DNA of 61,083 nt from a virus: the IMG/VR virus record IMGVR_UViG_3300043640_000419, positions 1 through 61,083 of that record, one strand, 5' to 3'. Each line of letters begins with the position of its first letter. Positions within the stretch are counted from its first letter, which is position 1. Under the pieces are notes generated by a model. The model searched no databases and was not told the DNA's origin. It saw only the letters and a list, made by a program, of their open reading frames with translations. Positions 1-61,083 of this stretch are shown here, one piece after another. The position numbers were made by a program, and so were the translations under genes.

Positions 1-297
1 CTAGGGCCTGTCCGACCGGGCAAAGAAAAGGCCCCGATGAGCGGGGCCAGGCATCCGGGGCGACGCCGGCGCCCCGGCGTGGTGCATGGCGTCGTCATGA
101 GTCCCGGTGAGCACCTCGGTGCCCAGCGCCGCCCGGACCTTGGCCAGCTCTTCGGCGGCCATGATCTCGAGCGTCGTGCATGCGATGCCTCGACCCGGGA
201 AGTCATCGCCGGCAACGGCTATGGCCTGCATCTCGATCATCAACGCCTTCGCCCGGTCGAGTCTCTCCTCGACAGTCATCGTGTCAGCGGCGCTCAT
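1..297 (-). CDS. Small hypothetical protein, last gene of a leftward cluster
   Basis: 98-residue protein with no family I recognise. A GGAGG ribosome-binding site lies eight bases before the ATG at 297, so I prefer it to the TTG two codons upstream. The N-terminal half is acidic and helical (a VEERLDRAKALMIEMQ stretch suggests a short coiled coil). The gene follows the 74-residue ORF ending at 300 with almost no gap. Its last codons run through a rho-independent terminator, so it ends the transcription unit. The C-terminal 25 residues are Pro/His/Arg-rich and may be little more than translated terminator. Confidence 0.5.
   Translation of the reverse strand: MSAADTMTVEERLDRAKALMIEMQAIAVAGDDFPGRGIACTTLEIMAAEELAKVRAALGTEVLTGTHDDAMHHAGAPASPRMPGPAHRGLFFARSDRP
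21..48 (-). terminator. Rho-independent terminator, leftward
   Basis: On the minus strand GGCCCC and GGGGCC arms form a six-base stem around a seven-base loop, followed by TTTTCTTT. It lies inside the last codons of the leftward gene that ends at position 1, and would close the radC-like cluster. Confidence 0.6.
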
Positions 298-299
298 GT

Positions 300-524
300 T
301 CAAAACCTCCGCCTCAGGTATTCGGTGATCAGCTGGCCGGCGATGACGAGCTCCACGCGCACTTCGCCTTGCTCGTCATCGCCGACGGCGCCGAGGTGCT
401 CGTGCTCGATCCAGTCCAACACGGTGAAGATGCCGTGCAGGGCGTTGATGGCCTTCTGCAGATCGCCCACGTCTGGCTGATCGGAGGACGTACAAGGCCG
501 GGCAACAGTCTCGGCGGCGCTCAT
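300..524 (-). CDS. Small hypothetical protein
   Basis: 74 residues, acidic in the middle (EHEHLGAVGDDEQGEVRVEL) with a hydrophobic C-terminal helix. Family not recognised. Its ATG overlaps the stop of the radC-like gene by four bases (ATGA), and its own stop sits three bases before the next start, so the three genes are translationally coupled. Such small genes beside phage-type radC are common in integrated elements. Function unknown. Confidence 0.5.
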   Translation of the reverse strand: MSAAETVARPCTSSDQPDVGDLQKAINALHGIFTVLDWIEHEHLGAVGDDEQGEVRVELVIAGQLITEYLRRRF

Positions 525-1267
525 GCTGCGCCTCCCGTCAGCAGCCCCAGTGCCAGAAAACTCGCGTGGCCCGTCCGGCCGATCACGAGATGCTCAAGCA
601 GCCTGATGCCGAGCGTTTCGGCTGCCCGGTGTATCTCGCGCGTAAGCGCGATATCGTCTCGCGACGGGTTCGGATCTCCCGAGGGGTGGTTGTGCACCAT
701 GATCAACGCAGAGGCGCCGAGTTCGAGCGCGCGCTTGACGATCTCGCGCGGATAGACCGACACGTGGCAGACCGAGCCGCTTTGCTGCACCTCGTCAACG
801 ATCAGCATGTGCTTTTGATTGAGGAACAGGATTCGGAACTGTTCGATCTGCGCGTGCGCGACCGCGACATGGCAATAATCCAAAAGCGATGGCAAGTCGT
901 TCATGACCGGCATGTCTTTGAACTTGCGCTCGGCCAACCGCCTGCCCGACTCCCGCACGGCGCGGAACAACGCCAGCGTGCGCTGGTCGATATCGAACCC
1001 GCGCAACTGCGCCGGCTCGGCGGCGAAGAGGTCGCTCAGGGTGCCGAAGCGCTCAATCAGCCGGTCTGCCAAAGCTTCGACGTTCTTCCGGCCTGCCGTA
1101 TAGGACAGCAGGAGCTCAACCAGTTCGCCGTCTAGGAGCGGCTCGACGCCCGTTCTCGACGCCCGCTCTCACATGCGGGTGCGTCGGAGGGCGGTCTTTT
1201 GGGCGCGACTATGAAAGACGATCGGCGGGGGAAAGCCCGATGCGACGGGTGCCGTGCTGGCGCTCAT
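521..1267 (-). pseudogene. radC: RadC-family (JAB/MPN domain) gene interrupted by an in-frame TGA
   Basis: The C-terminal half carries the RadC JAB-domain metal motif HNHPSGDPNPSRDD, and upstream the helix-hairpin-helix-type leader (ELVELLLSYTAGRKNVEALA) is also RadC-like. The leader is continuous with a start ATG at 1267, itself overlapping the preceding gene by ATGA, but a TGA at 1169-1171 interrupts the frame after 32 codons. After the TGA only TTG (1072) is available as a start, and that would cut off conserved sequence. RadC proteins are common on mobile elements; their role is not settled. Most simply this is a nonsense-mutated pseudogene. A sequencing error or expression of only the JAB domain are alternatives. 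Confidence 0.75.
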
Positions 1268-1497
1268 TGTGCGCCCCTCCATGCAGCGACGGCCGCCACG
1301 AGCGCGGTACCGACCTTCTCGGCGTCGGCCGGCAGCAGCCAGAGGGACGCCTGCAGTTGGACGGCGCGGAATTCGCCGTGCGTCATATGCAGGCCGATGA
1401 GGCCCCGCCGATGGTCGACTTCGGGAATCCATGTGAAGTCGCCGATGCTGCCGCCGCGCGGCGGGCATGGTGGTGGTGTAGAACGCTCGATAGCCAT
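1264..1497 (-). CDS. Small hypothetical protein upstream of radC-like gene
   Basis: 77 residues starting MAIERSTPPP. The C-terminal part has regular alternation of charged and hydrophobic residues (HMTHGEFRAVQLQASLWLLPADAEKVGTALV). Its stop overlaps the next ATG (ATGA at 1264-1267), placing it first in the four-gene leftward cluster. I do not recognise the family. The overlapping start is the best argument that the radC-like frame really begins at 1267. Confidence 0.55.
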   Translation of the reverse strand: MAIERSTPPPCPPRGGSIGDFTWIPEVDHRRGLIGLHMTHGEFRAVQLQASLWLLPADAEKVGTALVAAVAAWRGAQ

Positions 1498-1590
1498 GGT
1501 CCGGTGTCTCCAAAGGGTTCCGGGTTGCGGTCAGGACCTTGGGGAGGGTGCAACCTTCCCTTGGTCCGCTTTTATGTGTAGTGTTAAAGG

Positions 1591-1797
1591 ATGGCGAAGT
1601 CAACGATTAGCGCTACACAGAAAAAGAAACGCGGCAGACCGCCGAAACCCGAGGGCCGTCGGCTATCGATCCCGATTGCCTTCCCGCCCGACATGGTCGC
1701 GGCACTCGACGCTTACGCGGCAAAGGCGGAGATCACACGCAGCGAGTCGGTGCGGAGGCTGGTCGAGCTGGGGCTGAAGAAAAAGACGAGCACATAG
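1591..1797 (+). CDS. Ribbon-helix-helix DNA-binding protein with AT-hook-like tail
   Basis: 68 residues. The N-terminus is basic with an AT-hook-like core (KKKRGRPPKPEG, residues 11-22). It is followed by a CopG/Arc-type ribbon-helix-helix: strand RRLSIPIAF, helix PDMVAALDAYAAKAE, turn, helix TRSESVRRLVELGL. Such proteins bind operators as dimers and often autoregulate. It lies divergent from the radC cluster and just upstream of a small membrane protein, so control of one or both is possible. No toxin partner is evident next to it. Confidence 0.75.
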   Translation: MAKSTISATQKKKRGRPPKPEGRRLSIPIAFPPDMVAALDAYAAKAEITRSESVRRLVELGLKKKTST

Positions 1798-1808
1798 GAG
1801 CCAATGCG

Positions 1809-2114
1809 ATGCGGCAACCTGCGCTTCTCCAAAGCTGGATGCATCGGTCACATGAGAAGATCCGGGCGACCAAGAACATTTTGTCACCGCTGCAATGGAT
1901 ACTTGGCATCTCGATAGGTCCGTGCGCGAGCTTGATCATCTGGGGGCCGGCCGAATATCGAATAGTGTTCGCTCTGACGATCCTTGGACTACTTGCCTAC
2001 ATCTGTATCATTTACGGAGCGTTTGCTATTTTTGCTCCGGATCGACTTCAATCCGAGGAACACCGGGAGAATATGACCGTCCTTAGTCAGCCATATCAGA
2101 CGACCGCGGCATAG
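1809..2114 (+). CDS. Small two-TM membrane protein
   Basis: 101 residues with two hydrophobic segments, about residues 27-46 (LQWILGISIGPCASLIIW) and 51-75 (IVFALTILGLLAYICIIYGAF), and a hydrophilic C-terminus. It starts 11 bases after the ribbon-helix-helix gene on the same strand and may be co-transcribed. No conserved family recognised. Codon use is a little more AT-rich than the neighbours. Function unknown. Confidence 0.5.
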   Translation: MRQPALLQSWMHRSHEKIRATKNILSPLQWILGISIGPCASLIIWGPAEYRIVFALTILGLLAYICIIYGAFAIFAPDRLQSEEHRENMTVLSQPYQTTAA

Positions 2115-2399
2115 TCATAGACGCTTCGTCAGCGAACGTGGCATCCCCGCAAATGGCAACCGCGACGATAGCAGCTTCGATTTCCTCCGGGTCGGATGCG
2201 GAAAGAATGCGGCGGCAGGCCCTCGGTCGAGTTTGCGCTTTCCGATCGAGGGCCGTCTGTAACTGGCCTTATGGCCCCGCCGCAACGACCAGCGGTGAGC
2301 CTGAGTTGCGTCGGGATTTTCTTGCCACCTCCGCCGGGTTCGGACGTTGGAAAGCCACTGAGTTTTTCGGGCATCGACGAAACAACAGTGGAGCCAGTC
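2115..2399. other. Intergenic stretch with no confident gene
   Basis: Reading frames cross this stretch on both strands, but none has a credible start, ribosome-binding site or protein-like composition. It is the leader of the secreted DxDxDG protein; no clear promoter boxes could be assigned by eye. Confidence 0.3.
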
Positions 2400-2714
2400 A
2401 TGAACCGCCCTCTGATCGCCGTCCTCGCGGCCGTTGCCGCTACTGTCGCGGTACCGACCGTTGTCACGCCTGCTCTGGCGCAGGTCGAAGTCCAGATCGG
2501 TACACCCCAGCCCCAGCGCAATGGCGCTTGGGGCGACCGCGACCGTGACGGTATTCCCAACGCCGTCGACCAGCACAACAACAACCGGCAGCAGGCGCAG
2601 GGTTACCGTGACCGCGACCGCGATGGCGTGCCGAACCGCTACGACACGGACCGGGACGGTGACGGCGTGCCGAACCAGTGGGACAGGAAGCCGGGCAACC
2701 CTTATCGACGGTAA
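2400..2714 (+). CDS. Secreted acidic/basic repeat protein with DxDxDG calcium-binding-like motifs
   Basis: 104 residues from the ATG at 2400. I chose it over an in-frame start 68 codons upstream because it begins a good Sec signal peptide (MNRPLIAVLAAVAATVAVP, cleavage near ALA-Q). The mature part repeats RDRDGIPNAVD, RDRDRDGVPNRYD and DRDGDGVPNQWD, matching the DxDxDG loops of thrombospondin type 3/calx-type repeats. Location is probably the periplasm or outside the cell. Similar small proteins are common in Rhizobiales with unknown function. Calcium binding is inferred from the motif only. Confidence 0.65.
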   Translation: MNRPLIAVLAAVAATVAVPTVVTPALAQVEVQIGTPQPQRNGAWGDRDRDGIPNAVDQHNNNRQQAQGYRDRDRDGVPNRYDTDRDGDGVPNQWDRKPGNPYRR

Positions 2715-2950
2715 GTCCCGATACTCCAAGGAAATCTCCCCGCGCGGTCTGAGCCGCGCGTGGGCGTCGTTGCAGTTGAACCACAAATCACCTAAGCAGG
2801 AGAACCGGTTAACGCTCACTGAGGCGGAGCATCCGGAGTCGCTGGCGTGCGCTAGGTCCGTTTTTCTGCCTGCCAGACGCTGTCCGCCGTTCTCGCCCTC
2901 CGCGGTATGCCGCCCACCAGGCGCGTCCCTACGCCGTGGCGCCGGCTGGG

Positions 2951-3148
2951 CTATTGGCCCGGCTCTCCGACCTCTTCGGGATAGACATGCACCCGCCTGG
3001 CGCCGTCCCACACTTCGAAGCCGTCAAAGGGCCGGTCGGGCCGATCGCTGAAGATCCTCTTGCCTTGTTCGATTAGCGCTTCATCTGGCCCGGCAGTCAG
3101 GATGACGACGGCCTTGATGTGGCCTTTCCGCATGAGGTAGCAGCGCAT
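2951..3148 (-). CDS. Small conserved hypothetical protein
   Basis: 65 residues. MRCYLMRKGHIKAVVILTAG followed by DEALIEQGKRIF and FDGFEVWDGARRVHVYP. The pattern resembles a short conserved alphaproteobacterial family with an N-terminal strand, one helix and a final FxGFEVWD strand. The function of that family is not known to me. It stands alone on the minus strand between two rightward genes and looks like host rather than phage sequence. Confidence 0.6.
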   Translation of the reverse strand: MRCYLMRKGHIKAVVILTAGPDEALIEQGKRIFSDRPDRPFDGFEVWDGARRVHVYPEEVGEPGQ

Positions 3149-3515
3149 GGCGTCCGTCCCGAGTTAAGCGAGCACGGGACACTTGAGCTATGCCGCAGTC
3201 TCTCAGCCGCCCACGCTGGGCTGGCGAAGCCCGCATCAGACCCGCATAGGGCGGGGCTGGCAAGCACTATGCGTCTCCTGGGGTCTCTCCTGGGGTCTCC
3301 GCCTCGCTCAGCCTACGCTGCTTCGCCTTGCCCGCGCCCCTCGCGACGATGTCCCATCGCGCCCAGGACATTCGTCCCCGCGAGCGATCATCTATTACGT
3401 TGCTCACACCGACCTCGCTGGCCGGCGAGATTGTGGTCGTGCTTTGGTTCTCGTGATACTCGCTGGGCTGGAGCCGGACGTGCCGGGCCGCGCCGCCAGC
3501 CGGGAGACTCTCGCA

Positions 3516-3794
3516 ATGGACAGCCGCGAAACCTACCTCATGCCCCATGTCGCGGTGGCCGCCTTCCCCGAGTTGCTTGACCTGATGGTCGTCGAGAAGG
3601 ACTTCCCTCGTACGTACGCCGAGTGGGTCGCTCTATGGGAAAGTCGGCGCTTCGAAGAGGAGCGCGTCCATGGCTACAGGGTTGTATTCGTCGATGTCGT
3701 TCCTGCCACGTTCGCTATCTTTTGTCGGAACATGAACTTTCCCACGAGCTGGGGCGCGCTTGGGCAGTTTCTGGCGGCGGAGGCGGGACGGTGA
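3516..3794 (+). CDS. Conserved hypothetical protein
   Basis: 92 residues beginning MDSRETYLMPHVAVAAFPEL. The frame is open much further upstream, but upstream composition is non-coding (Arg/Pro-rich) and this ATG begins protein-like sequence. Motifs EKDFPRTYAEWVALWESRR and a hydrophobic FVDVVPATFAIFC strand are visible. No function assigned. The last 20 residues are Ala/Gly-rich. Confidence 0.45.
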   Translation: MDSRETYLMPHVAVAAFPELLDLMVVEKDFPRTYAEWVALWESRRFEEERVHGYRVVFVDVVPATFAIFCRNMNFPTSWGALGQFLAAEAGR

Positions 3795-4824
3795 TGATGA
3801 GGTGAAGCTGGAACACCACTTGCAACGATACTCTTGATGCAGGTGGGCGCGATCTATCACGCTCAGAAAGCAACATTGCATGGTGACTTGTAGGCGGCGG
3901 GCGAAGGACACGGTCGCCAAGGCCCGAAACCGCCCCGTACAGCGCGCCCGCCGGAGCCGGCCCCGGAAGTGCGGCGAGATCAGCCGTTAGCCACCGTGGC
4001 GGCCAGCCCTGCCGCAGTGCCAGGCCTCCCGCACGATCGGGACACCGTCGCCCTTTCGGTTCACTATCCGCGCAGCCTCTGGCTAACCTCACTCGCTGGC
4101 CAGAGGTCAGGCCCTCGGTCGGGACCCCGTCTGTCGGCCGGGGGCCGCCTCGCATTACGCGGCTAGCAAGGCCGGAATTTGCCCGTACAGCGCGTCACCC
4201 GAGGTGACCGAGTTGTTGCCGGCCGTCTGGCGCGATCCTACGCCCAGGCCGGGCGCTGGCCGCCGTTGCGTGTCTTGCACTTCGGAGCCGTCGGCGCGTC
4301 CAACCGGTTGCCGGCGTCAGTAAGGCAAACGCTATGGCTCCTAGGCACCTCGCTGACGCTGCAGCGTTGGACCGGCATGTCTCAACCCTTACGCGCGCTC
4401 GTCATCGGCCTCGCGATGTTGCTCTGTGCGATATTGATCGTCAGCGTGTTGCCGGTGAATTCGAACGAAGAGCCCAACAGCAAATCGGCAACTAACCTGC
4501 TGCGAGGCGCCACGCATCTGCGATTTCACAAAGAAAAAGAGCCCGCCGGCGACGGGACGACGGGCTCCCTTGCTTCGCCAAAGACTGGCCGGCGGACGAA
4601 GCAAGCTTGGCCGGCCTGTGATCTAACGGTGAGAAAGTCGACACGTTGCAGGAGCTTGAGATGTACCCGCGGTCCCCGAAGGGACAGCGGGTGTGGTAGG
4701 ATCGTCCCCATGAGTGACAGCACGTCCCTGGATGCGCTCACGATCTGGGTCGCCGCTCGGGCACAGCCGAAGCGCTGATGGAATAGGCCCCAGTGCCGGG
4801 GCGGAAGAGCGGCGGGCGGTCAAC
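3795..4824. other. About 1 kb without a confident gene; gene scraps and hairpins
   Basis: On the minus strand two short coupled frames (about 4155-4280, then on from 4155) carry SGDALYGQ and AGALYGAVSGLG peptides. A related stretch occurs near 14.45 kb, so these may be remnants of one mobile small gene. On the plus strand a frame from 4377 encodes one TM segment (LVIGLAMLLCAILIVSVLP) but then loses protein-like composition. Hairpins at 4538-4566 and 4787-4802 follow the leftward gene ending at 4825. Confidence 0.3.
4528..4567 (-). terminator. Rho-independent terminator, leftward
   Basis: On the minus strand GAGCCCG and CGGGCTC arms enclose a GC-rich loop and are followed by TTTTTCTTTG. It lies downstream of the leftward DUF6445-like gene at 4825 and would terminate the prophage-remnant tail cluster. 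Confidence 0.5.
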
Positions 4825-5295
4825 TCACCGGAGGAAGATCACCTGTATGAGCCTGGCCCCGTCACCTTCGCCGTAGTTATCGAACAACGCCCTCAAGTGG
4901 TGCAAGCCCGCGGGGAAGGTGAGCAGCCGATTGAACTTGGGCGGCACCAGGCGGGTCATCTTCCACTCGTCCCCATCCCGCTCCCAAAACGCAGTGCCAT
5001 CGCCATCGGCCGGTTCCGGGTTCAGGTAGTAGATCGCGGTAAATCTCCCCATCATGTCGTCGGAGTGCACGTAGTTGGGCTCGACCTGACCCTTCGGCGA
5101 TCGTCGAAAGAACGAGAGCACTGACGAGGCGTTAGTCTGGATTTCGGCCACCCTATCGACGTCGTCTCGATGTGAAGGGGCGATCCCTCGAAACGTGTCG
5201 GGACCGAGCGTCAGATCTCGGAACGGCAGTCGCCTAGCCTCCGAACGGTACGCCATCGGATCCGGCAGCACATCGTCCAGAATTTTGATTGTCAT
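4825..5295 (-). CDS. DUF6445-like putative 2OG-Fe(II) oxygenase-fold phage protein (copy 1)
   Basis: 156 residues. The HSD pair in NYVHSDDMMGRF and the later histidine in LHHLRALFDNYGEGDGARL resemble the HxD...H iron ligands of 2-oxoglutarate oxygenases, as in DUF6445. It is very similar along its length to the gene at 30445-30912 (shared FGPDTFRGIAPSHR/LGPDTFRGIAPSHR, FFRRSP.GQVEPNY, DGTAFWERDGD). The ATG overlaps the end of the NlpC-like frame by ATGA once a frameshift there is allowed for. Enzymatic activity is inferred only; such genes sit among phage tail genes, where the substrate is unknown. Confidence 0.75.
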   Translation of the reverse strand: MTIKILDDVLPDPMAYRSEARRLPFRDLTLGPDTFRGIAPSHRDDVDRVAEIQTNASSVLSFFRRSPKGQVEPNYVHSDDMMGRFTAIYYLNPEPADGDGTAFWERDGDEWKMTRLVPPKFNRLLTFPAGLHHLRALFDNYGEGDGARLIQVIFLR

Positions 5296-5758
5296 CGCGG
5301 GTCCCCGCCGATCGGCCAGCTCGCGAGCCAGAGCTTGGATAGATCGTCACCAGGCCGGCGTTCGATGGCGTCACAGCAGTGTCGCCGACGCGCACGGCGA
5401 GATGCTTCTCCGCAGACATGAAGAACATGATGAGGTCACCGGGCCTCGACTGCGACGGCTCGCCAGGACGATAGCCGAGAGCAGCGCTGGCCAGTTCTTC
5501 AACGTCCGCCAGGTCGTTCTTGATGAGGAACTTCGCCGCGCTCAGCCATCCTTTGGGCAATTCAATGCCGGGCAGCAGCGACACGCCGGTGACGGCGAGG
5601 ACGGCTTCGCGGGCGAAGGTTGCGCAGTCCTGAGTTCCATACTCGTAGGGAGTGGTGCCACGAGTATTCACCAGATCGATCAGGCGCGGCTTCCAGACGG
5701 AAAGGCGCTGCTGCAGGCCAGGCGGCGGCGGGCCGAACGGCATCTTCAACTCAGGCAC
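5234..5758 (-). pseudogene. NlpC/P60-like (DUF6950-type) tail assembly protein, frameshifted near its end
   Basis: A papain-like fold is suggested by the cysteine in YEYGTQDCATF and the histidine in EKHLAVRVGD; the intact paralogue at 30006-30422 has YAYGENDC and DLHLAVRIGD. After GLVTI the frame drifts into Ser/Arg-rich sequence and overruns the next gene by 60 bases. In the +1 frame the last codons read DLSKLWLASWPIGG and end exactly in an ATGA overlap with the DUF6445-like gene. A four-base loss from a GATCGATC duplication would explain this. Role: peptidase-like tail tip assembly factor. Confidence 0.65.
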
Positions 5759-5882
5759 GCGAACCTGCCCAACCGCCGCTCGTCACGACGCGATAAACTG
5801 CCAATTCAAGGGTGGCCGCCAGGGCCAGAAGGGCAGCGGTCACGAGCAAGAAAATGAAGAGCCGAAACAACCGATGCGACAT
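5751..5882 (-). CDS. Possible small single-TM phage protein
   Basis: About 43 residues starting MSHRLFRLFIFLLVTAALLA, one clear TM helix and a short polar tail. The frame is open 19 codons further upstream. It overlaps the start of the NlpC-like gene by eight bases, as expected in a compact operon. Its place between a scaffold-like gene and tail genes has no exact match in the large prophage. It could be a stray frame. Confidence 0.3.
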   Translation of the reverse strand: MSHRLFRLFIFLLVTAALLALAATLELAVYRVVTSGGWAGSRA

Positions 5883-6047
5883 CGGCGAATCGGCCGTGAG
5901 ACCGCGCGTCACGAGCGCCTCAAGCCTTTCCCTCCACACACCGGGCCGGGAAAACAGGTCAACAGGCGGATCACCGTTGAGTCGTGGAAATCTTGCCAGC
6001 GCTCGGTCATGGATTTCTCGCGCTTCATGCTCGAGGTCCGATGGCGA

Positions 6048-6470
6048 TCAGCGGAAGTCGGCCGCGGTGTACCGCTGGACGCGCCCCGTGCTGCCGGTGA
6101 TGACCGTCGCGCGTCCTGCTTCGTGCGCGCGCTGCCATGCGGTGAGAGCGCCCAGCGATCCGAACTCGGCGCGGAGCTTGTCGTCGGCATCGAAGGCCGC
6201 CTTGCAGCGATCATCGAGGGGCTTCGTGGTGTCGGCCAGGATGCCGGCAGCAGCGCCCGCCTCGGTGGGCTGCACAATCCCAGGGGCACCGGTGGCCGGC
6301 GGGATCGTGGACGCCCTGCCCGCATCGAGGCCGGCCTTGCGGCCTTCCTCTCGGGCGGTGGCGATCGCCGCTTCGTAGTCGGCCTTCGTGATCGTCGCGG
6401 CAGCTTCGTCGGCCGTGCGTTCCCAGTCCTCGCGGCCGTCGTAGGTGTTCGTCAGGTAGCCCATGTCCAA
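6048..6470 (-). CDS. Scaffold-like phage protein (remnant copy)
   Basis: 140 residues, Ala/Asp/Glu-rich and helical. The segment DEAAATITKADYEAAIATAR and the following EEGRKAGLDAGRAS match the protein at 40555-41070 (DEAAATITNGEHAKAVATAR, EEGRKAGL), which lies just downstream of the S49 capsid protease and just upstream of the capsid genes. The rest diverges. In the large prophage this position suggests a head scaffold or protease-linked assembly protein. Here it lies next to tail genes, so the structural genes in between have been deleted. Confidence 0.6.
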   Translation of the reverse strand: MDMGYLTNTYDGREDWERTADEAAATITKADYEAAIATAREEGRKAGLDAGRASTIPPATGAPGIVQPTEAGAAAGILADTTKPLDDRCKAAFDADDKLRAEFGSLGALTAWQRAHEAGRATVITGSTGRVQRYTAADFR

Positions 6471-6612
6471 CTCCTCAAATGAAATGCGCGGGGCAACGAC
6501 CGCACAACCGCTACCCCGCGCGGGCGGCCGGCGACGCGATGGATTTCACGCCGCCGACCTGTGACCGCGCTGCCGCTGTTGCAAGGCGGAGCAAAGGTGT
6601 CAGGGTGGCGCG

Positions 6613-6712
6613 TTTGCTCCACTGCTCCACTTGCTCCACCTCCCCTATAGGGGGAGGGAGCAAGGTGGAGCGGAGCAGACACCCCAAGGTGGAGCAGATT
6701 GAGGTGGAGCAA
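6613..6712. repeat. Symmetrical GCTCCAC/GTGGAGC repeat cluster around a central palindrome
   Basis: TGCTCCAC occurs at 6615, 6623 and 6632. The palindrome-like CTCCCCTATAGGGGGAG is centred near 6648, and GTGGAGC units follow at about 6665, 6690 and 6704. The whole can fold into a long imperfect cruciform. It lies between the broken ATPase gene (stop at 6715) and the scaffold-like gene. No protein-like frame fits it. It may be an iteron or origin-like region of the remnant replication module. Confidence 0.6.
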
Positions 6713-6714
6713 TT

Positions 6715-7947
6715 TCACGCCCATTCTCCCACCTCAACGAAGCGGCGCGGCTCCCGCTTGTCGTCTTCCTTCTCGATCTCGATTAGGGCGCCGCTCTTCA
6801 GCCAGGTCTTCAGCAAGGTCTTTGCCTTGGCCTTGTCCGCCGGCTCGTCGAGGTCGAGGTTGAGGGCGTCAGCGATCGGCCTGCCTACCCAGGCCGCCGC
6901 TTGCACGTCGGCGCGCCAAGCTCCGGCCGCCACCTTGTTCTGGACCTGCCGCAGGTGATCCGCGGTCATGCCAGCAAACGCATCCGGCCACGACCACGAA
7001 GCGACGACGCCCGACAGTGTCTTCCGGGTAGCCCTCGACGCCGTTGTCGAGCCCTACGCTAACAAGCTGGCGCCAACTCGCCTGGTCGCCGGGCGGGGCC
7101 ATGCTTGCCTTGCCGTTGTCGACGCGGAAATAGAGGCGCCGCGCAGTCGGCTCGATGCCGGCCTTGGCCGCCTCGTCCTGCGTCATGGGGTTGATGACGC
7201 GGGCACTGCGGGCAGCTGCGATCAGCGCGCCGGCTCCGCGAGCATCGTCCACGGTGTCCTCGCCTCCGTTACCTTTTCGAACGTGATGCACGACTTGACG
7301 GCGCAGTTGGCGGCATCGGCGATTCCGGCCAGATCCTTCGCGACCGTGTCGATCGCGCCGTTGTCGTTTTCGCTGACGGCGTGAGTCGATACGAAGGGGT
7401 CGAGGATTAGAACATCGATGCCGCGTTGAACGATGTTTCTGGTGGCGGATTCCACCAGCGGCTTGTTGACGACGATGCCCGTACGCCTGTCCTCGCGGGC
7501 GATGCAGAACGGCTGGCTTCGGCCACTGTCGAGATAAAGCCTGTCGCCGATGTCGTCAGCGTTGAGACCATACTGGCGAGCGATCGCCTGGACCCGCCGT
7601 TGTAGTTCCTCGACGGGATCCTCGAGATTCCAATACCAGACCCGCCGGTGCACGATTGCTTTGCCAGTTAGCAGGTCGCGGCCGCTCGCCATGCTTATCG
7701 CGTCGAGCAGCACGATGGATGACTTGCCGGTCCCGCTCGCGGCGGCAGTCGCGCTCAGGTATTTCCGAATGTAGTGCTTGGCGTGCAGCCATTGGCGGGG
7801 TGGGATCGCCGTCGGGTCGATCCATTGATAGGCTGAAGCGACAATCGAGCTCGGGCTTGCGCTATCGCCAGCGCTGATGGAATCAAGCGCCTCCCGGAGT
7901 GCATCGAACTGGCTCGTGTCTGGCCAGGGTGTCCAGGCTGTCGCCAT
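6715..7947 (-). pseudogene. RepA-type AAA ATPase with two compensating frameshifts
   Basis: The N-terminal frame has Walker A AASGTGKSS and a Walker B-like IDVLILDPFVSTHAVSENDN, typical of phage/plasmid RecA-fold ATPases (AAA_25/RepA). Near 7303 one base is missing, and VVHHVRKGNGGEDTVDDARG continues in the next frame. Near 7012 an extra G in a GGG run restores the first frame, which ends SWSWPDAFAGMTADHLRQVQ onward with a winged-helix-like tail. The three pieces together make a normal-length protein of about 410 residues. As read it is broken. Confidence 0.75.
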
Positions 7948-7967
7948 CGCCGCGCCCGCGACCTCGA

Positions 7968-8303
7968 TCAGCTTCGGCGCTGGTGGAGGTCCGCCACGTC
8001 GCGGCCGTGCTGCTCAGGGTCGACCGCGCCCGCGGACGCTGTTACGAGGCCCGCCACATATGCCATGCCGCCTTTGGCGAGCAGTTCGGGATCCTGCTCG
8101 ATGTGCGTTTTCAGCGTGATCGGCGTCGCGGCTCGCCCACCGTCTATCGTTCGCGCCACGGCTTCGAACAACCGCCGGTGGATTGGGTCGGCGAAGTGTT
8201 CGGCTTTCAGGAATCCGGCGACTCGGTGATAGGCGCCGTTGCCGGCCAGGATCGATCCGAGCAGAGACTGCTCGGCCTCGATGTTGTGCGGACCCTCGAG
8301 CAT
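7968..8303 (-). pseudogene. DnaB N-terminal domain, frameshifted at its 3' end
   Basis: 111 residues matching the N-terminal domain of replicative helicase DnaB (NIEAEQSLLGSILAGNGAYH, FADPIHRRLFEA). It is very close to the start of the intact DnaB at 48636-50045. The frame stops right after DLHQRRS, but in the next frame LIEVAGAAM reads straight into the ATPase start at 7947. Ancestrally this was probably one DnaB-N plus AAA ATPase protein, or two tightly overlapping genes, now separated by a one-base loss. Confidence 0.7.
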
Positions 8304-8320
8304 GACGCTGGGGCCCGACG

Positions 8321-8596
8321 TCAGATGAAGCCTTCAGCGCGCGCCGCGTCGATCGCCTTGGCGATGGCGGCTTGCAGCTCGGGAAGCTTCTCGACCCGGA
8401 ACGCAATGCCGGATTTGCCCGGCCGCATCTCGTCACTGCCGTCGACCTTGTAGAACACCCTGATGCTGACGAGCTTGTGGCCCTTGAATTCGGTCAACTG
8501 AAACCGCAGCACCTCGCGTGTGTTCTTCGGGACGTCGCAGATCCAACGATCGTGCGTGGCACCTTGCGGCGCCGAGGCGCCTTCTGTATTTGGCAT
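8321..8596 (-). CDS. PC4-family ssDNA-binding transcriptional coactivator-like protein
   Basis: 91 residues from the ATG at 8596. An upstream in-frame start adds 41 residues of non-protein-like sequence. The core REVLRFQLTEFKGHKLVSIR followed by VFYKVDGSDEMRPGKSGIAFRV matches the PC4/p15 domain, which binds single-stranded DNA as a dimer. In bacteria and phages such proteins are thought to help replication, recombination or transcription. It sits upstream of the DnaB-N fragment in the remnant replication cluster. Confidence 0.75.
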   Translation of the reverse strand: MPNTEGASAPQGATHDRWICDVPKNTREVLRFQLTEFKGHKLVSIRVFYKVDGSDEMRPGKSGIAFRVEKLPELQAAIAKAIDAARAEGFI

Positions 8597-8675
8597 TGGA
8601 TCAACCTTTGATTTCTCGGCCGGTCCGCGGGTGGCTCTGCGGCCGGCCGTATTTCGTTGGGGGAAACGAAAGCGA

Positions 8676-8879
8676 CTAGGCGGCGGCCTGCTGCTCAGCC
8701 AGCGAGGCAAGGAACTCACGCGGCGGCGTCGTGATGATCCGCATGCCGCCCAGCTTCACGCTGGCGATCTTCTTTTCCTTGATCAGCTCGTAAGCGAAGC
8801 TCTTCCCGCAATCGACCTCGGCGCACCACTTGGGAACGCGCCATCCGGCTTGGTTCCGATTGACCTGTACGTCACGCAT
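8676..8879 (-). CDS. AlpA/excisionase-like helix-turn-helix protein
   Basis: 67 residues. WCAEVDCGKSFAYELIKEKK is a winged-helix/MerR-like recognition segment followed by the strand IASVKLGGMRIITTP, the pattern of phage excisionases and AlpA regulators. It lies on the same strand as the decayed integrase upstream and the replication scrap downstream. A role in excision or in control of the replication genes is likely but not shown. Confidence 0.65.
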   Translation of the reverse strand: MRDVQVNRNQAGWRVPKWCAEVDCGKSFAYELIKEKKIASVKLGGMRIITTPPREFLASLAEQQAAA

Positions 8880-9003
8880 CGTTTGCTCCCGCAGTTGCTC
8901 GCAACGAACCGCAATCGTTCGTTGCAGACCGCAGAAGAAATGAATAAAAAATCGGCACGAAGCGGAAATGCACGAAGTGCGTCCGATGCCGATGGCAAGG
9001 CCC

Positions 9004-9495
9004 TTATTTTGACATTGCGATATTCAGCACATTTAATTCGACACCGTGCCGACTATTTCTGTCCCGAATTTCGAGAGCCCTTCCGTCTTCCGCGCTTGGC
9101 CTTGAGGGCATTCGCAACTCGATGAATATCCGTCGAGCGACGCGCTCCTGAAGCGACGGAAACTCATCCCGAAGAGCGCGGACCATGACCGGGCCGGTCC
9201 GACGCTCCTTCGTTTTCATGCGCCGAGCCATTTCCGCGGGCAACCATGCCTCTGCTGCCGCTTTGACGGTCATGCTAGCGGAGTCCAGCCGCCCGGCCTC
9301 GGCCGAGCTAGCCAACCATCGATTCCATTCAGCGCGGCGCAGACACAGCGGGGCGCCTTCGAAGCGCCTCTTGTCCTCACCAGACAGCGACAGGCCCGTC
9401 GATCTGGCCATGAAAATCGCGACGTCGGCATCGTTCGATGCGTAGCAGTGCGCCGGCACTTCGAACTCTTGAAATGCGTCACCGACCATGAACAC
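9004..9495 (-). CDS. Hypothetical protein, probably frameshifted at its 5' end
   Basis: 163 residues with protein-like composition (DAFQEFEVPAHCYASNDADV, then a basic helical C-terminus). In the same frame ARELVAVF precedes the start. In the neighbouring frame a convincing N-terminus (MITVLPTAWLTTVDAQDEFS, start at 9650) leads up to that point. A single frameshift near 9530 would join them into a protein of about 215 residues adjacent to the integrase gene. Function not recognised. Confidence 0.45.
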   Translation of the reverse strand: MFMVGDAFQEFEVPAHCYASNDADVAIFMARSTGLSLSGEDKRRFEGAPLCLRRAEWNRWLASSAEAGRLDSASMTVKAAAEAWLPAEMARRMKTKERRTGPVMVRALRDEFPSLQERVARRIFIELRMPSRPSAEDGRALEIRDRNSRHGVELNVLNIAMSK

Positions 9496-9646
9496 GGCGA
9501 CGAGCTCACGAGCGACAAGCGCGGCCCGATCTCCGGCACCACTGCGGCGGCCTTGTCGGCGTCGGATCCCTGCAGTTCAGGGTGGATCGCGGAAAATTCG
9601 TCTTGGGCGTCGACCGTCGTCAGCCAGGCCGTGGGGAGAACGGTGA

Positions 9647-10880
9647 TCATGCGCCGCGCCCCGCCTCAATCGCCACGACCTCGGCGGCGCACCCTTCGAT
9701 GAAGTTCGCCCACGCCGTCATCATCTCGCGGCGCTTCTCGAACATCGTGCCGCGCTGGTAGGCGGCGACGGTCTTATCGCCGATGGTGTGCGCCAGCGCC
9801 GCCTCGGCGATCTCGTGCGCGAAGCCGGTCTTATCGGCCACCCACGTCCGAAAGGTCGCCCGGAACCCGTGCGGCGTGACGTCGACCTTCATCCGTCGCA
9901 ACGTCATCTTCATCACCATGCGCGACAGCGGAGCGCCTTCGTGCTGGCCGGGAAACACGAAGTCGTCGATGCGCACAGCAGCAAGCTTGCGCAGGAGCGC
10001 GACCGCCGGGTCAGACAGCGGCGGCGCCGGCCTTCATTCGATCGGGCGGCACCGTCCAGACGCGCACATCATTATCGATCTCCGGCCAGCGCGCGCCCAA
10101 GACCTCGCCGGTTCGACATGCGGTGAGGATGGTGAACTCGAGCGCTCGCGCGCCCATGCCATCCTGCATTTGCAATTTGGGCCAGAACGCGGGCAGCTCG
10201 GCATAGGGCAGGCTCTTGTGATGAACGACGCGCCGCACCTTTCCCGCTGCCGGCAGGATCTTCGACAGAACGCCTTTCCAGCGAGCCGGATTGTCGCCCT
10301 CGCGCGCGCCGCGCGCGGCGGCATAGTCGAGGATGGCCTCGATGCGGCCGCGCACCCTGCTTGCCGTCTCGGTCTTGGTCGACCAGATCGGCGACAGCAC
10401 CTAGAGCACGAGACCGGTGTCGACGCTGCCGACCGCAAGGCTGCCGATCTCTGGATAGACATACGTATCGAGGGTGACGCTCCATTGGCTGGCGTGCTTC
10501 GCGTTGCGCCATCCGCTCCGCATCGATTCGATATAGGCCTCGGCGGCCTGCTGGAACGTCATCGCCTTCGCTGCGGCGAGTACCGACTCGGCGCGCCACG
10601 CCGTCCGGTGTTCGATCGGATCGACCCCGTCCCGCACCAGCGTCTTTGCCTGAGCCGCGAACTGGCGAGCCGCAGCCAGGGAAACCGCGCTCGACGTGCC
10701 GGCGGCCGGGCCCAGGCCCATGTCGCGGCGCCGGCCGTTGAGCTGGAAGCGGAATGTCCAGCTCTTGCTTCCGGCCGCCGTGACCTGCAGGTAGAGCCCG
10801 TCGCCGTCGGCATGAAGGCCGGGCCGCTTCTCGGTTTGAACCTGTCTGGAATTCAGCGCAGACGCCACCCGCTTGGACAT
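9647..10880 (-). pseudogene. int: IntA/P4-type tyrosine integrase, inactivated
   Basis: The N-terminal DUF4102 arm domain (PGLHADGDGLYLQVTAAGSK) and core-binding domain read to VDTGLVL, then TAG at 10401-10403, then the same frame continues VLSPIWSTKTETASRVRGR. An amber change of a former CAG fits. The catalytic part reads to DRMKAG and then shifts frame near 10015, where the expected REHRVP-type residues are missing. It resumes as LSDPAVALLRKLAAVRIDD and HGFRATFRTWVAD. Catalytic Arg, HxxR and Tyr segments are present but split. With two lesions this integrase is dead. Confidence 0.85.
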
Positions 10881-11079
10881 TCGACCCTCTTCGCGTGATG
10901 GGTCGGTGGCGAGCCACTCGGCCAGTCTGGTGGTCTTGGCTCGCCGCACCCACCACTTCACCCATCATCAGGCGCTGGATTGTGGCGGTCAAGGGTGGAT
11001 GGTGGCGGATGGCTTAGGCGGTTTTTGGGCCGTTTATCTGCGTTCTGTGGACGATCATGGAACGCTGCGGACAGTAAAC

Positions 11080-11114
11080 TGGCGGAGCGGGTGAGATTCG
11101 AACTCTTGGTACGC
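11080..11114 (-). other. 3' fragment of a tRNA-Ser-like gene, probable attachment site
   Basis: On the minus strand GAGTTCGAATCTC (T-arm) is followed by ACCCGCTCCGCCA, a Ser-type acceptor end with CCA. No matching 5' acceptor (GGAGCGG) or anticodon arm lies upstream. It sits about 200 bp before the decayed IntA-type integrase, with the tRNA 3' end facing the gene, which is the usual arrangement of an att site for this integrase class. Confidence 0.5.
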
Positions 11115-11940
11115 CTGTAGGCAGAACGGCTCTTTTTGATCATTCCAAACAAACATTATCGCACCTCTCCAAGGGACTCCGCGCCTCCCCCGCTCGGCCC
11201 GTGGGCGCAGTTCTGAAGAGCGACGAATGGCCTTACAGCCTCCCCCTATCACGCTGGAAAGCATCGCACTCGTGAGCGATGAGACAGTGATCTGGGCGCG
11301 CTCGTTCTGCAAGACGTCCCGGACGAAGGTCGACATGGCACATGCTTGAGGCTCGTTGCCAAGAAGAGGAATGGAGCGGATTTGGATCCGTATACCAACG
11401 TCGAGGTAGCGGCAGGGGTCACCCCGCTAGCGAACAGCGGAACGATCACTTCGTCCGAAAATTTGTGACGACCCGGCTACATGGCAAGGTCATCTGAAAC
11501 TGTCGCCAACGAGTGCATCAGTGTTGGCCGACAACTTGGAACAGGGCGCTCTGACGCTGGGTGAGTTCGACCGGGATGATGTCGAGAGCGATCATCCTGC
11601 CGGCCTTGCCGCCTTTGCGGGCTCATACGGCAGCGATCTCGCGGGGCCGGGTCGTATGCGAAGCGGCGACGGCGTCGAACGCGTTTTATGCCGCTGCAAA
11701 TTCACGCTCCCGACGCTCCCCTTCGTCCGCAACAGTGCTTTCGGTCCGTCCGAATTGCACTCTACGGCACGTCGGAGCTTGCGGTCGTGTTTAAGAGCCT
11801 TTTGCTCGGCACTGTTGGCGGTGTAGATCGACGTATTCGAGGCAAAGGGCTACGTATCAATGGCGTCGAAACAAGCCGAACCGCCGCCTGCATGCCCAAT
11901 GCCGCCTTCTCGGAAGCGCGCGTCAACACCAGGTTGCAAC
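11115..11940. other. About 0.8 kb with no recognisable gene
   Basis: Short frames exist on both strands (for example from 11521 rightward and 11449 leftward), but their composition is not protein-like and no start has a good ribosome-binding site. I see no repeat or RNA gene. It may be degraded mobile DNA between two integrase modules. Confidence 0.3.
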
Positions 11941-12222
11941 ATGGAAACATCCACTCGCCCAGACGGTCTTGATCCAATCATGGCAGAAATCATCGAAGCA
12001 CTTGCACGAACAATGGTTAACAATGACAACACCAAGCAGCGTCGGCTCGTCGAGTTCAAGGACGGTTGCCGCTATGGCAAATTCGGAAAAACCAAGGCTT
12101 ATGAGCTTGTCGCCCAACAGCGGATCAAAGCTTTCAAAATGGGAGGCAAAACCATGATCGACCTCGACAGCGTGGACGAATATCACGCCTCGCTGCCCAG
12201 GGTCGAATCCAGAGCCAGCTAG
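11941..12222 (+). CDS. Excisionase-like DNA-binding protein convergent with integrase
   Basis: 93 residues from the ATG at 11941. An in-frame start 27 codons upstream gives Pro/Arg-rich sequence. GCRYGKFGKTKAYELVAQQR, then IKAFKMGGKTMIDLDSVDEY, matches the winged-helix pattern of excisionase/AlpA proteins. Its stop overlaps the stop of the convergent integrase within CTAG. Likely role: recombination directionality factor or regulator for that integrase. Confidence 0.65.
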   Translation: METSTRPDGLDPIMAEIIEALARTMVNNDNTKQRRLVEFKDGCRYGKFGKTKAYELVAQQRIKAFKMGGKTMIDLDSVDEYHASLPRVESRAS

Positions 12223-13514
12223 GCTGCGAACCTACTTAGCAGGACGGAACGCTTCTCGTCGCGCAGGCTATCGAGCCGATCAGCCCAATGCTGCATTAAA
12301 CGCACGCGCTCGGCCCAATAGGCCGCACGGTTATAGATGCCGCGAATCTTGTTCTTGTCGCCCTTTCCAAGCTGGCGTCGCACCACCTCGGCGCCACGCC
12401 GCCGCTTTTTTTCCGCCGTGTCATGGGCAAGTTGGGATTCCACTACATCGCCGTCAAACGCGCCTTCCTCGTTGAGCAAGGTCGACGCGGTCGAGCGGAA
12501 GCCGTGCGCGCAGTGGTCGCCACCGGGACCGGTCGCATAGCCCATGATCCGTAGGGCCTTGTTGAGCGTGTTGTCGGACATAGGCACAGCATCATCGTAT
12601 GAGAATAAGTAGCGGCATTGCCCGGTCAAAGGTCGCAGCTTCGCAAGGATAGCAAGCGCCTGATCGGATAGAGGCACTTCGTGAGCATCGCGCATCTTCA
12701 TCTTCTCGGCGGGGATCAGCCATACCCGGTTCGTCTCGTCGAATTCAGTCCACTCCGCTAGCCGCAGTTCGCCCGGCCGCACCATGGTCAAGGCGATCAG
12801 CTTCAGCGCATAGCGCACAAGCCCGCCGTTCTTGGCGTCGTAAACTTCAATCCGGCGCATCAGGTCGCCGACGTCGTCCGGGTCGGTCAGCGCCGGACGC
12901 GGATTGGACTTGGGTGCCTTGGTAAGCGCGTGCTTCAAATCGCGGGTGGGGTCGCTGCCGCAATACGACGCACCAATACCAAATTGGAAGACCCGCGAGG
13001 CCGTCGAGCGCAGCCGGCCGACGGTGTAATATCGGCCGCGGGCTTCGACGCGTCGCATTGCGGTCAGCAACTCGGGCGGCTCGATCTCGCACAATGGTCG
13101 ATCGCCAAGCTCGCTGTCGAGCTGACCGAGATTCCACCGTTCCCGCTTGATCGTCGCTTTTGCCTTGTTTTCCTTTTCGAGCCTCTTGGTCACCCATTCC
13201 TCGCCGACTGCACGAAAGGTGTGCTTGTGCTTCTCGTCGTCCCTTCGCTTCGCCTCACGCACTGCGGCGGGGTCCTGCCCCTGATCAAGTAATTTCTCGG
13301 CATCGTGGCGCTTCTCGCGCGCGGCCCTCAGGCCCACGCCGGGGAAGGTGCCAAAGGACAGGTTCTTGCGTTTGCCGCCGAAACGATAGCGGTAGAGCCA
13401 CAGCTTGGTCCCGTTGTGCCGCACCACGACGCTAAGGCCTTGGCCGTCGGCAATGGTGTATTCCTTGTCAATCGGCTTGGCATTGCGGATTTTCGTGTCG
13501 CTAAGTTCATCCAT
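12219..13514 (-). CDS. int: IntA/P4-type tyrosine integrase, apparently intact
   Basis: 431 residues from ATG 13514. The frame is open 39 codons further, but upstream sequence is not protein-like. The N-terminal DUF4102 domain has DGQGLSVVVRHNGTKLWLYR and GTFPGVGLRAAREKR; the catalytic domain shows RPGELRLAEW, HGFRSTASTLLNE, a further His in QLAHDTAEKKRR and the nucleophile Tyr in IYNRAAYW. Length is normal for the family. The gene reads away from a tRNA-Phe 3' fragment 200 bp upstream, consistent with integration at tRNA-Phe. Confidence 0.9.
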   Translation of the reverse strand: MDELSDTKIRNAKPIDKEYTIADGQGLSVVVRHNGTKLWLYRYRFGGKRKNLSFGTFPGVGLRAAREKRHDAEKLLDQGQDPAAVREAKRRDDEKHKHTFRAVGEEWVTKRLEKENKAKATIKRERWNLGQLDSELGDRPLCEIEPPELLTAMRRVEARGRYYTVGRLRSTASRVFQFGIGASYCGSDPTRDLKHALTKAPKSNPRPALTDPDDVGDLMRRIEVYDAKNGGLVRYALKLIALTMVRPGELRLAEWTEFDETNRVWLIPAEKMKMRDAHEVPLSDQALAILAKLRPLTGQCRYLFSYDDAVPMSDNTLNKALRIMGYATGPGGDHCAHGFRSTASTLLNEEGAFDGDVVESQLAHDTAEKKRRRGAEVVRRQLGKGDKNKIRGIYNRAAYWAERVRLMQHWADRLDSLRDEKRSVLLSRFAA

Positions 13515-13716
13515 GAGAATGGTCCCTCGTAAACGGCGGACCGCCGGTGTACCCGGCCTTTCAGGTGTACCCACAGTGTACCCAGAATCGCCGGATGCCC
13601 AAGGACGGCCGCGAACCGTGCCGGCCAGCAATATGCGCTGAAATGCCTGATTTTACGAGGGTTCTGAGTAGCCGGCGAACGCGCGCGGACGACAAAGAAC
13701 CAGGCCGGATGGAAAA

Positions 13717-13761
13717 TGGTGCCCAGGGGCGGAGTCGAACCACCGACACTGCGATTTTCAG
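13717..13761 (-). other. 3' fragment of tRNA-Phe, probable attachment site
   Basis: On the minus strand the 45 bases run from the anticodon-loop end (CTGAAAATCGCAG) through the T-arm (GGTTCGACTCC) to CCTGGGCACCA. This matches the 3' half of alphaproteobacterial tRNA-Phe(GAA). The 5' half (expected to begin GCCCAGG) is missing. The 3' end faces the integrase that starts at 13514. This is an att copy left by site-specific integration, not a working tRNA. Confidence 0.8.
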
Positions 13762-13800
13762 GTGGGTCCGCCCGCCAGCAATATCAATCACTTAGCCATT

Positions 13801-13844
13801 GGCCGATCGTCTAAAAGGCCTGTAGATATCGGCCGATTGTCTAA
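13801..13844. repeat. Two direct 14-bp repeats near the att site
   Basis: GGCCGATCGTCTAA (13801-13814) and GGCCGATTGTCTAA (13831-13844) are one mismatch apart with a 30-bp period, about 40 bp outside the tRNA-Phe fragment. They could be integrase arm or excisionase sites of a neighbouring element. The stretch 13762-13916 holds no gene. Confidence 0.45.
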
Positions 13845-13916
13845 GCCGTTGGCCGGCGCGGCCGCTCGTCCATCCCGGCGCATTCGGGCCGAAGAGCTGC
13901 GCGCGCCCTCATTCGT

Positions 13917-14258
13917 CTACCGGAGCACGAAGCTGATGGGAGCCAGGCACCAAACCGGCTCGGCGACGGTCTCCCACTGCGCGCCGCGAGCGGCCTGGAG
14001 CGCAGCGTTATCGAGATCAACCCATCCAGAGGACCGCTGAATGCGAACCTCACGGGCTTTCCCGTCGACTCCGACCAGTACGCGCACCACAACGAGACCC
14101 TCCACGTGCTGCTGCCGCATGGTCTCGGGGTAGACGGGCTTAGGCCCTCGCACGTAGCGGGGAGGCCCGACGAAGGTATCGTCGTTCACCGCTTGCGCCA
14201 TCGGACTGAGCGTAAGCGCCACCAGAAGCACGTTTAGTCGAAGGCGGTGTTTTTTCAC
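13917..14258 (-). CDS. Short secreted TonB C-terminal-domain protein
   Basis: 113 residues with a signal peptide (MKKHRLRLNVLLVALTLSPM, cleavage near AQA). A TonB_C domain follows: KPVYPETMRQQHVEGLVVVR, then VGVDGKAREVRIQRSSGW and LDNAALQAARGAQW. It lacks the usual membrane anchor and Pro-rich spacer of energy transducers, so it is a free periplasmic TonB_C domain. Such small proteins are frequent in Proteobacteria; energy transduction is not expected from this architecture. Looks like host sequence between mobile segments. Confidence 0.75.
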   Translation of the reverse strand: MKKHRLRLNVLLVALTLSPMAQAVNDDTFVGPPRYVRGPKPVYPETMRQQHVEGLVVVRVLVGVDGKAREVRIQRSSGWVDLDNAALQAARGAQWETVAEPVWCLAPISFVLR

Positions 14259-14735
14259 GGCTCTCAGGCTGCCTCCTACCGGTTGACCCGACTAGCGTAG
14301 GTAAACAGCGGCTGCTCGCCAAGGGCGAAAGCTTGCGCGTGCACTCCACGGAAGGTGGTGGCATAGTCGGAAGAACAACAACCGGAGGAAGCGGTGGCAA
14401 GATGGATCTAATCTGCCGGCCGGGACCGTGATCCACGGAGCATTACGCCGCCAAGGCCCCAAACCCGCCCCGTACAGCGCCTCGGCCCGCAGCCGCCCCG
14501 ATGTGCCGCCGACCAGGCGCTCGCCACGTGCCGCCCAGCCCTGCCGCGCGGTCAGCCCTTCCGCCGCGACCTCTTCGGCTTCCACGCCAGCAGGTCCATT
14601 GTCTCGTCGCACCGCTCCCGGTTCCGGCGGTTGGCGGCGTAGATCTCCGGTATTAGGTAGCAACCACACCTGCCGAGGTTTGGCGCCTAATGCCTCCGAA
14701 CGGAGGCAGTCGTGAAACCGGCTATTATTATTCTT
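14259..14735. other. Gap with gene scraps
   Basis: No complete gene. On the minus strand a frame reads YLIPEIYAANRRNRERCDET and ends near 14560 without an ATG. The next frame then carries TARQGWAARGERLVGGTSGR and EALYGAGLG, resembling the ALYGA peptides near 4 kb. The left copy of a 30-bp inverted repeat lies at 14641-14670. I take these as remnants. Confidence 0.3.
14641..14670 (-). repeat. Left copy of 30-bp inverted repeat
   Basis: The reverse complement of 14641-14670 matches 16251-16280 at 29 of 30 positions (GGTGTGGTTGCTACC, TAATACCG, one mismatch, AGATCT). The pair faces inward around 1.6 kb holding the two-TM protein gene and two small genes. Confidence 0.7.
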
Positions 14736-15719
14736 TTAGGTAGCAGTGTTTTGGGCGCCCACTGGCATGATCGGGATTGCTTCTCCCATCCGCCCCTCGG
14801 GGTCCGACGCCATCCCGCCTTGGTGTTCGGCCAACATGCAGACTTCGGTCAGGCGCCGATCTGGCCGATAGATGTCTCTGTATCTCATAAGGAGATACAC
14901 GAAGACGACGAATTTTCCACTGCGGAAGTCAGCGGTTTCCTGGTCGTTCAGACACAAATTGGGAGAGAAGAACCGTATACCGTGGCCGACCGTCCCTGTT
15001 TTGGCAATCTCTGCCGTAGGTATCGGCGGCACATCGAAGACGGGCGCGGGGCTGCCCTTGGGAAGAATGCGATAGGAGAGATGTGCATTCACATCCAGGG
15101 CCGGCGTTTGGCCAACGTTCATCCACTCGAACCTAAACGCGAGACCATCTCTGACTGGAAGGTCGCCGATCGAACCGTTGAAGGGTCCCGTGTGGCACCG
15201 GGCGTGGAAAAGCCAGGCGCGGTTGACTTGCAGAGCTGCTTCGGCGGCATCGGCGGCCTTAATGGCAGCAGCGGTGGATTTCTCAGCAATGCGCGCCGCG
15301 TCAGCGGCGGCCCAAGCGGCCCAAGCGGTGGCGAACAGGGTGAGGAAAAGAAATGCGGCCCCTACGACGGAAGCGCGTGTCTGGAGATCCGAGTACCAGA
15401 GGGCATACTGAGTCGCATTGGCGGAGCGCATGGCTTGGTCGAGATCGCGGTAGCCCTTGCGCTGGGCTACGGCTTTGTCCTCGCAATCGTCTATCTTGTA
15501 AGGGGTCGCCCCCGATAGTTCGCGCTTCGCGAGTATAGACGCGCACTCGGGGTCCAGCCCCGCAAAGTATGCGTCAAACGCCTCTAGTGATTGGAGGGCG
15601 GGCTTGGGCGGCATGGTGAGCCAAAGACCAACCCCGACTACAGCCGCGAGCAAAATCGCGACGGCAAGCCCTATGGCTCGCTGAGCCGCAGTGTTGTGCA
15701 GCCAATTGCCGATAGACAT
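14736..15719 (-). CDS. Two-TM membrane protein of unknown function
   Basis: 327 residues. TM1 lies at about residues 15-35 (AIGLAVAILLAAVVGVGLWL) and TM2 at about 115-137 (SVVGAAFLFLTLFATAWAAW). TM2 leads into an Ala-rich helical segment (ADAARIAEKSTAAAIKAADA), then a C-terminal domain of beta-type sequence with LSYRILP and FVVFVYLLMRYRDIYR. This TM-Ala-helix-soluble domain arrangement resembles widespread uncharacterised Rhizobiales proteins. It lies alone inside a 30-bp inverted repeat. Start taken at the first ATG. Confidence 0.65.
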   Translation of the reverse strand: MSIGNWLHNTAAQRAIGLAVAILLAAVVGVGLWLTMPPKPALQSLEAFDAYFAGLDPECASILAKRELSGATPYKIDDCEDKAVAQRKGYRDLDQAMRSANATQYALWYSDLQTRASVVGAAFLFLTLFATAWAAWAAADAARIAEKSTAAAIKAADAAEAALQVNRAWLFHARCHTGPFNGSIGDLPVRDGLAFRFEWMNVGQTPALDVNAHLSYRILPKGSPAPVFDVPPIPTAEIAKTGTVGHGIRFFSPNLCLNDQETADFRSGKFVVFVYLLMRYRDIYRPDRRLTEVCMLAEHQGGMASDPEGRMGEAIPIMPVGAQNTAT

Positions 15720-15723
15720 TGGA

Positions 15724-15912
15724 TCAAGAACGCCGCTGTGAATCCGCCACGGCTGATCTTGTTCGCAATGTTGCGCTCTGTCTCGGGGATTCCCATGTGC
15801 CAGCCCGCTTGTATTGCGATTCGATGTTGTTCCCTTCGGTACATTCGCTGTTGTCGTGGTGCACGTTGGGGGTGTTCTGCTTCACTGAATGAAACGCGGC
15901 TACTCTCGGCAT
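15724..15912 (-). CDS. Small conserved protein with AAFHSVK motif, possibly frameshifted
   Basis: 62 residues from ATG 15912. MPRVAAFHSVKQNTPNVHHD followed by NSECTEGNNIE is characteristic of a short conserved family of unknown function, which usually ends soon after with a GTGG...C..C zinc-like motif. Here the end reads GTWESPRQSATLRTR without cysteines, so the 3' part may be frameshifted or replaced. It ends four bases before the start of the two-TM gene on the same strand. Confidence 0.5.
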   Translation of the reverse strand: MPRVAAFHSVKQNTPNVHHDNSECTEGNNIESQYKRAGTWESPRQSATLRTRSAVADSQRRS

Positions 15913-16128
15913 GCGCCCTCCTTTTGGTTGTGGGCGCATCCACTCTACAGGCTCCGTCTGTGGAGAGTCTGCTACCATGAGTAGCGAAAAACAGTCAGCA
16001 TTCTTGTCCTATTTGCGAACGACAACTAGAACCTTGACGTAATTCTCGCCCGGCCCGAGCATCAGTGTGTTGCGAAGCAAAGATGCGGGAGAGCGACAGC
16101 TACCATCAACCCTTGTGAAAGGACTGCC

Positions 16129-16203
16129 TTGATCTCCTTGGAGTTCAAGCATGGCCGGCTGGTGATTCGGTTCACCATCTGGTTCCTGCCCTTCATGTCG
16201 TAA
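16129..16203 (+). CDS. Possible 24-residue amphipathic peptide
   Basis: A TTG start with AAAGGA five bases upstream begins a frame reading ISLEFKHGRLVIRFTIWFLP and then FMS. A basic/hydrophobic pattern is followed immediately by a strong rightward terminator at 16206-16245. The terminator and ribosome-binding site support it; length and start codon argue caution. Confidence 0.3.
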   Translation: MISLEFKHGRLVIRFTIWFLPFMS

Positions 16204-16205
16204 CA

Positions 16206-16245
16206 GGGGGCGGGGCTGTCGGAAGGCGGCCCCGCCTTCTTCTTG
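16206..16245 (+). terminator. Rho-independent terminator, rightward
   Basis: GGCGGGGC and GCCCCGCC arms are separated by a 12-base loop (TGTCGGAAGGCG) and followed by TTCTTCTT. It would end transcription of the short rightward peptide gene at 16129. Confidence 0.55.
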
Positions 16246-16250
16246 GGCTA

Positions 16251-16280
16251 GGTGTGGTTGCTACCTAATACCGTAGATCT
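16251..16280 (+). repeat. Right copy of 30-bp inverted repeat
   Basis: Matches the reverse complement of 14641-14670 with one mismatch. The copy overlaps the last codons (EIYGIR, stop) of the leftward ORF ending at 16261. Confidence 0.7.
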
Positions 16281-16407
16281 CGGCCAGGGTCGGCGGTGGC
16301 GCAGTCTCGCGGGCATGGAAGGCGGCCAGGCTCTCGCCCATCAGCCGGCGCTCGTTGTCGAGGCGGCGTGCGGCGGCGTGGCTGGCATAGGCGGGGTTTG
16401 GCGCCAT
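16261..16407 (-). CDS. Small leftward protein, possibly left-end phage gene
   Basis: 48 residues from ATG 16407: MAPNPAYASHAAARRLDNER onward to AEIYGIR. The frame is open upstream, and a start overlapping the TGA of the next ORF (16506-16508) is possible. Helical and charged; no family recognised. Its 3' end lies in the inverted repeat also found at 14.64 kb, hinting that another gene once shared this end. Confidence 0.35.
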   Translation of the reverse strand: MAPNPAYASHAAARRLDNERRLMGESLAAFHARETAPPPTLAEIYGIR

Positions 16408-16505
16408 GCGACGTATATGCAGGCGGGGCGATCGGCTTGCAAGCATTCGGTGCCCGGGATCGCTGGCGGGCCTGCATCGGATGATGATCGCGGCCGCGGC
16501 GGTGA

Positions 16506-16640
16506 TCAGGGCTGGCGCTCGGGCTTGGCGAGGTCCAGTTCGCCATGGCGAAACGGCTGTTTCCAGATTTCCGGAATTTCGGAATTTTCCAATGCGGCCG
16601 CCCGTTCCGCCGCGGTGCGTACAGCCGGCCGGTGGTCCAT
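16506..16640 (-). CDS. Small leftward hypothetical protein
   Basis: 44 residues starting MDHRPAVRTAAERAAALENS, ending GELDLAKPERQP. I prefer this frame because the two longer overlapping frames have Arg/Pro/Ser-rich, non-protein composition. An in-frame TAA at about 16713 bounds it. The upstream sequence contains the GATATCGGTATACC palindrome. Function unknown; likely the left edge of the large prophage. Confidence 0.4.
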   Translation of the reverse strand: MDHRPAVRTAAERAAALENSEIPEIWKQPFRHGELDLAKPERQP

Positions 16641-16680
16641 TTCGGTGCATACAGGGGTGACCAGCCCGACATCGTGAATC

Positions 16681-16698
16681 CCGATATCGGTATACCGA
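16681..16698. repeat. 18-bp palindrome-bearing repeat, copy 1
   Basis: CCGATATCGGTATACCGA is identical, in the same orientation, to 51909-51926. It contains two overlapping perfect palindromes (CCGATATCGG and TCGGTATACCGA). It lies just upstream of the leftward 44-residue ORF. Nearby 16567-16580 holds CCGGAATTTCGG, a similar half-symmetric motif. Confidence 0.6.
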
Positions 16699-16877
16699 TT
16701 TCGCCCCCGAGCTTATGTAACTCGTTCGTCGACGACGCCCGCAAAAGCCGACCCCGTCAGCGTTTTGTTATATCAGGCGATGACGGCCCGCCAGTCCGGC
16801 CGCCGCCAGTCGCTCCTGTCCCCGGTGACCAGCCTCGAGGCCATCACACCAGCCGTCGTTTGTGCCACCATCCGCCC

Positions 16878-17435
16878 ATGGCCCGCGTCACGCGCTCCCC
16901 GCCGAAGCCGAAGCCGAAGTACCTGCACGAGGTCCGCGTCGGGCATGAGGCTGCCGAGCAGGCGTGGCTGTGGGAGCACGTCGAGCGCATCGCCGGGCCG
17001 CGGGGCTTCAGGAAGCGCACGCCCTTCTGGGCCTACACGATCGTCGCCTTTGCGGCGAAGGAGCAGGCGGACGAGCTCGCCCTCATCGTGCGCCGGTACC
17101 GGGAGGCGGAAGAACGGCGGGTCGCCCGGCAATGGCCGTGCCCTGTTCGCGCCAGGTACGAGGAGGCAGCGGCATCCCAGCACGCCATCATCTGGGGTCT
17201 GTCGACGGGCATCATCCGCGACGTCGTGCGGACTTACCGGCAGGAGCGCCGCGACTGCAGCACGCATGGCCACCCGAACTGGGTTGCTTCGGACGTCATT
17301 CTCGCCGCCGCACCGTCGATCGATCGTGACCGCGCCCGGAAGATGGTCGACGCCATGCTGGCCTGGGTGATTGCCCGGCATGCCACGTGGTTTTGGGCCG
17401 GCCTGCAGGGAGATCAGATCATCAATAAATATTGA
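16878..17435 (+). CDS. Hypothetical phage protein, first rightward gene of the large prophage
   Basis: 185 residues from ATG 16878. A basic Pro/Lys N-terminus (RSPPKPKPKYLHEVRVGHEA) leads into a helical region (QADELALIVRRYREAEERRV) and a C-terminal helix with SIDRDRARKMVDAMLAW. The upstream open frame is not protein-like. No family recognised. It begins the rightward cluster at 16.9-20.4 kb. Confidence 0.55.
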   Translation: MARVTRSPPKPKPKYLHEVRVGHEAAEQAWLWEHVERIAGPRGFRKRTPFWAYTIVAFAAKEQADELALIVRRYREAEERRVARQWPCPVRARYEEAAASQHAIIWGLSTGIIRDVVRTYRQERRDCSTHGHPNWVASDVILAAAPSIDRDRARKMVDAMLAWVIARHATWFWAGLQGDQIINKY

Positions 17436-17522
17436 AACTAGGGACTTGCAGCCGGACGGCTCTGGATATATATTCACATCCATCGGCAGGGCGTCGCCCG
17501 CCAAACTGGGAAGGACCCGAAG

Positions 17523-18107
17523 ATGACCACCCTCTACACCATCGACGACCATGGCGAGATCACCAGCGGCCTGACCGCGGTCGAGGCCGCCACCATCCTG
17601 CTCAATGACGACAGCGCCGACTTTGAGATCAGGGCCGGCGAGGAGTGCACAGGCATCCTGAAGGGCGAGCGGCACTACGAGCTCTGGACCCGGAAGCAGG
17701 TAGCGAACAAGCCGTGGAGTAAGACGGTCATCTCCGTCATCGCCGACACCGAAGAAGCCGCCGAGACCGAGATCGCCGAGAAGGTGATCCGCTCGGGTCA
17801 CTGGACGAAGGGCGAGCTGGATTGCCGCACGGACGAGCAGAACGCCGCGATGATGGCCGAGCTGGCTGCGGATCAGGTCGGCGAAGACGCATGGTATCTG
17901 ATCGGAGGCAGTAACCTGCAAGCGATCTATGCCTACGGCACGGCCAACGAGGCCGATCGGTACTGCGATGCCCTCAATGATGGCCGCGAGATCAACCTCT
18001 GCGGGGCGCACCCGATGACGGCGGACGAGATCGCCGATCGACCGCACATCGAGGATGAGGGATTCAATCTCGACGACGAGCTGGCCGCCCGCGCCGGCCT
18101 GCGCTGA
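17523..18107 (+). CDS. Hypothetical phage protein, acidic
   Basis: 194 residues beginning MTTLYTIDDHGEITSGLTAV with AAGGACCCGAAG before the ATG. Strongly acidic (DDDSADF-type runs, DEIADRPHIEDEGFNLDDEL). Segments EAAETEIAEKVIRSGHWTKG and DAWYLIGGSNLQAIYAYGTA look like a small alpha/beta domain. An AT-richer leader (17436-17520) probably holds the promoter of this cluster. Function unknown. Confidence 0.6.
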   Translation: MTTLYTIDDHGEITSGLTAVEAATILLNDDSADFEIRAGEECTGILKGERHYELWTRKQVANKPWSKTVISVIADTEEAAETEIAEKVIRSGHWTKGELDCRTDEQNAAMMAELAADQVGEDAWYLIGGSNLQAIYAYGTANEADRYCDALNDGREINLCGAHPMTADEIADRPHIEDEGFNLDDELAARAGLR

Positions 18108-18119
18108 GGAGAACCGATC

Positions 18120-18401
18120 ATGACCATCAAGCTCACGGCCTTCGTGGCCGACTACAGCGACCGGCCGGCCGGGACGCTGCCGGTGCAGGAGGTCGTCGCC
18201 GCTGTCTATGACAGGCACGTGGGCAGCGCCGGCCACGTGTATGGCGCCGACCTGGCGTTGATCGATGTCGACGCGCCGGCTGGCGGGGGCAGGTGGCCGC
18301 TCACTCTCAATGGTGTGCACGTCGGCGAGCTGCGCGACGATGCCGCCAACGGCCTGCTGATCCAGGCGAGCCCGGAGGAGCTGGCCCCCTATTATGACTG
18401 A
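18120..18401 (+). CDS. Small hypothetical phage protein
   Basis: 93 residues, starting 12 bases after the previous stop with GAGGAG upstream. MTIKLTAFVADYSDRPAGTL and VNGVHVGELRDDAANGLL-like beta pattern. Its last eight bases overlap the next gene. No recognised family. Confidence 0.55.
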   Translation: MTIKLTAFVADYSDRPAGTLPVQEVVAAVYDRHVGSAGHVYGADLALIDVDAPAGGGRWPLTLNGVHVGELRDDAANGLLIQASPEELAPYYD

Positions 18402-18657
18402 TGCCCGGAATATCATGCAGGAGGAGCGGGACAAGACACTCGCCGAAATCGAGCGTCTGCCCCTCTCTCTCCAGTCCAGAGAGGATGTCCTCCTGATCTG
18501 CGGAGCGATCCAGATTGCGATCAACGACACGATAGAGAGGCTTGACCGCGCGGTTGACCCGAGGGTCGCGCCGCACGCCCTGCGGATCATGGCCGCCGAG
18601 ATCGAGCGGACCAGCGAGCGCTTCATCGCGGCGGGTTTGGCCACGCGCCTGCAATGA
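18394..18657 (+). CDS. Small helical hypothetical phage protein
   Basis: 87 residues, almost entirely helical (MQEERDKTLAEIERLPLSLQ, AIQIAINDTIERLDRAV, LRIMAAEIERTSERFIAAG). It overlaps the preceding gene by eight bases and the following by four (ATGA). Function unknown. Confidence 0.55.
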   Translation: MTDARNIMQEERDKTLAEIERLPLSLQSREDVLLICGAIQIAINDTIERLDRAVDPRVAPHALRIMAAEIERTSERFIAAGLATRLQ

Positions 18658-19019
18658 CGCCCGCCGACGTCCGCGCCCTTCTCTCCGCCGGCCGCCTCTC
18701 CAACAGGGAGGCGGACGAGGCGCTCGGCCTGCGCGATGAGCGATTGGTCCGCAGGCTCAAGAGCGGCGACGAGACGCCATCGGAGGAGCAGGCCGGCCGC
18801 CTGATTGCGCTCGGCGCCGAGCATCTGGCACAGCAAATGATCAGGTCCATCAACCTGGCCGCTGGCGGGCGCGTCGAAATCGCCAAGCTCCGGATCAGCG
18901 AGCGAGCGATCGACGTGGAGTCCGCCCTCAGCCCCGCCGTCGCGCGCGCCGTCCGGCTGGCAATCCTTGAGCGGCTGACGGGCGCTGGATTGACCATCGA
19001 GAGATCCGGCGATGCCTGA
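18654..19019 (+). CDS. Small hypothetical phage protein, possible HTH
   Basis: 121 residues. The N-terminal helices LSNREADEALGLRDERLVRR resemble a helix-turn-helix, followed by DETPSEEQAGRLIALGAEHL, a Cro-like 'threshold' helix. It overlaps both neighbours by a few bases. A DNA-binding role is plausible from the pattern only. Confidence 0.5.
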   Translation: MTPADVRALLSAGRLSNREADEALGLRDERLVRRLKSGDETPSEEQAGRLIALGAEHLAQQMIRSINLAAGGRVEIAKLRISERAIDVESALSPAVARAVRLAILERLTGAGLTIERSGDA

Positions 19020-19245
19020 CGCTCATGCCCTCCTCTGCGAAGCCGGCGAGGCAATGTACGGCCCTCGCTGGGTGTCCGACCTGGCCCGCGCACTCGGCGA
19101 GCCAGTGCTCAATATCCAGCGCTACAAGGACCGCACCAGGTCCGTGCCGAAGACTTTGCTGCCACGCGTCGAATCGCTCATGGCACGGCAGGAGACCCGC
19201 ATCGCGAAGACCAGAACGAAGATCGCCGTGGCGCTCGGGCTCTGA
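19012..19245 (+). CDS. Small Cro/HTH-like protein
   Basis: 77 residues. MYGPRWVSDLARALGEPVLN and IQRYKDRTRSVPKTLLPRVE form a helix-turn-helix-like arrangement, as in short phage DNA-binding proteins that sense pairs of helices. Basic C-terminal helix. It starts inside the end of the preceding gene (eight-base overlap). Specific role unknown. Confidence 0.55.
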   Translation: MPDAHALLCEAGEAMYGPRWVSDLARALGEPVLNIQRYKDRTRSVPKTLLPRVESLMARQETRIAKTRTKIAVALGL

Positions 19246-19246
19246 C

Positions 19247-20371
19247 GTGGACGACGCCGACCGTGTCGCCCTCGTTGGCGGCCCCTATGCCGCGCCGCAG
19301 GTCAGCCGCGGCGATCGGTTGGACGATGCCGCCCTCGGCTCGGTCATAGTCGGTGGCTACACCAATGCGCCGATCCCGTGGCCACGCCGGATGAAGGCAG
19401 GCCGGCCGAGCTTGATCCTGTGCGGCGACCTGATCAGCGCCGTCGAGGTCGAGAGCGAGATCGCAATCGCCCATTGGTGGGGCGTCGGCGTTGTCACCGT
19501 GTGGGCCTGGCGCAAGGCTCTCGGCATCGGCCGGGTCACCGAAGGGACCGAGCGCCTCTATCGAGATCTCAAAGCCGAGAAGCTGCCGGACGACTTGGCC
19601 GCACGCGGTCGGGAGCGGGCGGCCAAGCCCGACGCCAAGGCCAAGATGGCCGCAACCAAGCGCGGACGGCCCGCACCACCACAAACGCGCGCGGCCCTGC
19701 TCGCCGCGGCGAAGGCGCCGAAGTCAGAAGCGTGGCGGCAGCAACTCGCCGAGCGCAATCGCGCGCGGGCCGAAGCAGAACGGATCGACCGGCGGTCGAG
19801 GAATCTCCCAGTGAGCACCGTCACGAAGGAGAGGGCCGTCGAATTGTACCGACTTGGCGCGACTTTTCAGGAGATTGCGCGCACCCTGGATTGCGGCATG
19901 ACCTCCGTTGGGCGGTGGCTGAAGGAGTGCGGGGTTACGGCGCGCCCGGATGGCCGTCGCCCGACCGTGGAGGCGAAGGCCGGAAGTGCTGTCGCGACGA
20001 TGTTCGCCGGAGGAATTCCGATTCCGGAGATCCGAAAGCTTGCGGATGAGCCTGTTGATCGAGATGCCCGTCGGCGGGCGATCGTCAAGGATCTCCAGGA
20101 GGGGCAGCCACACCAGCGCATCGCGGACCGGCACGGAGTGACCGCCGGCACCGTCCACATGATCGCCCATCAATCAGGTCTTCTGCGGCCCCGAATGAAA
20201 GCGGACGAGGAGCGCCGCGCTCATGCGCTCGTGCTCTACCGGCGCGGCGTGGCGACAATCGAGATCGGCGACGCCGTCGGGCGAAGCACGGTGGTGGTGC
20301 GCAAGTGGGCTAGAGAAGCCGGGTTGCCGCCGCGGCCCAGAGGGAAACTCCAGCGCCGCACCGAACGCTAA
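19247..20371 (+). CDS. Multi-HTH DNA-binding protein
   Basis: 374 residues from GTG 19247, one base after the previous stop. An N-terminal module has KAGRPSLILCGDLISAVEVE, then IAHWWGVGVVTVWAWRKALG, a pattern seen in proteins with a CGDL...HHWGVS...RWRRALG signature. A basic linker with NUMOD3-like elements follows. Then come at least three resolvase-type helix-turn-helix segments: ATFQEIARTLDCGMTSVGRW, HQRIADRHGVTAGTVHMIAH and ATIEIGDAVGRSTVVVRKWA. No catalytic domain is visible. A regulator or DNA-packaging/recombination helper is possible. Confidence 0.7.
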   Translation: MDDADRVALVGGPYAAPQVSRGDRLDDAALGSVIVGGYTNAPIPWPRRMKAGRPSLILCGDLISAVEVESEIAIAHWWGVGVVTVWAWRKALGIGRVTEGTERLYRDLKAEKLPDDLAARGRERAAKPDAKAKMAATKRGRPAPPQTRAALLAAAKAPKSEAWRQQLAERNRARAEAERIDRRSRNLPVSTVTKERAVELYRLGATFQEIARTLDCGMTSVGRWLKECGVTARPDGRRPTVEAKAGSAVATMFAGGIPIPEIRKLADEPVDRDARRRAIVKDLQEGQPHQRIADRHGVTAGTVHMIAHQSGLLRPRMKADEERRAHALVLYRRGVATIEIGDAVGRSTVVVRKWAREAGLPPRPRGKLQRRTER

Positions 20372-20583
20372 TTCCGCGTCGGCGTCGGCAGCATCTGCGC
20401 CCGGAGCTGCGTTAGACGCTCGAGCATTTCGTCGACCGCGGTGGCGTCGAAATCGAGATGGATGCGGAGCGGCTCGGCCAGGCCGGCAACAGGCAGGTCG
20501 GGCAGCTGCAGGCGCACCGTCTCGCGGTCCAGTAGGGTGAACATCTCAGCCGGCCCCTGGTCGACCGACATGGCATCGTTCAT
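20368..20583 (-). CDS. Small hypothetical protein, last gene of a leftward pair
   Basis: 71 residues: MNDAMSVDQGPAEMFTLLDR, then strands LQLPDLPVAGLAEPLRIHLD and a C-terminal helix (AVDEMLERLTQLRAQML). Its ATG overlaps the upstream gene by four bases. It ends overlapping the convergent stop of the multi-HTH gene at 20371. Function unknown. Confidence 0.55.
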   Translation of the reverse strand: MNDAMSVDQGPAEMFTLLDRETVRLQLPDLPVAGLAEPLRIHLDFDATAVDEMLERLTQLRAQMLPTPTRN

Positions 20584-20870
20584 CGCTTCGTCCCCTTCGC
20601 CAGATCCCGCCCCGCCTGGTTCAAGGTCACACTGTGCGGCAGCTCGGCGGCCCGTCGCTCGGCGTGGGTATGCTGCGACTGGTCGTGCGACACCAGCCCG
20701 GCCTTGGCGCAGTCGTCCGCCAGCGCGACCGCCTCATCGTACGGCAGCCCCGTCTTCCGGGCGACGGTATGGATCGAGGTCCACCACGGCATCTGGCGGC
20801 GGCCCTCGCTATCGGCGGCCACGGCCTGACAGAACCGCCGGGCACGATCGGCGGAGAGCTTGTGCTTCAT
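20580..20870 (-). CDS. Hypothetical protein with winged-helix-like pattern
   Basis: 96 residues from ATG 20870; the much longer upstream open frame is non-coding in composition. ARRFCQAVAADSEGRRQMPW, then IHTVARKTGLPYDEAVALAD resembles a short winged-helix (two helices, turn). It is coupled to the 71-residue gene. Divergent from the 65-residue rightward ORF at 20938. Confidence 0.5.
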   Translation of the reverse strand: MKHKLSADRARRFCQAVAADSEGRRQMPWWTSIHTVARKTGLPYDEAVALADDCAKAGLVSHDQSQHTHAERRAAELPHSVTLNQAGRDLAKGTKR

Positions 20871-20937
20871 TGGACCCCTCACGAACGGGGACATAATGCC
20901 GGGGGAGCCGACTGGTTGCCCGGCGCGTTGATCCGCC

Positions 20938-21135
20938 ATGCCCGCGCTCGCCCATCCCCGCCCGATCGACACCCTCGACCCGACGCAGCCCGCCCTGGTG
21001 CACGACCAGCTCAACGACCGGGTATTCGAGTGGCGGCCGGAGTGGGCGGCGACTTGGCTGACGCGCCGGCCGCACGATGACGGGGTCGTCGAGTGGGACG
21101 GGCTCTTGATCGACGGGTGGGAGCCGGTGCGCTGA
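20938..21135 (+). CDS. Small hypothetical protein
   Basis: 65 residues, Trp-rich at the end (FEWRPEWAATWLTRRPHDDG, VEWDGLLIDGWEPVR). It stands alone on the plus strand within leftward late genes, divergent from the gene starting at 20870. A moron-like gene is possible. Function unknown. Confidence 0.45.
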   Translation: MPALAHPRPIDTLDPTQPALVHDQLNDRVFEWRPEWAATWLTRRPHDDGVVEWDGLLIDGWEPVR

Positions 21136-21137
21136 AA

Positions 21138-21182
21138 CGAAAAATGACCCAGCCGGCCCACGAAAGGGGCCAGCCGGGTCAA
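21138..21182 (-). terminator. Terminator of the leftward late/lysis operon
   Basis: On the minus strand a GACCCGGCTGGCCCC arm pairs imperfectly with GGGCCGGCTGGGTC and is followed by ATTTTTCG. It lies 77 bp past the stop of the last lysis-region gene (21259), so it probably ends the long late transcript. Confidence 0.55.
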
Positions 21183-21258
21183 GGTTCGGAGGAAAGCACC
21201 CTCGCGGGCACGGCCATCGCTGGCCGTATCGGGCGCCGGGCTGCCCCAGCGCCGATCT

Positions 21259-21543
21259 TCAGGAGCGGAACGACCCTTGAACGGGAGCGATCTTCGCCTC
21301 CAGGGCATCGAACTCTTCCGTGGTGACGGCGCCCGGTTGGGCCATGACGGCCTGCACCGCAGTGACGATGTTGCTGACCTCAATGCCGGCTTCGGCTGCC
21401 GGCGCCACGAGATCGAGCACCTCGTTCAGGAACGCACCGACGCCCTGATCCGACTTGCTGAGACCAGCCAGATTGAGACCGGCGGTGACCATCGGTCCGA
21501 GCACCGGGGCGAGCGCGCTGATTACGCCTAGAATTGAGAGCAT
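21259..21543 (-). CDS. Small phage protein of the lysis region
   Basis: 94 residues. The N-terminus MLSILGVISALAPVLGPMVT is hydrophobic and membrane-active-looking; then LAGLSKSDQGVGAFLNEVLD, and a C-terminal EEFDALEAKIAPV helix like small accessory holin-region proteins. Family not assigned. Confidence 0.5.
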   Translation of the reverse strand: MLSILGVISALAPVLGPMVTAGLNLAGLSKSDQGVGAFLNEVLDLVAPAAEAGIEVSNIVTAVQAVMAQPGAVTTEEFDALEAKIAPVQGSFRS

Positions 21544-21576
21544 GGATTTATCCTTCGATCGGTTGAGGGTTGGGCT

Positions 21577-22011
21577 TCAGGACTTGACCTTGTCCCTCCA
21601 GATATCGGTCTGCGCCTTGAACGACTCGACCGCCGCATTGGCCAAGGTGATGGCCGACGCAATCGCCGAGGGGTTGTTGCCGAGCGCGCGCACCGCCGTC
21701 ACGCCGGCCAGCGTCGCCTGGTCGGTCGACAGTTCGGTGGTCTTCAGCACGGCCATCTGGTCGGTCGTGATGCAGATGGTCGCCTGCGTCGCCGCCGAGC
21801 AGATCGGCACGTTCTTCTTCACCTTGTCGGCGACGGTCAGGTAAACGAAGTACGACGCGCGGGCTGCATATGCCGCCTTGGACGCCGTGGTCATGTCGAC
21901 CGTGGTCGACAGGATCGCCGCACTCGACGACGTCGAGGTCGACGGGGTCGAGCTGCATGCCGCGAGGGCAAGCGCGATCGCGGCCAGGATGGCCGTTGCA
22001 ATGGACTTCAT
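21577..22011 (-). CDS. Lipoprotein of the lysis/moron region
   Basis: 144 residues. Clear lipoprotein signal: MKSIATAILAAIALALAACS, with the lipobox Cys at residue 19, then a Ser/Thr-rich linker (SSTPSTSTSSS) and an Ala-rich helical domain. GGAGAAAAG precedes the ATG at 22011. Location next to the muramidase suits an outer-membrane spanin-like or superinfection-exclusion lipoprotein; no paired inner-membrane spanin is obvious. Role inferred from position only. Confidence 0.65.
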   Translation of the reverse strand: MKSIATAILAAIALALAACSSTPSTSTSSSAAILSTTVDMTTASKAAYAARASYFVYLTVADKVKKNVPICSAATQATICITTDQMAVLKTTELSTDQATLAGVTAVRALGNNPSAIASAITLANAAVESFKAQTDIWRDKVKS

Positions 22012-22146
22012 CTTTTCTCCTGGTTTGAGGGGTGGCCTAGTTCGGCCGGCGGATCACAAACTAGGCCACTGGCGGCCCGTGTGATTTCAGAGGCTTAGCG
22101 GCGAAGTGGAAGAGATCGGCGAGGATCGGCGGAAACTCTTCCACTC

Positions 22147-22464
22147 TCAGGCGCGTGCAGGCGGCTCGGGCTCTTCTGCCCCGCTGGTGTCGACACAGCG
22201 GCCGTTGCGGATGTACCCGTGCCAGCATCCGCCGCAGTTGACCGACGGCGAGAACGTCGGGCGATCACGGTTGCCGTCCCATTCCCATTGGGCGATGCCA
22301 CCGTTCTGGCCCTGCGGATCGTGCTTCAGATCCGTGCGACCTTTGATGATGAGTCCCTCGCAGCGACGGCCCTTCTTGGGGCATGTGAAGCTGAATTCCT
22401 GCTCCTTGCCGGACTCGGCCGGCTCCCACTCGAGCGTATGGAACGTGACCTTGGCGTCGCTCAT
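22147..22464 (-). CDS. DUF6527-like small protein
   Basis: 105 residues. CPKKGRRCEGLIIKGR with QWEWDGNRDRPTFSPSVNC and CGGCWHGYIRNGRCVDTSGA fits the DUF6527 pattern found in many prophages. Five cysteines and a His suggest possible zinc binding. Function unknown. It ends 135 bp before the lipoprotein start. Confidence 0.65.
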   Translation of the reverse strand: MSDAKVTFHTLEWEPAESGKEQEFSFTCPKKGRRCEGLIIKGRTDLKHDPQGQNGGIAQWEWDGNRDRPTFSPSVNCGGCWHGYIRNGRCVDTSGAEEPEPPARA

Positions 22465-22470
22465 CGCTGG

Positions 22471-23166
22471 TCACGCCCAAGTCGGCGGCTTAGGCGGCGG
22501 TTTAGCGCCGCTCGTAGGCGCAGTGTCGTCCACCGGCGCCGCCGCGCTGGCCACGCTCGGGTTTGCGATCGTCGCCGCGGCCGCCACGGACATCGGGGCC
22601 TGGCTCGATACGCCGACCATGACGGCCGGCGCGAGACGGGCTTCGATTTTCTCCTGCAGGCTGGCCTTGCCGGCATCGGTCGTGACATCGACGCCCATGT
22701 TTTTCAGCGCATCGGGCACGTGGGCGATCGCGTAGTTCGCGGTGTCGGCGATGATCTTGCTCTGCACGGTCAGGCTGGTGATGTCGGCGGAGGCGACCTT
22801 CGACTGCGCCAACTGCAATCCGGCCTGCATGGCGGTCTCGATGGTCTTCTTGTCGACCTCGACGCCCCATTTCTTCTTGATGCCCGCCGCGATTACGCCC
22901 GCAAGGGCAAGGGCCACCACCGATAGCGCTGGCCAGATGACCAGCGTGAACAGCGGGCCGAAGTCGATGACGAAGGTCTGGGCATCCTCAGTCCCGGTCG
23001 CGGCGCGCGCCACCCCGGTCAGCAGCACGATCAGCGCCACGATCAACAACAGACCGACGATGCCGCTGGGGAAATAGCCGAGGTCGTAGCGCCGCGCGTA
23101 TGGCCACTGCGGCAGGCCGCCGACCAGCGCAAGGATCAGGATGACGATGAGGATCGTGAACAGCAT
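22471..23166 (-). CDS. DUF3309-holin-like fusion membrane protein
   Basis: 231 residues in two parts. Residues 1-55 look like a DUF3309 peptide (MLFTILIVILILALVGGLPQ, WPYARRYDLGYFPSGIVGLL). Residues about 75-150 contain another TM (LVIWPALSVVALALAGVIAA), then KKWGVEVDKKTIETAMQAGL, like phage LL-H/COG-type holin C-termini. An Ala/Pro-rich tail follows. DUF3309 proteins are normally free-standing, about 50 residues long and host-encoded. The gene is upstream of a DUF6527-like gene and downstream of the muramidase, so a holin role is likely. Confidence 0.65.
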   Translation of the reverse strand: MLFTILIVILILALVGGLPQWPYARRYDLGYFPSGIVGLLLIVALIVLLTGVARAATGTEDAQTFVIDFGPLFTLVIWPALSVVALALAGVIAAGIKKKWGVEVDKKTIETAMQAGLQLAQSKVASADITSLTVQSKIIADTANYAIAHVPDALKNMGVDVTTDAGKASLQEKIEARLAPAVMVGVSSQAPMSVAAAATIANPSVASAAAPVDDTAPTSGAKPPPKPPTWA

Positions 23167-23188
23167 GGTTAGCTCCTTATTGGAATGG

Positions 23189-23977
23189 TCAGATGCCGAG
23201 GGCGCGCCGGGTCATGATTCCGGCCACGCCGTCGACCATGAGTCCCTGGTCGGCCTGGAACAGCCGGACGGCCGAATCAGTGCGCGGCCCAAAATCGCCG
23301 TCAGGTGTGATGCCGAGCGCCCGCTGCAGCGCCGCCACGTCCGGCCCCTTGTCGCCACGCCTCAGCGCGCGCGGGACCGGTGCGTGCGCACCGCTCGCCG
23401 CGCCCTGCCCGCCATAGGTCGCCACGGCCGCCTGCAGCTTCGCGGCATAGGCGCCGCCCTGCCCGCCGCCGTTGTAGCGGCGCTCGACGTCGAGCCAGGC
23501 GCCGGATGCCAGACTGGCGTGTAGCGCCGGGTCCGCCTCGATGAAGCGGACGAAGGCGTCCATCTGCCCGTCGTCGCCGTTGGCGCTCATGCTGTCGACG
23601 AAGGCCTGGACGCTCGGGTAGCCGAGGCGCTGCCATCCGAACCCCATAATCTGGAAGCCGCCGAAGCTGGTCGCTTCATTGGCACCGTCGCAGTCAAGGG
23701 CCCGGGCGCGCTCGAGCTGGTCCCATGCGCCGGCTTTCGTCGTCGCCGCCAATGCCGGATTCCATGACACGCACGACAGGTCCGGGTGATCGTCGTTGAA
23801 CCGGTAGCCGGTCTGCTTCCCGAACCAGTGGGCCTCGAACCGGACCGGCACGACCAACTGGCCATTGAGAGTCCAGAACGTCTCGCCGGAACTCTCGACG
23901 GCCGCCATGGCCATGATATTGGCGACGGGCACATTCAGACGCGCGGCCGCACGCTGGTAATCAGCGGTGTCGAACAT
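23189..23977 (-). CDS. N-acetylmuramidase endolysin with peptidoglycan-binding domain
   Basis: 262 residues from ATG 23977. An N-terminal muramidase domain (DUF3380 type) has AVESSGETFWTLNGQLVVPV with the probable catalytic Glu, VRFEAHWFGKQTGYRF and EATSFGGFQIMGFGWQRLGY. A C-terminal PG_binding_1 domain has RRGDKGPDVAALQRALGI and GDFGPRTDSAVRLFQADQGL. No signal peptide, so it would need a holin. It hydrolyses the glycan strands of peptidoglycan at lysis. Holin-like genes lie on both sides. Confidence 0.85.
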   Translation of the reverse strand: MFDTADYQRAAARLNVPVANIMAMAAVESSGETFWTLNGQLVVPVRFEAHWFGKQTGYRFNDDHPDLSCVSWNPALAATTKAGAWDQLERARALDCDGANEATSFGGFQIMGFGWQRLGYPSVQAFVDSMSANGDDGQMDAFVRFIEADPALHASLASGAWLDVERRYNGGGQGGAYAAKLQAAVATYGGQGAASGAHAPVPRALRRGDKGPDVAALQRALGITPDGDFGPRTDSAVRLFQADQGLMVDGVAGIMTRRALGI

Positions 23978-24125
23978 TTTGGCTCCAGTTGTGTTATGAA
24001 GGTCGGGCTGCGGCGGCGTGGATGGACACGCAAATGGAAAGCGATTCGGGTCAGCCGAAACCCGGGCTGGCGCGTCCATGGGGAATTCAGGCGCCCCAGC
24101 CGATATCAAGCTCGGCCCGCAGCGC

Positions 24126-24497
24126 TCACCCCAGCAGGATCACCAACCCCACCGCGATAGACACCACCGCGAAGACTGCGAGCACTCGATTGCCGAAGGC
24201 CGCCATGGTGATCGCGCGGACCGACACGAGACCGGCGACGAAGAAGGCGACCAGAGCCGCTACCAGGATCACGCCGACGCGCGGGTCATCCCAGGACACG
24301 ATTCCAAGCTTCACGGCCACCACCACTGAAAAGATCACCGACAGCGCCGACCACGCGACGGCACGGTCGAGCATGACGCGCTTGGCGAGCGACGCCGAAG
24401 GCAGCGGAAATACGACGCGGAACCACGCTACGGACGCCGCCATGACGTAGAGCGCCGCCGGCATGGCAGCCGCCGCAGCAACGATCCTGTCCATCAT
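24126..24497 (-). CDS. Four-TM holin-like membrane protein
   Basis: 123 residues with about four hydrophobic helices (AAAAAMPAALYVMAASVAWF, AVAWSALSVIFSVVVAVKLG, VGVILVAALVAFFVAGLVSV, VLAVFAVVSIAVGLVILLG). It overlaps the stop of the upstream coiled-coil gene. Position immediately before the muramidase suggests a holin or lysis regulator. Confidence 0.6.
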   Translation of the reverse strand: MMDRIVAAAAAMPAALYVMAASVAWFRVVFPLPSASLAKRVMLDRAVAWSALSVIFSVVVAVKLGIVSWDDPRVGVILVAALVAFFVAGLVSVRAITMAAFGNRVLAVFAVVSIAVGLVILLG

Positions 24498-24793
24498 CTG
24501 TCCCCGCCCCCATTGAGATCGTCGGCCATGCGAACGACCGACGAGTCGAAGCCGCACGCAAAGCCGTCGAGCGCGGCAATGATGCGCCGCCGTGCCCGCA
24601 GCGCACGCCGGAGATCGACCCGCGATTCCTTGGCTTCGCGCTTGGCGATATCGACGACCTCGTGGAGCTGCGACAGCTCGACCTCCTTGAGATGGATCTC
24701 GCGCGCGAGATCGTCCTCCATCTCCTTCGCGCGCACTCGATCGAGGAGCGCATCGCGATGCTTTTTGGCCAGACGAAAAAGCCTGCGGATCAT
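24494..24793 (-). CDS. Coiled-coil phage protein
   Basis: 99 residues from ATG 24793, coupled by ATGA to the gene upstream. Charged helices throughout (KEMEDDLAREIHLKEVELSQ, LHEVVDIAKREAKESRVDLR). No TM. Lies between a TM coiled-coil protein and a holin-like gene. Function unknown; the upstream open frame is non-coding. Confidence 0.55.
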   Translation of the reverse strand: MIRRLFRLAKKHRDALLDRVRAKEMEDDLAREIHLKEVELSQLHEVVDIAKREAKESRVDLRRALRARRRIIAALDGFACGFDSSVVRMADDLNGGGDR

Positions 24794-25092
24794 GGTTGGC
24801 CTGCCAGTCCCTGGATCACCCTGGTGTTGGTATCGACGGAGGCGAAGGCTTGCCGCGTCACCTCGAGCTGCTTGATGTACGCGGACCGGAATTGCCGCAG
24901 CTCGGCGATCTGTTCGGCCGCCATCGCATCGACCTTGGCCAGCGCCGCCGCGCTCTTCGCCCGCTCCGACTCCAACTCGCGCTGGTGCCGGGCCTCCTGA
25001 CGGGTGAACAGCACGCCGATGCCCGTGAGAATGGCAACAACAACCGGCCCCACGATGACGGTCAGGATCGTCGTCATCACATCGGCTGGCAT
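24790..25092 (-). CDS. Single-TM coiled-coil protein (i-spanin-like)
   Basis: 100 residues. N-terminal TM (TTILTVIVGPVVVAILTGIG) followed by a long coiled coil (RQEARHQRELESERAKSAAA, LAKVDAMAAEQIAELRQFRS). This anchor plus periplasmic coil layout is that of inner-membrane spanins such as Rz, and the gene lies upstream of the endolysin. The lipoprotein at 21577 could be a distant partner. Inference from architecture. Confidence 0.5.
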   Translation of the reverse strand: MPADVMTTILTVIVGPVVVAILTGIGVLFTRQEARHQRELESERAKSAAALAKVDAMAAEQIAELRQFRSAYIKQLEVTRQAFASVDTNTRVIQGLAGQP

Positions 25093-25109
25093 CGATCGCC
25101 CTCATGACT

Positions 25110-25265
25110 CTAGCGCCGCAGCTCGATCGCCGCGTGCCCGATGCCGCGCAGACGGTCCAACCTGCCGACCTCATCGACTGCCTGCCGCAACGTCCCGACG
25201 AACAGGACATCGGTGCCGGGACCGCGGATGGACCAGAGGCGGGAGCCGTTGGCGCGGGCGCTCAT
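25110..25265 (-). CDS. Small phage protein coupled to the tailspike gene
   Basis: 51 residues, MSARANGSRLWSIRGPGTDV onward to HAAIELRR. Its ATG overlaps the tailspike stop (ATGA, 25262-25265), supporting a real gene. A beta-strand/helix pattern with LFVGTLRQAVDEVGRLDRLR. Function unknown. Confidence 0.55.
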   Translation of the reverse strand: MSARANGSRLWSIRGPGTDVLFVGTLRQAVDEVGRLDRLRGIGHAAIELRR

Positions 25266-27457
25266 TCGAAGCCGCCGATGCTCGGAGCAGCCGCTCGCAG
25301 GACCGCCGAGAAATCGCGGTCGGCTCCGATGTTGATGCCGGCGGCCTTGCATGGCGAGTTGCCGGAGATAGACAGGTCGGCCGGCGCCGAGGCGAATTGC
25401 GGGTCCACGAGCAGGTCCGTCGGCGCCGGCGTGACGCCACTGTAGTCCGTGACGTTTCCGTGCAGGCAATTGGCCGCCGTCGTCCAATTGGCGGCGCCGC
25501 CCGACGCAGCTTGCAGGCCGATGTTGAAGTTCGCGAAGATATTGTTCTTCGCCACGATCGTACGCCCGGTTGCCTGGCTGATGCCGATATAGCCTGCAGC
25601 CTGCGAGAAGGAGTATGCCGTGCAGCCATCGACCGTGATGGTGGGCGTGCCGGAACTCGCCGTCGCCGTGTGCCGGAAGGCCACAGGGATGTAACTGTCG
25701 AGGCCTGCCGGCACATAGGCCAGGGAGTTCTTCACGGTATAGGAACCCGCCGCCCATGTGCTGGAGTTGTTGTACCAGAAAGGGCTATTGCCGTAGGCCA
25801 CACACCGGTCATGCACAGTGGTCGTGCCGGTCAGATGATCGAATCCGCTCTTGTCGTTCATCACGGCGGCGCAGTCGAAAAATAGCCCCGTCACGTCCTC
25901 ATGAAACGAAAAGCCATCGCCGGGGCCGCCGCTTCCGGCCGTGAGGCCAGATCCATTCCAGGCCGCGACGCAGCGGACATGCGTCGAGGTGGTGCCGTCG
26001 CCGTTGCTGTCCTGCGCCCCGTCGATGCCATCGAGCGCGTTGAAGAACGCGCGCACGCCGTCGATCACGACATCATGTGACCCGTGATTCTGAAGCCCGG
26101 TGGCATCGGCGAATGCAATGTCGAAGTCGCGATAGTGCCAGCCGTTGGCGTTCAGATTGTAGATGCCGGCCACGATGAAGCCGCCCGGTGCTTGCGGGAT
26201 CTCGATATCGCCGGCGCTCAAGGCGACACCCGCATTGACGTAGATGTGGCCGCCCGAGCTGCCCCACTTTCCAGGCGCTGGAGACGACGGCGTCGACGTG
26301 TCCTGCGTCAGCCGTACGACGTTGGTAATCTCGTAGCCGGTGACCTCGCCTGAGAACGCATAGGCGCCGCCAGGCACGTAGTGCACATGGTTGGTTGGGC
26401 CGCTGCCGTCCGTCCCAGCATGGGGCGCCGTCGCGGCTCCGCAGTCGTAGACCGTACCGGAAACGAGGCTCGGGGTTGGCGCCAACGAAAACCGCAGCTG
26501 TGCCGGCTTGGAGGTATCGCCCCACGACTTGCCGTCGAGCGTCGCGACCCTGCCGGAGGGCAGGCTGTTGTAGGGCAGGATGCGGGCGCTCAGGCGGAAG
26601 ACGTCGCCACCCTTGAGTGCGATTGTCTCGCCGCCGTGCAGCTTCCGCGCCGCCGCCGCGACGGGAGAAAGCAGCGGCGTGGCCTTGTTCCATGGCGTTT
26701 CAGAACTGTCGTCGCCGCTTGCCGACACGTACAGCGTACGGCCGCGGCGCGAGGACAGGAAATTCGTGAGATCGGCCACCTCCCTGTCCGTCAGGGTGAG
26801 GTCGTAGAGGAGCGCCGCGGCCATATATCCATCGAACGGCGACGTGCTGCCCATGCCTTGCGCGCCGAGACGCGCGAAATCGAATCCGCCGGTGCCGATG
26901 CCCGTGGTCGCCGTCCCCTTGATGCCGTCGATGTACGGCGTCACCTGGCCGCCGTTGTCCGTCTTGTAGGACAGCACCATGATCTGCAGGTTGGCGTTGA
27001 ACGCGACAGGCAGGGCGATCGTCGCCGAGACGGCCGCGCCGACCGGGCGGACCAGCAGGTCGCCGGCGCCGCTGATCGTGACGAAGGATGTATTGGACGC
27101 GCCGCGGCCGAAGATGCCGAGCGTATGGCCGACGGCGATCTTCGGCGCCATCACCACCACGGCAGTGGCCGCCGTCATGACGCCGGTGTCGGTGAAGTTG
27201 AAATACAATCCGCTGGTGCTGTCGAAGCTGACGATATCCACGTCGTTCGGCCCGAGCCCCGCGGCAAGCTGCGGCTGGTTGGCGCCCGTGGCCTGCGTCA
27301 GCGCGTCGGACATTCCCCACGCCGCATCGATGTTGGAAATAGCGCCGGCAGACGATGTGATCCCGGCGGTCAGGTCCCAGGCACGTACCAGGCCGCGCGT
27401 CACCGGTGACGTGAGGAGTTGCGGCAGTAGCGATAGCCGGCGGCTGAACAGGCTCAT
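25262..27457 (-). CDS. Tailspike/tail fibre with lectin-like and beta-helix regions
   Basis: 731 residues from ATG 27457. The first ~70 residues lead to a concanavalin/LamG-like domain (about 70-255), with FDSTSGLYFNFTDTGVM, TPYIDGIKGTA, YDLTLTDREVADLTNFLSSR. TLYVSASGDDSSETPWNKAT then begins a right-handed parallel beta-helix of pectate-lyase type, with repeated short strands to the end (IIVAKNNIFANFN-like turns, GNSPCKAAGINIGADRD). Such proteins bind and often degrade surface polysaccharide. Enzyme activity is inferred. Probably a host-range determinant. Confidence 0.8.
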   Translation of the reverse strand: MSLFSRRLSLLPQLLTSPVTRGLVRAWDLTAGITSSAGAISNIDAAWGMSDALTQATGANQPQLAAGLGPNDVDIVSFDSTSGLYFNFTDTGVMTAATAVVVMAPKIAVGHTLGIFGRGASNTSFVTISGAGDLLVRPVGAAVSATIALPVAFNANLQIMVLSYKTDNGGQVTPYIDGIKGTATTGIGTGGFDFARLGAQGMGSTSPFDGYMAAALLYDLTLTDREVADLTNFLSSRRGRTLYVSASGDDSSETPWNKATPLLSPVAAAARKLHGGETIALKGGDVFRLSARILPYNSLPSGRVATLDGKSWGDTSKPAQLRFSLAPTPSLVSGTVYDCGAATAPHAGTDGSGPTNHVHYVPGGAYAFSGEVTGYEITNVVRLTQDTSTPSSPAPGKWGSSGGHIYVNAGVALSAGDIEIPQAPGGFIVAGIYNLNANGWHYRDFDIAFADATGLQNHGSHDVVIDGVRAFFNALDGIDGAQDSNGDGTTSTHVRCVAAWNGSGLTAGSGGPGDGFSFHEDVTGLFFDCAAVMNDKSGFDHLTGTTTVHDRCVAYGNSPFWYNNSSTWAAGSYTVKNSLAYVPAGLDSYIPVAFRHTATASSGTPTITVDGCTAYSFSQAAGYIGISQATGRTIVAKNNIFANFNIGLQAASGGAANWTTAANCLHGNVTDYSGVTPAPTDLLVDPQFASAPADLSISGNSPCKAAGINIGADRDFSAVLRAAAPSIGGFE

Positions 27458-27918
27458 TCCAGGAACCCCTGAGCGATCGTGAAGGCGCGGAAGTGCGTGC
27501 CGTCGAGCGTCATGACCGTGATCATGTCGTGGGCGCCGTCGGTGGCGCTGAGCGTGGGCTCGCCGCCTACCGGGAATTGCCAGGTCGCGGGCCACGTCCA
27601 GGCGCGCTGCGTGCCGTCGCCGACCAGATCCAGGATGAAACTGCTCGCCAACCCGGCGGGCACATTCTGGAGGTTGACGGTGGTGACGTCGGCCGTGTTC
27701 GCCACGATGAACGAATCGGAGACTGAGAGGTCGAGATCGAGCACGCCCCCGACAATCGGCGGTGAGGTCACGACACCGATCGCCGCCACCGATCGATTGA
27801 CCGCCGCCACGAAGGCGCGGACCTCGGTCTTGCCCGGCCGATGCGCCCCGCTCGACGGAACGCCATCGATTTCGTAGTCGCGCCATGCCGTATTTCCGAG
27901 ATCCAGAATATCGGTCAT
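27454..27918 (-). CDS. Tail-associated hypothetical protein
   Basis: 154 residues: MTDILDLGNTAWRDYEIDGV, SSGAHRPGKTEVRAFVAAVN, then a beta-rich C-terminus (TWPATWQFPVGGEPTLSATD). This pattern occurs in proteins between the tail tip and fibre genes of alphaproteobacterial prophages, perhaps linking the spike to the tip. It overlaps the tailspike start by ATGA. Confidence 0.6.
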   Translation of the reverse strand: MTDILDLGNTAWRDYEIDGVPSSGAHRPGKTEVRAFVAAVNRSVAAIGVVTSPPIVGGVLDLDLSVSDSFIVANTADVTTVNLQNVPAGLASSFILDLVGDGTQRAWTWPATWQFPVGGEPTLSATDGAHDMITVMTLDGTHFRAFTIAQGFLE

Positions 27919-27937
27919 CGCGTGCTCTCTCTTTGGT

Positions 27938-30004
27938 TTAGATCGGACCGATAGACTCCGGACCGACCAATGCGGATCCGACGCCGGCCGAATTGAAGGC
28001 CCGCACCCACACGCTGTAGGCGCCGAGGGTCAGCACCGGCCACGTCGCGTGATAGGAGGGTGTCGCCGAAGCGCCGGAGCGATCTGTGTATTCGACCGTC
28101 GCGGCATCGAAGCCGGCGACCGAGATGTAGAGCACGACGTTGTCGAGGTTGGCGCTTGCCGGGTTGGTCCAGCTCGCGAGCAGGCCGGAACCGGGCCCCT
28201 CCACGACACTCAGACCGGTCGGCGCATCGGGCGGCGTCGGATCGCTGCCGCCGGCATCGCCATCGACGCCCGTCGTGAGGTAGTCCGTCCAGGGCGACGG
28301 CGCGCCAACCGACCAGGCGCGCAGCCGCAGCTTGTAGACCACGCCAGCCTCGAGGCTCGGCGTCCGCACGGTGTCCTCGCCTGGATTGGACGCGACCGAC
28401 TGCGGCGGCCGGCTGGCATCGGAAATCTGGTACTGCAGCTCGTGGGTGAAGGTGTCGTCGAAGTGCGTCCAGCTTGCGGCCACGTAGGAGAACGTCGCTC
28501 CAGAGGCCAGCGATTCGGACTTGAGCGCGATCGCGAAGCCGGTTGGCGCCGGAACGCCGGTCGCCTCGATCGGGCCTACCACGCCGCCGGGAATGCCCTC
28601 CTCCGTCGAGGCGTCGAAGGCGTACATGTCGGCCGGCACGATGATGCCGGAAAAGCTGATGCTGAAGTCGTCCGGCGCCAGGCTGAGCTGCGCGCCATCG
28701 ATGATCTCGACGGTCGCCTCGTTCATGCCGCGCTGCGGGTAGTGCACCGTCACGAAGCGGGCACCGAGCACGTCGGCGACTTCCTCGAGATACTGCACCT
28801 TGATAGCCACCTTGGCAGCGTTGGCGCGGATGAACTTCAGCTTCTGGAGACGCTGGATATGGTTGTGCGACTCGACGAAATCGTTATCGACCGTCGCCGT
28901 CCGCTGCGTGGCGTCGTCGCCGGAATAGGGATCGCCATAGATGGCCGCGTCGCTCACCGTCCAGGCGTTGCGCGGATCAGTGAAGCGGCCGCGCGTCGCC
29001 AGCACGGTCGAGGCGTCCGACTGGTTGGTGTCGTAGCTGATCGAGGTGATGATCTTGTCGTCGAGCCGGATCGTCGGTGTTTCCATCCGGCCGGCGTGGA
29101 CGCCGATCAGGCCGTCGCCGCGGCTGTAGATCACCATCTCGCCGGCTTCGTCGATCTTGGCGCCGATGCTGACGGCGTCCTGGCCGTCGCCCTTGTATTT
29201 CCAGGTGACGCCACCCGAGTAGCGCGGCTCCTCCTCGCCATCGCGGTTGACGACGGTTTCGTCGGCGACGTCCGCCGCGGTGCGCCAGTCCGGCAGGTAC
29301 ATGTCGGCGAGCTTGAGGCGCCCGCCGGCGGGATGCGTGAGGTGGAACAGGCGGATCAGCGCGAGGTTGCGCGAGAACTTCCACGTCGTCTGGTCGGCCG
29401 GATCCTGCGTATTGTCGCGCGGGTCGTACAGCCAGGCGCCGTCGATCAGGCAGGTGTGCACCGGCATGCCCTGCGTGTAGACACTCGAGAAGCTGTTCTG
29501 GTCGGTGCCGCGGCAGATCATGCGGACTTGGCTGAGGCCGTCGCCGCGGTGGTCGGTCGTCCAGATCGCCGGCAAGGCGGCGACCAGGTCATCCCATGCC
29601 GTTTCCGCCGCGAGCCCGAGCCGTGTCTTGATCGTGATCGCGTTGCCGAAGTGCGCCGGCGCCGACACGACGTCGTCACCGTACATGCCGCCGATCGTCA
29701 CGATCTCATCGTTCAGCCAGTGCGTGACGTAGCCCTCGATGCGGTGCGCGGCATGGACGATGACGTGATAGGCCGCGCCGCTCTTCTCCTCCTCCGTCGC
29801 GTAGTCGCCGCCGGTGCGGACCCGGCCACAGATCACGCGCAGCGGCGGGACAGGCTGCTTCTCATTGACGGTGCCGTTCGGCGCCTGCGGCTGGTTCTGT
29901 TGTTGCGCCTTCGGGTTCTGCCGCGGGAAGAGAAGCATCTGCGCGACGGTCAGCGCCGCCGAGATGGCGAGGCTGATGCCTATGCTGATCAGCACCCCCA
30001 CCAT
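27938..30004 (-). CDS. Phage tail tip (central fibre/host specificity J-like) protein
   Basis: 688 residues from ATG 30004. An N-terminal hydrophobic stretch (GVLISIGISLAISAALTVAQ) and QPVPPLRVICGRVRTGGDYA are typical of tail tip proteins. A large hub-type middle follows (WLNDEIVTIGGMYGDDVVSA, TWKYKGDGQDAVSIGAKIDE). Two fibronectin type III-like domains at the end start near APTGFAIALKSESLASG and PDAPTGLSVVEGPGSG. Together with the NlpC-like gene just upstream it makes the tail tip. Confidence 0.75.
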   Translation of the reverse strand: MVGVLISIGISLAISAALTVAQMLLFPRQNPKAQQQNQPQAPNGTVNEKQPVPPLRVICGRVRTGGDYATEEEKSGAAYHVIVHAAHRIEGYVTHWLNDEIVTIGGMYGDDVVSAPAHFGNAITIKTRLGLAAETAWDDLVAALPAIWTTDHRGDGLSQVRMICRGTDQNSFSSVYTQGMPVHTCLIDGAWLYDPRDNTQDPADQTTWKFSRNLALIRLFHLTHPAGGRLKLADMYLPDWRTAADVADETVVNRDGEEEPRYSGGVTWKYKGDGQDAVSIGAKIDEAGEMVIYSRGDGLIGVHAGRMETPTIRLDDKIITSISYDTNQSDASTVLATRGRFTDPRNAWTVSDAAIYGDPYSGDDATQRTATVDNDFVESHNHIQRLQKLKFIRANAAKVAIKVQYLEEVADVLGARFVTVHYPQRGMNEATVEIIDGAQLSLAPDDFSISFSGIIVPADMYAFDASTEEGIPGGVVGPIEATGVPAPTGFAIALKSESLASGATFSYVAASWTHFDDTFTHELQYQISDASRPPQSVASNPGEDTVRTPSLEAGVVYKLRLRAWSVGAPSPWTDYLTTGVDGDAGGSDPTPPDAPTGLSVVEGPGSGLLASWTNPASANLDNVVLYISVAGFDAATVEYTDRSGASATPSYHATWPVLTLGAYSVWVRAFNSAGVGSALVGPESIGPI

Positions 30005-30005
30005 G

Positions 30006-30422
30006 TCAGCCGACCTTCCAGCAACGACGCCACTCTGATGGCTCGACCAGGTGCGTACCGCGCAGCGTCGGCGCGATGGCCATGTCGCCGATGCGAACGG
30101 CGAGATGCAGATCACCTGCGGCCTCGTAAGAAACGATATCGCCGGGTCGCGAAGTTTCAGGGCCAACCGGCGACCCGAGCAGCTCGGTCGCCATGTCTTC
30201 CATCGTCTCCCATCCGCGGGAGATCATCACGCGTGCCGCCGCGATCCAGCCGCTATAGGGCGTCATCTCGGGGAACAGGAGCGTTCCCGTCGTCGCCTCC
30301 ACGGCCATGCGGACAAACAGCCAGCAATCGTTTTCGCCGTAGGCGTAGGGCGTCGCCCGGCGCTCATTGGCAAGCGCAGCCAGGCGCGGCTGCCAGTCGG
30401 GCAGGCGGACGAGTTGCGGCAT
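30006..30422 (-). CDS. NlpC/P60-like (DUF6950-type) tail assembly peptidase
   Basis: 138 residues. Cys in TPYAYGENDCWLFVRMAVEA and His in GDLHLAVRIGDMAI form the likely catalytic pair of a papain-like fold. Paralogue of the frameshifted gene at 5234-5758, but shorter and ending cleanly in EWRRCWKVG. In siphoviruses this protein acts at the tail tip, trimming peptidoglycan or assisting assembly. It lies two bases upstream of the tip protein. Confidence 0.75.
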   Translation of the reverse strand: MPQLVRLPDWQPRLAALANERRATPYAYGENDCWLFVRMAVEATTGTLLFPEMTPYSGWIAAARVMISRGWETMEDMATELLGSPVGPETSRPGDIVSYEAAGDLHLAVRIGDMAIAPTLRGTHLVEPSEWRRCWKVG

Positions 30423-30444
30423 TGGGCCCTCTCGATTTTCGGTA

Positions 30445-30912
30445 TCAGCGCAGGAAGATCACCTGCACGAGCCGGGCCCCATCGCCCTCGCCGTAATTGT
30501 CGAACAGTGCCCGCGAGTGGTGCAGCTCCGCGCTGAAGAGCAGAAGCCGGTTGAACTTGGCCGGCACTAGCCGCGCCATCTTCCATCCGTCCCCGTCGCG
30601 CTCCCAGAATGCGGTGCCGTCGCCCTCGGCAGGCTCCGGGTTCATGTAGTAGATGCCGGTGAAGGCACCCATCGCTTCGTCGGAGTGGATGTAGTTCGGC
30701 TCGACCTGACCGGCCGGCGACCGTCGAAAGAAGGACAGGATGGCGGCCGCGCCGGTTTCGGATTCGGCGACCTGGTCAACGTCGCCTCGATGCGAAGGGG
30801 CGATCCCTCTGAACGTGTCCGGACCGAACGTCAGGCTCTTGAAAGACAGCCGCCTGACCTCCGCCAGGTAGGCCGTCGGATCAGGAAGCACATTGTCCAG
30901 AATTTCGATCAT
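30445..30912 (-). CDS. DUF6445-like putative 2OG-Fe(II) oxygenase-fold protein (copy 2)
   Basis: 155 residues, closely related to the gene at 4825-5295. NYIHSDEAMGAFTGIYYMNP supplies the putative His/Asp-Glu ligands and ELHHSRALFDNYGEGDGARL the second His and Arg. A copy within the tail operon, between a baseplate-like gene and NlpC, shows it is a standard part of this phage family. Whether it hydroxylates a tail protein or a host molecule is unknown. Confidence 0.75.
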   Translation of the reverse strand: MIEILDNVLPDPTAYLAEVRRLSFKSLTFGPDTFRGIAPSHRGDVDQVAESETGAAAILSFFRRSPAGQVEPNYIHSDEAMGAFTGIYYMNPEPAEGDGTAFWERDGDGWKMARLVPAKFNRLLLFSAELHHSRALFDNYGEGDGARLVQVIFLR

Positions 30913-30916
30913 GCGA

Positions 30917-32368
30917 TTAGCCGGAGAAGCGCGGCCAGACGAGACTCTTGGTCTGCATCAAAATTGTTCTTTCGGCGAAGCGGTCCGGGTTGGCGCCGGG
31001 ATTGAGGATCGCCGAGCGGGCCCGCTGATCGGGATCGCTCAGCACCGCGCCGTTGGTCAGATTGCGGACCTGAAATTTGTTCGTCACCTGTGCCGTGACG
31101 GTGGACGTGACGCCGTCATCGGCGGCGGTGTCCTCGAACACGACGTTGTCGAGGTTGCCGCCGAACACGACGCGCGCGGCGCCCACCGGCCGGTGCCGCG
31201 CGTCGCACGGCTGGATCATGATCTCCAGCGTCGAGCCGATCAGATTGCCGTCCTGGTAGCGGGCCCACACCAGACCAGCGGTTTGCGGAGAGACGCCGCT
31301 CAGTCCGACATTCAGCGCGGAAGCATTGCCGTTGACGGCCTGCTCGATGTCGTCAAGTTGGCTATCGTCGACCAGCCCGGCGCCGCGCCACAAATCTCCA
31401 TCGGCATCGACATAGATGCCGGCGCCGAGCCATAGCCGGCTGACCTCATCATCCGCCCAGTCGAAGCGGAACAGGATGCGGGCGGTACGGCGGCCGGGCG
31501 CCACACTCCGCTTGATTGCTATCCAACGGGCGCTTCCGCGTCCGGATACACGAAGATCGGCGGAAATGGGGCGGATGATGATGGGGCTGAATGTCCCCAC
31601 GCCGGCCGCCGCGAACGTGGCGGCGCCGATCGCCGTTGCCAGCCAGGAAGCAGCCCCGATTCCCGCCGAGCCGAGCGTGGCGGTGAGCGGAGACAGGACG
31701 ATGTGGTTGATCGCGTAATCACGCGTCGAGCCGCCAGTCTCGTCGAATGTCTGGTTGCCCGCGGCAGTCACGGTCTTGTGCTGCGTCCCGACCGATTGCG
31801 AGGTTCCGACCGTCCCGGTGCTGGCGAACGAGGTGTAGGCGGCCGACCAACTGCCGTTTGTCGTGTCGCTGTCGGCCGTTCCGGCGGTGATGCCTTCGAC
31901 CGCCACGAACCCGAAGATCGTGTCCCCGGCGGCGACCGAGACAGTTGGGGCCGCCCAGGTGGTGCCGTTTCCATGCGAGCCCGCACCTACCGAGGCGACT
32001 AGCACCATCTCCCCGGCCGCGGGCGTCACCTTCTGAAGGACTGCGGCCTTCGCGGTCGTATTCGGCGAGAAGCTGATAGTGACGGTGCCGGCAACGAGCG
32101 CAGCACCAACCATGCAGGTCCAGATGCCGAGCGTGGTGCCGTCAGAGACGACGCCAGCCGTCTGGGTGATCAGGCTACGATTGATCCAGGTGTTGCCAGC
32201 ACTGTCTGTGACAGTGGACGACAGTGACGCCGCGCCCGACGTGCCGGCATTGTCGGCTGCCACGCCGAGCACCAGCACCGTGCCAACAGCCGCAGTGGCG
32301 GTCAGCGTCAGCGTGGAACCCGACACCAGGCTGTTGGCCGTCGCCTCGTTGCTGATCGTGAGAGCCAC
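30917..32368 (-). CDS. Large tail protein with DUF2163-like C-terminal half
   Basis: 483 residues. The N-terminal half is a Ser/Thr/Ala-rich beta domain (TLTLTATAAVGTVLVLGVAA), like carbohydrate-binding or Ig-like modules on virions. The C-terminal half (FDWADDEVSRLWLGAGIYVD, LWRGAGLVDDSQLDDIEQAV, NPGANPDRFAER) follows the plan of distal-tail proteins of the DUF2163 group. Two unrelated modules in one protein suggest a virion-decoration fusion. Confidence 0.65.
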   Translation of the reverse strand: MALTISNEATANSLVSGSTLTLTATAAVGTVLVLGVAADNAGTSGAASLSSTVTDSAGNTWINRSLITQTAGVVSDGTTLGIWTCMVGAALVAGTVTISFSPNTTAKAAVLQKVTPAAGEMVLVASVGAGSHGNGTTWAAPTVSVAAGDTIFGFVAVEGITAGTADSDTTNGSWSAAYTSFASTGTVGTSQSVGTQHKTVTAAGNQTFDETGGSTRDYAINHIVLSPLTATLGSAGIGAASWLATAIGAATFAAAGVGTFSPIIIRPISADLRVSGRGSARWIAIKRSVAPGRRTARILFRFDWADDEVSRLWLGAGIYVDADGDLWRGAGLVDDSQLDDIEQAVNGNASALNVGLSGVSPQTAGLVWARYQDGNLIGSTLEIMIQPCDARHRPVGAARVVFGGNLDNVVFEDTAADDGVTSTVTAQVTNKFQVRNLTNGAVLSDPDQRARSAILNPGANPDRFAERTILMQTKSLVWPRFSG

Positions 32369-32379
32369 GGGCGGCCGCC

Positions 32380-32811
32380 TCAGTCTTCCGTGATGGTGGT
32401 CCCGGTGCCGAGCTTGGGCTGGACCCCGCTGCTCACCGGGATCGTCACGTTGAGAGCGCCGGAATAGAGAAGCTTGCCGGCCCCCGAGATGGCCGTGCCG
32501 ACGGCGGCGTGGGTGACGGTTCCGCCAATGCCGCCGGTCGATGCCGGGAAGTCGATCGATGCGACCGGGCTGACGCTGTTGCCAGTGATCGTCCAGCCGC
32601 CGCTGGTGCGCGCGACTGCGACGCGGGCGTAGCTGGTGTAGCTGATCTCGCTCGTCGTCTGGTCGCCCGCTTCGCCCGGATCCGCAGTGTGCAGCGAGAC
32701 GTAGAGGTTCGTCAGCGGCGAAGAGGCGGCGTTGTCGAGCAGGTTCGCGATCGGCGTGGCGTTAAAGATGGCCTTCAGCAAATCCGATTCGAAGGTATTT
32801 CCCTTGCTCAT
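32380..32811 (-). CDS. Phage tail fibre-like structural protein
   Basis: 143 residues from ATG 32811; a GTG one codon earlier is also possible. NTFESDLLKAIFNATPIANL and SPLTNLYVSLHTADPGEAGD, then YTSYARVAVARTSGGW, match a very common small phage virion protein annotated as tail fibre. Beta-rich after residue 40. Follows the 235-residue tail gene at 32831 in the late operon. Confidence 0.7.
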   Translation of the reverse strand: MSKGNTFESDLLKAIFNATPIANLLDNAASSPLTNLYVSLHTADPGEAGDQTTSEISYTSYARVAVARTSGGWTITGNSVSPVASIDFPASTGGIGGTVTHAAVGTAISGAGKLLYSGALNVTIPVSSGVQPKLGTGTTITED

Positions 32812-32830
32812 CACGTACCCTTTCGGCGCC

Positions 32831-33538
32831 CTAGGCGAACAAATCGTTCCAATAGTCGACCGCCTCGACGAAGCTCACGTCGGCTCGATCGACGCCGCCG
32901 CGCGAAAGGGTCGCGTCCATGTCGCGGTCTGTGGCGAGGTGGACGAGGACGGTCGGTAAATCGAACTCGAGTGGCGCGCCGGCAGGGATGGCGGCGCGGA
33001 CATCCGGAAACACATCGACCGTCCACAGGTCACCGTCGACCGCGGTCGGGATCCCGACCTCGTACAGCGCGTGCTGGTAGGAGAAGCGCGTGCCGGACAA
33101 ATCGTCGATGCCGTACACCAGGCGCAAGATCATCGACGTATCGCCGATCGCGGCGGCGGTCACCAGCTCGACGATTATGCCCGGCTGGGAATAGCCCGAC
33201 CCATCCGAGAAGAAGGCGCCATCGTCATGCGGCGTCATGAACTTGCCCTGGACCGAGCCGGGTAGCCAGGGCGCGCTGTCGAAGCTCCAGGCCGGGAGGG
33301 CGATCACGCCGGCCCGGCCGCCGAGATAGGTACGAATGCCATTCCACAGCCGGCGCTGAGGGGCCGAGGCCAGCACGACGCCCTTGAAGGCCGCCGACCA
33401 ATAGCCGCGATCGGTCGTGGTGACAGGCTCGACGCCGGCGAGCGACCGGCCGCCCGATCGTGTGAACGCGACCGGATCGATCGCGGCCTGGCTGGGCCGC
33501 AGGACGGCCGCCGGCCAGAGGAGAACATCGACCGTCAT
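32831..33538 (-). CDS. Tail protein of the distal-tail cluster
   Basis: 235 residues from ATG 33538, whose A overlaps the tape-measure TAA. WSAAFKGVVLASAPQRRLWN, YLGGRAGVIALPAWSFDSAP and a beta-rich C-terminus. The position directly after the tape measure fits distal tail protein. No catalytic motif. Upstream open frame extending into the tape measure is a shadow. Confidence 0.6.
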   Translation of the reverse strand: MTVDVLLWPAAVLRPSQAAIDPVAFTRSGGRSLAGVEPVTTTDRGYWSAAFKGVVLASAPQRRLWNGIRTYLGGRAGVIALPAWSFDSAPWLPGSVQGKFMTPHDDGAFFSDGSGYSQPGIIVELVTAAAIGDTSMILRLVYGIDDLSGTRFSYQHALYEVGIPTAVDGDLWTVDVFPDVRAAIPAGAPLEFDLPTVLVHLATDRDMDATLSRGGVDRADVSFVEAVDYWNDLFA

Positions 33539-35892
33539 TAACTGCGCCAATCCACGGTGCGCATCGCCTTGTCGTTCGCCACGGCCCGGGGGGCGAGCTT
33601 CGTCGCCCGCTTCACAGCCTTGCCTTGGATCTGCGGCGAGGCCACGGCAATGGCCTTGCCGGCCTCGTCCTGCGCCGTCACGCGCACGAGGTCGGTATCG
33701 CCCGCGACCATGATCGTGATGCCCCGCCCACCGCTTCCGCCACCGTCGCTGGCATCCCACTGGCTGCGGTTGAAGATCTGGCCCGGGCGGCCGTCGACCC
33801 GCACTTCCGGGCCGCGCTCGCCGACCAGGTAGGGCGTGCCGACCGGCGACTGGCCGCCAGTGGCGAAGCCCGGAAGGGTCATCGCATAGCCGGCAAATCC
33901 GCCATATCCGCCTGCCGGTGCGGCTGCGGCCGTCACGCCGCCGCCTCCGAACAGGCCACCGAAAAGGCCGCCAAGAATGCCGCCGAGGCCGCCGCCCGCG
34001 CTGCCGGTCGCCCCCTTCGCGCCGCCGAATAGCGCATCGCCGATCTGCGCGGTCGCCGCCTTGAAGGCCATGTCGGACAGCATCTTCGCCCACGCCACGC
34101 CGATGCGCTGAAAGGAGAATTCCGCGCCGTTCGCCAGGGAGTCCAACTCGCTCTTCACCGGATCGATGGCGCCCTGCCACAACTGCATGCCCTGATTGAA
34201 GGACGAGCCGGCGCGTCGGGCCTCGAGGGCGGCGTATTGCATGCCGGCGATCAGGCCGTCGAAGCCCTCGTTGTACTGCTTGGCCTTCAGCGCCTGCTCT
34301 TCCTGCGCCATGCCGGCAGCCTTGGTCGCGGCGGCATAGGCGTCCTGGCTCAGCCGGCCGGTCGCGAGCGCCTCATTGAGCTCGGTCTGGCGCCGACGCA
34401 TCTCCGCGGTGCCGTCGCCAAACTGCTTCTCGGTCGCGTCCGCCGCCTTCAGCGCAGCGTCGAGCGACTTGAGACGATATTCCCACGTCTCGTGTTCGGT
34501 GATGATCTGCTTGAGCTGGCCGATGCGCGGGTCGCTCGCCGAGTACTTCCCGATGCGTGCGAGCTCGTCGCCAATCGCCTTTTGCAAGGCGACCTGCCGC
34601 TGCAGATCCTCGGTCGAGGATGCCGTCGCGGCTGCGGCCTGCAAGTTCTCGTAGGCCTTGCGCGCCGAATCGGCCTCGCCGGTGAGGCGACGCAGCTCCT
34701 CGCCGATGCGGTCGCGGTCACCGGCGCCACCGCCCGATGGCGTTGGCTGCGCAAACTTGTTACCCGTCACCGTTGTGGCGGGCAGGACGCTGATATTGTC
34801 GGGATCTGACGGCGTGCCATTCTGCTTGCCGGAGACCGAGAGCACCTGCTGGCGCTGCCGCAGCAGGCCAAGCTCCTTCTGCAGGGCATCGATGCGCTGC
34901 TGGCGATAGGGATTGCGATCCACATCCGCCGCGACGGGCTTCTGCAGATTCGCCAGCTCCTTCTCTTTCGCGATCAGCTGGTCGGTCGCGTCCTTCAGCT
35001 CGGTCGTATAGGTCAGCGCCGCCACGGTGCCGAACGGGTTCGTCATCAGGTTGACGAGGGTGAGCCAGTTGCCGCTGGCCTTGCCGATGTTCTCCGCGAG
35101 GTTGGAGAAGGCGCGATTGGCCGCCTCGACCACCGCGAGATGCAGCGGCGCGGCGATCTCGGCATAGAGGTTGCGAACGCGGTTCGCTGCCTCATCCGAA
35201 CGGTTCTTGAGCTGGTCGAAGGTCTCGATCGTCTCGGAGGTCATCACCTGCCCGGTGCGCCGCATGACCGCCTCAAGGTCGGTGAAGTCGCGGCTGGTCT
35301 GCTGCAGGGTGCGGCTGAGCGCGTCGCCGGACTGTCCGAACAGGACATGCGCCGCCGCGGCGGCCTTGGCCGAATCGCCCGCGGCAAGGACCGCCCGGCT
35401 GGCCTCGCCCAGGATCGTGTTCTGGTCGCGCAGCTTGCCGGAGTTGTTGAGGATGCGCACGCCGAGCGTCTGGAAGGCCTCGGCGGCATCCTTGTTGCCC
35501 ATCGAGGCGTTGCGCGCCGCCTCGCCGAACGCCGTCACGGCGCCCGTGCCGGCCTCGACGTTGGTGTTGGCGGCGCGAAAGGCGCCCTGCCACGTCTGGA
35601 GGGCGTCGGTCGACGTGTTGGCCGCTTCGGCCTGTTCCTTGATCGAGACGGCCGCCTGCTGCACCGAGTCGTGCCACGCCTGAAGGCGACTGATCGTCTC
35701 CAATCCGATCATGCCCTTGGCGACGCCCTCGAAGGTCTCGGCCACTCCGGCGAGGGTCTTCAGCGAGCCGGCGGCCTCATCCTGGCTCGCCTGCAGACCG
35801 CGCATGCGCTTGTCGACCGAGGCGAAGGCCTGCGCCGTCTTGTCGGCGGCGGCAATCTCGATCTGCCAGCGGGCGCCACCGTCGAAAGGCAT
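33538..35892 (-). CDS. Tape measure protein
   Basis: 784 residues. Long alpha-helical N-terminal region (AGSLKTLAGVAETFEGVAKG, SVQQAAVSIKEQAEAANTST), a tail-length domain (SGKLRDQNTILGEASRAVLA), helical coils (GSFNQGMQLWQGAIDPVKSE-like) and a Gly-rich hydrophobic C-terminus (GGAKGATGSAGGGLGGILGG) typical of the membrane-penetrating end. By the known length rule (about 0.15 nm per residue) the tail would be roughly 115-120 nm. It follows the two tail chaperone frames. Confidence 0.85.
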   Translation of the reverse strand: MPFDGGARWQIEIAAADKTAQAFASVDKRMRGLQASQDEAAGSLKTLAGVAETFEGVAKGMIGLETISRLQAWHDSVQQAAVSIKEQAEAANTSTDALQTWQGAFRAANTNVEAGTGAVTAFGEAARNASMGNKDAAEAFQTLGVRILNNSGKLRDQNTILGEASRAVLAAGDSAKAAAAAHVLFGQSGDALSRTLQQTSRDFTDLEAVMRRTGQVMTSETIETFDQLKNRSDEAANRVRNLYAEIAAPLHLAVVEAANRAFSNLAENIGKASGNWLTLVNLMTNPFGTVAALTYTTELKDATDQLIAKEKELANLQKPVAADVDRNPYRQQRIDALQKELGLLRQRQQVLSVSGKQNGTPSDPDNISVLPATTVTGNKFAQPTPSGGGAGDRDRIGEELRRLTGEADSARKAYENLQAAAATASSTEDLQRQVALQKAIGDELARIGKYSASDPRIGQLKQIITEHETWEYRLKSLDAALKAADATEKQFGDGTAEMRRRQTELNEALATGRLSQDAYAAATKAAGMAQEEQALKAKQYNEGFDGLIAGMQYAALEARRAGSSFNQGMQLWQGAIDPVKSELDSLANGAEFSFQRIGVAWAKMLSDMAFKAATAQIGDALFGGAKGATGSAGGGLGGILGGLFGGLFGGGGVTAAAAPAGGYGGFAGYAMTLPGFATGGQSPVGTPYLVGERGPEVRVDGRPGQIFNRSQWDASDGGGSGGRGITIMVAGDTDLVRVTAQDEAGKAIAVASPQIQGKAVKRATKLAPRAVANDKAMRTVDWRS

Positions 35893-35895
35893 GGA

Positions 35896-36048
35896 TCAGG
35901 TTTCCTTTCGCTTCTCTTCACTGACGATCGAGTAAGCCTGCCAGCCGTTGAATTCCTCGACGGTCATGGTGCGGACCTCGGCGACGGTCTTGTGCAGGCG
36001 ATCGGCGAGCAAGTAGACGGCATACTCGAGCGACCGATCGCCCCTCAT
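35896..36048 (-). CDS. Small downstream tail chaperone (T-like)
   Basis: 50 residues, MRGDRSLEYAVYLLADRLHK and VRTMTVEEFNGWQAYSIVSE: the short pattern found after the G-like chaperone in lambda-type phages. Its ATG overlaps the upstream stop (AAAAATGA), so it may be made alone or as a frameshift fusion with the upstream protein. It should act with the tape measure during tail assembly. Confidence 0.65.
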   Translation of the reverse strand: MRGDRSLEYAVYLLADRLHKTVAEVRTMTVEEFNGWQAYSIVSEEKRKET

Positions 36049-36365
36049 TTTTCCGCTTGTGCGTCCACCGTGTTGCCGTTGATGCGCGCCCAGACGCCGG
36101 AGAAGCGACCACCGCCGACCTTGCCCGCCAGCGCGTCGCGATCGTCTGCGGTGAACAGCGGCTTGCCCTCGGCATCGCGGCACTTGAGGACCAGGATCGA
36201 CGCCTGCCGCTTGGCCGAGTCCTGTTCGTCTGGGAACATCGCCGTGGCCTTGGCCTGCTCTTCCAAGGTGATCTGCGACACATAAACGTCGCGTCCCAGC
36301 ACCACGACTTTATGCGCCTGGTTGTCCTCGACCAGCAGGTCGATCAGCTTCTTGCCGTCGGACAT
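36045..36365 (-). CDS. Tail assembly chaperone (G-like)
   Basis: 106 residues, MSDGKKLIDLLVEDNQAHKV, ASILVLKCRDAEGKPLFTAD: the plan of phage tail assembly chaperones of tail-tube/tape-measure operons. Starts within TGATG of the tail tube gene. The end reads GCG GAA AAA TGA with ATG in the -1 frame, a candidate slippage site. Confidence 0.7.
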   Translation of the reverse strand: MSDGKKLIDLLVEDNQAHKVVVLGRDVYVSQITLEEQAKATAMFPDEQDSAKRQASILVLKCRDAEGKPLFTADDRDALAGKVGGGRFSGVWARINGNTVDAQAEK

Positions 36366-36760
36366 CACGCGCCCACCTGGCTCTTCGTGCACGTACCGTT
36401 GCCCGTAAAGTTGATGTCGGCCGAGACGATGCCGTCTCGCTCGTTGGTGACATCCACCGAGTCGACATGCACCGTGCCGGAGAAGAAGGTCTTCCCCGCA
36501 TCGGTGCCGTGCGGATAGAGGTTGACGATCGGCATATTGCCTTCTTCCAGCCCGGCTTGGCCGGTGGCATCGGACGGGTCCCACCACACGCTGCACGAGC
36601 CCGACCAGATTTTGGTCACGCTGTCGATCGTGTCCCACTCGTCTTCGAGGGTGCTGGTGTCGGAGCTCTTCGCCGTGCGCGTGAACTTGAAGGAGCGGCA
36701 CTCCGCCACGGTGTTGGCACCCACCTTGAAGCGCCCGTCGCGGCCCTTGTACGTCGTCAT
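36365..36760 (-). CDS. Major tail tube protein
   Basis: 131 residues. MTTYKGRDGRFKVGANTVAE, SGSCSVWWDPSDATGQAGLE and DVTNERDGIVSADINFTGNG match the beta-sandwich tail tube proteins of siphoviruses. The position before the chaperones and tape measure agrees. Polymerises around the tape measure. Confidence 0.8.
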   Translation of the reverse strand: MTTYKGRDGRFKVGANTVAECRSFKFTRTAKSSDTSTLEDEWDTIDSVTKIWSGSCSVWWDPSDATGQAGLEEGNMPIVNLYPHGTDAGKTFFSGTVHVDSVDVTNERDGIVSADINFTGNGTCTKSQVGA

Positions 36761-36769
36761 GATGATCTC

Positions 36770-37219
36770 CTAGTCGAGGGAAGCGTCGGGGTTCCCAGCG
36801 CTCGTGTGGTACTCGATTTGATATTCAAGGCGGACGCGGCCGAGCCTCGTCTCGCCATCGACGCGCGCGTCGAGCTCGGAGCGCGTCAGTTCGCTGTCCT
36901 TGATCAGACCGCCAAGCATCGGATCCGCTGCCATGGCCCGCTCGATCGCCAAGGCGATGTCGTCGCCCCCGGCGTCGCTGTCGTCGGGAGAGGCGAAGAT
37001 CGCCTCGATCGCCAGGGTCAACGCCCGCTGGGTGCGGCGATCGTCGTCCATGCTGATCCCGCGCGACTGTTCCGTGCGCGCATAGACGAGGAGGTAGGGC
37101 GTGCTCGCCACGGGCTGCGGGGCGGCGCGGCCGGGCTGTATGCGGGTGACGATACCGTTGTCGAGCAGCGGCTGGAGCGCCGCGGCCACGGCGATGACGA
37201 TGCGGCGACGAACGTGCAT
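36770..37219 (-). CDS. Tail terminator/minor tail protein
   Basis: 149 residues, MHVRRRIVIAVAAALQPLLD, a mixed alpha/beta domain with LLVYARTEQSRGISMDDDRR and RVRLEYQIEYHTSAGN at the end. This strand pattern and position upstream of the tail tube suggest the U-like tail terminator. Not a strong family match by eye. Confidence 0.55.
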   Translation of the reverse strand: MHVRRRIVIAVAAALQPLLDNGIVTRIQPGRAAPQPVASTPYLLVYARTEQSRGISMDDDRRTQRALTLAIEAIFASPDDSDAGGDDIALAIERAMAADPMLGGLIKDSELTRSELDARVDGETRLGRVRLEYQIEYHTSAGNPDASLD

Positions 37220-37220
37220 G

Positions 37221-37955
37221 TCAGCTCCTGTTGTCGCTTCGGACCAGCTTCGCGAGCGCCTCTGTCATGAAGCGCGCGGCGACGCGATCGTAGGCGCGGT
37301 TGGCGACGCCGTAGAAATCGAGGCGGCGGCGATAGGTCGGCGACCGGACGAAGCGGAACACGACGCCAAGCAGGCCGCCCGGCATGTGCCAGTAGACGCC
37401 GGGCTTGAGGCTGCTGCCGGGTCGCGGCGTGAAGAAGTAGTTCGTCTTCTTCGCCCCGCGCCGCGCGCCCCTGCGGTTGGCCCGGTAGCCCTGCTCACCG
37501 AACGCCTGCAGGTCGGACAGCATGCGCACGATGAATGGCCCCGGCACGTTGCCGAAGCTATCGAGGGGCGCCTGCCGGCCTGGCACGGCGAAGGTGCCGG
37601 CCGGCATCAGGCCCTTGGCCTGCAGCGCGCGCTCGAAGCGCTTGAGCTTGCGCGGCCCGCCCTCGATCTCGGCGGCGAGGAACTGCGCCGCAGCGATGCC
37701 CTTACCGCCGAATTCCTCGAGCCAGATGCGCACCAGCGGCCGGTTGCGGGTCGGTTGCTGGAAGCGCAGGCCGCCGAGCGCCCACGGCGTCGGCCGGTCG
37801 AAGGACTCCTGCATCTCGGAGCGCAGCGCCGCGAACACGTAGCGGCCCGTCGCGGCGGCGGCCTCGACCTGCGCTTGCGGCAGGTATTTCTTCTGCAGGT
37901 CAGACAGGGCGGCAACGACATCTTGGCCGTTGTCGCGGATGTCGAAGGAAAGCAT
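37221..37955 (-). CDS. Tail completion/head-tail connector-type protein (HK97 gp10-like)
   Basis: 244 residues from ATG 37955. An N-terminal helix DVVAALSDLQKKYLPQAQVE and the following basic alpha/beta domain (RFMTEALAKLVRSDNRS end) fit gp10-like neck proteins. The longer open frame upstream is non-coding. Lies between head decoration and tail terminator genes. Confidence 0.6.
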   Translation of the reverse strand: MLSFDIRDNGQDVVAALSDLQKKYLPQAQVEAAAATGRYVFAALRSEMQESFDRPTPWALGGLRFQQPTRNRPLVRIWLEEFGGKGIAAAQFLAAEIEGGPRKLKRFERALQAKGLMPAGTFAVPGRQAPLDSFGNVPGPFIVRMLSDLQAFGEQGYRANRRGARRGAKKTNYFFTPRPGSSLKPGVYWHMPGGLLGVVFRFVRSPTYRRRLDFYGVANRAYDRVAARFMTEALAKLVRSDNRS

Positions 37956-38383
37956 CAGGCGATGACGGAGCCGGCGTTGTAGGCGCCGTCGAGCACCTTG
38001 ACCTTGTTCGACCCGATGCCGACGCAGATCGGCGTCGACTTGTTGGTCGATGCCAGGTCGGCGGCCGGATTGAGTGCGCCGGCCGTCCCGCCGATGAAGT
38101 AGACGACGCCGGCCGCCGGCGCGGCGCCGGCACCGAGCGTCACGATCGCGCCCGGCTTGGCCACGGCGAGCGGCTGCATGTCGGCGCCCGCGGCGGACAG
38201 CGCAATGCCGTAGCCGTTCGCGCCCGCCTCGTCCGTGGTGCCATCGGCCTGCGCCTTGAGCCATTTGCCGGTCGAGGCGAAGTAGACCGCCTGGCCCTGC
38301 GTGACGGCTTCGCCGGCGATGCCGTGCTCCTGCGGCCCGCTGACGGGCAGGACCTGCGTGGCGGTGATGGAAAGTGCAGCCAT
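37955..38383 (-). CDS. Capsid stabilising/decoration-like protein
   Basis: 142 residues, Ala/Gly-rich with beta-type strands: GIAGEAVTQGQAVYFASTGK and PAAGVVYFIGGTAGALNPAA. This 'GQAVYF' repeat layout occurs in DUF2190/decoration-like proteins. The second such protein in the operon (compare 40126-40551). No catalytic feature. Confidence 0.5.
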   Translation of the reverse strand: MAALSITATQVLPVSGPQEHGIAGEAVTQGQAVYFASTGKWLKAQADGTTDEAGANGYGIALSAAGADMQPLAVAKPGAIVTLGAGAAPAAGVVYFIGGTAGALNPAADLASTNKSTPICVGIGSNKVKVLDGAYNAGSVIA

Positions 38384-38392
38384 GGGAATCTC

Positions 38393-38698
38393 CTACGTCT
38401 TGAGATCGACGACGACGAAGCCAGTGCCGTCGGGACGGATCAGCTTGCAGCGGAAGGAATGGGTGACGGCGAACTCGTCGACGACCACGACGGGATCGTT
38501 CTCGGCTGCGCCCAGCGGCAACGTGTCTTCGGGAAAGCAGATCGTCGGATGACGATCTGCGATGTCGATCTCGGAAAGACCGGGCATGACGGTGGTCGGC
38601 CGGTCGAATATTGCGGGGAACGACGATCCGCGCCACGTCACCGCAACCCCGAAGTCGATGAGGAAGGCGGTGCGGTCGATGTCCGTCTCGACGGTCAT
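38393..38698 (-). CDS. Head-tail joining protein (FII-like)
   Basis: 101 residues, MTVETDIDRTAFLIDFGVAV with TWRGSSFPAIFDRPT and LIRPDGTGFVVVDL: the all-beta neck protein plan of gpFII/head-tail attachment proteins. Its position downstream of capsid genes agrees. Confidence 0.6.
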   Translation of the reverse strand: MTVETDIDRTAFLIDFGVAVTWRGSSFPAIFDRPTTVMPGLSEIDIADRHPTICFPEDTLPLGAAENDPVVVVDEFAVTHSFRCKLIRPDGTGFVVVDLKT

Positions 38699-39111
38699 GC
38701 TCCGGTCGCTGTTCCGGTCGTCTCGGTCACTGCCACGGGCTCGACTCTGGCCGCCTGCATGTCGACGCCCAGCATCTGCTGGAGCCCGCGGTCGAGGTCG
38801 CCTTCGATCGCGATTTCCTCGCCCGCCTTGAAGCCGGTCTGTGCGTTGGTCGTGTAGAGGCGGCGCTCGTTGAACTTGTCGCGGGCCTTGTCGCGCGCCT
38901 TTTCCGCCTTGTCGATGGCGGTCTGATCGCCGCGGTCGGTCGCCTTTTTGAAAGCGAACTTCGCGCGATCGAGGTCGGCCTGCGCTGCCTCGATGTCTTC
39001 CGGCTTGTCCGGCGTGAGCAAGTGCAGCCGGGCGGCGGCCTGCTGCCCGGTGAGCCAGACGTTCGTGCCGCGCGGAACATTGCCGGCGGACTGGACGGTA
39101 AGAATATTCAT
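38695..39111 (-). CDS. Head-region hypothetical protein with central coil
   Basis: 138 residues. N-terminal GNVPRGTNVWLTGQQAAARL, a long charged coil (EAAQADLDRAKFAFKKATDR, AEKARDKARDKF), then a beta-type tail. It overlaps the next gene by ATGA. Could be a head-completion protein; not recognised. Confidence 0.5.
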   Translation of the reverse strand: MNILTVQSAGNVPRGTNVWLTGQQAAARLHLLTPDKPEDIEAAQADLDRAKFAFKKATDRGDQTAIDKAEKARDKARDKFNERRLYTTNAQTGFKAGEEIAIEGDLDRGLQQMLGVDMQAARVEPVAVTETTGTATGA

Positions 39112-39176
39112 GGTCGCGATCCTTGTCGGAGGAAGGGGAATAGCCCCGCGGGCGGATCGCCTGCGAGGCTCCAGGA

Positions 39177-40112
39177 TCAGGTGAACGTGACCAGGACGGC
39201 GCCCTGCCAGTAGCCGTAGCCGACGTTTCCGGCGTAATCGACGCCGAAGATCTGCTCCTTGTTCATCTGCTCGTATTCGGAGCCGTCGCCGAGCGCGATC
39301 ACATCCTTGCCGCCGGCCTCCTCCTGCAGAATGAACGGCTTCACGTTGCCATCGGTGCGGAACACCATGAACTTCGTCGTGAAGTTCAGGCGCGGATTCA
39401 CCTCGATATTGATGGTGAACTTGTCGCGCAGCGCCGGGATCATCGCCGACTGGCCGGTCGCGCCGAGCAGGGCCGAGACGGCAAGGAAGGCCGCGGTCAT
39501 GAACACCGGCGGCACCATCACGGTAAACGCGCGCGCATTCTGGTTCATCGGCTCGCCGGCGCCATCCTTGAAGCCGTACATGGCCTGGATGGCGGCCATG
39601 ATCGCTTTCGCCATCTCGTCCGACGTAGGGTCGGTCGTGGTGGTGATGTCGGCGCTGATCGAATTGCTCAGCGTGCCGCTGGTGCCCTCGGCGTGGTCGG
39701 TATCGAAGAAATACTGGCCATCGTAGCAGAGCGAGGAAGCGCCGTTGAGCATGAGCGTCGAAAGCAGCGCCGCCGGATAGTCGTTGACGCGATCGGCGAG
39801 CTGATTGATCCGCGTCTGGATCTGGCCGAGCTTGTCGCGCCGCATGTCCTTGGACTTGAAGACGAGATTGGCTTCGTGATCCTTGTTGGTGATCGAGAAG
39901 GACACTTCCGGCAGCTCGTTGAGCTTCCGCTTGCCAACGAATTCGTGCATCGCCGGCGGCGCGCCGAGCCAGGCATAGGTCTCCGAAGCCTGGTCGGAAT
40001 TGGTGCGCATGACGAGATCGTTGATCCACGCCGCGGCGCCGGTTTCGAGGGCCTGCAAAAGCATCCCTTTGACGCCCACGGTCGTGAGCGCCTGATACTG
40101 CGAAGGGTACAT
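39177..40112 (-). CDS. Major capsid protein (Mu gpT-like)
   Basis: 311 residues. LGAPPAMHEFVGKRKLNEL, DGQYFFDTDHAEGTSGTLSN, MYGFKDGAGEPMNQNARAFT and TNIEVNPRLNFTTKFMVFRT resemble the Mu-like prophage major head subunit gpT (HK97 fold). Most phages with a lambda-type terminase and portal carry an E-like capsid, so this is a module swap. It forms the shell with the scaffold and decoration proteins. Confidence 0.8.
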   Translation of the reverse strand: MYPSQYQALTTVGVKGMLLQALETGAAAWINDLVMRTNSDQASETYAWLGAPPAMHEFVGKRKLNELPEVSFSITNKDHEANLVFKSKDMRRDKLGQIQTRINQLADRVNDYPAALLSTLMLNGASSLCYDGQYFFDTDHAEGTSGTLSNSISADITTTTDPTSDEMAKAIMAAIQAMYGFKDGAGEPMNQNARAFTVMVPPVFMTAAFLAVSALLGATGQSAMIPALRDKFTINIEVNPRLNFTTKFMVFRTDGNVKPFILQEEAGGKDVIALGDGSEYEQMNKEQIFGVDYAGNVGYGYWQGAVLVTFT

Positions 40113-40125
40113 TTATGGGTGCTCC

Positions 40126-40551
40126 TTAGCCCATGCGCTGGTAGGCGCTGTCGAATTCGACAACGGCCAGGCCGGTTGAGATCCACCGATCGACGTAGCC
40201 GATCAGCGTGTTGCTGGTGGAGGTGAGCGTGAACGTGTCGTCGTCCGACGCATACACGGCCGGCCTGTCGTTCGCCGTGATGGCGAGGGCCGCGATCGGC
40301 AATTCGATAAAGCCCTTCTGCAGGACGAACACCGTCTTGTCGCCAGCCGCACCGGCGGAGTTGTCGATCCGGCTTTCCGCGAAGCCGAGGAATGGGTCGG
40401 CGGCGACCAACGGGCGGGCATAGCCCGAGCCGTTCTCGCCGACGGCGGCGCCGCGGTAGATGATGTCGGAGGCGATCACGGGAAATTCCGACGTGATCGG
40501 CGTGCCGGACCAGTAACGGGGCCGGAGCTTGTCTACTGCGAGAGTCGTCAT
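40126..40551 (-). CDS. Capsid decoration-like protein (DUF2190-type)
   Basis: 141 residues, SDIIYRGAAVGENGSGYARP, LVAADPFLGFAESRIDNS and TLIGYVDRWISTGLAVVEF: the all-beta layout of small capsid decoration proteins encoded just before a gpT-like capsid gene. It should sit on or in the capsid lattice. Confidence 0.6.
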   Translation of the reverse strand: MTTLAVDKLRPRYWSGTPITSEFPVIASDIIYRGAAVGENGSGYARPLVAADPFLGFAESRIDNSAGAAGDKTVFVLQKGFIELPIAALAITANDRPAVYASDDDTFTLTSTSNTLIGYVDRWISTGLAVVEFDSAYQRMG

Positions 40552-40554
40552 GGC

Positions 40555-41070
40555 TTACGCGCCTCCGTTCTTGCGCTGGTCGTGGCTTTTGGTCGCCACA
40601 TAGGAACCGACCGTCGGGAACTTGGCCTGCAGGTCGGTCGAGGCCTCGTATTCGGCCTTCCAACCTTCGGCGTTCTGCGGAACGGCCGGCTTGCCGACCG
40701 TCGTGACGGCCGCGGCGACATGGCCGGTCGCCGTCTCGACGTTCTGGATCGAGACATGGGCCGCGCCGAGCTTGGCGCGCTCGGCAGCGGTGACCTTGAG
40801 CGCCGCGTCGCCCGGCGAGCAGGTCGGGTCGGCCTTGCATTCGGCGATCAGCTTGTCGTGGCCAGGCAATCCCGCGGCATCGATACCAGCCAGGCGCGTG
40901 CGCTCGGCAGCGGCGCCTTCGGTGCGGGCTATTGCGACACCGGCCTGCGCCTCGGCCAGGCCGGCCTTGCGGCCTTCCTCGCGCGCCGTGGCGACCGCCT
41001 TGGCGTGCTCACCGTTGGTGATCGTCGCGGCAGCCTCGTCGACCGCCGCCATTCCGCTCTTGTCGGACAT
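40555..41070 (-). CDS. Scaffold-like capsid assembly protein
   Basis: 171 residues, Ala/Glu-rich helix (DEAAATITNGEHAKAVATAR, EEGRKAGLAEAQAGVAIART), like the C-terminal scaffold part fused to or following S49/ClpP-type capsid proteases. It ends KSHDQRKNGGA. Start chosen at MSDKSGMAAVD. Paralogue of the remnant protein at 6048-6470. Confidence 0.6.
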   Translation of the reverse strand: MSDKSGMAAVDEAAATITNGEHAKAVATAREEGRKAGLAEAQAGVAIARTEGAAAERTRLAGIDAAGLPGHDKLIAECKADPTCSPGDAALKVTAAERAKLGAAHVSIQNVETATGHVAAAVTTVGKPAVPQNAEGWKAEYEASTDLQAKFPTVGSYVATKSHDQRKNGGA

Positions 41071-41098
41071 GGTCTCTCCTGTGTTGGCCGATCGGCCG

Positions 41099-42022
41099 TT
41101 AAAAATTGCTCACGAAACGCTGAAAAGCTGCGTCGACTTCCATGATCCCGTCGACCAGCCCCACGCGGCGCGCTTCCTGTCCGCGATAGGTTTTTGCCTC
41201 GGTTGCCTTCGCCGCCTTGCGCGGCATGCGCGGCCCGCGGCCAGCGGCAACCGCGTCGAGAAACCGGCCGTATGACTCGTCGACGCCGGCCTGGATCTCC
41301 GCGCGCGTGTCCGCGTCGAGTGGCGCGACGGGCGAGCCGTCGACCTTGTGCGCGCCGGCGTGAATGAGCGTGACCGCGATACCCTGCTGTTCGAGCGCCT
41401 TGCTCATGTCCATGTGCATCGCGACCACGCCGATAGATCCGGCGCCGCCGCCGGGCGGCATGACGATTCGGCGGGCCGAACTGGCCAGCAGGTATCCGGC
41501 CGAATAGGCGAAGTCGGTCAGGATCGCCAATGTCGGCTTCTCGGCGCTCAATTGGCGCAGCGCGTCGGCGGTCTCGAAGGCACCGGCAACTTCGCCGCCG
41601 TAACTGTCGACCTCGAGGATAACGGCCTTCACGTCCTTGTCGGCGCGAGCCACCGCGACCTGGGCGCGGATGCCCTCATAGGACGTCTCGCCGGAAGACT
41701 GGCCGAGCCACTTGCCCTTCTGCACCAACGTGCCCTCGATCGGGATGATACCGACGCTCTTGTAGCGCTGGAGGATCTTCGCACCTTGCGCCTCGGCACC
41801 CATCACGGCGGCGGCCAGGGGCTCGCCCACCACGCCCGCGCGCTCGGACGGACGGCCGCCGGAGAACGCCTTGTGATCGACCGCGGCGACATCGGGAATG
41901 ACGATGCCGCCGGCGATGATGCGCCCGCCGAGCCCCGCCATGAAGGCCGACAGCTTCGACGCATCGACGATGAGCGGCTCGTTGAACAGCCGCCCGGCGA
42001 TGCGCGGCATGAGGATCGTCAT
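41099..42022 (-). CDS. S49-family capsid protease (SppA/C-like)
   Basis: 307 residues from ATG 42022. GIIPIEGTLVQKGKW, VILEVDSYGGEVAGAFETAD, ILTDFAYSAGYLLASSARRI with the probable nucleophile Ser, and GSIGVVAMHMDMSKALEQQG, are typical S49 motifs. Such proteases (lambda C-like) process the portal/scaffold during head maturation. A helical scaffold-like gene follows. Overlaps the portal stop by four bases. Confidence 0.85.
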   Translation of the reverse strand: MTILMPRIAGRLFNEPLIVDASKLSAFMAGLGGRIIAGGIVIPDVAAVDHKAFSGGRPSERAGVVGEPLAAAVMGAEAQGAKILQRYKSVGIIPIEGTLVQKGKWLGQSSGETSYEGIRAQVAVARADKDVKAVILEVDSYGGEVAGAFETADALRQLSAEKPTLAILTDFAYSAGYLLASSARRIVMPPGGGAGSIGVVAMHMDMSKALEQQGIAVTLIHAGAHKVDGSPVAPLDADTRAEIQAGVDESYGRFLDAVAAGRGPRMPRKAAKATEAKTYRGQEARRVGLVDGIMEVDAAFQRFVSNF

Positions 42023-43602
42023 GTGGCGTCGTCCTCCTCTTTGCGCTTCTCGTCGTCCGGTTCGGCTGGCGCGGGAGGTGCGGCCGGGTCGGCGACTAGG
42101 CCGGCGCTCACCATGCGGGTGTTTTCCTTGACGAGCTGGTCGAGCTTCTTCTCGATGTCGCCGCCGGTGCGCTCGATGCAGACCTGCTCGCGCGTCTTCA
42201 CGCCGACCTGGATGTCGGTCTGGTCGGCCGATGCCTCTTGCGCCGGATTGAGCGACCAGCGCCGCGGCCCGATCCACTCGGCCGACAGGTAGGCCTCGCG
42301 GATCATTGGATTGCTGAACCAGCCCGGGCGCGCGATGCGGCCGGACGCGACCGCCTCGTCCATCGCCCATCCGTAGACTTCCTGGTTGAAGCGGTAGGCG
42401 ATCCACGACCGCTGCTGGTTGAAGTAGCTCCACGCCATTTCGAGCGCGGCGCGACTGGCCGAATAGCTGGCCTCGAAGTGCTTCAGCAGGAGCTCGAGCG
42501 GCAGCTGCAACGCGACGCCGATCTGCTGCATGAACGCCGATACGAACGGCGCGAAATTGGAGTTTGGCCGGCTTGGGTCCATGTCCTTAGCCACCTCGCC
42601 CGGCGCCAGGGACAGGACCGCGCCGGAGCCCAGCTTGACCTCATTGGCCGCGAGGTTCGCGTCGCCGACTTCGCCAATGGGCGGCCCAAATCCGTCGCCG
42701 TCGTTCGGCGTCTCGATCACCATCGTAAACATCGCCGACACCACGGCGGCGGTGACCTCGGCATCACTGTAATCGCTTAGCTGCTTGAAGTGCTCGATCA
42801 CCGGCGCGAGGTATGGCACGCCGCGCGATAGCTCCGGCCTGGTGCGCTCGAACAGGTGCAGCACGACCCGCAATCCGTCATCGCTGCGCGCTGCCACGCG
42901 CTCCCATGTCAACGCGGTCAGGCGCACGCCGCCGGGATGCGCGCTGCTGATGTGGTAACCGATCGGCACGCCATCGGCATTGGTCTCGACGCCGCCGCTT
43001 ATCTGGTCGGTGTCCGCCGCGTTCTTCGGGTTGCTGAGGCGATCGGCCTCGAGGATCTGCAGTTTCGTGCCGTAGACGTCGCCCGCGTCCTTCCGGTAGC
43101 GCCGCACGATCACCACGTCGCCGCTTTCCTTGATCGCGCGGAAGGCAAGCACCTGCATTTCATCGAAGCATTGCACGGTGGTGAAATCGCACCGCCGCAT
43201 GAAGGTCTCCCACTCGCGTTCCTGCTCGCGCTCGTAGACGTCGGCCTGCTCCGGCGTGATACCGAGCGCGGCGTTGTCGATCGACGCCTGCAGCCGGAGT
43301 CCGTCGCCGATTACACCGTTGGTCGTCGTGGCGATCGCGCCGGTTGCCACCGGTGTATTGCGCGCCAGGTCACGAGACCGGTTGCGCAGGTCCGGCAGGT
43401 CGAGCAGCACGTCCGCATCGGGTGAGCCACCGCCCGGCCGCCAGTTGCGCGTCGCCCGGCGATCCTTGCGCCCGCCCTTGTAGCTTCCGTCGAGTGCGGC
43501 GAGCCGGGTCCGCGCCTGCCACCGGCCGAGGCCGGCGGTGGGCGAAACCCAACCGACGACGCGGTCGAGCAGGTTGCGCCGCGGGAGGTCAGAGGGATTC
43601 AT
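42019..43602 (-). CDS. Portal protein, lambda GpB family
   Basis: 527 residues from ATG 43602. NVWRNT-type sequence is replaced by RNTPVATGAIATTTNGVIGD, followed by QASIDNAALGITPEQADVYE, LEADRLSNPKNAADTDQISG, and QLPLELLLKHFEASYSASRA, characteristic of lambda-like portals. The C-terminus is disordered and acidic (DDEKRKEEDDAT). Forms the dodecameric ring for DNA entry. Confidence 0.9.
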   Translation of the reverse strand: MNPSDLPRRNLLDRVVGWVSPTAGLGRWQARTRLAALDGSYKGGRKDRRATRNWRPGGGSPDADVLLDLPDLRNRSRDLARNTPVATGAIATTTNGVIGDGLRLQASIDNAALGITPEQADVYEREQEREWETFMRRCDFTTVQCFDEMQVLAFRAIKESGDVVIVRRYRKDAGDVYGTKLQILEADRLSNPKNAADTDQISGGVETNADGVPIGYHISSAHPGGVRLTALTWERVAARSDDGLRVVLHLFERTRPELSRGVPYLAPVIEHFKQLSDYSDAEVTAAVVSAMFTMVIETPNDGDGFGPPIGEVGDANLAANEVKLGSGAVLSLAPGEVAKDMDPSRPNSNFAPFVSAFMQQIGVALQLPLELLLKHFEASYSASRAALEMAWSYFNQQRSWIAYRFNQEVYGWAMDEAVASGRIARPGWFSNPMIREAYLSAEWIGPRRWSLNPAQEASADQTDIQVGVKTREQVCIERTGGDIEKKLDQLVKENTRMVSAGLVADPAAPPAPAEPDDEKRKEEDDAT

Positions 43603-43604
43603 CG

Positions 43605-43850
43605 CTACTCCGGCACGACGTAGCGGGTGCGGATCCTGCCGCCACCAGCGACGCTGGCGAGGTTCGAGACCTGGTTTTGCCAGAAGACGATCTGCTGCCG
43701 AATCTCGGCGGCATCGACACGCTTGAGTGTGCGCTGCCCGTTGCCGGTGTCGATCGTGTATTCCTGCCCGGTCGCCACCATCGCATTGGCGGCGATCCAG
43801 ATGGCCAGCTGCGCTTGTGCGTCTTCGATCGCGATGCCGGCCATGGTCAC
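43605..43850 (-). CDS. gpW/DUF6148-like head-tail connector
   Basis: 81 residues: IEDAQAQLAIWIAANAMVAT, IDTGNGQRTLKRVDAAEIRQ, then IVFWQNQVSNLAS. This matches small gpW-type connector proteins lying between terminase large subunit and portal. ATGA overlap with the terminase gene. Confidence 0.75.
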   Translation of the reverse strand: MTMAGIAIEDAQAQLAIWIAANAMVATGQEYTIDTGNGQRTLKRVDAAEIRQQIVFWQNQVSNLASVAGGGRIRTRYVVPE

Positions 43851-45856
43851 ACTCCCGCCGAAAGTTGCCGTCGGCCGGCTGGTCGCGCGACCGGTTGGCC
43901 GATCGGTGTCCGTATCGCCCGGGTGGTGTCCGGCACTCGGTCCAAGCCGAGCATCTTGGCCGCCGCGAACGCCATCGCCTCGCAGTCGAGATAATCATGC
44001 GACTTGCCGCGCTTGACCCATGTGAAGCCGCCGCCCGGCCTGCGGGTGCGCGCCTCGTTCACGATCTGCCGGCAATAGCCCTCGTCGATGCCCGACAGGA
44101 GGCCGCGGCTGTCGGCCTCACCGCCATGCAGATGCCAGCCGCCCGGCGGCGCCTCGGCCCCGCGCGGCCAGCGCACGCGCGAATGGACCCATTCCTTCGT
44201 GAAGTCGGAGTCGAGGTGGACCAGTGGCAGGCCGAACTTCGTCCGCTTGCCAGCCGGCGTGACCTCGATTTGCGACACAGTGATCGGCTGCCGTGCCCGC
44301 GCCCAGCCCTTCGTCGCGTAGCACAGGCGCGCATGGCGTCGGCAGAAGTCATAGACCTTGTTCACGTCGCCGTTTTCCGGCTTGTCCGGCCGGAAGCCGG
44401 AGTCGATGAACGCGCGCCGGATGCCGAGGCCGGTGAAGTCACGTTCGAGCACCTGGTCGACCAGGTCGAGCCACACATCGTCGAGGCGCGTGTCGCCCCA
44501 CAATTCGCCATGGTCGATCAGCCACGATTCCTGCCGGATGCCCCAGCCGCGCACGACATAGACCAGTTTCCGCTTTTGAACGTCGACGCCGCAGGTCAGG
44601 AACAGCACGCCCGCCGGCACGGTGTTCTTCGCGTAGGGAAGCGAGCAGTCCTGAACCTCTCTCCACTCCGGCACGTCGCCGCCCGATGGCGCCCACAGCT
44701 CGCCGAATCCGGCGTTGATGACCATCTGGAGCTTGCCGGGATCGCCGCTCTGCACCGCCTCGACGTAGGCCGCCGCACGATCGCCGAACGACCGGAAAGG
44801 CGAGCAGAGGCCGGACACCCAAAACGAAGCCGTATCGCTGTCCGGCGGGTCGCCGACGACGACATCATCGTCCGTCACGTTCTGCCCTGGCGCGACGTAC
44901 AGGCCGCCGGCGTTCATTGCCGCCTTTTCGGCGTCGCCGATCACGCATCCGTTGCGCGGACAGGTCAGGGACGCTGTCGCGCGGGCCTGCGCCGGGGTCG
45001 CTGTTTCCTTGTCCTGCCCTTCCCAAGCCAGGCACGAGAAGCGCGGGATGAACCGCTCCCGGCAGTGCGGGCAGCGCCATGTCCAATGGTACCGCGTGCC
45101 CTGCTGCCAGTAGATCCAGATGGCCGAGTCGATGTCTGTCGCGTCTTGCACGCTCCAGAACTCAAGGCCCGACGTTTCGTCCTTCGTCGTGTCCTTCATG
45201 CCGCGGCTAGGGGTCGACGTGATCGCGTGAACGAAGTCCGCGTAGGTGTCGCCGCGAGCGTCGACAAGGCTGATCGGGTGGCCTTGCTCCTTCACGTCGG
45301 CGAGGAAGTCGTCGGCCTCGTCGGTCAGCGCCAGGCCGATCGCGTCGGACTTCAGCGCGGTCGATGATCCAGCATGCGCGAGCCGCAGCGGAACGCCGCC
45401 GACGACCTTGCGAGTCTTCGTCATCCGCTTCCCCCGGCTGACCTTCGCCGCCAGGATAGGCGCCTCGTCCAGGAGAGCCATCAAGCGCGGCTCGAACTGT
45501 TCCTGTAAAAATTGCTTGTTCGGACCGACGTACAAGGTCGGCACCGGCCGCTGGTCTAGCCGCTGGCCGATGACGTCGAGGAGCGTTTCAGTCTTGCCGC
45601 TCTGCGCCCCGATGCAGAGCACGACACGCCGATATTTGCGCTCGGCGATCGCCCTGCCGAAAGGTATCCCGTAGGGCGTGAGCCATGGATCTCGACGGCC
45701 CGGGCGACCAGCCGAGGGTGGATAGGTTCGGTTCGCTGCGCCCCACTCGTCAGGCGTCATCCTCGCTTGCGGCGTCAGCAGCGCCATCATCAGACGGTCG
45801 ATCGCCACCAACCCTTTGCCGGAAACCCTTCGTCGTGGCGGCGAGGATGTCGTCAA
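43847..45856 (-). CDS. Terminase large subunit (GpA family)
   Basis: 669 residues if the TTG at 45856 is used; ATG 45790 (MMALLTPQARMTPDEWGAAN) would shorten it by 22 and reduce overlap with terS from 107 to 41 bases. Walker A is GAQSGKTE, Walker B-like LALTDEADDF. Conserved packaging-nuclease segments include CGVDVQKRKLVYVVRGWG and AFIDSGFRPDKPENG, ending in KRGKSHDYLDCEAMAFAAAK. It pumps DNA into the capsid and cuts at cos or pac. Confidence 0.9.
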   Translation of the reverse strand: MTTSSPPRRRVSGKGLVAIDRLMMALLTPQARMTPDEWGAANRTYPPSAGRPGRRDPWLTPYGIPFGRAIAERKYRRVVLCIGAQSGKTETLLDVIGQRLDQRPVPTLYVGPNKQFLQEQFEPRLMALLDEAPILAAKVSRGKRMTKTRKVVGGVPLRLAHAGSSTALKSDAIGLALTDEADDFLADVKEQGHPISLVDARGDTYADFVHAITSTPSRGMKDTTKDETSGLEFWSVQDATDIDSAIWIYWQQGTRYHWTWRCPHCRERFIPRFSCLAWEGQDKETATPAQARATASLTCPRNGCVIGDAEKAAMNAGGLYVAPGQNVTDDDVVVGDPPDSDTASFWVSGLCSPFRSFGDRAAAYVEAVQSGDPGKLQMVINAGFGELWAPSGGDVPEWREVQDCSLPYAKNTVPAGVLFLTCGVDVQKRKLVYVVRGWGIRQESWLIDHGELWGDTRLDDVWLDLVDQVLERDFTGLGIRRAFIDSGFRPDKPENGDVNKVYDFCRRHARLCYATKGWARARQPITVSQIEVTPAGKRTKFGLPLVHLDSDFTKEWVHSRVRWPRGAEAPPGGWHLHGGEADSRGLLSGIDEGYCRQIVNEARTRRPGGGFTWVKRGKSHDYLDCEAMAFAAAKMLGLDRVPDTTRAIRTPIGQPVARPAGRRQLSAGV

Positions 45857-46253
45857 TTTCCGCCTCGATCCTTGAGCGTTCCTCGACGTCGTCGGTCAGC
45901 CTGGCCGGCAGCGCGTTGAAGCCGGCGCGAACGGCGCCCGCCCACTCGGCGAACTTTTCCAGCACGTCATCGGCTTCCAACAGGCCGCCCTCGCGCTCGG
46001 CGGTTCTGAGCTCGATGTCGCGAGCCCGCGCATCCTGTACCCGCGAGGCGCTGGCCGATTTGCTCGTGCGGTGGCCTTCCTCCCGGTGAAACCGGAGATA
46101 GCCCTTCACGGCGGACTCGAGGGTGATGCTGTCCTTGCCGCGTTTCTCGATGTGACCGCTCGTCGTCAACTGCCGGACCCGCGAAGCCACGATGCCCAGT
46201 AGGGATGCGACCTCGGCCGTGGTCAGCAGGATCGCTTCAGGCCGGAAGGGCAT
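45750..46253 (-). CDS. Terminase small subunit (Nu1-like)
   Basis: 167 residues from ATG 46253. An N-terminal winged-helix (LLTTAEVASLLGIVASRVRQ, LTTSGHIEKRGKDSITLESA) is followed by coiled helices. The long open frame upstream is a non-coding read-through of repeats. It should bind the cos-like repeats immediately upstream and recruit the large subunit. Confidence 0.75.
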   Translation of the reverse strand: MPFRPEAILLTTAEVASLLGIVASRVRQLTTSGHIEKRGKDSITLESAVKGYLRFHREEGHRTSKSASASRVQDARARDIELRTAEREGGLLEADDVLEKFAEWAGAVRAGFNALPARLTDDVEERSRIEAEIDDILAATTKGFRQRVGGDRPSDDGAADAASEDDA

Positions 46254-46494
46254 GTTGCACCGTCTATGCGATACGCTAGCGCCAAGTCGAAAAGGCCGAA
46301 AATATTCAACACAGGGGGTTTGAATTACCCGCTGGGCCCTGATTTCCAGGAAGGACCCGTTGAAATTTTCTTTCGCGCAAGAATGTTGCTCGATGATTTG
46401 CGACGCGTTCGCATCTCGCACCTGCGAGGTGAGGGTCCAACATCGATCTCGCACCTGCGTGGTCGCGGTCTGTTCAACGGCCTGCGACGCAGTC
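46254..46494. promoter_or_regulatory. Cos/packaging-site-like repeat region upstream of terS
   Basis: Two direct copies of ATCTCGCACCTGCG (46413-46426 and 46446-46459) lie 33 bp apart. The first forms CTCGCACCTGCGAG, a six-base inverted repeat around CC. TGCGACGC occurs at both edges. In lambda-type phages cos and the TerS-binding R sites lie exactly here. No gene fits the stretch. Confidence 0.5.
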
Positions 46495-46737
46495 TCAGTT
46501 GAGCGCGACCGGTTCCTCGTGCCCGCACCTGGTGCAGAAGCGCAGCGGATCAACCTTGGAGTCGATGAAGGTGTGGCCGTCGCAGCACGTCGGACAGAGG
46601 CCGCCACGTCCGTCTGCTGGGATGATATTGTTGGGCTCGCCACACACTCGACACACCAGCATCGACTGCAGATCGCGGAGCAGTTCCAGGTCGCGCTTTC
46701 TCATCTCCTCGTCCGTTCCGTGTTTCGCTCGTCGCAA
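46495..46737 (-). CDS. Zinc-ribbon-like small phage protein
   Basis: 80 residues. LVCRVCGEPNNIIP with GLCPTCCDGHTF and FCTRCGHEEP supply CxxC pairs for one or two zinc sites. A helical N-terminus (EEMRKRDLELLRDLQSML). Common as unassigned genes near terminases. Function unknown. Confidence 0.65.
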   Translation of the reverse strand: MRRAKHGTDEEMRKRDLELLRDLQSMLVCRVCGEPNNIIPADGRGGLCPTCCDGHTFIDSKVDPLRFCTRCGHEEPVALN

Positions 46738-46820
46738 TACTCGGACACGGAAACGCCCGGACGGGGGAGGTCCGGGCGCGCGTCGTCAGGGGGGATTTGT
46801 AAATACCCTAAGGCGGTCTG
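46738..46820. other. Short intergenic region
   Basis: GGGGGAGGTCCGG-type sequence between two leftward genes; on the minus strand CCGGACCTCCCCCGTCCGG forms a possible hairpin (CCGGAC/GTCCGG) near 46758-46776. No gene. Confidence 0.3.
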
Positions 46821-47069
46821 TCAACGAGGCAGAGGGCGCAGCACGCGGCTTGAATCTACGGCGAACGTCGTCTGCTCGCCCACCATGAGAGCCGATGGAC
46901 AGTTCGCATCGTTGCGAAGGCGGCGATCATGATATCGCTGCATCTTCTCGCTGATCGCCGCTTTGGTCTGCGGGCTGTGCGTTCTAGCACGCGATGCAGC
47001 GGACATCTTCGCGCGGGCCTCGGCGGATGGCGGAGGGCGCAGCCGCCGATACACATCGTCATCCTGCAT
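46821..47069 (-). CDS. NUMOD3-like small DNA-binding protein
   Basis: 82 residues from ATG 47069. SAEARAKMSAASRARTHSPQ followed by KAAISEKMQRYHDRRL is the repeated helix pattern of NUMOD3, normally attached to GIY-YIG homing endonucleases. Here it is free-standing. It could be a nuclease fragment or a free DNA-binding protein. Overlaps the end of the gene upstream by 11 bases. Confidence 0.6.
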   Translation of the reverse strand: MQDDDVYRRLRPPPSAEARAKMSAASRARTHSPQTKAAISEKMQRYHDRRLRNDANCPSALMVGEQTTFAVDSSRVLRPLPR

Positions 47070-47547
47070 GTGCCACCCTCTCTGCCTTTTGCGCCCTGTC
47101 GTAGTTGCTGCATGCGCGGTCCCACATGTCAGCAGCCATGGCAACGAGCCACACGGCACCAGCACCGATCGGCCGGCCATCCTCAACCATCTCGACGATG
47201 ACGTGTGGCGCTAGCAGGGCGCGACGTTGAAAGGCGTTACCCCACTCGATGTAGATATTCCACAGCCTGCAGCCACGCGATCCGAGGTCGCTCGCACCAT
47301 GGCCCACCTTTGCCAGATCAATCGGCTTGAAGCCCAGCGCATGGGTCACGACCTTGAACGCCTCGACGATTTGCAGCGCGGCCTCGAACTGCCCGCTGCT
47401 GATGCCGCCGTCATCCGGGCCCTTGCGCAGGAGGTCCTGCATTGGCCAGGGCTTGAGCTTGGCCAAGGTCTCAGGCGTAGCTGCCACGCGCTCGGATCGA
47501 TCGACCGACTTGCGCTTGTTGTCCCAGCGCTTCTTCGCCTTGCCCAT
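47059..47547 (-). CDS. Hypothetical phage protein
   Basis: 162 residues from ATG 47547, chosen for AGGAGA seven bases upstream; a further ATG at 47580 is less well placed. Basic N-terminus (GKAKKRWDNKRKSVDRSERV), then GISSGQFEAALQIVEAFKVV and a WNIYIEWGNAFQRRALLAPH segment. This kind of protein is common in the early regions of alphaproteobacterial prophages; role unknown. Confidence 0.6.
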   Translation of the reverse strand: MGKAKKRWDNKRKSVDRSERVAATPETLAKLKPWPMQDLLRKGPDDGGISSGQFEAALQIVEAFKVVTHALGFKPIDLAKVGHGASDLGSRGCRLWNIYIEWGNAFQRRALLAPHVIVEMVEDGRPIGAGAVWLVAMAADMWDRACSNYDRAQKAERVAHAG

Positions 47548-48430
47548 GGTGATCTCCTGATAGAGAGGCTGATTGTTCATTGGCGGCCGTCGAAGAGCAT
47601 GTCCGGCGTGCCCTTACCTTGAGGCTCTTTTCGCTTGCCCTCGCATGCGATCGCGGCAGACTCAGGCCGACTTCCATCGTTGCTTCTCGGGATGATGCAG
47701 AATGAGCGACGTCGAGAAAAAGCTTATTGAGGCCCTCATCAGTCAGTTCGGGGGCGACGTGAAAATGATCACCGCGACTACCCGCTTTCAGGAAGACTTG
47801 AATGCCGACAGCCTCGAGGTGGTCGAGATGATCATGTCGGTTGAAGAGATGTTCAGTATCGAGGTACCGGACGATGCAGCGGAAAAGCTGCGGACTGTCG
47901 GCGACCTCGTCGCCTATATTGAGACCAGGCAGCGAGGCTGAGAGCGAAGGGTGCTCATTGCCGCTACCATCGTCTGCCGCTTCCGCCGTCGAGCTGGGCG
48001 CTGCCTCTGCGAGAATGGCGCTGCATTCAGAGGTCCAGAAGGTCACCGCCTCGCTGAGCTTGCCTTTAGCCATGGTGATGTCAGGCTCCGGCCAGGAGGA
48101 AACAAAATGGCAGTTCGGGCGAAGCTCTTTGAAGTTGCAACGCAGTGCACCGCGCATAGCGGTGAAGTCATCGAAATCGGGGGATATCAGGGAACCGAAA
48201 GCGGACGTCCCGATCTGAATGCGCGACAGGGTCGAGACAACCCGCTTTACACGCTCGAACATCCGCGCGGACTGGCGATCGATGTGACGGACCTGGTGAA
48301 GAGCGGCGCCATAGTCGTTCACTAGGTCTCTCGCGACCGGCGTGTCCCACCATCTGGCGACAAGGTTGAGCAGGGTGGCCGTGCATTCGTCGGTCGAGCG
48401 CGACGGTCGCGGGCGCGACGCCACCCTCAT
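47471..48430 (-). CDS. Early hypothetical protein whose 3' part is antisense to the acyl carrier gene
   Basis: Start ATG 48430, coupled by ATGA to the gene upstream. Residues 1-155 look real (TATLLNLVARWWDTPVARDL, VSTLSRIQIGTSAFGSLISP, DFDDFTAMRGALRCNFKELR). From about 47941 to 47702 the frame is merely the antisense of a complete acyl carrier protein gene, and it then runs past the next gene's start to 47471. The original 3' end was probably replaced when the acyl carrier gene entered. True C-terminus uncertain. Confidence 0.45.
   Translation of the reverse strand: MRVASRPRPSRSTDECTATLLNLVARWWDTPVARDLVNDYGAALHQVRHIDRQSARMFERVKRVVSTLSRIQIGTSAFGSLISPDFDDFTAMRGALRCNFKELRPNCHFVSSWPEPDITMAKGKLSEAVTFWTSECSAILAEAAPSSTAEAADDGSGNEHPSLSASLPGLNIGDEVADSPQLFRCIVRYLDTEHLFNRHDHLDHLEAVGIQVFLKAGSRGDHFHVAPELTDEGLNKLFLDVAHSASSREATMEVGLSLPRSHARASEKSLKVRARRTCSSTAANEQSASLSGDHHGQGEEALGQQAQVGRSIRARGSYA
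47702..47941 (+). CDS. Acyl carrier protein
   Basis: 79 residues, complete for the family: MSDVEKKLIEALISQFGGDV, the DSLEVVEMIMSVEEMFSIEV segment with Ser37 in the DSL motif for the 4'-phosphopantetheine arm, and EKLRTVGDLVAYIETRQ. It lies alone on the plus strand, antisense to a leftward early gene. There is no partner synthase or transferase in the window. It probably borrows host AcpS for activation. Role in the phage or lysogen unknown; a moron gene or lysogenic conversion factor is plausible. Confidence 0.8.
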   Translation: MSDVEKKLIEALISQFGGDVKMITATTRFQEDLNADSLEVVEMIMSVEEMFSIEVPDDAAEKLRTVGDLVAYIETRQRG

Positions 48431-48639
48431 CGGTCGGCACGATCGTCTCGAATCACGCCGCCACCCTCGACCTCGCGGCCGGTGACGCGAGGGAAGCGCC
48501 ATCCGAGAGCGAGCATCGGCGCGAGATCGTAGCCAATCGCCACCACGATCAGGTCACGACCGCCAAATTGACCGCCTTCGACGAAGACCGGCATCAGATA
48601 GGGATCGCGGTGCATGGGGATGTGGCGCATCGTGCTCAT
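48427..48639 (-). CDS. Small hypothetical phage protein
   Basis: 70 residues: MSTMRHIPMHRDPYLMPVFV, then GGRDLIVVAIGYDLAPMLAL and GWRFPRVTGREVEGG. Overlaps the DnaB stop by four bases and the next start by ATGA. A single beta-rich unit; not recognised. Confidence 0.55.
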   Translation of the reverse strand: MSTMRHIPMHRDPYLMPVFVEGGQFGGRDLIVVAIGYDLAPMLALGWRFPRVTGREVEGGGVIRDDRADR

Positions 48640-50045
48640 GTCATCGTGTCCATCGACGCACCGTCCGAGCCGGCGTCGCTGAATTTCGTTCGGGCACCGT
48701 CGAACCGCATTGGCACCGTCCCCGTGGCCCCGTGGCGGTGCTTCGCGATGATCACCTCGGCATTGCCCATGGCATCCAAGTGCGCCTGGCTGCCCTTCTT
48801 GGCGCTGCGCTCCAGGTAATATTCCTCGCGGTAGACGAAGAGCACGACGTCGGCATCCTGCTCGATCGATCCCGAGTCGCGCAGGTCGGAGAGTTGCGGC
48901 CGCTTGTCGGGGCGCTGCTCGACCTGCCGTGACAGCTGGCTGAGGACGAGCACCGGCACGTCGAGGTCCTTTGCCAGCGCCTTCAGCCCGCGCGTGATCT
49001 CCGACATTTCCTGGACGCGGCCATCCCGCCGGCTCGACCCGTCAAGCATCTGGAGATAGTCGACGACGACCAGGCCAACGCCGTAGCGGTGTTTCATACG
49101 GCGGGCGCGGGCGCGCAGCCCCGCGATCGTATGCGTCGCGGCGTCATCGATGACGATGGGGGTGTGCTCGCGCGCACTGGCGGCATTCAGCAGCTTGTCG
49201 AACTCGAGCGCGAGGAAGTGGCCATCCCTCATTCGCTTGAGCGGGATGCCGGTTTGATCAGCCATGATCCGGGAGCCGAGCTGTTCGGCGGACATCTCGA
49301 GCGAGAAGAAGCCCACACCAGCGCCGGCGGTCGCCATGGGCTTGCCGGCGACGATTTCCTCGCGATAGGCCATTGCCATGTTCATGGCGATGTTGGTCGC
49401 CAGCGCCGTCTTTCCCATCGAAGGCCGGCCGGCCAGGATGATCAGGTCGGAACGGTGCAGTCCGCCGAGCTGGGCATCGAGGCCAATGTATCCCGTCGAG
49501 ATGCCGCTGGGCGCACTGCCGCGCTGGTAAGCTGCCTCGGCCGAGCTCACGACGTTTCGGAGCACGTCGCGGAATACCTTAGCCTCTGCCTTGATGGCGC
49601 CGCTGCCGGCAAGCTCGAAAAGCCGCTGCTCCAGCCCTTCGATCTGCGCGCCGGCGGTTTCGTCGGCCATCATGTTCGCATCGTCGATCGCCGCCTGCGC
49701 GATCTCGATCAGCTTCCGGCGCTGATAGGCGTCCAGCACCAGACGGGCATACTGCTCGGCATCGACCGCATGCACCGATGCCATCGCGAGCTGCGCCATA
49801 TAGGCCGCCCCGCCGACGGCGAGCAGATCCGGGTCCTGGTCGACGTCTGCTTTGAGGGTGACTGCCGTCACAGCCTCACCGCGGTCTATCATCCTCGCCT
49901 GCGCATCGAACAGCCGGCCGTGCAGCGGGTCGGAAAAGTGCGCTGCCTTCAGGAAGTCGGCGACGCGGTGATAGGCCCCGTTGTTGACCAGGATCGAGCC
50001 CAGCAGCCCCTGCTCGGCTTCGAAGTTGTGCGGAAGCTCGCGCAT
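48636..50045 (-). CDS. dnaB: Replicative DNA helicase DnaB
   Basis: 469 residues. N-terminal DnaB domain (NFEAEQGLLGSILVNNGAYH), linker with SAEAAYQRGSAPSGISTGYI, Walker A GRPSMGKTALATNIAMNMAM, Walker B-type VGLVVVDYLQMLDGSSRRDG, RQVEQRPDKRPQLSDLRDSG, and VIIAKHRHGATGTVPMRFDG. Complete family length. A phage-specific replicative helicase, together with an O-like initiator and loader-like protein upstream, shows independence from the host enzyme. N-terminal domain is closely related to the truncated copy at 7968-8303. Confidence 0.95.
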   Translation of the reverse strand: MRELPHNFEAEQGLLGSILVNNGAYHRVADFLKAAHFSDPLHGRLFDAQARMIDRGEAVTAVTLKADVDQDPDLLAVGGAAYMAQLAMASVHAVDAEQYARLVLDAYQRRKLIEIAQAAIDDANMMADETAGAQIEGLEQRLFELAGSGAIKAEAKVFRDVLRNVVSSAEAAYQRGSAPSGISTGYIGLDAQLGGLHRSDLIILAGRPSMGKTALATNIAMNMAMAYREEIVAGKPMATAGAGVGFFSLEMSAEQLGSRIMADQTGIPLKRMRDGHFLALEFDKLLNAASAREHTPIVIDDAATHTIAGLRARARRMKHRYGVGLVVVDYLQMLDGSSRRDGRVQEMSEITRGLKALAKDLDVPVLVLSQLSRQVEQRPDKRPQLSDLRDSGSIEQDADVVLFVYREEYYLERSAKKGSQAHLDAMGNAEVIIAKHRHGATGTVPMRFDGARTKFSDAGSDGASMDTMT

Positions 50046-50047
50046 GG

Positions 50048-50602
50048 TCAGACCGCCGCCTTTGGCAGCGTGCCGACTGCTCGCATCAGCTCGACCCGCA
50101 GCACCCTACGCGGCTGCATGGCCCACTCGCAGTACGGCAGGATCTCCGCGATGGCCGGCCACCACGGCGACGTCTCCAGCCATTTCTCGCATGCAGCGGC
50201 GACGGCATCGGCGGGATAGTTCGCCAGCTTCTCGGCATAGACGATCAGCATCAGCTTCGCGTCCTGCGCCACGGTCTGTTGCTGCCGGGTCGATACCCTC
50301 ATGCGCATCGTCGCCGCCAGACAAGCTTCCGGGCCGCCCGCCTTCAGGCTCGCCTCAACCACCCGCAGCCCCGCCGCCAGGTCCTCTTGGGATGGCGCGG
50401 CGGCGGTCGGGTTGAATCTGATTTCCATCATGTTCAACCCGAGCAACTGATCGGCGTCGAACTCCGGCGTGTATGGCCGGAACGTGAGAGCTGTTGCAAT
50501 GGACCGCGGCAGGCTTGCCGCGAACGCTGCCGGCAGACCATGCGTTTTGAGGTGTGCGACGAGGCTTTCGGGCGCCGCCGTCTTCACGATTTCACTGCCC
50601 AT
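50048..50602 (-). CDS. Phage replication protein, possible helicase loader-like
   Basis: 184 residues from ATG 50602 (GAGGGG ten bases upstream; a GTG six codons earlier is possible). SIATALTFRPYTPEFDADQL, QDAKLMLIVYAEKLANYPAD and CEKWLETSPWWPAIAEILPY: the all-helical plan of proteins lying between O-like initiators and DnaB in alphaproteobacterial phages. Three bases separate it from dnaB. Loader role inferred from position. Confidence 0.55.
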   Translation of the reverse strand: MGSEIVKTAAPESLVAHLKTHGLPAAFAASLPRSIATALTFRPYTPEFDADQLLGLNMMEIRFNPTAAAPSQEDLAAGLRVVEASLKAGGPEACLAATMRMRVSTRQQQTVAQDAKLMLIVYAEKLANYPADAVAAACEKWLETSPWWPAIAEILPYCEWAMQPRRVLRVELMRAVGTLPKAAV

Positions 50603-51677
50603 TTGGTTGTCCCCTCTCACGGAAAATCTGCATGACGTCGGCCACCTCGGCCGCTTTGCTGACGGCGGCCGGTGGCGATCGCGCCTTCATGCCGTCGTCG
50701 TAATTTCCATCGGCGCATTTGCGGAAGTTGGCGGTCTTCGAGAACCAATCCAGGTTGAAGCCGCGCATTTCCTCGCGCACGAAGTTGGATGCTTCGGCCT
50801 TGGCCAGGACCGCCAGCCAGCACCCGATACCACCTGCATCCCCGATCCTTCGCCGCAGTGCCTTGCGGCGATCGGCATCGAACTGTTTCGGCACAGGCCA
50901 CCTGCCGACGCGACGGGCTGCTTCGCACCAGGCGTCGAAGGCGATCACCTCAGGCGAGCGTCCGCTGTTGTCGACCAGCAACACCGTTTGCGCATCGCAA
51001 GCGGCGCCAGCCGCGATAGTGGTTCCAGTATGGTTCTTACTTACCTCATGGAGAGAGCTTGAAGACAGAAAGACTGAAGAAGGCGCGGTTTTGCCGGATG
51101 GGTTGCCGATGTCTTTGCTGTCTCCGTTGATGGCCGTTTGCCGACTAGCTTCTGATTGTTCGCCCCCGATTTCCCTTTTGTCTTCGTCACTTAGACCAGC
51201 TTCACTGTCACCAGATTTGCCGCCACCGTTGCCGCCACCGTTGCCGCCACCGTTGCCGCCACCGTTGCTGGGGTGTTTGCCGGACTTTTGCCGCTGGCTG
51301 TTTGTGGCGTCGGCGCCGCGTTTTCCCGCCTCGGACCGGGCGTTCGAGATGCCGGCTTCGCGCACCATCCGCCGGCAGAACACGCGACCCTGAGCGTCGA
51401 CTTCGGCCACTTCGAATTGGATCAGGGCGTCGAGCAGCGCGGTGCATTCCTCGATCGAGATCCTGCAGAGGCCTGCGAACAGCGCGGGCAGATCCTCGCG
51501 CTTCGACGGGTGCGCCCCGATCAGAACCACGCCGTGCTCTGGCGAGCGCGCCGCGGCGCCGATCATGCGCAGCCACAACGCCTCGGCCGCGAGCGGGCAG
51601 TACTTCAAGCCGGGCTCGGCTTCCCAATCGTTGAAGAAGAAGAGCAGGCTCGGGTTTTTGCGGTTCCTGTCAGCCAC
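50592..51677 (-). CDS. Replication initiator, lambda O-like, with internal iterons
   Basis: 361 residues. An N-terminal winged-helix-type domain (LLFFFNDWEAEPGLKYCPLA, ALWLRMIGAAARSPEHGVVL) is followed by a low-complexity linker with (NGGG)n and GKSGDSEAGLSDEDKREIGG. A C-terminal domain has FDAWCEAARRVGRWPVPKQF and GGIGCWLAVLAKAEASNFVR. As in lambda O, the DNA for the linker contains tandem repeats, likely the origin. Overlaps the loader-like gene. Confidence 0.7.
   Translation of the reverse strand: MADRNRKNPSLLFFFNDWEAEPGLKYCPLAAEALWLRMIGAAARSPEHGVVLIGAHPSKREDLPALFAGLCRISIEECTALLDALIQFEVAEVDAQGRVFCRRMVREAGISNARSEAGKRGADATNSQRQKSGKHPSNGGGNGGGNGGGNGGGKSGDSEAGLSDEDKREIGGEQSEASRQTAINGDSKDIGNPSGKTAPSSVFLSSSSLHEVSKNHTGTTIAAGAACDAQTVLLVDNSGRSPEVIAFDAWCEAARRVGRWPVPKQFDADRRKALRRRIGDAGGIGCWLAVLAKAEASNFVREEMRGFNLDWFSKTANFRKCADGNYDDGMKARSPPAAVSKAAEVADVMQIFRERGQPNGQ
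51219..51266. repeat. Four perfect 12-bp tandem repeats inside the initiator gene
   Basis: GCCGCCACCGTT is repeated without variation at 51219, 51231, 51243 and 51255, and encodes NGGG on the minus strand. Lambda-type origins are iterons within the O gene. Function as origin is inferred. Confidence 0.7.
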
Positions 51678-51990
51678 CGAGCCTCACCGCGAAGTCGTCG
51701 ACCAGCTGCCGGGCTATATCGCCGACGCGCCGCCAGTTGCATCTGGGATCGAGCTCGGCAAGCTCGCGCGTGAGCGCCTCTCGGCGGGCTTCCAGGCCGC
51801 GCCGGACCACGGCGTCATCGGGCAGGCCGGCCAGCATGGTGCTGACCGATCGAAGGTTCTCCTTCACATTTCTTGCACGCACCGCCGACACGGGAATTCC
51901 CGCGTCGACCGATATCGGTATACCGACATCGGGATTTCCGACGTCCGGCGCGGTCGTGATTCCGACCTCGTGACCTGCGTTGTCGGTCAT
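51670..51990 (-). CDS. Hypothetical early protein rich in GIP repeats
   Basis: 106 residues. The N-terminal VGITTAPDVGNPDVGIPIS followed by VDAGIPVSAV is encoded by DNA carrying four palindromes, so the protein repeat is a by-product of DNA symmetry or the reverse. The C-terminal 65 residues are helical (NVKENLRSVSTMLAGLPDDA, EALTRELAELDPRCNWRRVG). Overlaps both neighbours slightly. Function unknown. Confidence 0.55.
   Translation of the reverse strand: MTDNAGHEVGITTAPDVGNPDVGIPISVDAGIPVSAVRARNVKENLRSVSTMLAGLPDDAVVRRGLEARREALTRELAELDPRCNWRRVGDIARQLVDDFAVRLGG
51891..51941. repeat. Cluster of four short palindromes
   Basis: CGGGAATTCCCG (51891-51902), CCGATATCGG (51909-51918), TCGGTATACCGA (51915-51926) and the near-palindrome TCGGGATTTCCGA (51929-51941) lie about 14 bp apart, all TCGG/CCGA type. 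The 18 bases 51909-51926 also occur at 16681-16698. They may be operators for an early regulator. Confidence 0.6.
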
Positions 51991-52961
51991 GCTGCCTTCC
52001 TTGCTGATGTGCGCTCGAAAGCGCGGCGCAGGCGCTTCTCCATCGCGGCCTCGATCGGGCCGCCGCCCTTGGCGCGATCGGCTCGAGCTGCCTGCTCAGT
52101 TGCTTCAAGGTCGATCGCCTTCAGCGTCTTCAGCCAGACCGGCCGGTCGAACTGTTGACCATCGTCATGGATGACCTTCGTCAGCGCGCCGACGGTGGCG
52201 GGACGAAAGGCATCGCCGACGCCGCCCTGTGCTTCGCCGATCAACAGCAGCGCGGCCAGGATGGCCACATCGCCGTACAGAGTGGCGCGCTCCAGGCTCG
52301 TGACGCAGGCCAGCACCATCGGCGGCAATTCCTTCGTCTTCGACTTTGATATCTGGACGTTGGCCTTGTCGCACAGCGCCTTGATGCGGGTCGCCATCGG
52401 CTCGCCGGCCGCGAGACTCGCCCAGAACCGATGCAGTGGACTGACACCGATGCGCGCGCTGTTCAGCGCCTTGAAGGCCTTGGCTTGATCCTCGATGCTG
52501 TCCGCGTCGACTATCCAGCACGGCAGCGTGTCGATCGAGGGATGCCTCTTCGCCGCCTCGAAGCGATGCTGGCCGTCAATGATCGTGAAGCGATCGCCAT
52601 CGACCCTGGCGACGCACAACGGTTGACAGAAGCCCCACCTGAACTCGCGCGCGATTCGATTGATGTGCGCCCGGTTCGTCGCGCCCAGCTCACGCTGGTA
52701 GCGGTGGTCAACCGCCAGCTTTTCGAGGGGCACCCAAAGCAGCTCGGGTTTAGGGCCGGGCTCGACCGCAGGCTTGACCTTCTCCGGTGCCTCCGGCTGG
52801 CTATCCTCGAAGCCGCCCTCCCACCAGCCGGATTCCCATTCTTCGCCCATGGGAGTTCCGCCGGTAAAGGGCGATGCCGTGATCGGCTTGCCTTCGACCT
52901 TGGCCCGTCGCCCCTCGTTGCAGGCGGAGACCAGGCGCGCTTGGTAGGCGGCGTCGAGCAT
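51987..52961 (-). CDS. ParB-like nuclease-domain protein with Rmf/CrpP-like N-terminus
   Basis: 324 residues. Residues 1-50 (AYQARLVSACNEGRRAKVEG, ITASPFTGGTPMGEEWESGW) follow the ribosome-modulation factor/CrpP pattern (G-rich, NP-like turn, WxxGF). A ParB/sulfiredoxin-type domain follows: VPLEKLAVDHRYQRELGATN, HINRIAREFRWGFCQPLCVA, FTIIDGQHRFEAAKRHPSID. The GQHRFEA motif is typical of the ParB-like/DUF6551 families. A phage early gene of unknown purpose; DNA binding is likely for the second part. Confidence 0.7.
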   Translation of the reverse strand: MLDAAYQARLVSACNEGRRAKVEGKPITASPFTGGTPMGEEWESGWWEGGFEDSQPEAPEKVKPAVEPGPKPELLWVPLEKLAVDHRYQRELGATNRAHINRIAREFRWGFCQPLCVARVDGDRFTIIDGQHRFEAAKRHPSIDTLPCWIVDADSIEDQAKAFKALNSARIGVSPLHRFWASLAAGEPMATRIKALCDKANVQISKSKTKELPPMVLACVTSLERATLYGDVAILAALLLIGEAQGGVGDAFRPATVGALTKVIHDDGQQFDRPVWLKTLKAIDLEATEQAARADRAKGGGPIEAAMEKRLRRAFERTSARKAA

Positions 52962-52992
52962 CGTTGCGTGCCTCGCTGTTCAGTTCGGCAGA

Positions 52993-53145
52993 TCAGCGGT
53001 CGTCAGTCCGCGTTGTCGGAAGGCAACCAGCTTTCGTGTGCGCCCAGCGGCCGATCGCCAGCAGCCTCTTGTCGAGCAGATCCAGCCGCTCGCTCAGCCG
53101 CACACAGAGATCCCCGAGGCGCTTGTAGAAGGGCGCGAAGTTCAT
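52993..53145 (-). CDS. Small hypothetical protein overlapping the previous frame
   Basis: 50 residues, MNFAPFYKRLGDLCVRLSER, LDLLDKRLLAIGRWAHTKAG. Helical and with better composition than the overlapping frame that ends at 53003. It starts inside the 138-residue gene upstream, in another frame, and continues 10 bases past it. Function unknown. Confidence 0.45.
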   Translation of the reverse strand: MNFAPFYKRLGDLCVRLSERLDLLDKRLLAIGRWAHTKAGCLPTTRTDDR

Positions 53146-53419
53146 GACGTTCTTTCCGGCGCTGCTCGGCGCGCTGTTGACGGGCTTCGTACAGATCCTC
53201 GAGCTGGCGCATTTCCTGCACCTTGATGATGCGGGCCTCGCCGTTGAACACGGCGCGCACCCGTCTCTCCCGCCACTGCAGGATGCGCGCGACATGGGCG
53301 AACCAAGCCTTTCGGTTGTGTCCGAGCTGCGGCGGGACGGCGGCCCACAACAGTTGCCGGGCTTCAGCTTCGACACTCACGCTTTTCTCCTTGGCTGATC
53401 CAGCCAACCTCTTGGTCAT
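53003..53419 (-). CDS. Hypothetical early phage protein
   Basis: 138 residues from ATG 53419 (GAGGG six bases upstream; ATGs at 53431 and 53443 are alternatives). SVSVEAEARQLLWAAVPPQL, GHNRKAWFAHVARILQWRER, RRVRAVFNGEARIIKVQEMR: a short HTH-type N-terminal region. The last 45 codons overlap another gene frame and look less conserved. Likely first gene of the leftward early transcript. Confidence 0.55.
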   Translation of the reverse strand: MTKRLAGSAKEKSVSVEAEARQLLWAAVPPQLGHNRKAWFAHVARILQWRERRVRAVFNGEARIIKVQEMRQLEDLYEARQQRAEQRRKERHELRALLQAPRGSLCAAERAAGSARQEAAGDRPLGAHESWLPSDNAD

Positions 53420-53428
53420 GCTTGCCCT

Positions 53429-53444
53429 CATGTTCGAAAACATG
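53429..53444. promoter_or_regulatory. 16-bp inverted repeat between divergent starts
   Basis: CATGTTCGAAAACATG: six-base arms around CGAA. It lies on the ATG of the rightward 67-residue gene (53442) and ten bases upstream of the leftward start at 53419. Good candidate for an operator that blocks both starts. Confidence 0.5.
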
Positions 53445-53645
53445 AAGACGAAGCGAACTACCGATGCGACCACAACCACCCCGAGCCGCAGTGCCGCCAA
53501 GCAAGAGCGGCCGGGGGGAAGATTTCAGACCGTGCTGCGCACCGACGCGCGCCAGCACGACCAGCGCCGCGGCATCGACCAGCGGCGGGACCTCAAGCTC
53601 CGCGCGGTCGGCCCGCGCCATCCGATCTGGGGCCTGCTGCATTGA
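53442..53645 (+). CDS. Small basic hypothetical protein
   Basis: 67 residues, MKTKRTTDATTTTPSRSAAK onward to RDLKLRAVGPRHPIWGLLH. Basic and probably flexible. The start overlaps an inverted repeat and shows no good ribosome-binding site. The final segment DLKLRAVGPRHPIWGL looks folded. Function unknown. Confidence 0.4.
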   Translation: MKTKRTTDATTTTPSRSAAKQERPGGRFQTVLRTDARQHDQRRGIDQRRDLKLRAVGPRHPIWGLLH

Positions 53646-53736
53646 GGGCGAATGAGAGCGGCCGCGCTCGGACTCGACGCCCAAAGCGCGGCCGTCCACC
53701 ATGGAAGGTGCCAGCCAACCATGGAGGAGATCATTC

Positions 53737-54039
53737 ATGCCGCCGCCCCTTCGGATTGAGCTTGTCGGCATCCCCTGGTTCTGGCGCGAGGACTGGCCGA
53801 ACCTGCGGGCAATGTTCGTCGATACCGAGGTCCTTCACGCCAAGTGGGACGACTGGCACCGTGCTGCCATCGATCTGGAATACAAGCTCAAGCAGGGCGG
53901 GAAGCGTGTCGTGCGGGCAGAGATACGCCCAGAGCCTTTCGCCGCGTGGTGCGCCGCTCTCCGCATCCGCGCCGATGCTGATGCCCGCGCCCGATGGGCC
54001 AGCGAGGTCGCGGTGCGCGAAAGCCGACAGCAACACTGA
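53737..54039 (+). CDS. Conserved hypothetical prophage protein
   Basis: 100 residues from ATG 53737 with GGAGGAG seven bases upstream. VGIPWFWREDWPNLRAMFVD, LHAKWDDWHRAAIDLEYKLK, VVRAEIRPEPFAAWCAALRI match a common small prophage/plasmid family (FWRxDWxxLR...PExFxxWC). Function unknown. The antisense frame beneath is a shadow. Confidence 0.65.
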   Translation: MPPPLRIELVGIPWFWREDWPNLRAMFVDTEVLHAKWDDWHRAAIDLEYKLKQGGKRVVRAEIRPEPFAAWCAALRIRADADARARWASEVAVRESRQQH

Positions 54040-54196
54040 GGCGTGCTGCACGTCGGCGGCGAGCATGGTCCGCGCTTCCATCAGCGCACCATCCAGCAGA
54101 GCTGGAGCGCCAGTGCCGGCGAAAGAGTCCAGCACCCAATGCGGGACGCGCCGCGCGGCACCGGCGGCCAGGCGTCAGGATATTCGATGGAGGGCA

Positions 54197-54448
54197 TCAG
54201 ACTCGGGCCTCCGTCGAACGTGGCGGCCGTGCTAGGCGTCGCTTCACGGTTGGGGCTTCAAAAAGGTCGGGGCGCAGATCGTGCCGCGCCACCTTCCCGC
54301 CAGTAGCTTCCTCGATCGCTCGGCAGATGTCGGCAGGGACCTTCTCCCGTAGCAGCCATACGGCTACGTGCCCTTGTCGCTTACCGATCAGCTTGGCGAG
54401 GGCAGTTTGCCCTCCTACGATTTTGCAGGCAGTTCGCAGAGCGCTCAT
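54197..54448 (-). CDS. YdaS/Cro-like regulator
   Basis: 83 residues, SALRTACKIVGGQTALAKLI, KRQGHVAVWLLREKVPADIC, then RAIEEATGGKVARHDLRPDL: the YdaS_antitoxin/Cro-type helix-turn-helix. It is divergent from the CI-like gene, the classic cI/cro arrangement. A coupled 38-residue frame (54081-54197) follows with little support. Expected to repress early or CI-like promoters. Confidence 0.75.
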   Translation of the reverse strand: MSALRTACKIVGGQTALAKLIGKRQGHVAVWLLREKVPADICRAIEEATGGKVARHDLRPDLFEAPTVKRRLARPPRSTEARV

Positions 54449-54524
54449 GACCGCGCCTTTACCACTACTGTTGTTGTATCGTCAACCAACCTCTGTTGTT
54501 GTGATGTGCTTTAAGGTCATTGCC
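54449..54524. promoter_or_regulatory. CI/Cro-like divergent operator and promoter region
   Basis: CTGTTGTTGT occurs at 54468-54477 and 54493-54502, 25 bp apart. On the minus strand TTGACG (54480-54485) with TAAAGG 18 bases on makes a plausible promoter for the YdaS-like gene. The rightward CI-like gene has TTAAGG before its ATG at 54525. Shared CTGTTGT also occurs downstream of the repressor gene. Confidence 0.5.
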
Positions 54525-55223
54525 ATGAGTACCCTTGGAGAAAGAGTGGCCGCCGAACGAGAGGCACGCCAGATGACCCAGACTGCGCTCGCCAAGCGCG
54601 TCACCCTCTACGGGTTCAAGATTAGTCAGCAGGGCATAGGGCAGATCGAGAGTCGCGGCGACACAAGACCTAAGTGCATAGTTGAGCTGGCTGCGGCACT
54701 AGAGGTCAATCCGGAGTGGCTCAAGACGGGCAAGGGACTGAAGTTCGCTGGAAACACGCGGCGTATCGAGCAAGATCCAGAAGCAACCGCCGCCGCGATG
54801 CGGGAATTGAGTAGCCGGGGGAGCGTGGCACACCGTGATCTTCCCTTGTGGCGATCAATTGATGGACCAAGTGGGAGTTGGTTGCTCGCGCCCAGTGACG
54901 AGGACTTTGTTCTCCGACCCGAGCCGCTCATCGGCGCACGGGACGGCTTCGCTTGCCGTGTCCTTGGGCGAGGGGCAGAACCGATATATCGGCAGGGCGA
55001 GCTAATTTTCGCCAATCCGTTGCGCACGGTTACCGCAGGCGACGATTGCCTTTTCCTCGGCTCGGCACAACGAGGAGGAATCCATTCCGCCATCATCGGC
55101 CGTGTGGTCGCCTTCCCCGACGATGGATGGCTAATCGACCAATTTGGCAAAGACGACAAGCTCATCAGCCGAAAAGAGTGGCCTACCACCACTCTGGTCG
55201 TTGCAAAGCACAACAAATTTTAA
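54525..55223 (+). CDS. CI-like repressor with S24-type domain lacking the catalytic Ser
   Basis: 232 residues from ATG 54525. Residues 5-60 are an HTH_3 domain (VAAEREARQMTQTALAKRVT, ISQQGIGQIESRG). Residues about 138-230 follow the S24/LexA-like fold (FACRVLGRGAEPIYRQGELI, TAGDDCLFLG). At 148-153 the usual GDSMEP is GRGAEP, so the nucleophile Ser is missing. Self-cleavage with RecA is therefore unlikely. Expected to maintain lysogeny by binding CTGTTGT operators. Confidence 0.8.
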   Translation: MSTLGERVAAEREARQMTQTALAKRVTLYGFKISQQGIGQIESRGDTRPKCIVELAAALEVNPEWLKTGKGLKFAGNTRRIEQDPEATAAAMRELSSRGSVAHRDLPLWRSIDGPSGSWLLAPSDEDFVLRPEPLIGARDGFACRVLGRGAEPIYRQGELIFANPLRTVTAGDDCLFLGSAQRGGIHSAIIGRVVAFPDDGWLIDQFGKDDKLISRKEWPTTTLVVAKHNKF

Positions 55224-55290
55224 CAACACCTGTAGTTGACTGTTGTACAACTGACGCTTAAGAGTCGGCTCACCACCTCGGGAGCCGCCA
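55224..55290 (+). promoter_or_regulatory. Rightward early promoter with embedded operator
   Basis: TTGACT (55236-55241) and TAAGAG (55259-55264) are 17 bases apart. The spacer contains GTTGTACAAC, a perfect 10-bp palindrome, within CTGTTGTACAAC, which shares CTGTTGT with the repressor region operators. It precedes the plus-strand operon that starts at 55291. Confidence 0.55.
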
Positions 55291-55563
55291 TTGCCGACCG
55301 CCGCCGCTACCATCACCTTCGCCCGCCGCCAACGCGTCCGCACGCTCTACCAGCACAGCGAGACCGCCACGATCGTCGGCAAGGAGCCGGCCCACGTACT
55401 GGACGGCCGCTGGTACATCGTAGCGTGGGATGACGGCGGCGGCGCCTGCATCCACGAGGACATGCTGGCAGCGTCCAACGATCCGCCGTTCAAGGGCCGA
55501 CTGCCGCTGATCCACAAGGTGACCGGTCGGCCAAAGGCTGAATACGCCGGGGTGGTGCAGTGA
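55291..55563 (+). CDS. Hypothetical early protein, first gene of rightward operon
   Basis: 90 residues from TTG 55291 (GGAG eight bases upstream). ATITFARRQRVRTLYQHSET, GKEPAHVLDGRWYIVAWDDG, HEDMLAASNDPPFKGRLPLI. Mostly beta. Overlaps the Rha gene by four bases (GTGATG). Function unknown. Confidence 0.5.
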   Translation: MPTAAATITFARRQRVRTLYQHSETATIVGKEPAHVLDGRWYIVAWDDGGGACIHEDMLAASNDPPFKGRLPLIHKVTGRPKAEYAGVVQ

Positions 55564-56375
55564 TGCGCGCGCTCACCCCCGCCACCGAACTGCTCGGCCC
55601 GACCGAGCAGACCATGTCCAGCCGCGAGATCGCGGAGCTGACCGAGAAGCGCCACGACAACGTAATGCGCGACGTCCGCGCCATGTTGGTCGAGCTCCAC
55701 GGCGAAGGAGACCTCCTCAGATTTGAGGGCGTCTACCGCGGGGCCAATGGCGAGGATCGTCCGTGCTTCAATCTTCCGAAGCGCGAGACCCTGATCCTGG
55801 TCTCCGGCTACGATGTCCACCTTCGGGCCAAGATCATCGATCGCTGGCAGCAACTCGAGGTCGAAGTCCAGGCCGCCGCGATCTTCGAAAGCCCAGCGGC
55901 GATGCGAGGCCTGCTGCTGACCTACAGTGAAAAGGTCATCGCCCTGGAGACGCAGGTCGAGGACATGCGCGAGGACGTGGCCGCCCACGAGCGGCTGACC
56001 AAGGCCGATGGCTCCTTGAATGTCACCGAGACCGCGAAGAACCTCGGCATGCGTCCGAAGGACCTGTTCAAGTGGCTGGCGGAGCACGGCTGGACCTACA
56101 AGCGACCGGGCAGCGCTGCGTGGCTGGGCTATGCGGCGAAGTGCAATGACGGCCTGCTCGAGCACAAGACCACGACCGTCACCCGCGCCGACGGCACCGA
56201 GAAGATCACGGAGCAGGTCCGCGTCACGCCGAAGGGCCTTTCGAGGCTGGCGAAGCTGATCAAGCCCACCGCCGTGCTTCTGCCCCTCACGCCGATAACG
56301 ACGAACAAGTCGACCGATAACCACGATTTCAAAGCGAGCCTTGGGGCCGGCTGGAACCCGACCCCAAGGCTCTGA
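55560..56375 (+). CDS. Rha-KilAC antirepressor-like protein
   Basis: 271 residues. N-terminal Rha domain (MSSREIAELTEKRHDNVMRD, VYRGANGEDRPCFNLPKRET, LILVSGYDVHLRAKIIDRWQ) and C-terminal KilAC/ANT domain (SLNVTETAKNLGMRPKDLFK, WLAEHGWTYKRPGSAAWLGY, VRVTPKGLSRLAKLI). Such proteins act as phage antirepressors or regulators. It lies just downstream of a repressor lacking its catalytic Ser, so it could trigger induction. Confidence 0.85.
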   Translation: MMRALTPATELLGPTEQTMSSREIAELTEKRHDNVMRDVRAMLVELHGEGDLLRFEGVYRGANGEDRPCFNLPKRETLILVSGYDVHLRAKIIDRWQQLEVEVQAAAIFESPAAMRGLLLTYSEKVIALETQVEDMREDVAAHERLTKADGSLNVTETAKNLGMRPKDLFKWLAEHGWTYKRPGSAAWLGYAAKCNDGLLEHKTTTVTRADGTEKITEQVRVTPKGLSRLAKLIKPTAVLLPLTPITTNKSTDNHDFKASLGAGWNPTPRL

Positions 56376-56413
56376 CCTCAACGCAGCACTGCTTTCAGCG
56401 GAGACACCACGTC

Positions 56414-57247
56414 ATGGCTACATCAGGACTTACCACCACGGAGCCCGGCGCCAAAGTCATCTACCAGCGCGGCCGCAAGCCCACGCGCGACGGACGCCGC
56501 CCATCCCGCTCGACGACCAAGGTCTCGGCACGCGACGGCGCCGATGCCGACGATGGCCTCGGCAACGGCCGCGCGATGCCGCCAGGCCCCGTGCCCGGGC
56601 CCGCCGGCTTGGCCGGCGGCGTTGCGACGTCGCCCGTCGCTCCCGCGATCGACCTCAACGCCATCAAGCTCGAGGCGATCAGGAAGCACCTGCAGAAGAT
56701 CGACGATCGTTGCTGCTGGCTGAGGATTGCGGCCGACATGATGTGCGACGTGCTGAGCGACATGGAGGACCTGCCGGAGGGCATCCCCCTCAAGCCCTTC
56801 CTCATGAAGCACTTCGAGAAGATGCACTTCGTCTTGAAGTTCGCCGAACCGATGATCGCCGAGGTCGACGAGACGACGCATCGCTCTCTGGACCTTGCCC
56901 ACGAGTTGGCGACGCCGGCCGACGCCATTGATCCCGTGCGCATGCTCTGGCCGGAGCTGCTGGCCGCCGACGCTGCGTATCGCCGCGCCGACGAGGAAGC
57001 GGACCCGGAGGGCCACGCCGCCTTGGAAGAAAAATGGGAGGAGGTCAGCAGCCGCTTCGTGATGCTGCAACCGACCACGGCGGCGGGAATGGCGCTGAAG
57101 CTCAGGTACCTTGCCTACACCAATAGCCACGAACACCCGTCTGCCGCTGGCTACGAGGACACTCGGATCATCCGCGATCTGGTTCGCCAATTGTCGGGCG
57201 ATGCGAACTGGACCGCAACCGGCAAGCTCGCGCCGCAGGAGAAGTGA
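56414..57247 (+). CDS. Hypothetical early protein with helical middle
   Basis: 277 residues. A basic, Pro/Ala/Gly-rich N-terminus (KVIYQRGRKPTRDGRRPSRS) leads into a helical core (AIKLEAIRKHLQKIDDRCCW, FLMKHFEKMHFVLKFAEPMI) and LEEKWEEVSSRFVML. A CX7-type Cys pair (DRCCWLRIAADMMC) is present. No recognised domain. Overlaps the next gene. Confidence 0.5.
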   Translation: MATSGLTTTEPGAKVIYQRGRKPTRDGRRPSRSTTKVSARDGADADDGLGNGRAMPPGPVPGPAGLAGGVATSPVAPAIDLNAIKLEAIRKHLQKIDDRCCWLRIAADMMCDVLSDMEDLPEGIPLKPFLMKHFEKMHFVLKFAEPMIAEVDETTHRSLDLAHELATPADAIDPVRMLWPELLAADAAYRRADEEADPEGHAALEEKWEEVSSRFVMLQPTTAAGMALKLRYLAYTNSHEHPSAAGYEDTRIIRDLVRQLSGDANWTATGKLAPQEK

Positions 57248-57900
57248 TCATGCAGACCAGCAGCATCGCGACCAGCTCAACACCGGCCTTCGCACCGCCG
57301 ATCGCCACCCTGCCGAAGAAGAAAGCCGCGCGAGTCAGCCGCGACCCCTTCCGCCGCGATCCCCTCGCCTGCCGGCTCATGGATGCGGTGGCGCCATTGG
57401 TTGTGGATGACGGAAACTACAACCTGAAGCCGGGGCAATTCGAGGTGGACATCTATAAGGCGCTCTTGCCGGTCTGCAGCTCCTTCACCACGGCGGACGC
57501 CGCGCGCGCATACCTTGCGATCCATCCCGCGACCAAGGCCCTGCATCATCGTGGCACTCATGTGGACCGCACTGCGCGAGTCGTTGCCCGAGACGTGCTT
57601 CAGGCGTTCATCGCCGTCTCGGCACCATCGCGCCCCGAAGACGTGAAGGCGCTGGCCGAGCATCTGACGCTGCTCGATGCATACGAAACATACGAGCCGA
57701 TCATGGCCCAAGTCCTTCGACCCATCGCGGCCCTCTCGCTTGCTGACGGCGTCAAGGACCTGCTGCGCGGCGACTTCAGTTGCGGCGAGACCTTTGGCTC
57801 GGCCGCCGACGGCACCAAGTCGGACAGCTGGTGCTACCGCGTCGCCAAGGCCTCGGGCCGGATGCAGTGGTGGTACCCGTCGAAGAAGGGAGCGAAATAA
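57244..57900 (+). CDS. Hypothetical early protein, paralogue 1
   Basis: 218 residues using the overlapping GTG 57244; ATG 57250 is equally likely. Basic leader (LPKKKAARVSRDPFRRDPLA), then CRLMDAVAPLVVDDGNYN, VDIYKALLPVCSSFTTADAA, SCGETFGSAADGTKSD. It shares its overall plan with the next gene, suggesting a duplication. TAATG overlap with it. Function unknown. Confidence 0.5.
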   Translation: MIMQTSSIATSSTPAFAPPIATLPKKKAARVSRDPFRRDPLACRLMDAVAPLVVDDGNYNLKPGQFEVDIYKALLPVCSSFTTADAARAYLAIHPATKALHHRGTHVDRTARVVARDVLQAFIAVSAPSRPEDVKALAEHLTLLDAYETYEPIMAQVLRPIAALSLADGVKDLLRGDFSCGETFGSAADGTKSDSWCYRVAKASGRMQWWYPSKKGAK

Positions 57901-58514
57901 TGTCTATCAGCACCGGCGTGCACGCCGACAATGTTGCTCCGCCCGTCATTGCGCCGCGCACGCCCCGCCGCAAGAAGTCGAAGGCTCTCGGGCCCCAGGC
58001 TTTTGCGCAGCAGGTCGTCGATGCCTTGCTGCCTCTCGCCGATGGCGAGGAGCTTCGCGACGGGGTTGGCAGGAAGGACATCTACCTCGCGGTCGTACCC
58101 TTCTTCGCTGAGTTTACGATCGCCGATGCCGTGGCCTCGCACGCGATGTTCACGGCGGTTCGCGACTCGACGCCCTACGGGACCGGCGACAGATACACCG
58201 CCGCCTTCACCATCCTCGAGATACTGGAGGATTTCATCTGCGCCGCCTTCCCGTCCGGTCCGGAGTGCGTCGCGGCGATGGCCCACTTCGCCACGCTCAC
58301 CATGGATGGGACCGACGATCCGGTGGTGTGGCCTGATGGCTTCCGGAGCCTGCTGAAGCAGATCTGCACCGGCATCGGCCATCTTCGTAGCGGCAGTCGC
58401 TTTACGATGGGCGAGCGCTTTGGAGTTCCAGCAGGCACGTCCTTGGCCGCCTCGTGGGTAGGACGGTGCTGCGGCTTCAAGGAGTTCGCAGCGCTGCGGG
58501 AGCCGGAGGAGTGA
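57900..58514 (+). CDS. Hypothetical early protein, paralogue 2
   Basis: 204 residues from ATG 57900, sharing an A with the preceding TAA. RTPRRKKSKALGPQAFAQQV, VDALLPLADGEELRDGVGRK, DIYLAVVPFFAEFTIADAVA parallels the previous protein position by position. CxxC only once (RCCGF). Function unknown. Confidence 0.5.
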   Translation: MSISTGVHADNVAPPVIAPRTPRRKKSKALGPQAFAQQVVDALLPLADGEELRDGVGRKDIYLAVVPFFAEFTIADAVASHAMFTAVRDSTPYGTGDRYTAAFTILEILEDFICAAFPSGPECVAAMAHFATLTMDGTDDPVVWPDGFRSLLKQICTGIGHLRSGSRFTMGERFGVPAGTSLAASWVGRCCGFKEFAALREPEE

Positions 58515-58708
58515 AGGCCCCGAGAGCGAGCTGTGGATTCTGCGGCAGGGACAAGGACGCGGTGAAGATCTTGATCGTCAACGCCATCGGGATGGACGCC
58601 GCGATCTGCGATCAGTGCGTCGAGCGTGCCGTCGAAGAGGTCGACCGGCAGCGCGAGCAGCGGCGCACACGGAAAGCCGAGGCGACCAGGGAACGGAGCG
58701 GCGCATGA
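58511..58708 (+). CDS. ClpX-type C4 zinc finger protein
   Basis: 65 residues from GTG 58511 (GGAGGA nearby). CGFCGRDKDAVKILIVNAIG and AICDQCVERAVEEVD match the N-terminal zinc-binding domain of ClpX (zf-C4_ClpX) with both CxxC pairs. No AAA domain follows. A free zinc domain could dimerise with, or divert, host ClpX. Overlaps both neighbours by four bases. Confidence 0.75.
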   Translation: MKAPRASCGFCGRDKDAVKILIVNAIGMDAAICDQCVERAVEEVDRQREQRRTRKAEATRERSGA

Positions 58709-58953
58709 AGAAACCCGTCATGGTCCACATCGTCGACATGACTGTCGAAGAATTCCAAGAGGCCGCGGCCATGCATCGCTCGCGCGGCCAGCACACCACC
58801 GCCGACAACATGATGCGAATTCCTCCGATGTTGGCCGCGCTGACAGACGAGGAGCGCGCCGGCTTGCGTCGCCTGTCGGTGCGGGCGTTGCAGATCGAGT
58901 TGAGCAGGCTCGTCTTGGCGCACGAGGCTGCGCTGAAGGAGCTCGGCACATGA
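58705..58953 (+). CDS. Small hypothetical early protein
   Basis: 82 residues, MKKPVMVHIVDMTVEEFQEA, ALTDEERAGLRRLSVRALQI. One strand then helices. Starts within ATGA of the zinc-finger gene. Function unknown. Confidence 0.5.
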   Translation: MKKPVMVHIVDMTVEEFQEAAAMHRSRGQHTTADNMMRIPPMLAALTDEERAGLRRLSVRALQIELSRLVLAHEAALKELGT

Positions 58954-59183
58954 TGACGCGCACCCGCAAGCACCGGGCGCGCGTCAACCTCTATGTGGAG
59001 GCCGCCAGGCGCAACACGGAGCTGATGGCGGCGATAGACGTAGCTGGCGACGCGCTGCGTACTGCCCGCGGCACTCTGATGACCGCGATCCGGGCCGGCG
59101 TCGACCTGCCCGACTTCGACGCGGCCGAACACGCGACGGTCAAGAAGATCGACGCGGCGTTGGCGGCGCTGGAGTTCACATGA
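58950..59183 (+). CDS. Small hypothetical early protein
   Basis: 77 residues (MM start), basic N-terminus (TRTRKHRARVNLYVEAARRN), then helices to AALAALEFT. Overlaps neighbours by four bases. Function unknown. Confidence 0.5.
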   Translation: MMTRTRKHRARVNLYVEAARRNTELMAAIDVAGDALRTARGTLMTAIRAGVDLPDFDAAEHATVKKIDAALAALEFT

Positions 59184-59383
59184 GGTTGCACCTTGGCGCG
59201 CTCGATCCGGTGTTCGCGGTGACGGGCACCCCGACCTTCGGCCGCCATGCCGTGTCGTTTCCCAGCCGGGTGGGCTCGACGACGCGCCGAATCACATGGA
59301 TGTACGGGATCAGCTGGCAGACGAAGCGCGGCTTCGTGTTTATCGGCGTGCAGTTTCACGAGAAGCAGACGGGCGAGAGCTGA
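59180..59383 (+). CDS. Small hypothetical early protein
   Basis: 67 residues, MRLHLGALDPVFAVTGTPTF, RITWMYGISWQTKRGFVFIG. Beta-type composition. ATGA overlap with the gene upstream and two bases before the next start. Function unknown. Confidence 0.45.
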   Translation: MRLHLGALDPVFAVTGTPTFGRHAVSFPSRVGSTTRRITWMYGISWQTKRGFVFIGVQFHEKQTGES

Positions 59384-59385
59384 CC

Positions 59386-59679
59386 ATGGGTGCCCGCCCT
59401 CGCCTCTCGCGCGACTGGCCTTACCTGATGCGCCTCGCGACCGCCCGCGCCTATCTCGACGGCATGGCGCTGGTCAAATTCACCGCTCTAGTCGCGCCCC
59501 ACCTCGAGACCAAGATCGTCGGCGACGAGGTGCGGTACACCCGTCACTCGCTCGACGCCTGGATTGACGGCGGCGGCAAGCCGGGCAACCTTGAGACGCC
59601 CTCGGACCTCGCGCGGGCACTGCAGCAGGATGGCGATGACGACGATCAGGATCGCAGGCGTCAAGGGCTACGTCAGTAA
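59386..59679 (+). CDS. Excisionase-like small protein
   Basis: 97 residues from ATG 59386, three bases after the previous stop region. MGARPRLSRDWPYLMRLATA, RAYLDGMALVKFTALVAPHL and VGDEVRYTRHSLDAWIDGG resemble excisionase-type winged-helix proteins with a basic tail. It overlaps the integrase start by 50 bases, the expected place for xis. Directionality role inferred. Confidence 0.6.
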   Translation: MGARPRLSRDWPYLMRLATARAYLDGMALVKFTALVAPHLETKIVGDEVRYTRHSLDAWIDGGGKPGNLETPSDLARALQQDGDDDDQDRRRQGLRQ

Positions 59680-60796
59680 CGGCACGCCCTACTTCTACCT
59701 GCGCGCGAGCGGCGAGCGGATATTAGATCCCGCAACGAAGCAGCCGATCGACCCACTGCGCCAGCCCGAGGCATTCGTGGCGCGCGTCGAGGAGATGAAG
59801 AAGGCGCTGGCGGCACAGCCGGCGCCGGCGGCCGCCAAGGCCGGCACCCTGCTCGAGCTAGTCGAATTCTGGCGCGGCTCGCCCGGCACGGAGGGCCGGC
59901 CCAGGCGCGAGCCGTCGCTCGAATGGCTGGCGCTGAAGCCCGCGACCAAGATCAGCTACGAACGCATGGTCGACCCGGCGCGGGGCTACCTGCGGCGCGG
60001 GTTGCGCATGAAGCTTGACCGCATCTTCCTGTCGGCGCTCGACACCCCCAACGTCGTCACCTTCCGCGACAAGGTCGCCACGCGCTTCGGATTCTGGACC
60101 GGCAACTATGTGATCAAGGTGCTGCGGCCGCTGTTCAAATGGGCGAAGCTGCACGGCCACATGAAGACCAATCCGGCCGCCGATATCCCGCTGCTCAAGC
60201 GGCCGGACGGCATGGCGGTGCAGCACCCGTCCTGGACCGATATCGAGTTCGAGATCATGCTGGCTGCGGCGCGCGAGAAGCAGTGGGACGGCGTCGTGCT
60301 GACCTTCGCCCTGGCTCGTTTCGCCGGCTGGCCGATCGGCGATTGCGTAAACCAGCCGCCGTCGGCGTGGCAGGATCCGCGTCTGGTCTATATCCGCAAG
60401 AAGCGCGGCGGTGCCGGCAAGCTCAATAGCGTCAAGGCGCCGAAGCGGCTGGCCGAGATCCTGCGCGAGTTCGCCGCCGACACCAATGCCGAGACGCTGG
60501 TCACCAACCAGAGCGACGAGCGCTACACCGAGGACGGCATGCGCACGATGGTGTGGAAGCTCTGCACAGAGCTGGCCGAGCAGAAGAAGGTCCGTCCCGG
60601 ACTAAACATCCACGGCCTGCGCCACTCGCTCGGCAAGGAGCTTTACGAGCTCGGCCTCGAGCGCGAGGCGCGCAAGGCGATGATGGCGCACGAGAGCGAC
60701 GAGGCCAGCAAGGTGTACGAGCGCGACGGCGATCGCCGCATCCATGCCGACAAGGCGGTCGTGGCACTGAACAGGAATCGGAGAACCCGCAAGTGA
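59630..60796 (+). CDS. int: Phage tyrosine integrase (atypical first catalytic residue)
   Basis: 388 residues from ATG 59630 (second ATG 59636). Core-binding domain with LDTPNVVTFRDKVATRFGFW. Catalytic region: FAGWPIGDCVNQ where TGxRxGD is expected (Pro235 at the Arg I position), then HGLRHSLGKEL (His328, Arg331), His354 in MMAHESDEASK and Tyr363 in VYERDGDRR. So all but Arg I are present. A sequence change or an unusual family member. Expected to integrate the large prophage; att not visible. Confidence 0.8.
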   Translation: MAMTTIRIAGVKGYVSNGTPYFYLRASGERILDPATKQPIDPLRQPEAFVARVEEMKKALAAQPAPAAAKAGTLLELVEFWRGSPGTEGRPRREPSLEWLALKPATKISYERMVDPARGYLRRGLRMKLDRIFLSALDTPNVVTFRDKVATRFGFWTGNYVIKVLRPLFKWAKLHGHMKTNPAADIPLLKRPDGMAVQHPSWTDIEFEIMLAAAREKQWDGVVLTFALARFAGWPIGDCVNQPPSAWQDPRLVYIRKKRGGAGKLNSVKAPKRLAEILREFAADTNAETLVTNQSDERYTEDGMRTMVWKLCTELAEQKKVRPGLNIHGLRHSLGKELYELGLEREARKAMMAHESDEASKVYERDGDRRIHADKAVVALNRNRRTRK

Positions 60797-61083
60797 TGAT
60801 CGTCAACCAGAAATATCACTTCACGCCACCCAGCGGACCGCCGGATAGGCCGATCGTCGTGCTCGCTCTACAGGACTACTCGCCGGGACAGCAGCGCAAG
60901 ACTGACGTGTGGAAGATTGAACCGCCAGAAGGGCTCGCGGTGCTCTTCGGCAATCACGTCGAGTTCGATAGCTACCGATCGCTGATCGCCATGCTGGCGA
61001 CCACCTTTTGCCAAGGCGACCAGGCAGTAGCCGCGGAGCGCTTGGTTGCCGTCAGAACGGGAACAGAACAGGAAGGTGTCTAA
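60796..61083 (+). CDS. Hypothetical protein at the right end
   Basis: 95 residues from ATG 60796 (GTG 60793 possible), overlapping the integrase stop. MIVNQKYHFTPPSGPPDRPI, LALQDYSPGQQRKTDVWKIE, FGNHVEFDSYRSLIAMLATT. Alpha/beta, complete to TAA at the last base. May be the last phage gene or the first host gene. Function unknown. Confidence 0.5.
   Translation: MIVNQKYHFTPPSGPPDRPIVVLALQDYSPGQQRKTDVWKIEPPEGLAVLFGNHVEFDSYRSLIAMLATTFCQGDQAVAAERLVAVRTGTEQEGV

Follow-up and report, generated by a model that had tools for sequence, protein, structure and literature searches.

A CI-type repressor with a predicted dead S24 domain and a neighbouring Rha-KilAC gene in a putative alphaproteobacterial phage

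The CI-type repressor of the phage described here is predicted to have lost its self-cleavage site while keeping the fold of the S24/LexA peptidase domain, and it is encoded close to a Rha-KilAC protein of antirepressor type. The reading that we favour, with moderate confidence, is that a non-cleavable CI is combined with a CI-repressed Rha-KilAC antirepressor that is not the primary damage sensor. The window (the whole stretch of DNA that was analysed) is the IMG/VR virus record IMGVR_UViG_3300043640_000419, which has 61,083 bases and 65% GC. Gene similarity points to an alphaproteobacterial host: the best named match of DnaB is from a Caulobacter phage and that of Rha-KilAC from a Paracoccus phage, and the full-length matches of CI include Rhizobiales phages and plasmids. 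The features discussed below are listed in Table 1. Rfam and tRNA scans of the window gave no matches. Far from the integrase at 59564-60796, the window has a second tyrosine integrase (12219-13631, minus strand; phrog_1, 1.4e-58) and a primase/polymerase-like fragment (7222-7947, minus strand; phrog_906, 1.6e-26), and its left end may contain another mobile element or host-flank DNA.

Table 1. Positions of the switch genes, key codons and putative regulatory DNA in the window
Feature	Position	Strand	Basis and remarks
Cro/YdaS-like repressor, divergent from cI	54197..54448	-	Pfam YdaS_toxin 1.5e-20, P22_Cro 4e-4; phrog_35
Cro-cI intergenic region, putative OR	54449..54524		CTGTTGTTGT at 54468 and 54493; four TGTTGT hexamers
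CI-type repressor, 232 aa	54525..55223	+	434-Cro-like HTH and predicted catalytically dead S24/LexA-fold C-terminal domain; alignments, AlphaFold2/Foldseek
Asp113-Gly114, position of the self-cleavage dipeptide	54861..54866	+	A-G, M-G, V-G or Q-G in relatives
Gly150 codon (GGG), position of the catalytic Ser	54972..54974	+	Alignment
Gly192 codon, position of the general-base Lys	55098..55100	+	Alignment
Putative OL, cI 3' end	55204..55260		ACAACA at 55210 and 55223; palindrome GTTGTACAAC at 55242-55251
orf90, small ORF, 90 aa	55291..55563	+	Sequence; stop overlaps the Rha-KilAC start (TGATG)
Rha-KilAC antirepressor-type protein, 270 aa	55563..56375	+	Rha, residues 18-99; KilAC/ANT, residues 129-234
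Tyrosine integrase	59564..60796	+	Pfam Phage_integrase 3.7e-6; phrog_1 3.7e-17; end of the same left-type operon side

The repressor and its lost catalytic residues

Searches of Pfam and NCBIfam with CI returned only helix-turn-helix matches and no S24 match; the S24 assignment was therefore tested by profile, structure and tree. When CI is aligned with S24 repressors from Rhizobiales phages and others, its VLGRGAEP segment corresponds to their V-x-G-x-S-M-x-P motif and Gly150 falls in the serine column. Both the alignment and the HMM columns place Gly192 (in AIIGRV) at the position of the general-base lysine; a glycine is also seen there in four relatives that have the serine (L005, L007, L010 and L011). 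The linker lacks a cleavage dipeptide of the A-G or C-G type and has D-G instead. The AlphaFold2 model of CI has a mean pLDDT of 84, and its top Foldseek matches are cleavage-domain fragments of lambda CI (2hnf, E 3.5e-5; 2ho0, E 4.0e-5), with 434 Cro (2cro) matched by the N-terminus. Alignment and modelled fold together confirm the assignment of CI as a lambda-CI-type repressor with a predicted dead S24 domain.

The earlier note had read GRGAEP as a replacement of the catalytic-serine motif and had argued that SOS self-cleavage should fail. Both points stand, and the first was understated, as the glycine at the lysine position and the D-G dipeptide had been missed. Because serine, lysine and cleavage dipeptide are all lost, self-cleavage, including that stimulated by RecA, should not occur if the chemistry of lambda CI and LexA applies. 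The peptidase domain would thus have become a pseudo-protease, its lambda-type fold presumably being kept for dimerisation or cooperativity, and DNA damage probably cannot switch CI off by the classic route.

Close homologues of CI were sought in IMG/VR by peptide patterns and none was found. The nearest relatives recovered, L287 (35% identity) and L023 (32%), have both the serine and the lysine, and the loss therefore sits on the long branch of the window CI itself. A serine in relatives had been regarded beforehand as a sign against the prediction; it is present in these two and points to a branch-specific loss, not to cleavability of the window CI.

CI was also used as a query on 385 alphaproteobacterial genomes, from which 71 S24-type relatives were scored. 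The serine is present in 56 and replaced by R, A, N, T, E or D in 15, a count which, like the KilAC counts given below, is limited in that the profile may miss repressors that have degenerated further. None of the 15 retains the lysine. Across the 72 aligned sequences, the window included, the lysine is found in 53/56 of those with the serine and 0/16 of those without (Fisher 2e-13, uncorrected for kinship); such joint loss would be expected if catalytic sites decay as a whole. Loss of the serine as a single ancestral event was considered and is not required by a tree of 113 S24 domains, in which serine status changes at least 11 times, with only three of the changes forced by well-supported branches. 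Dead S24 repressors look recurrent on account of these changes and of the 15 serine-less relatives among the 71.

A non-cleaving CI is already known in kind, since 210 of 271 cI proteins from telomere phages were predicted by Silpe et al. not to be autoproteolytic (PMC10432266). The N15-type phages with such a cI resemble the window in this prediction; they differ in phage type, and no evidence of a TF-smORF module or of AntC was seen in the window. Two further arrangements were observed among the genomes. Rhizobium phage RHph_TM3_3_14B (L003, 2758-3336) has tandem S24-type repressors, one with Ser/Lys and the other with Val/Gly at these positions. A small, AT-rich genome (G271) has two serine-less repressors with glycine for the lysine (L292 and L322), which group near the window CI, and also a KilAC gene.

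Operator-like repeats and control of the Rha-KilAC gene

The hexamer TGTTGT (or ACAACA) occurs 27 times in the window, and seven of these occurrences are in two short flanks of cI. The 76-bp gap between Cro and cI contains four of them and a 57-bp stretch at the 3' end of cI the other three, and these clusters are the two densest of the record. Although the choice of this hexamer was post hoc, it was compared with the full set of hexamers, none of which reached the observed clustering in 1000 rounds of dinucleotide shuffling of both flanks. From these repeats, we infer that OR- and OL-like putative operators about 0.77 kb apart flank cI, a layout similar to that of HK022, in which the OL-OR spacing is about 700 bp (PMC8053113). 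In most relatives the same kind of scan found no flanking operator repeats, which speaks against a family-wide feature; weak signals were seen in L023 and L150. The window thus resembles the lambda CI/LexA system in its helix-turn-helix and S24 fold, its divergent Cro-like gene and the operator-like clusters on both sides of cI, and differs from it in that a CI without the catalytic serine, the lysine and an A-G type site is not expected to cleave itself.

The product of orf90 has no significant family match in Pfam, phrog or NCBIfam searches, and the gene probably shares an operon with Rha-KilAC. The latter is matched by the Pfam domains Phage_pRha (8.8e-18; 65.1 against a cut-off of 29.9 bits) and ANT (3.5e-30; 105 against 25.3 bits), and family membership suggests an antirepressor role. 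CI probably binds the TGTTGT-type putative operators in both flanks, and the repeat clusters suggest that it would thereby silence the operon on the Cro side as well as the orf90-Rha-KilAC operon downstream. As Rha-KilAC lies beyond the operator-like repeats flanking cI, the gene is probably silent in the lysogen. Consensus scans revealed neither a sigma-70 promoter nor a terminator, and read-through from cI into Rha-KilAC in the lysogen is therefore possible. Rha-KilAC would most likely be made only after CI repression fails, or on fresh infection, and would then reinforce lytic commitment or inactivate the repressors of other prophages, as do Fels-1 FsoA and P22 Ant; a role as the primary sensor of damage is improbable.

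Neither GTTC-N7-GTTC nor other LexA patterns were found at 54-57 kb, with the proviso that the alphaproteobacterial consensus may not be that of the host. Elsewhere in the window, GTTC-N7-GTTC has four matches (61055-61069, 51022-51036, 21268-21282 and 3699-3713) against about 1.3 expected from base composition, a rough estimate; all four are away from the CI/Rha-KilAC switch.

A gene at 58454-58708 (plus strand), which shares the operon direction of Rha-KilAC, encodes a small protein that has a C4 zinc finger of the ClpX type (PF06689, 1.5e-9) and could be a ClpX-related adaptor. ClpX is reported to be essential for inactivating CI in Staphylococcus aureus prophages (PMC10584840). By analogy with that precedent, it may be speculated that the zinc-finger protein offers an alternative route for removing a non-cleavable CI.

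KilAC genes and repressors in other genomes

The earlier note had gone on to propose that Rha-KilAC supplies induction in place of SOS cleavage and that the two proteins form a distinct switch. It had placed Rha-KilAC two genes away from the repressor, and its coordinates are right: one 90-codon ORF lies between cI and Rha-KilAC (55563-56375, plus strand). In the fullest form of this proposal, Rha-KilAC would be a dedicated inducer: its promoter would respond to damage or stress, and the protein would bind the non-cleavable CI and set off lysis in the manner of Tum, AntC and GfoA. The CI sequence is consistent with it, as are the position of Rha-KilAC next but one to cI on the same strand, the LexA-driven antirepressors known in Gifsy, 186 and N15 (PMC3121763) and an independent pairing in the L132 group, considered below. 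The putative CI operators ahead of the orf90-Rha-KilAC operon and the failure to find a LexA-type box near Rha-KilAC both argue against a replacement for SOS induction, and the comparison of genomes argues against a matched pair.

Among the 71 alphaproteobacterial relatives of CI, none, with or without the serine, has a Rha or KilAC gene within about 6 kb; this includes all 15 that are serine-less. With the window left out, 23 of the 28 viral loci that have KilAC or Rha together with an S24 repressor keep the serine, and five do not (L132, L133, L135, L150 and L165). A phylum-wide draw of Pseudomonadota genomes provided 38 KilAC regions, and every S24 repressor near KilAC in these has the serine (18/18), which gives 41/46 records over the viral and Pseudomonadota sets. 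A same-strand KilAC gene also lies downstream of a serine-bearing cI in L016, L032, L151, L246, L248, L251, L252 and L254. From these counts it follows that the pairing of a dead CI with KilAC is not conserved as a module. The candidate rule that loss of the serine goes with KilAC beside cI fails in general, and a dedicated inducer appears unlikely.

The pairing does recur once. L132, L133, L135 and L150 form one lineage together with L188, which a later scan added, in which CI has Leu for the serine and Arg for the lysine and a KilA-N-KilAC gene lies about 0.1 kb downstream on the same strand. This lineage is an independent parallel and the best natural match to the idea that a dead CI goes with KilAC. 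A CI without protease activity might even form a mutual-inhibition toggle with a Rha-KilAC that it represses, passing from lysogeny to lysis independently of SOS, and the L132 group would then be a second, independently assembled case; we regard this extension as rather unlikely.

Close homologues of Rha-KilAC are often found in P22-immI-like cassettes and not beside S24 repressors, which also goes against a matched switch. The homologue in Paracoccus phage Pyei1 (57% identical) is among tail genes, beside two Arc-type proteins, and 10 of 19 close virus records have a gene of the Arc family no more than about 1 kb upstream of Rha-KilAC. Cassettes of this kind, an Arc-family repressor followed by Rha-KilAC, were observed in alphaproteobacterial-type phages at L102 (7194-8789) and in G743, G749, G750, G752-G754, G756, G758, G760 and G761. 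Arc/Mnt (PF03869) was sought in the window and is absent. The likeness to P22 immI (mnt-arc-ant), whose Ant is not needed for induction, therefore extends to these homologues, whereas in the window itself Rha-KilAC lies downstream of cI.

It is alternatively conceivable, if rather doubtful, that Rha-KilAC acts on the repressors of resident or superinfecting phages, in anti-immunity or crosstalk, with no effect on its own CI. The immI-like cassettes with Arc-type regulators fit such a role, and foreign repressors are targets of both P22 Ant and FsoA (PMC3121763); the position beside its own cI is, however, equally compatible with a cognate target, and targets are not predicted by sequence.

Among known systems with antirepressors, the Gifsy prophages (GfoR/GtgR with GfoA/GftA) similarly combine a non-cleavable repressor with an antirepressor-type protein (PMC3121763). 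Their repressors are short, without a C-terminal domain, and their antirepressors, small proteins under LexA control, are encoded far from the immunity region (PMC3121763), whereas the window CI retains a C-terminal domain that is predicted to be dead and the switch has no LexA box close by. Fels-1 has its antirepressor FsoA in the left operon under its own repressor, FsoR (PMC3121763), as we infer for Rha-KilAC; it differs in that FsoR is cleavable and that FsoA is not reported as a Rha-KilAC protein.

That the phage is a defective or domesticated prophage, with a dead CI that reflects decay and not design, would agree with the loss of serine, lysine and cleavage site on one long branch but is very improbable, given that the switch-gene frames are all open, the CI fold is predicted with good confidence, the operator-like repeats are intact, portal and head protease genes are present in the window, and the recurrent paired loss of Ser and Lys in many lineages points to a tolerated or selected inactivation.

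Implications for induction

The favoured reading, a non-cleavable CI above a CI-repressed Rha-KilAC, bears on how inducibility is judged from sequence. About one-fifth of the recovered CI relatives keep the S24 fold without the catalytic site, usually with both residues lost together, so predicted dead repressors are frequent among phages of this group. Predictions of SOS inducibility made at the level of motifs can thus fail in alphaproteobacterial phages. The Rha-KilAC gene near the window CI is probably not its matching trigger. Should the toggle between CI and Rha-KilAC prove true, it would provide an SOS-independent route to induction.
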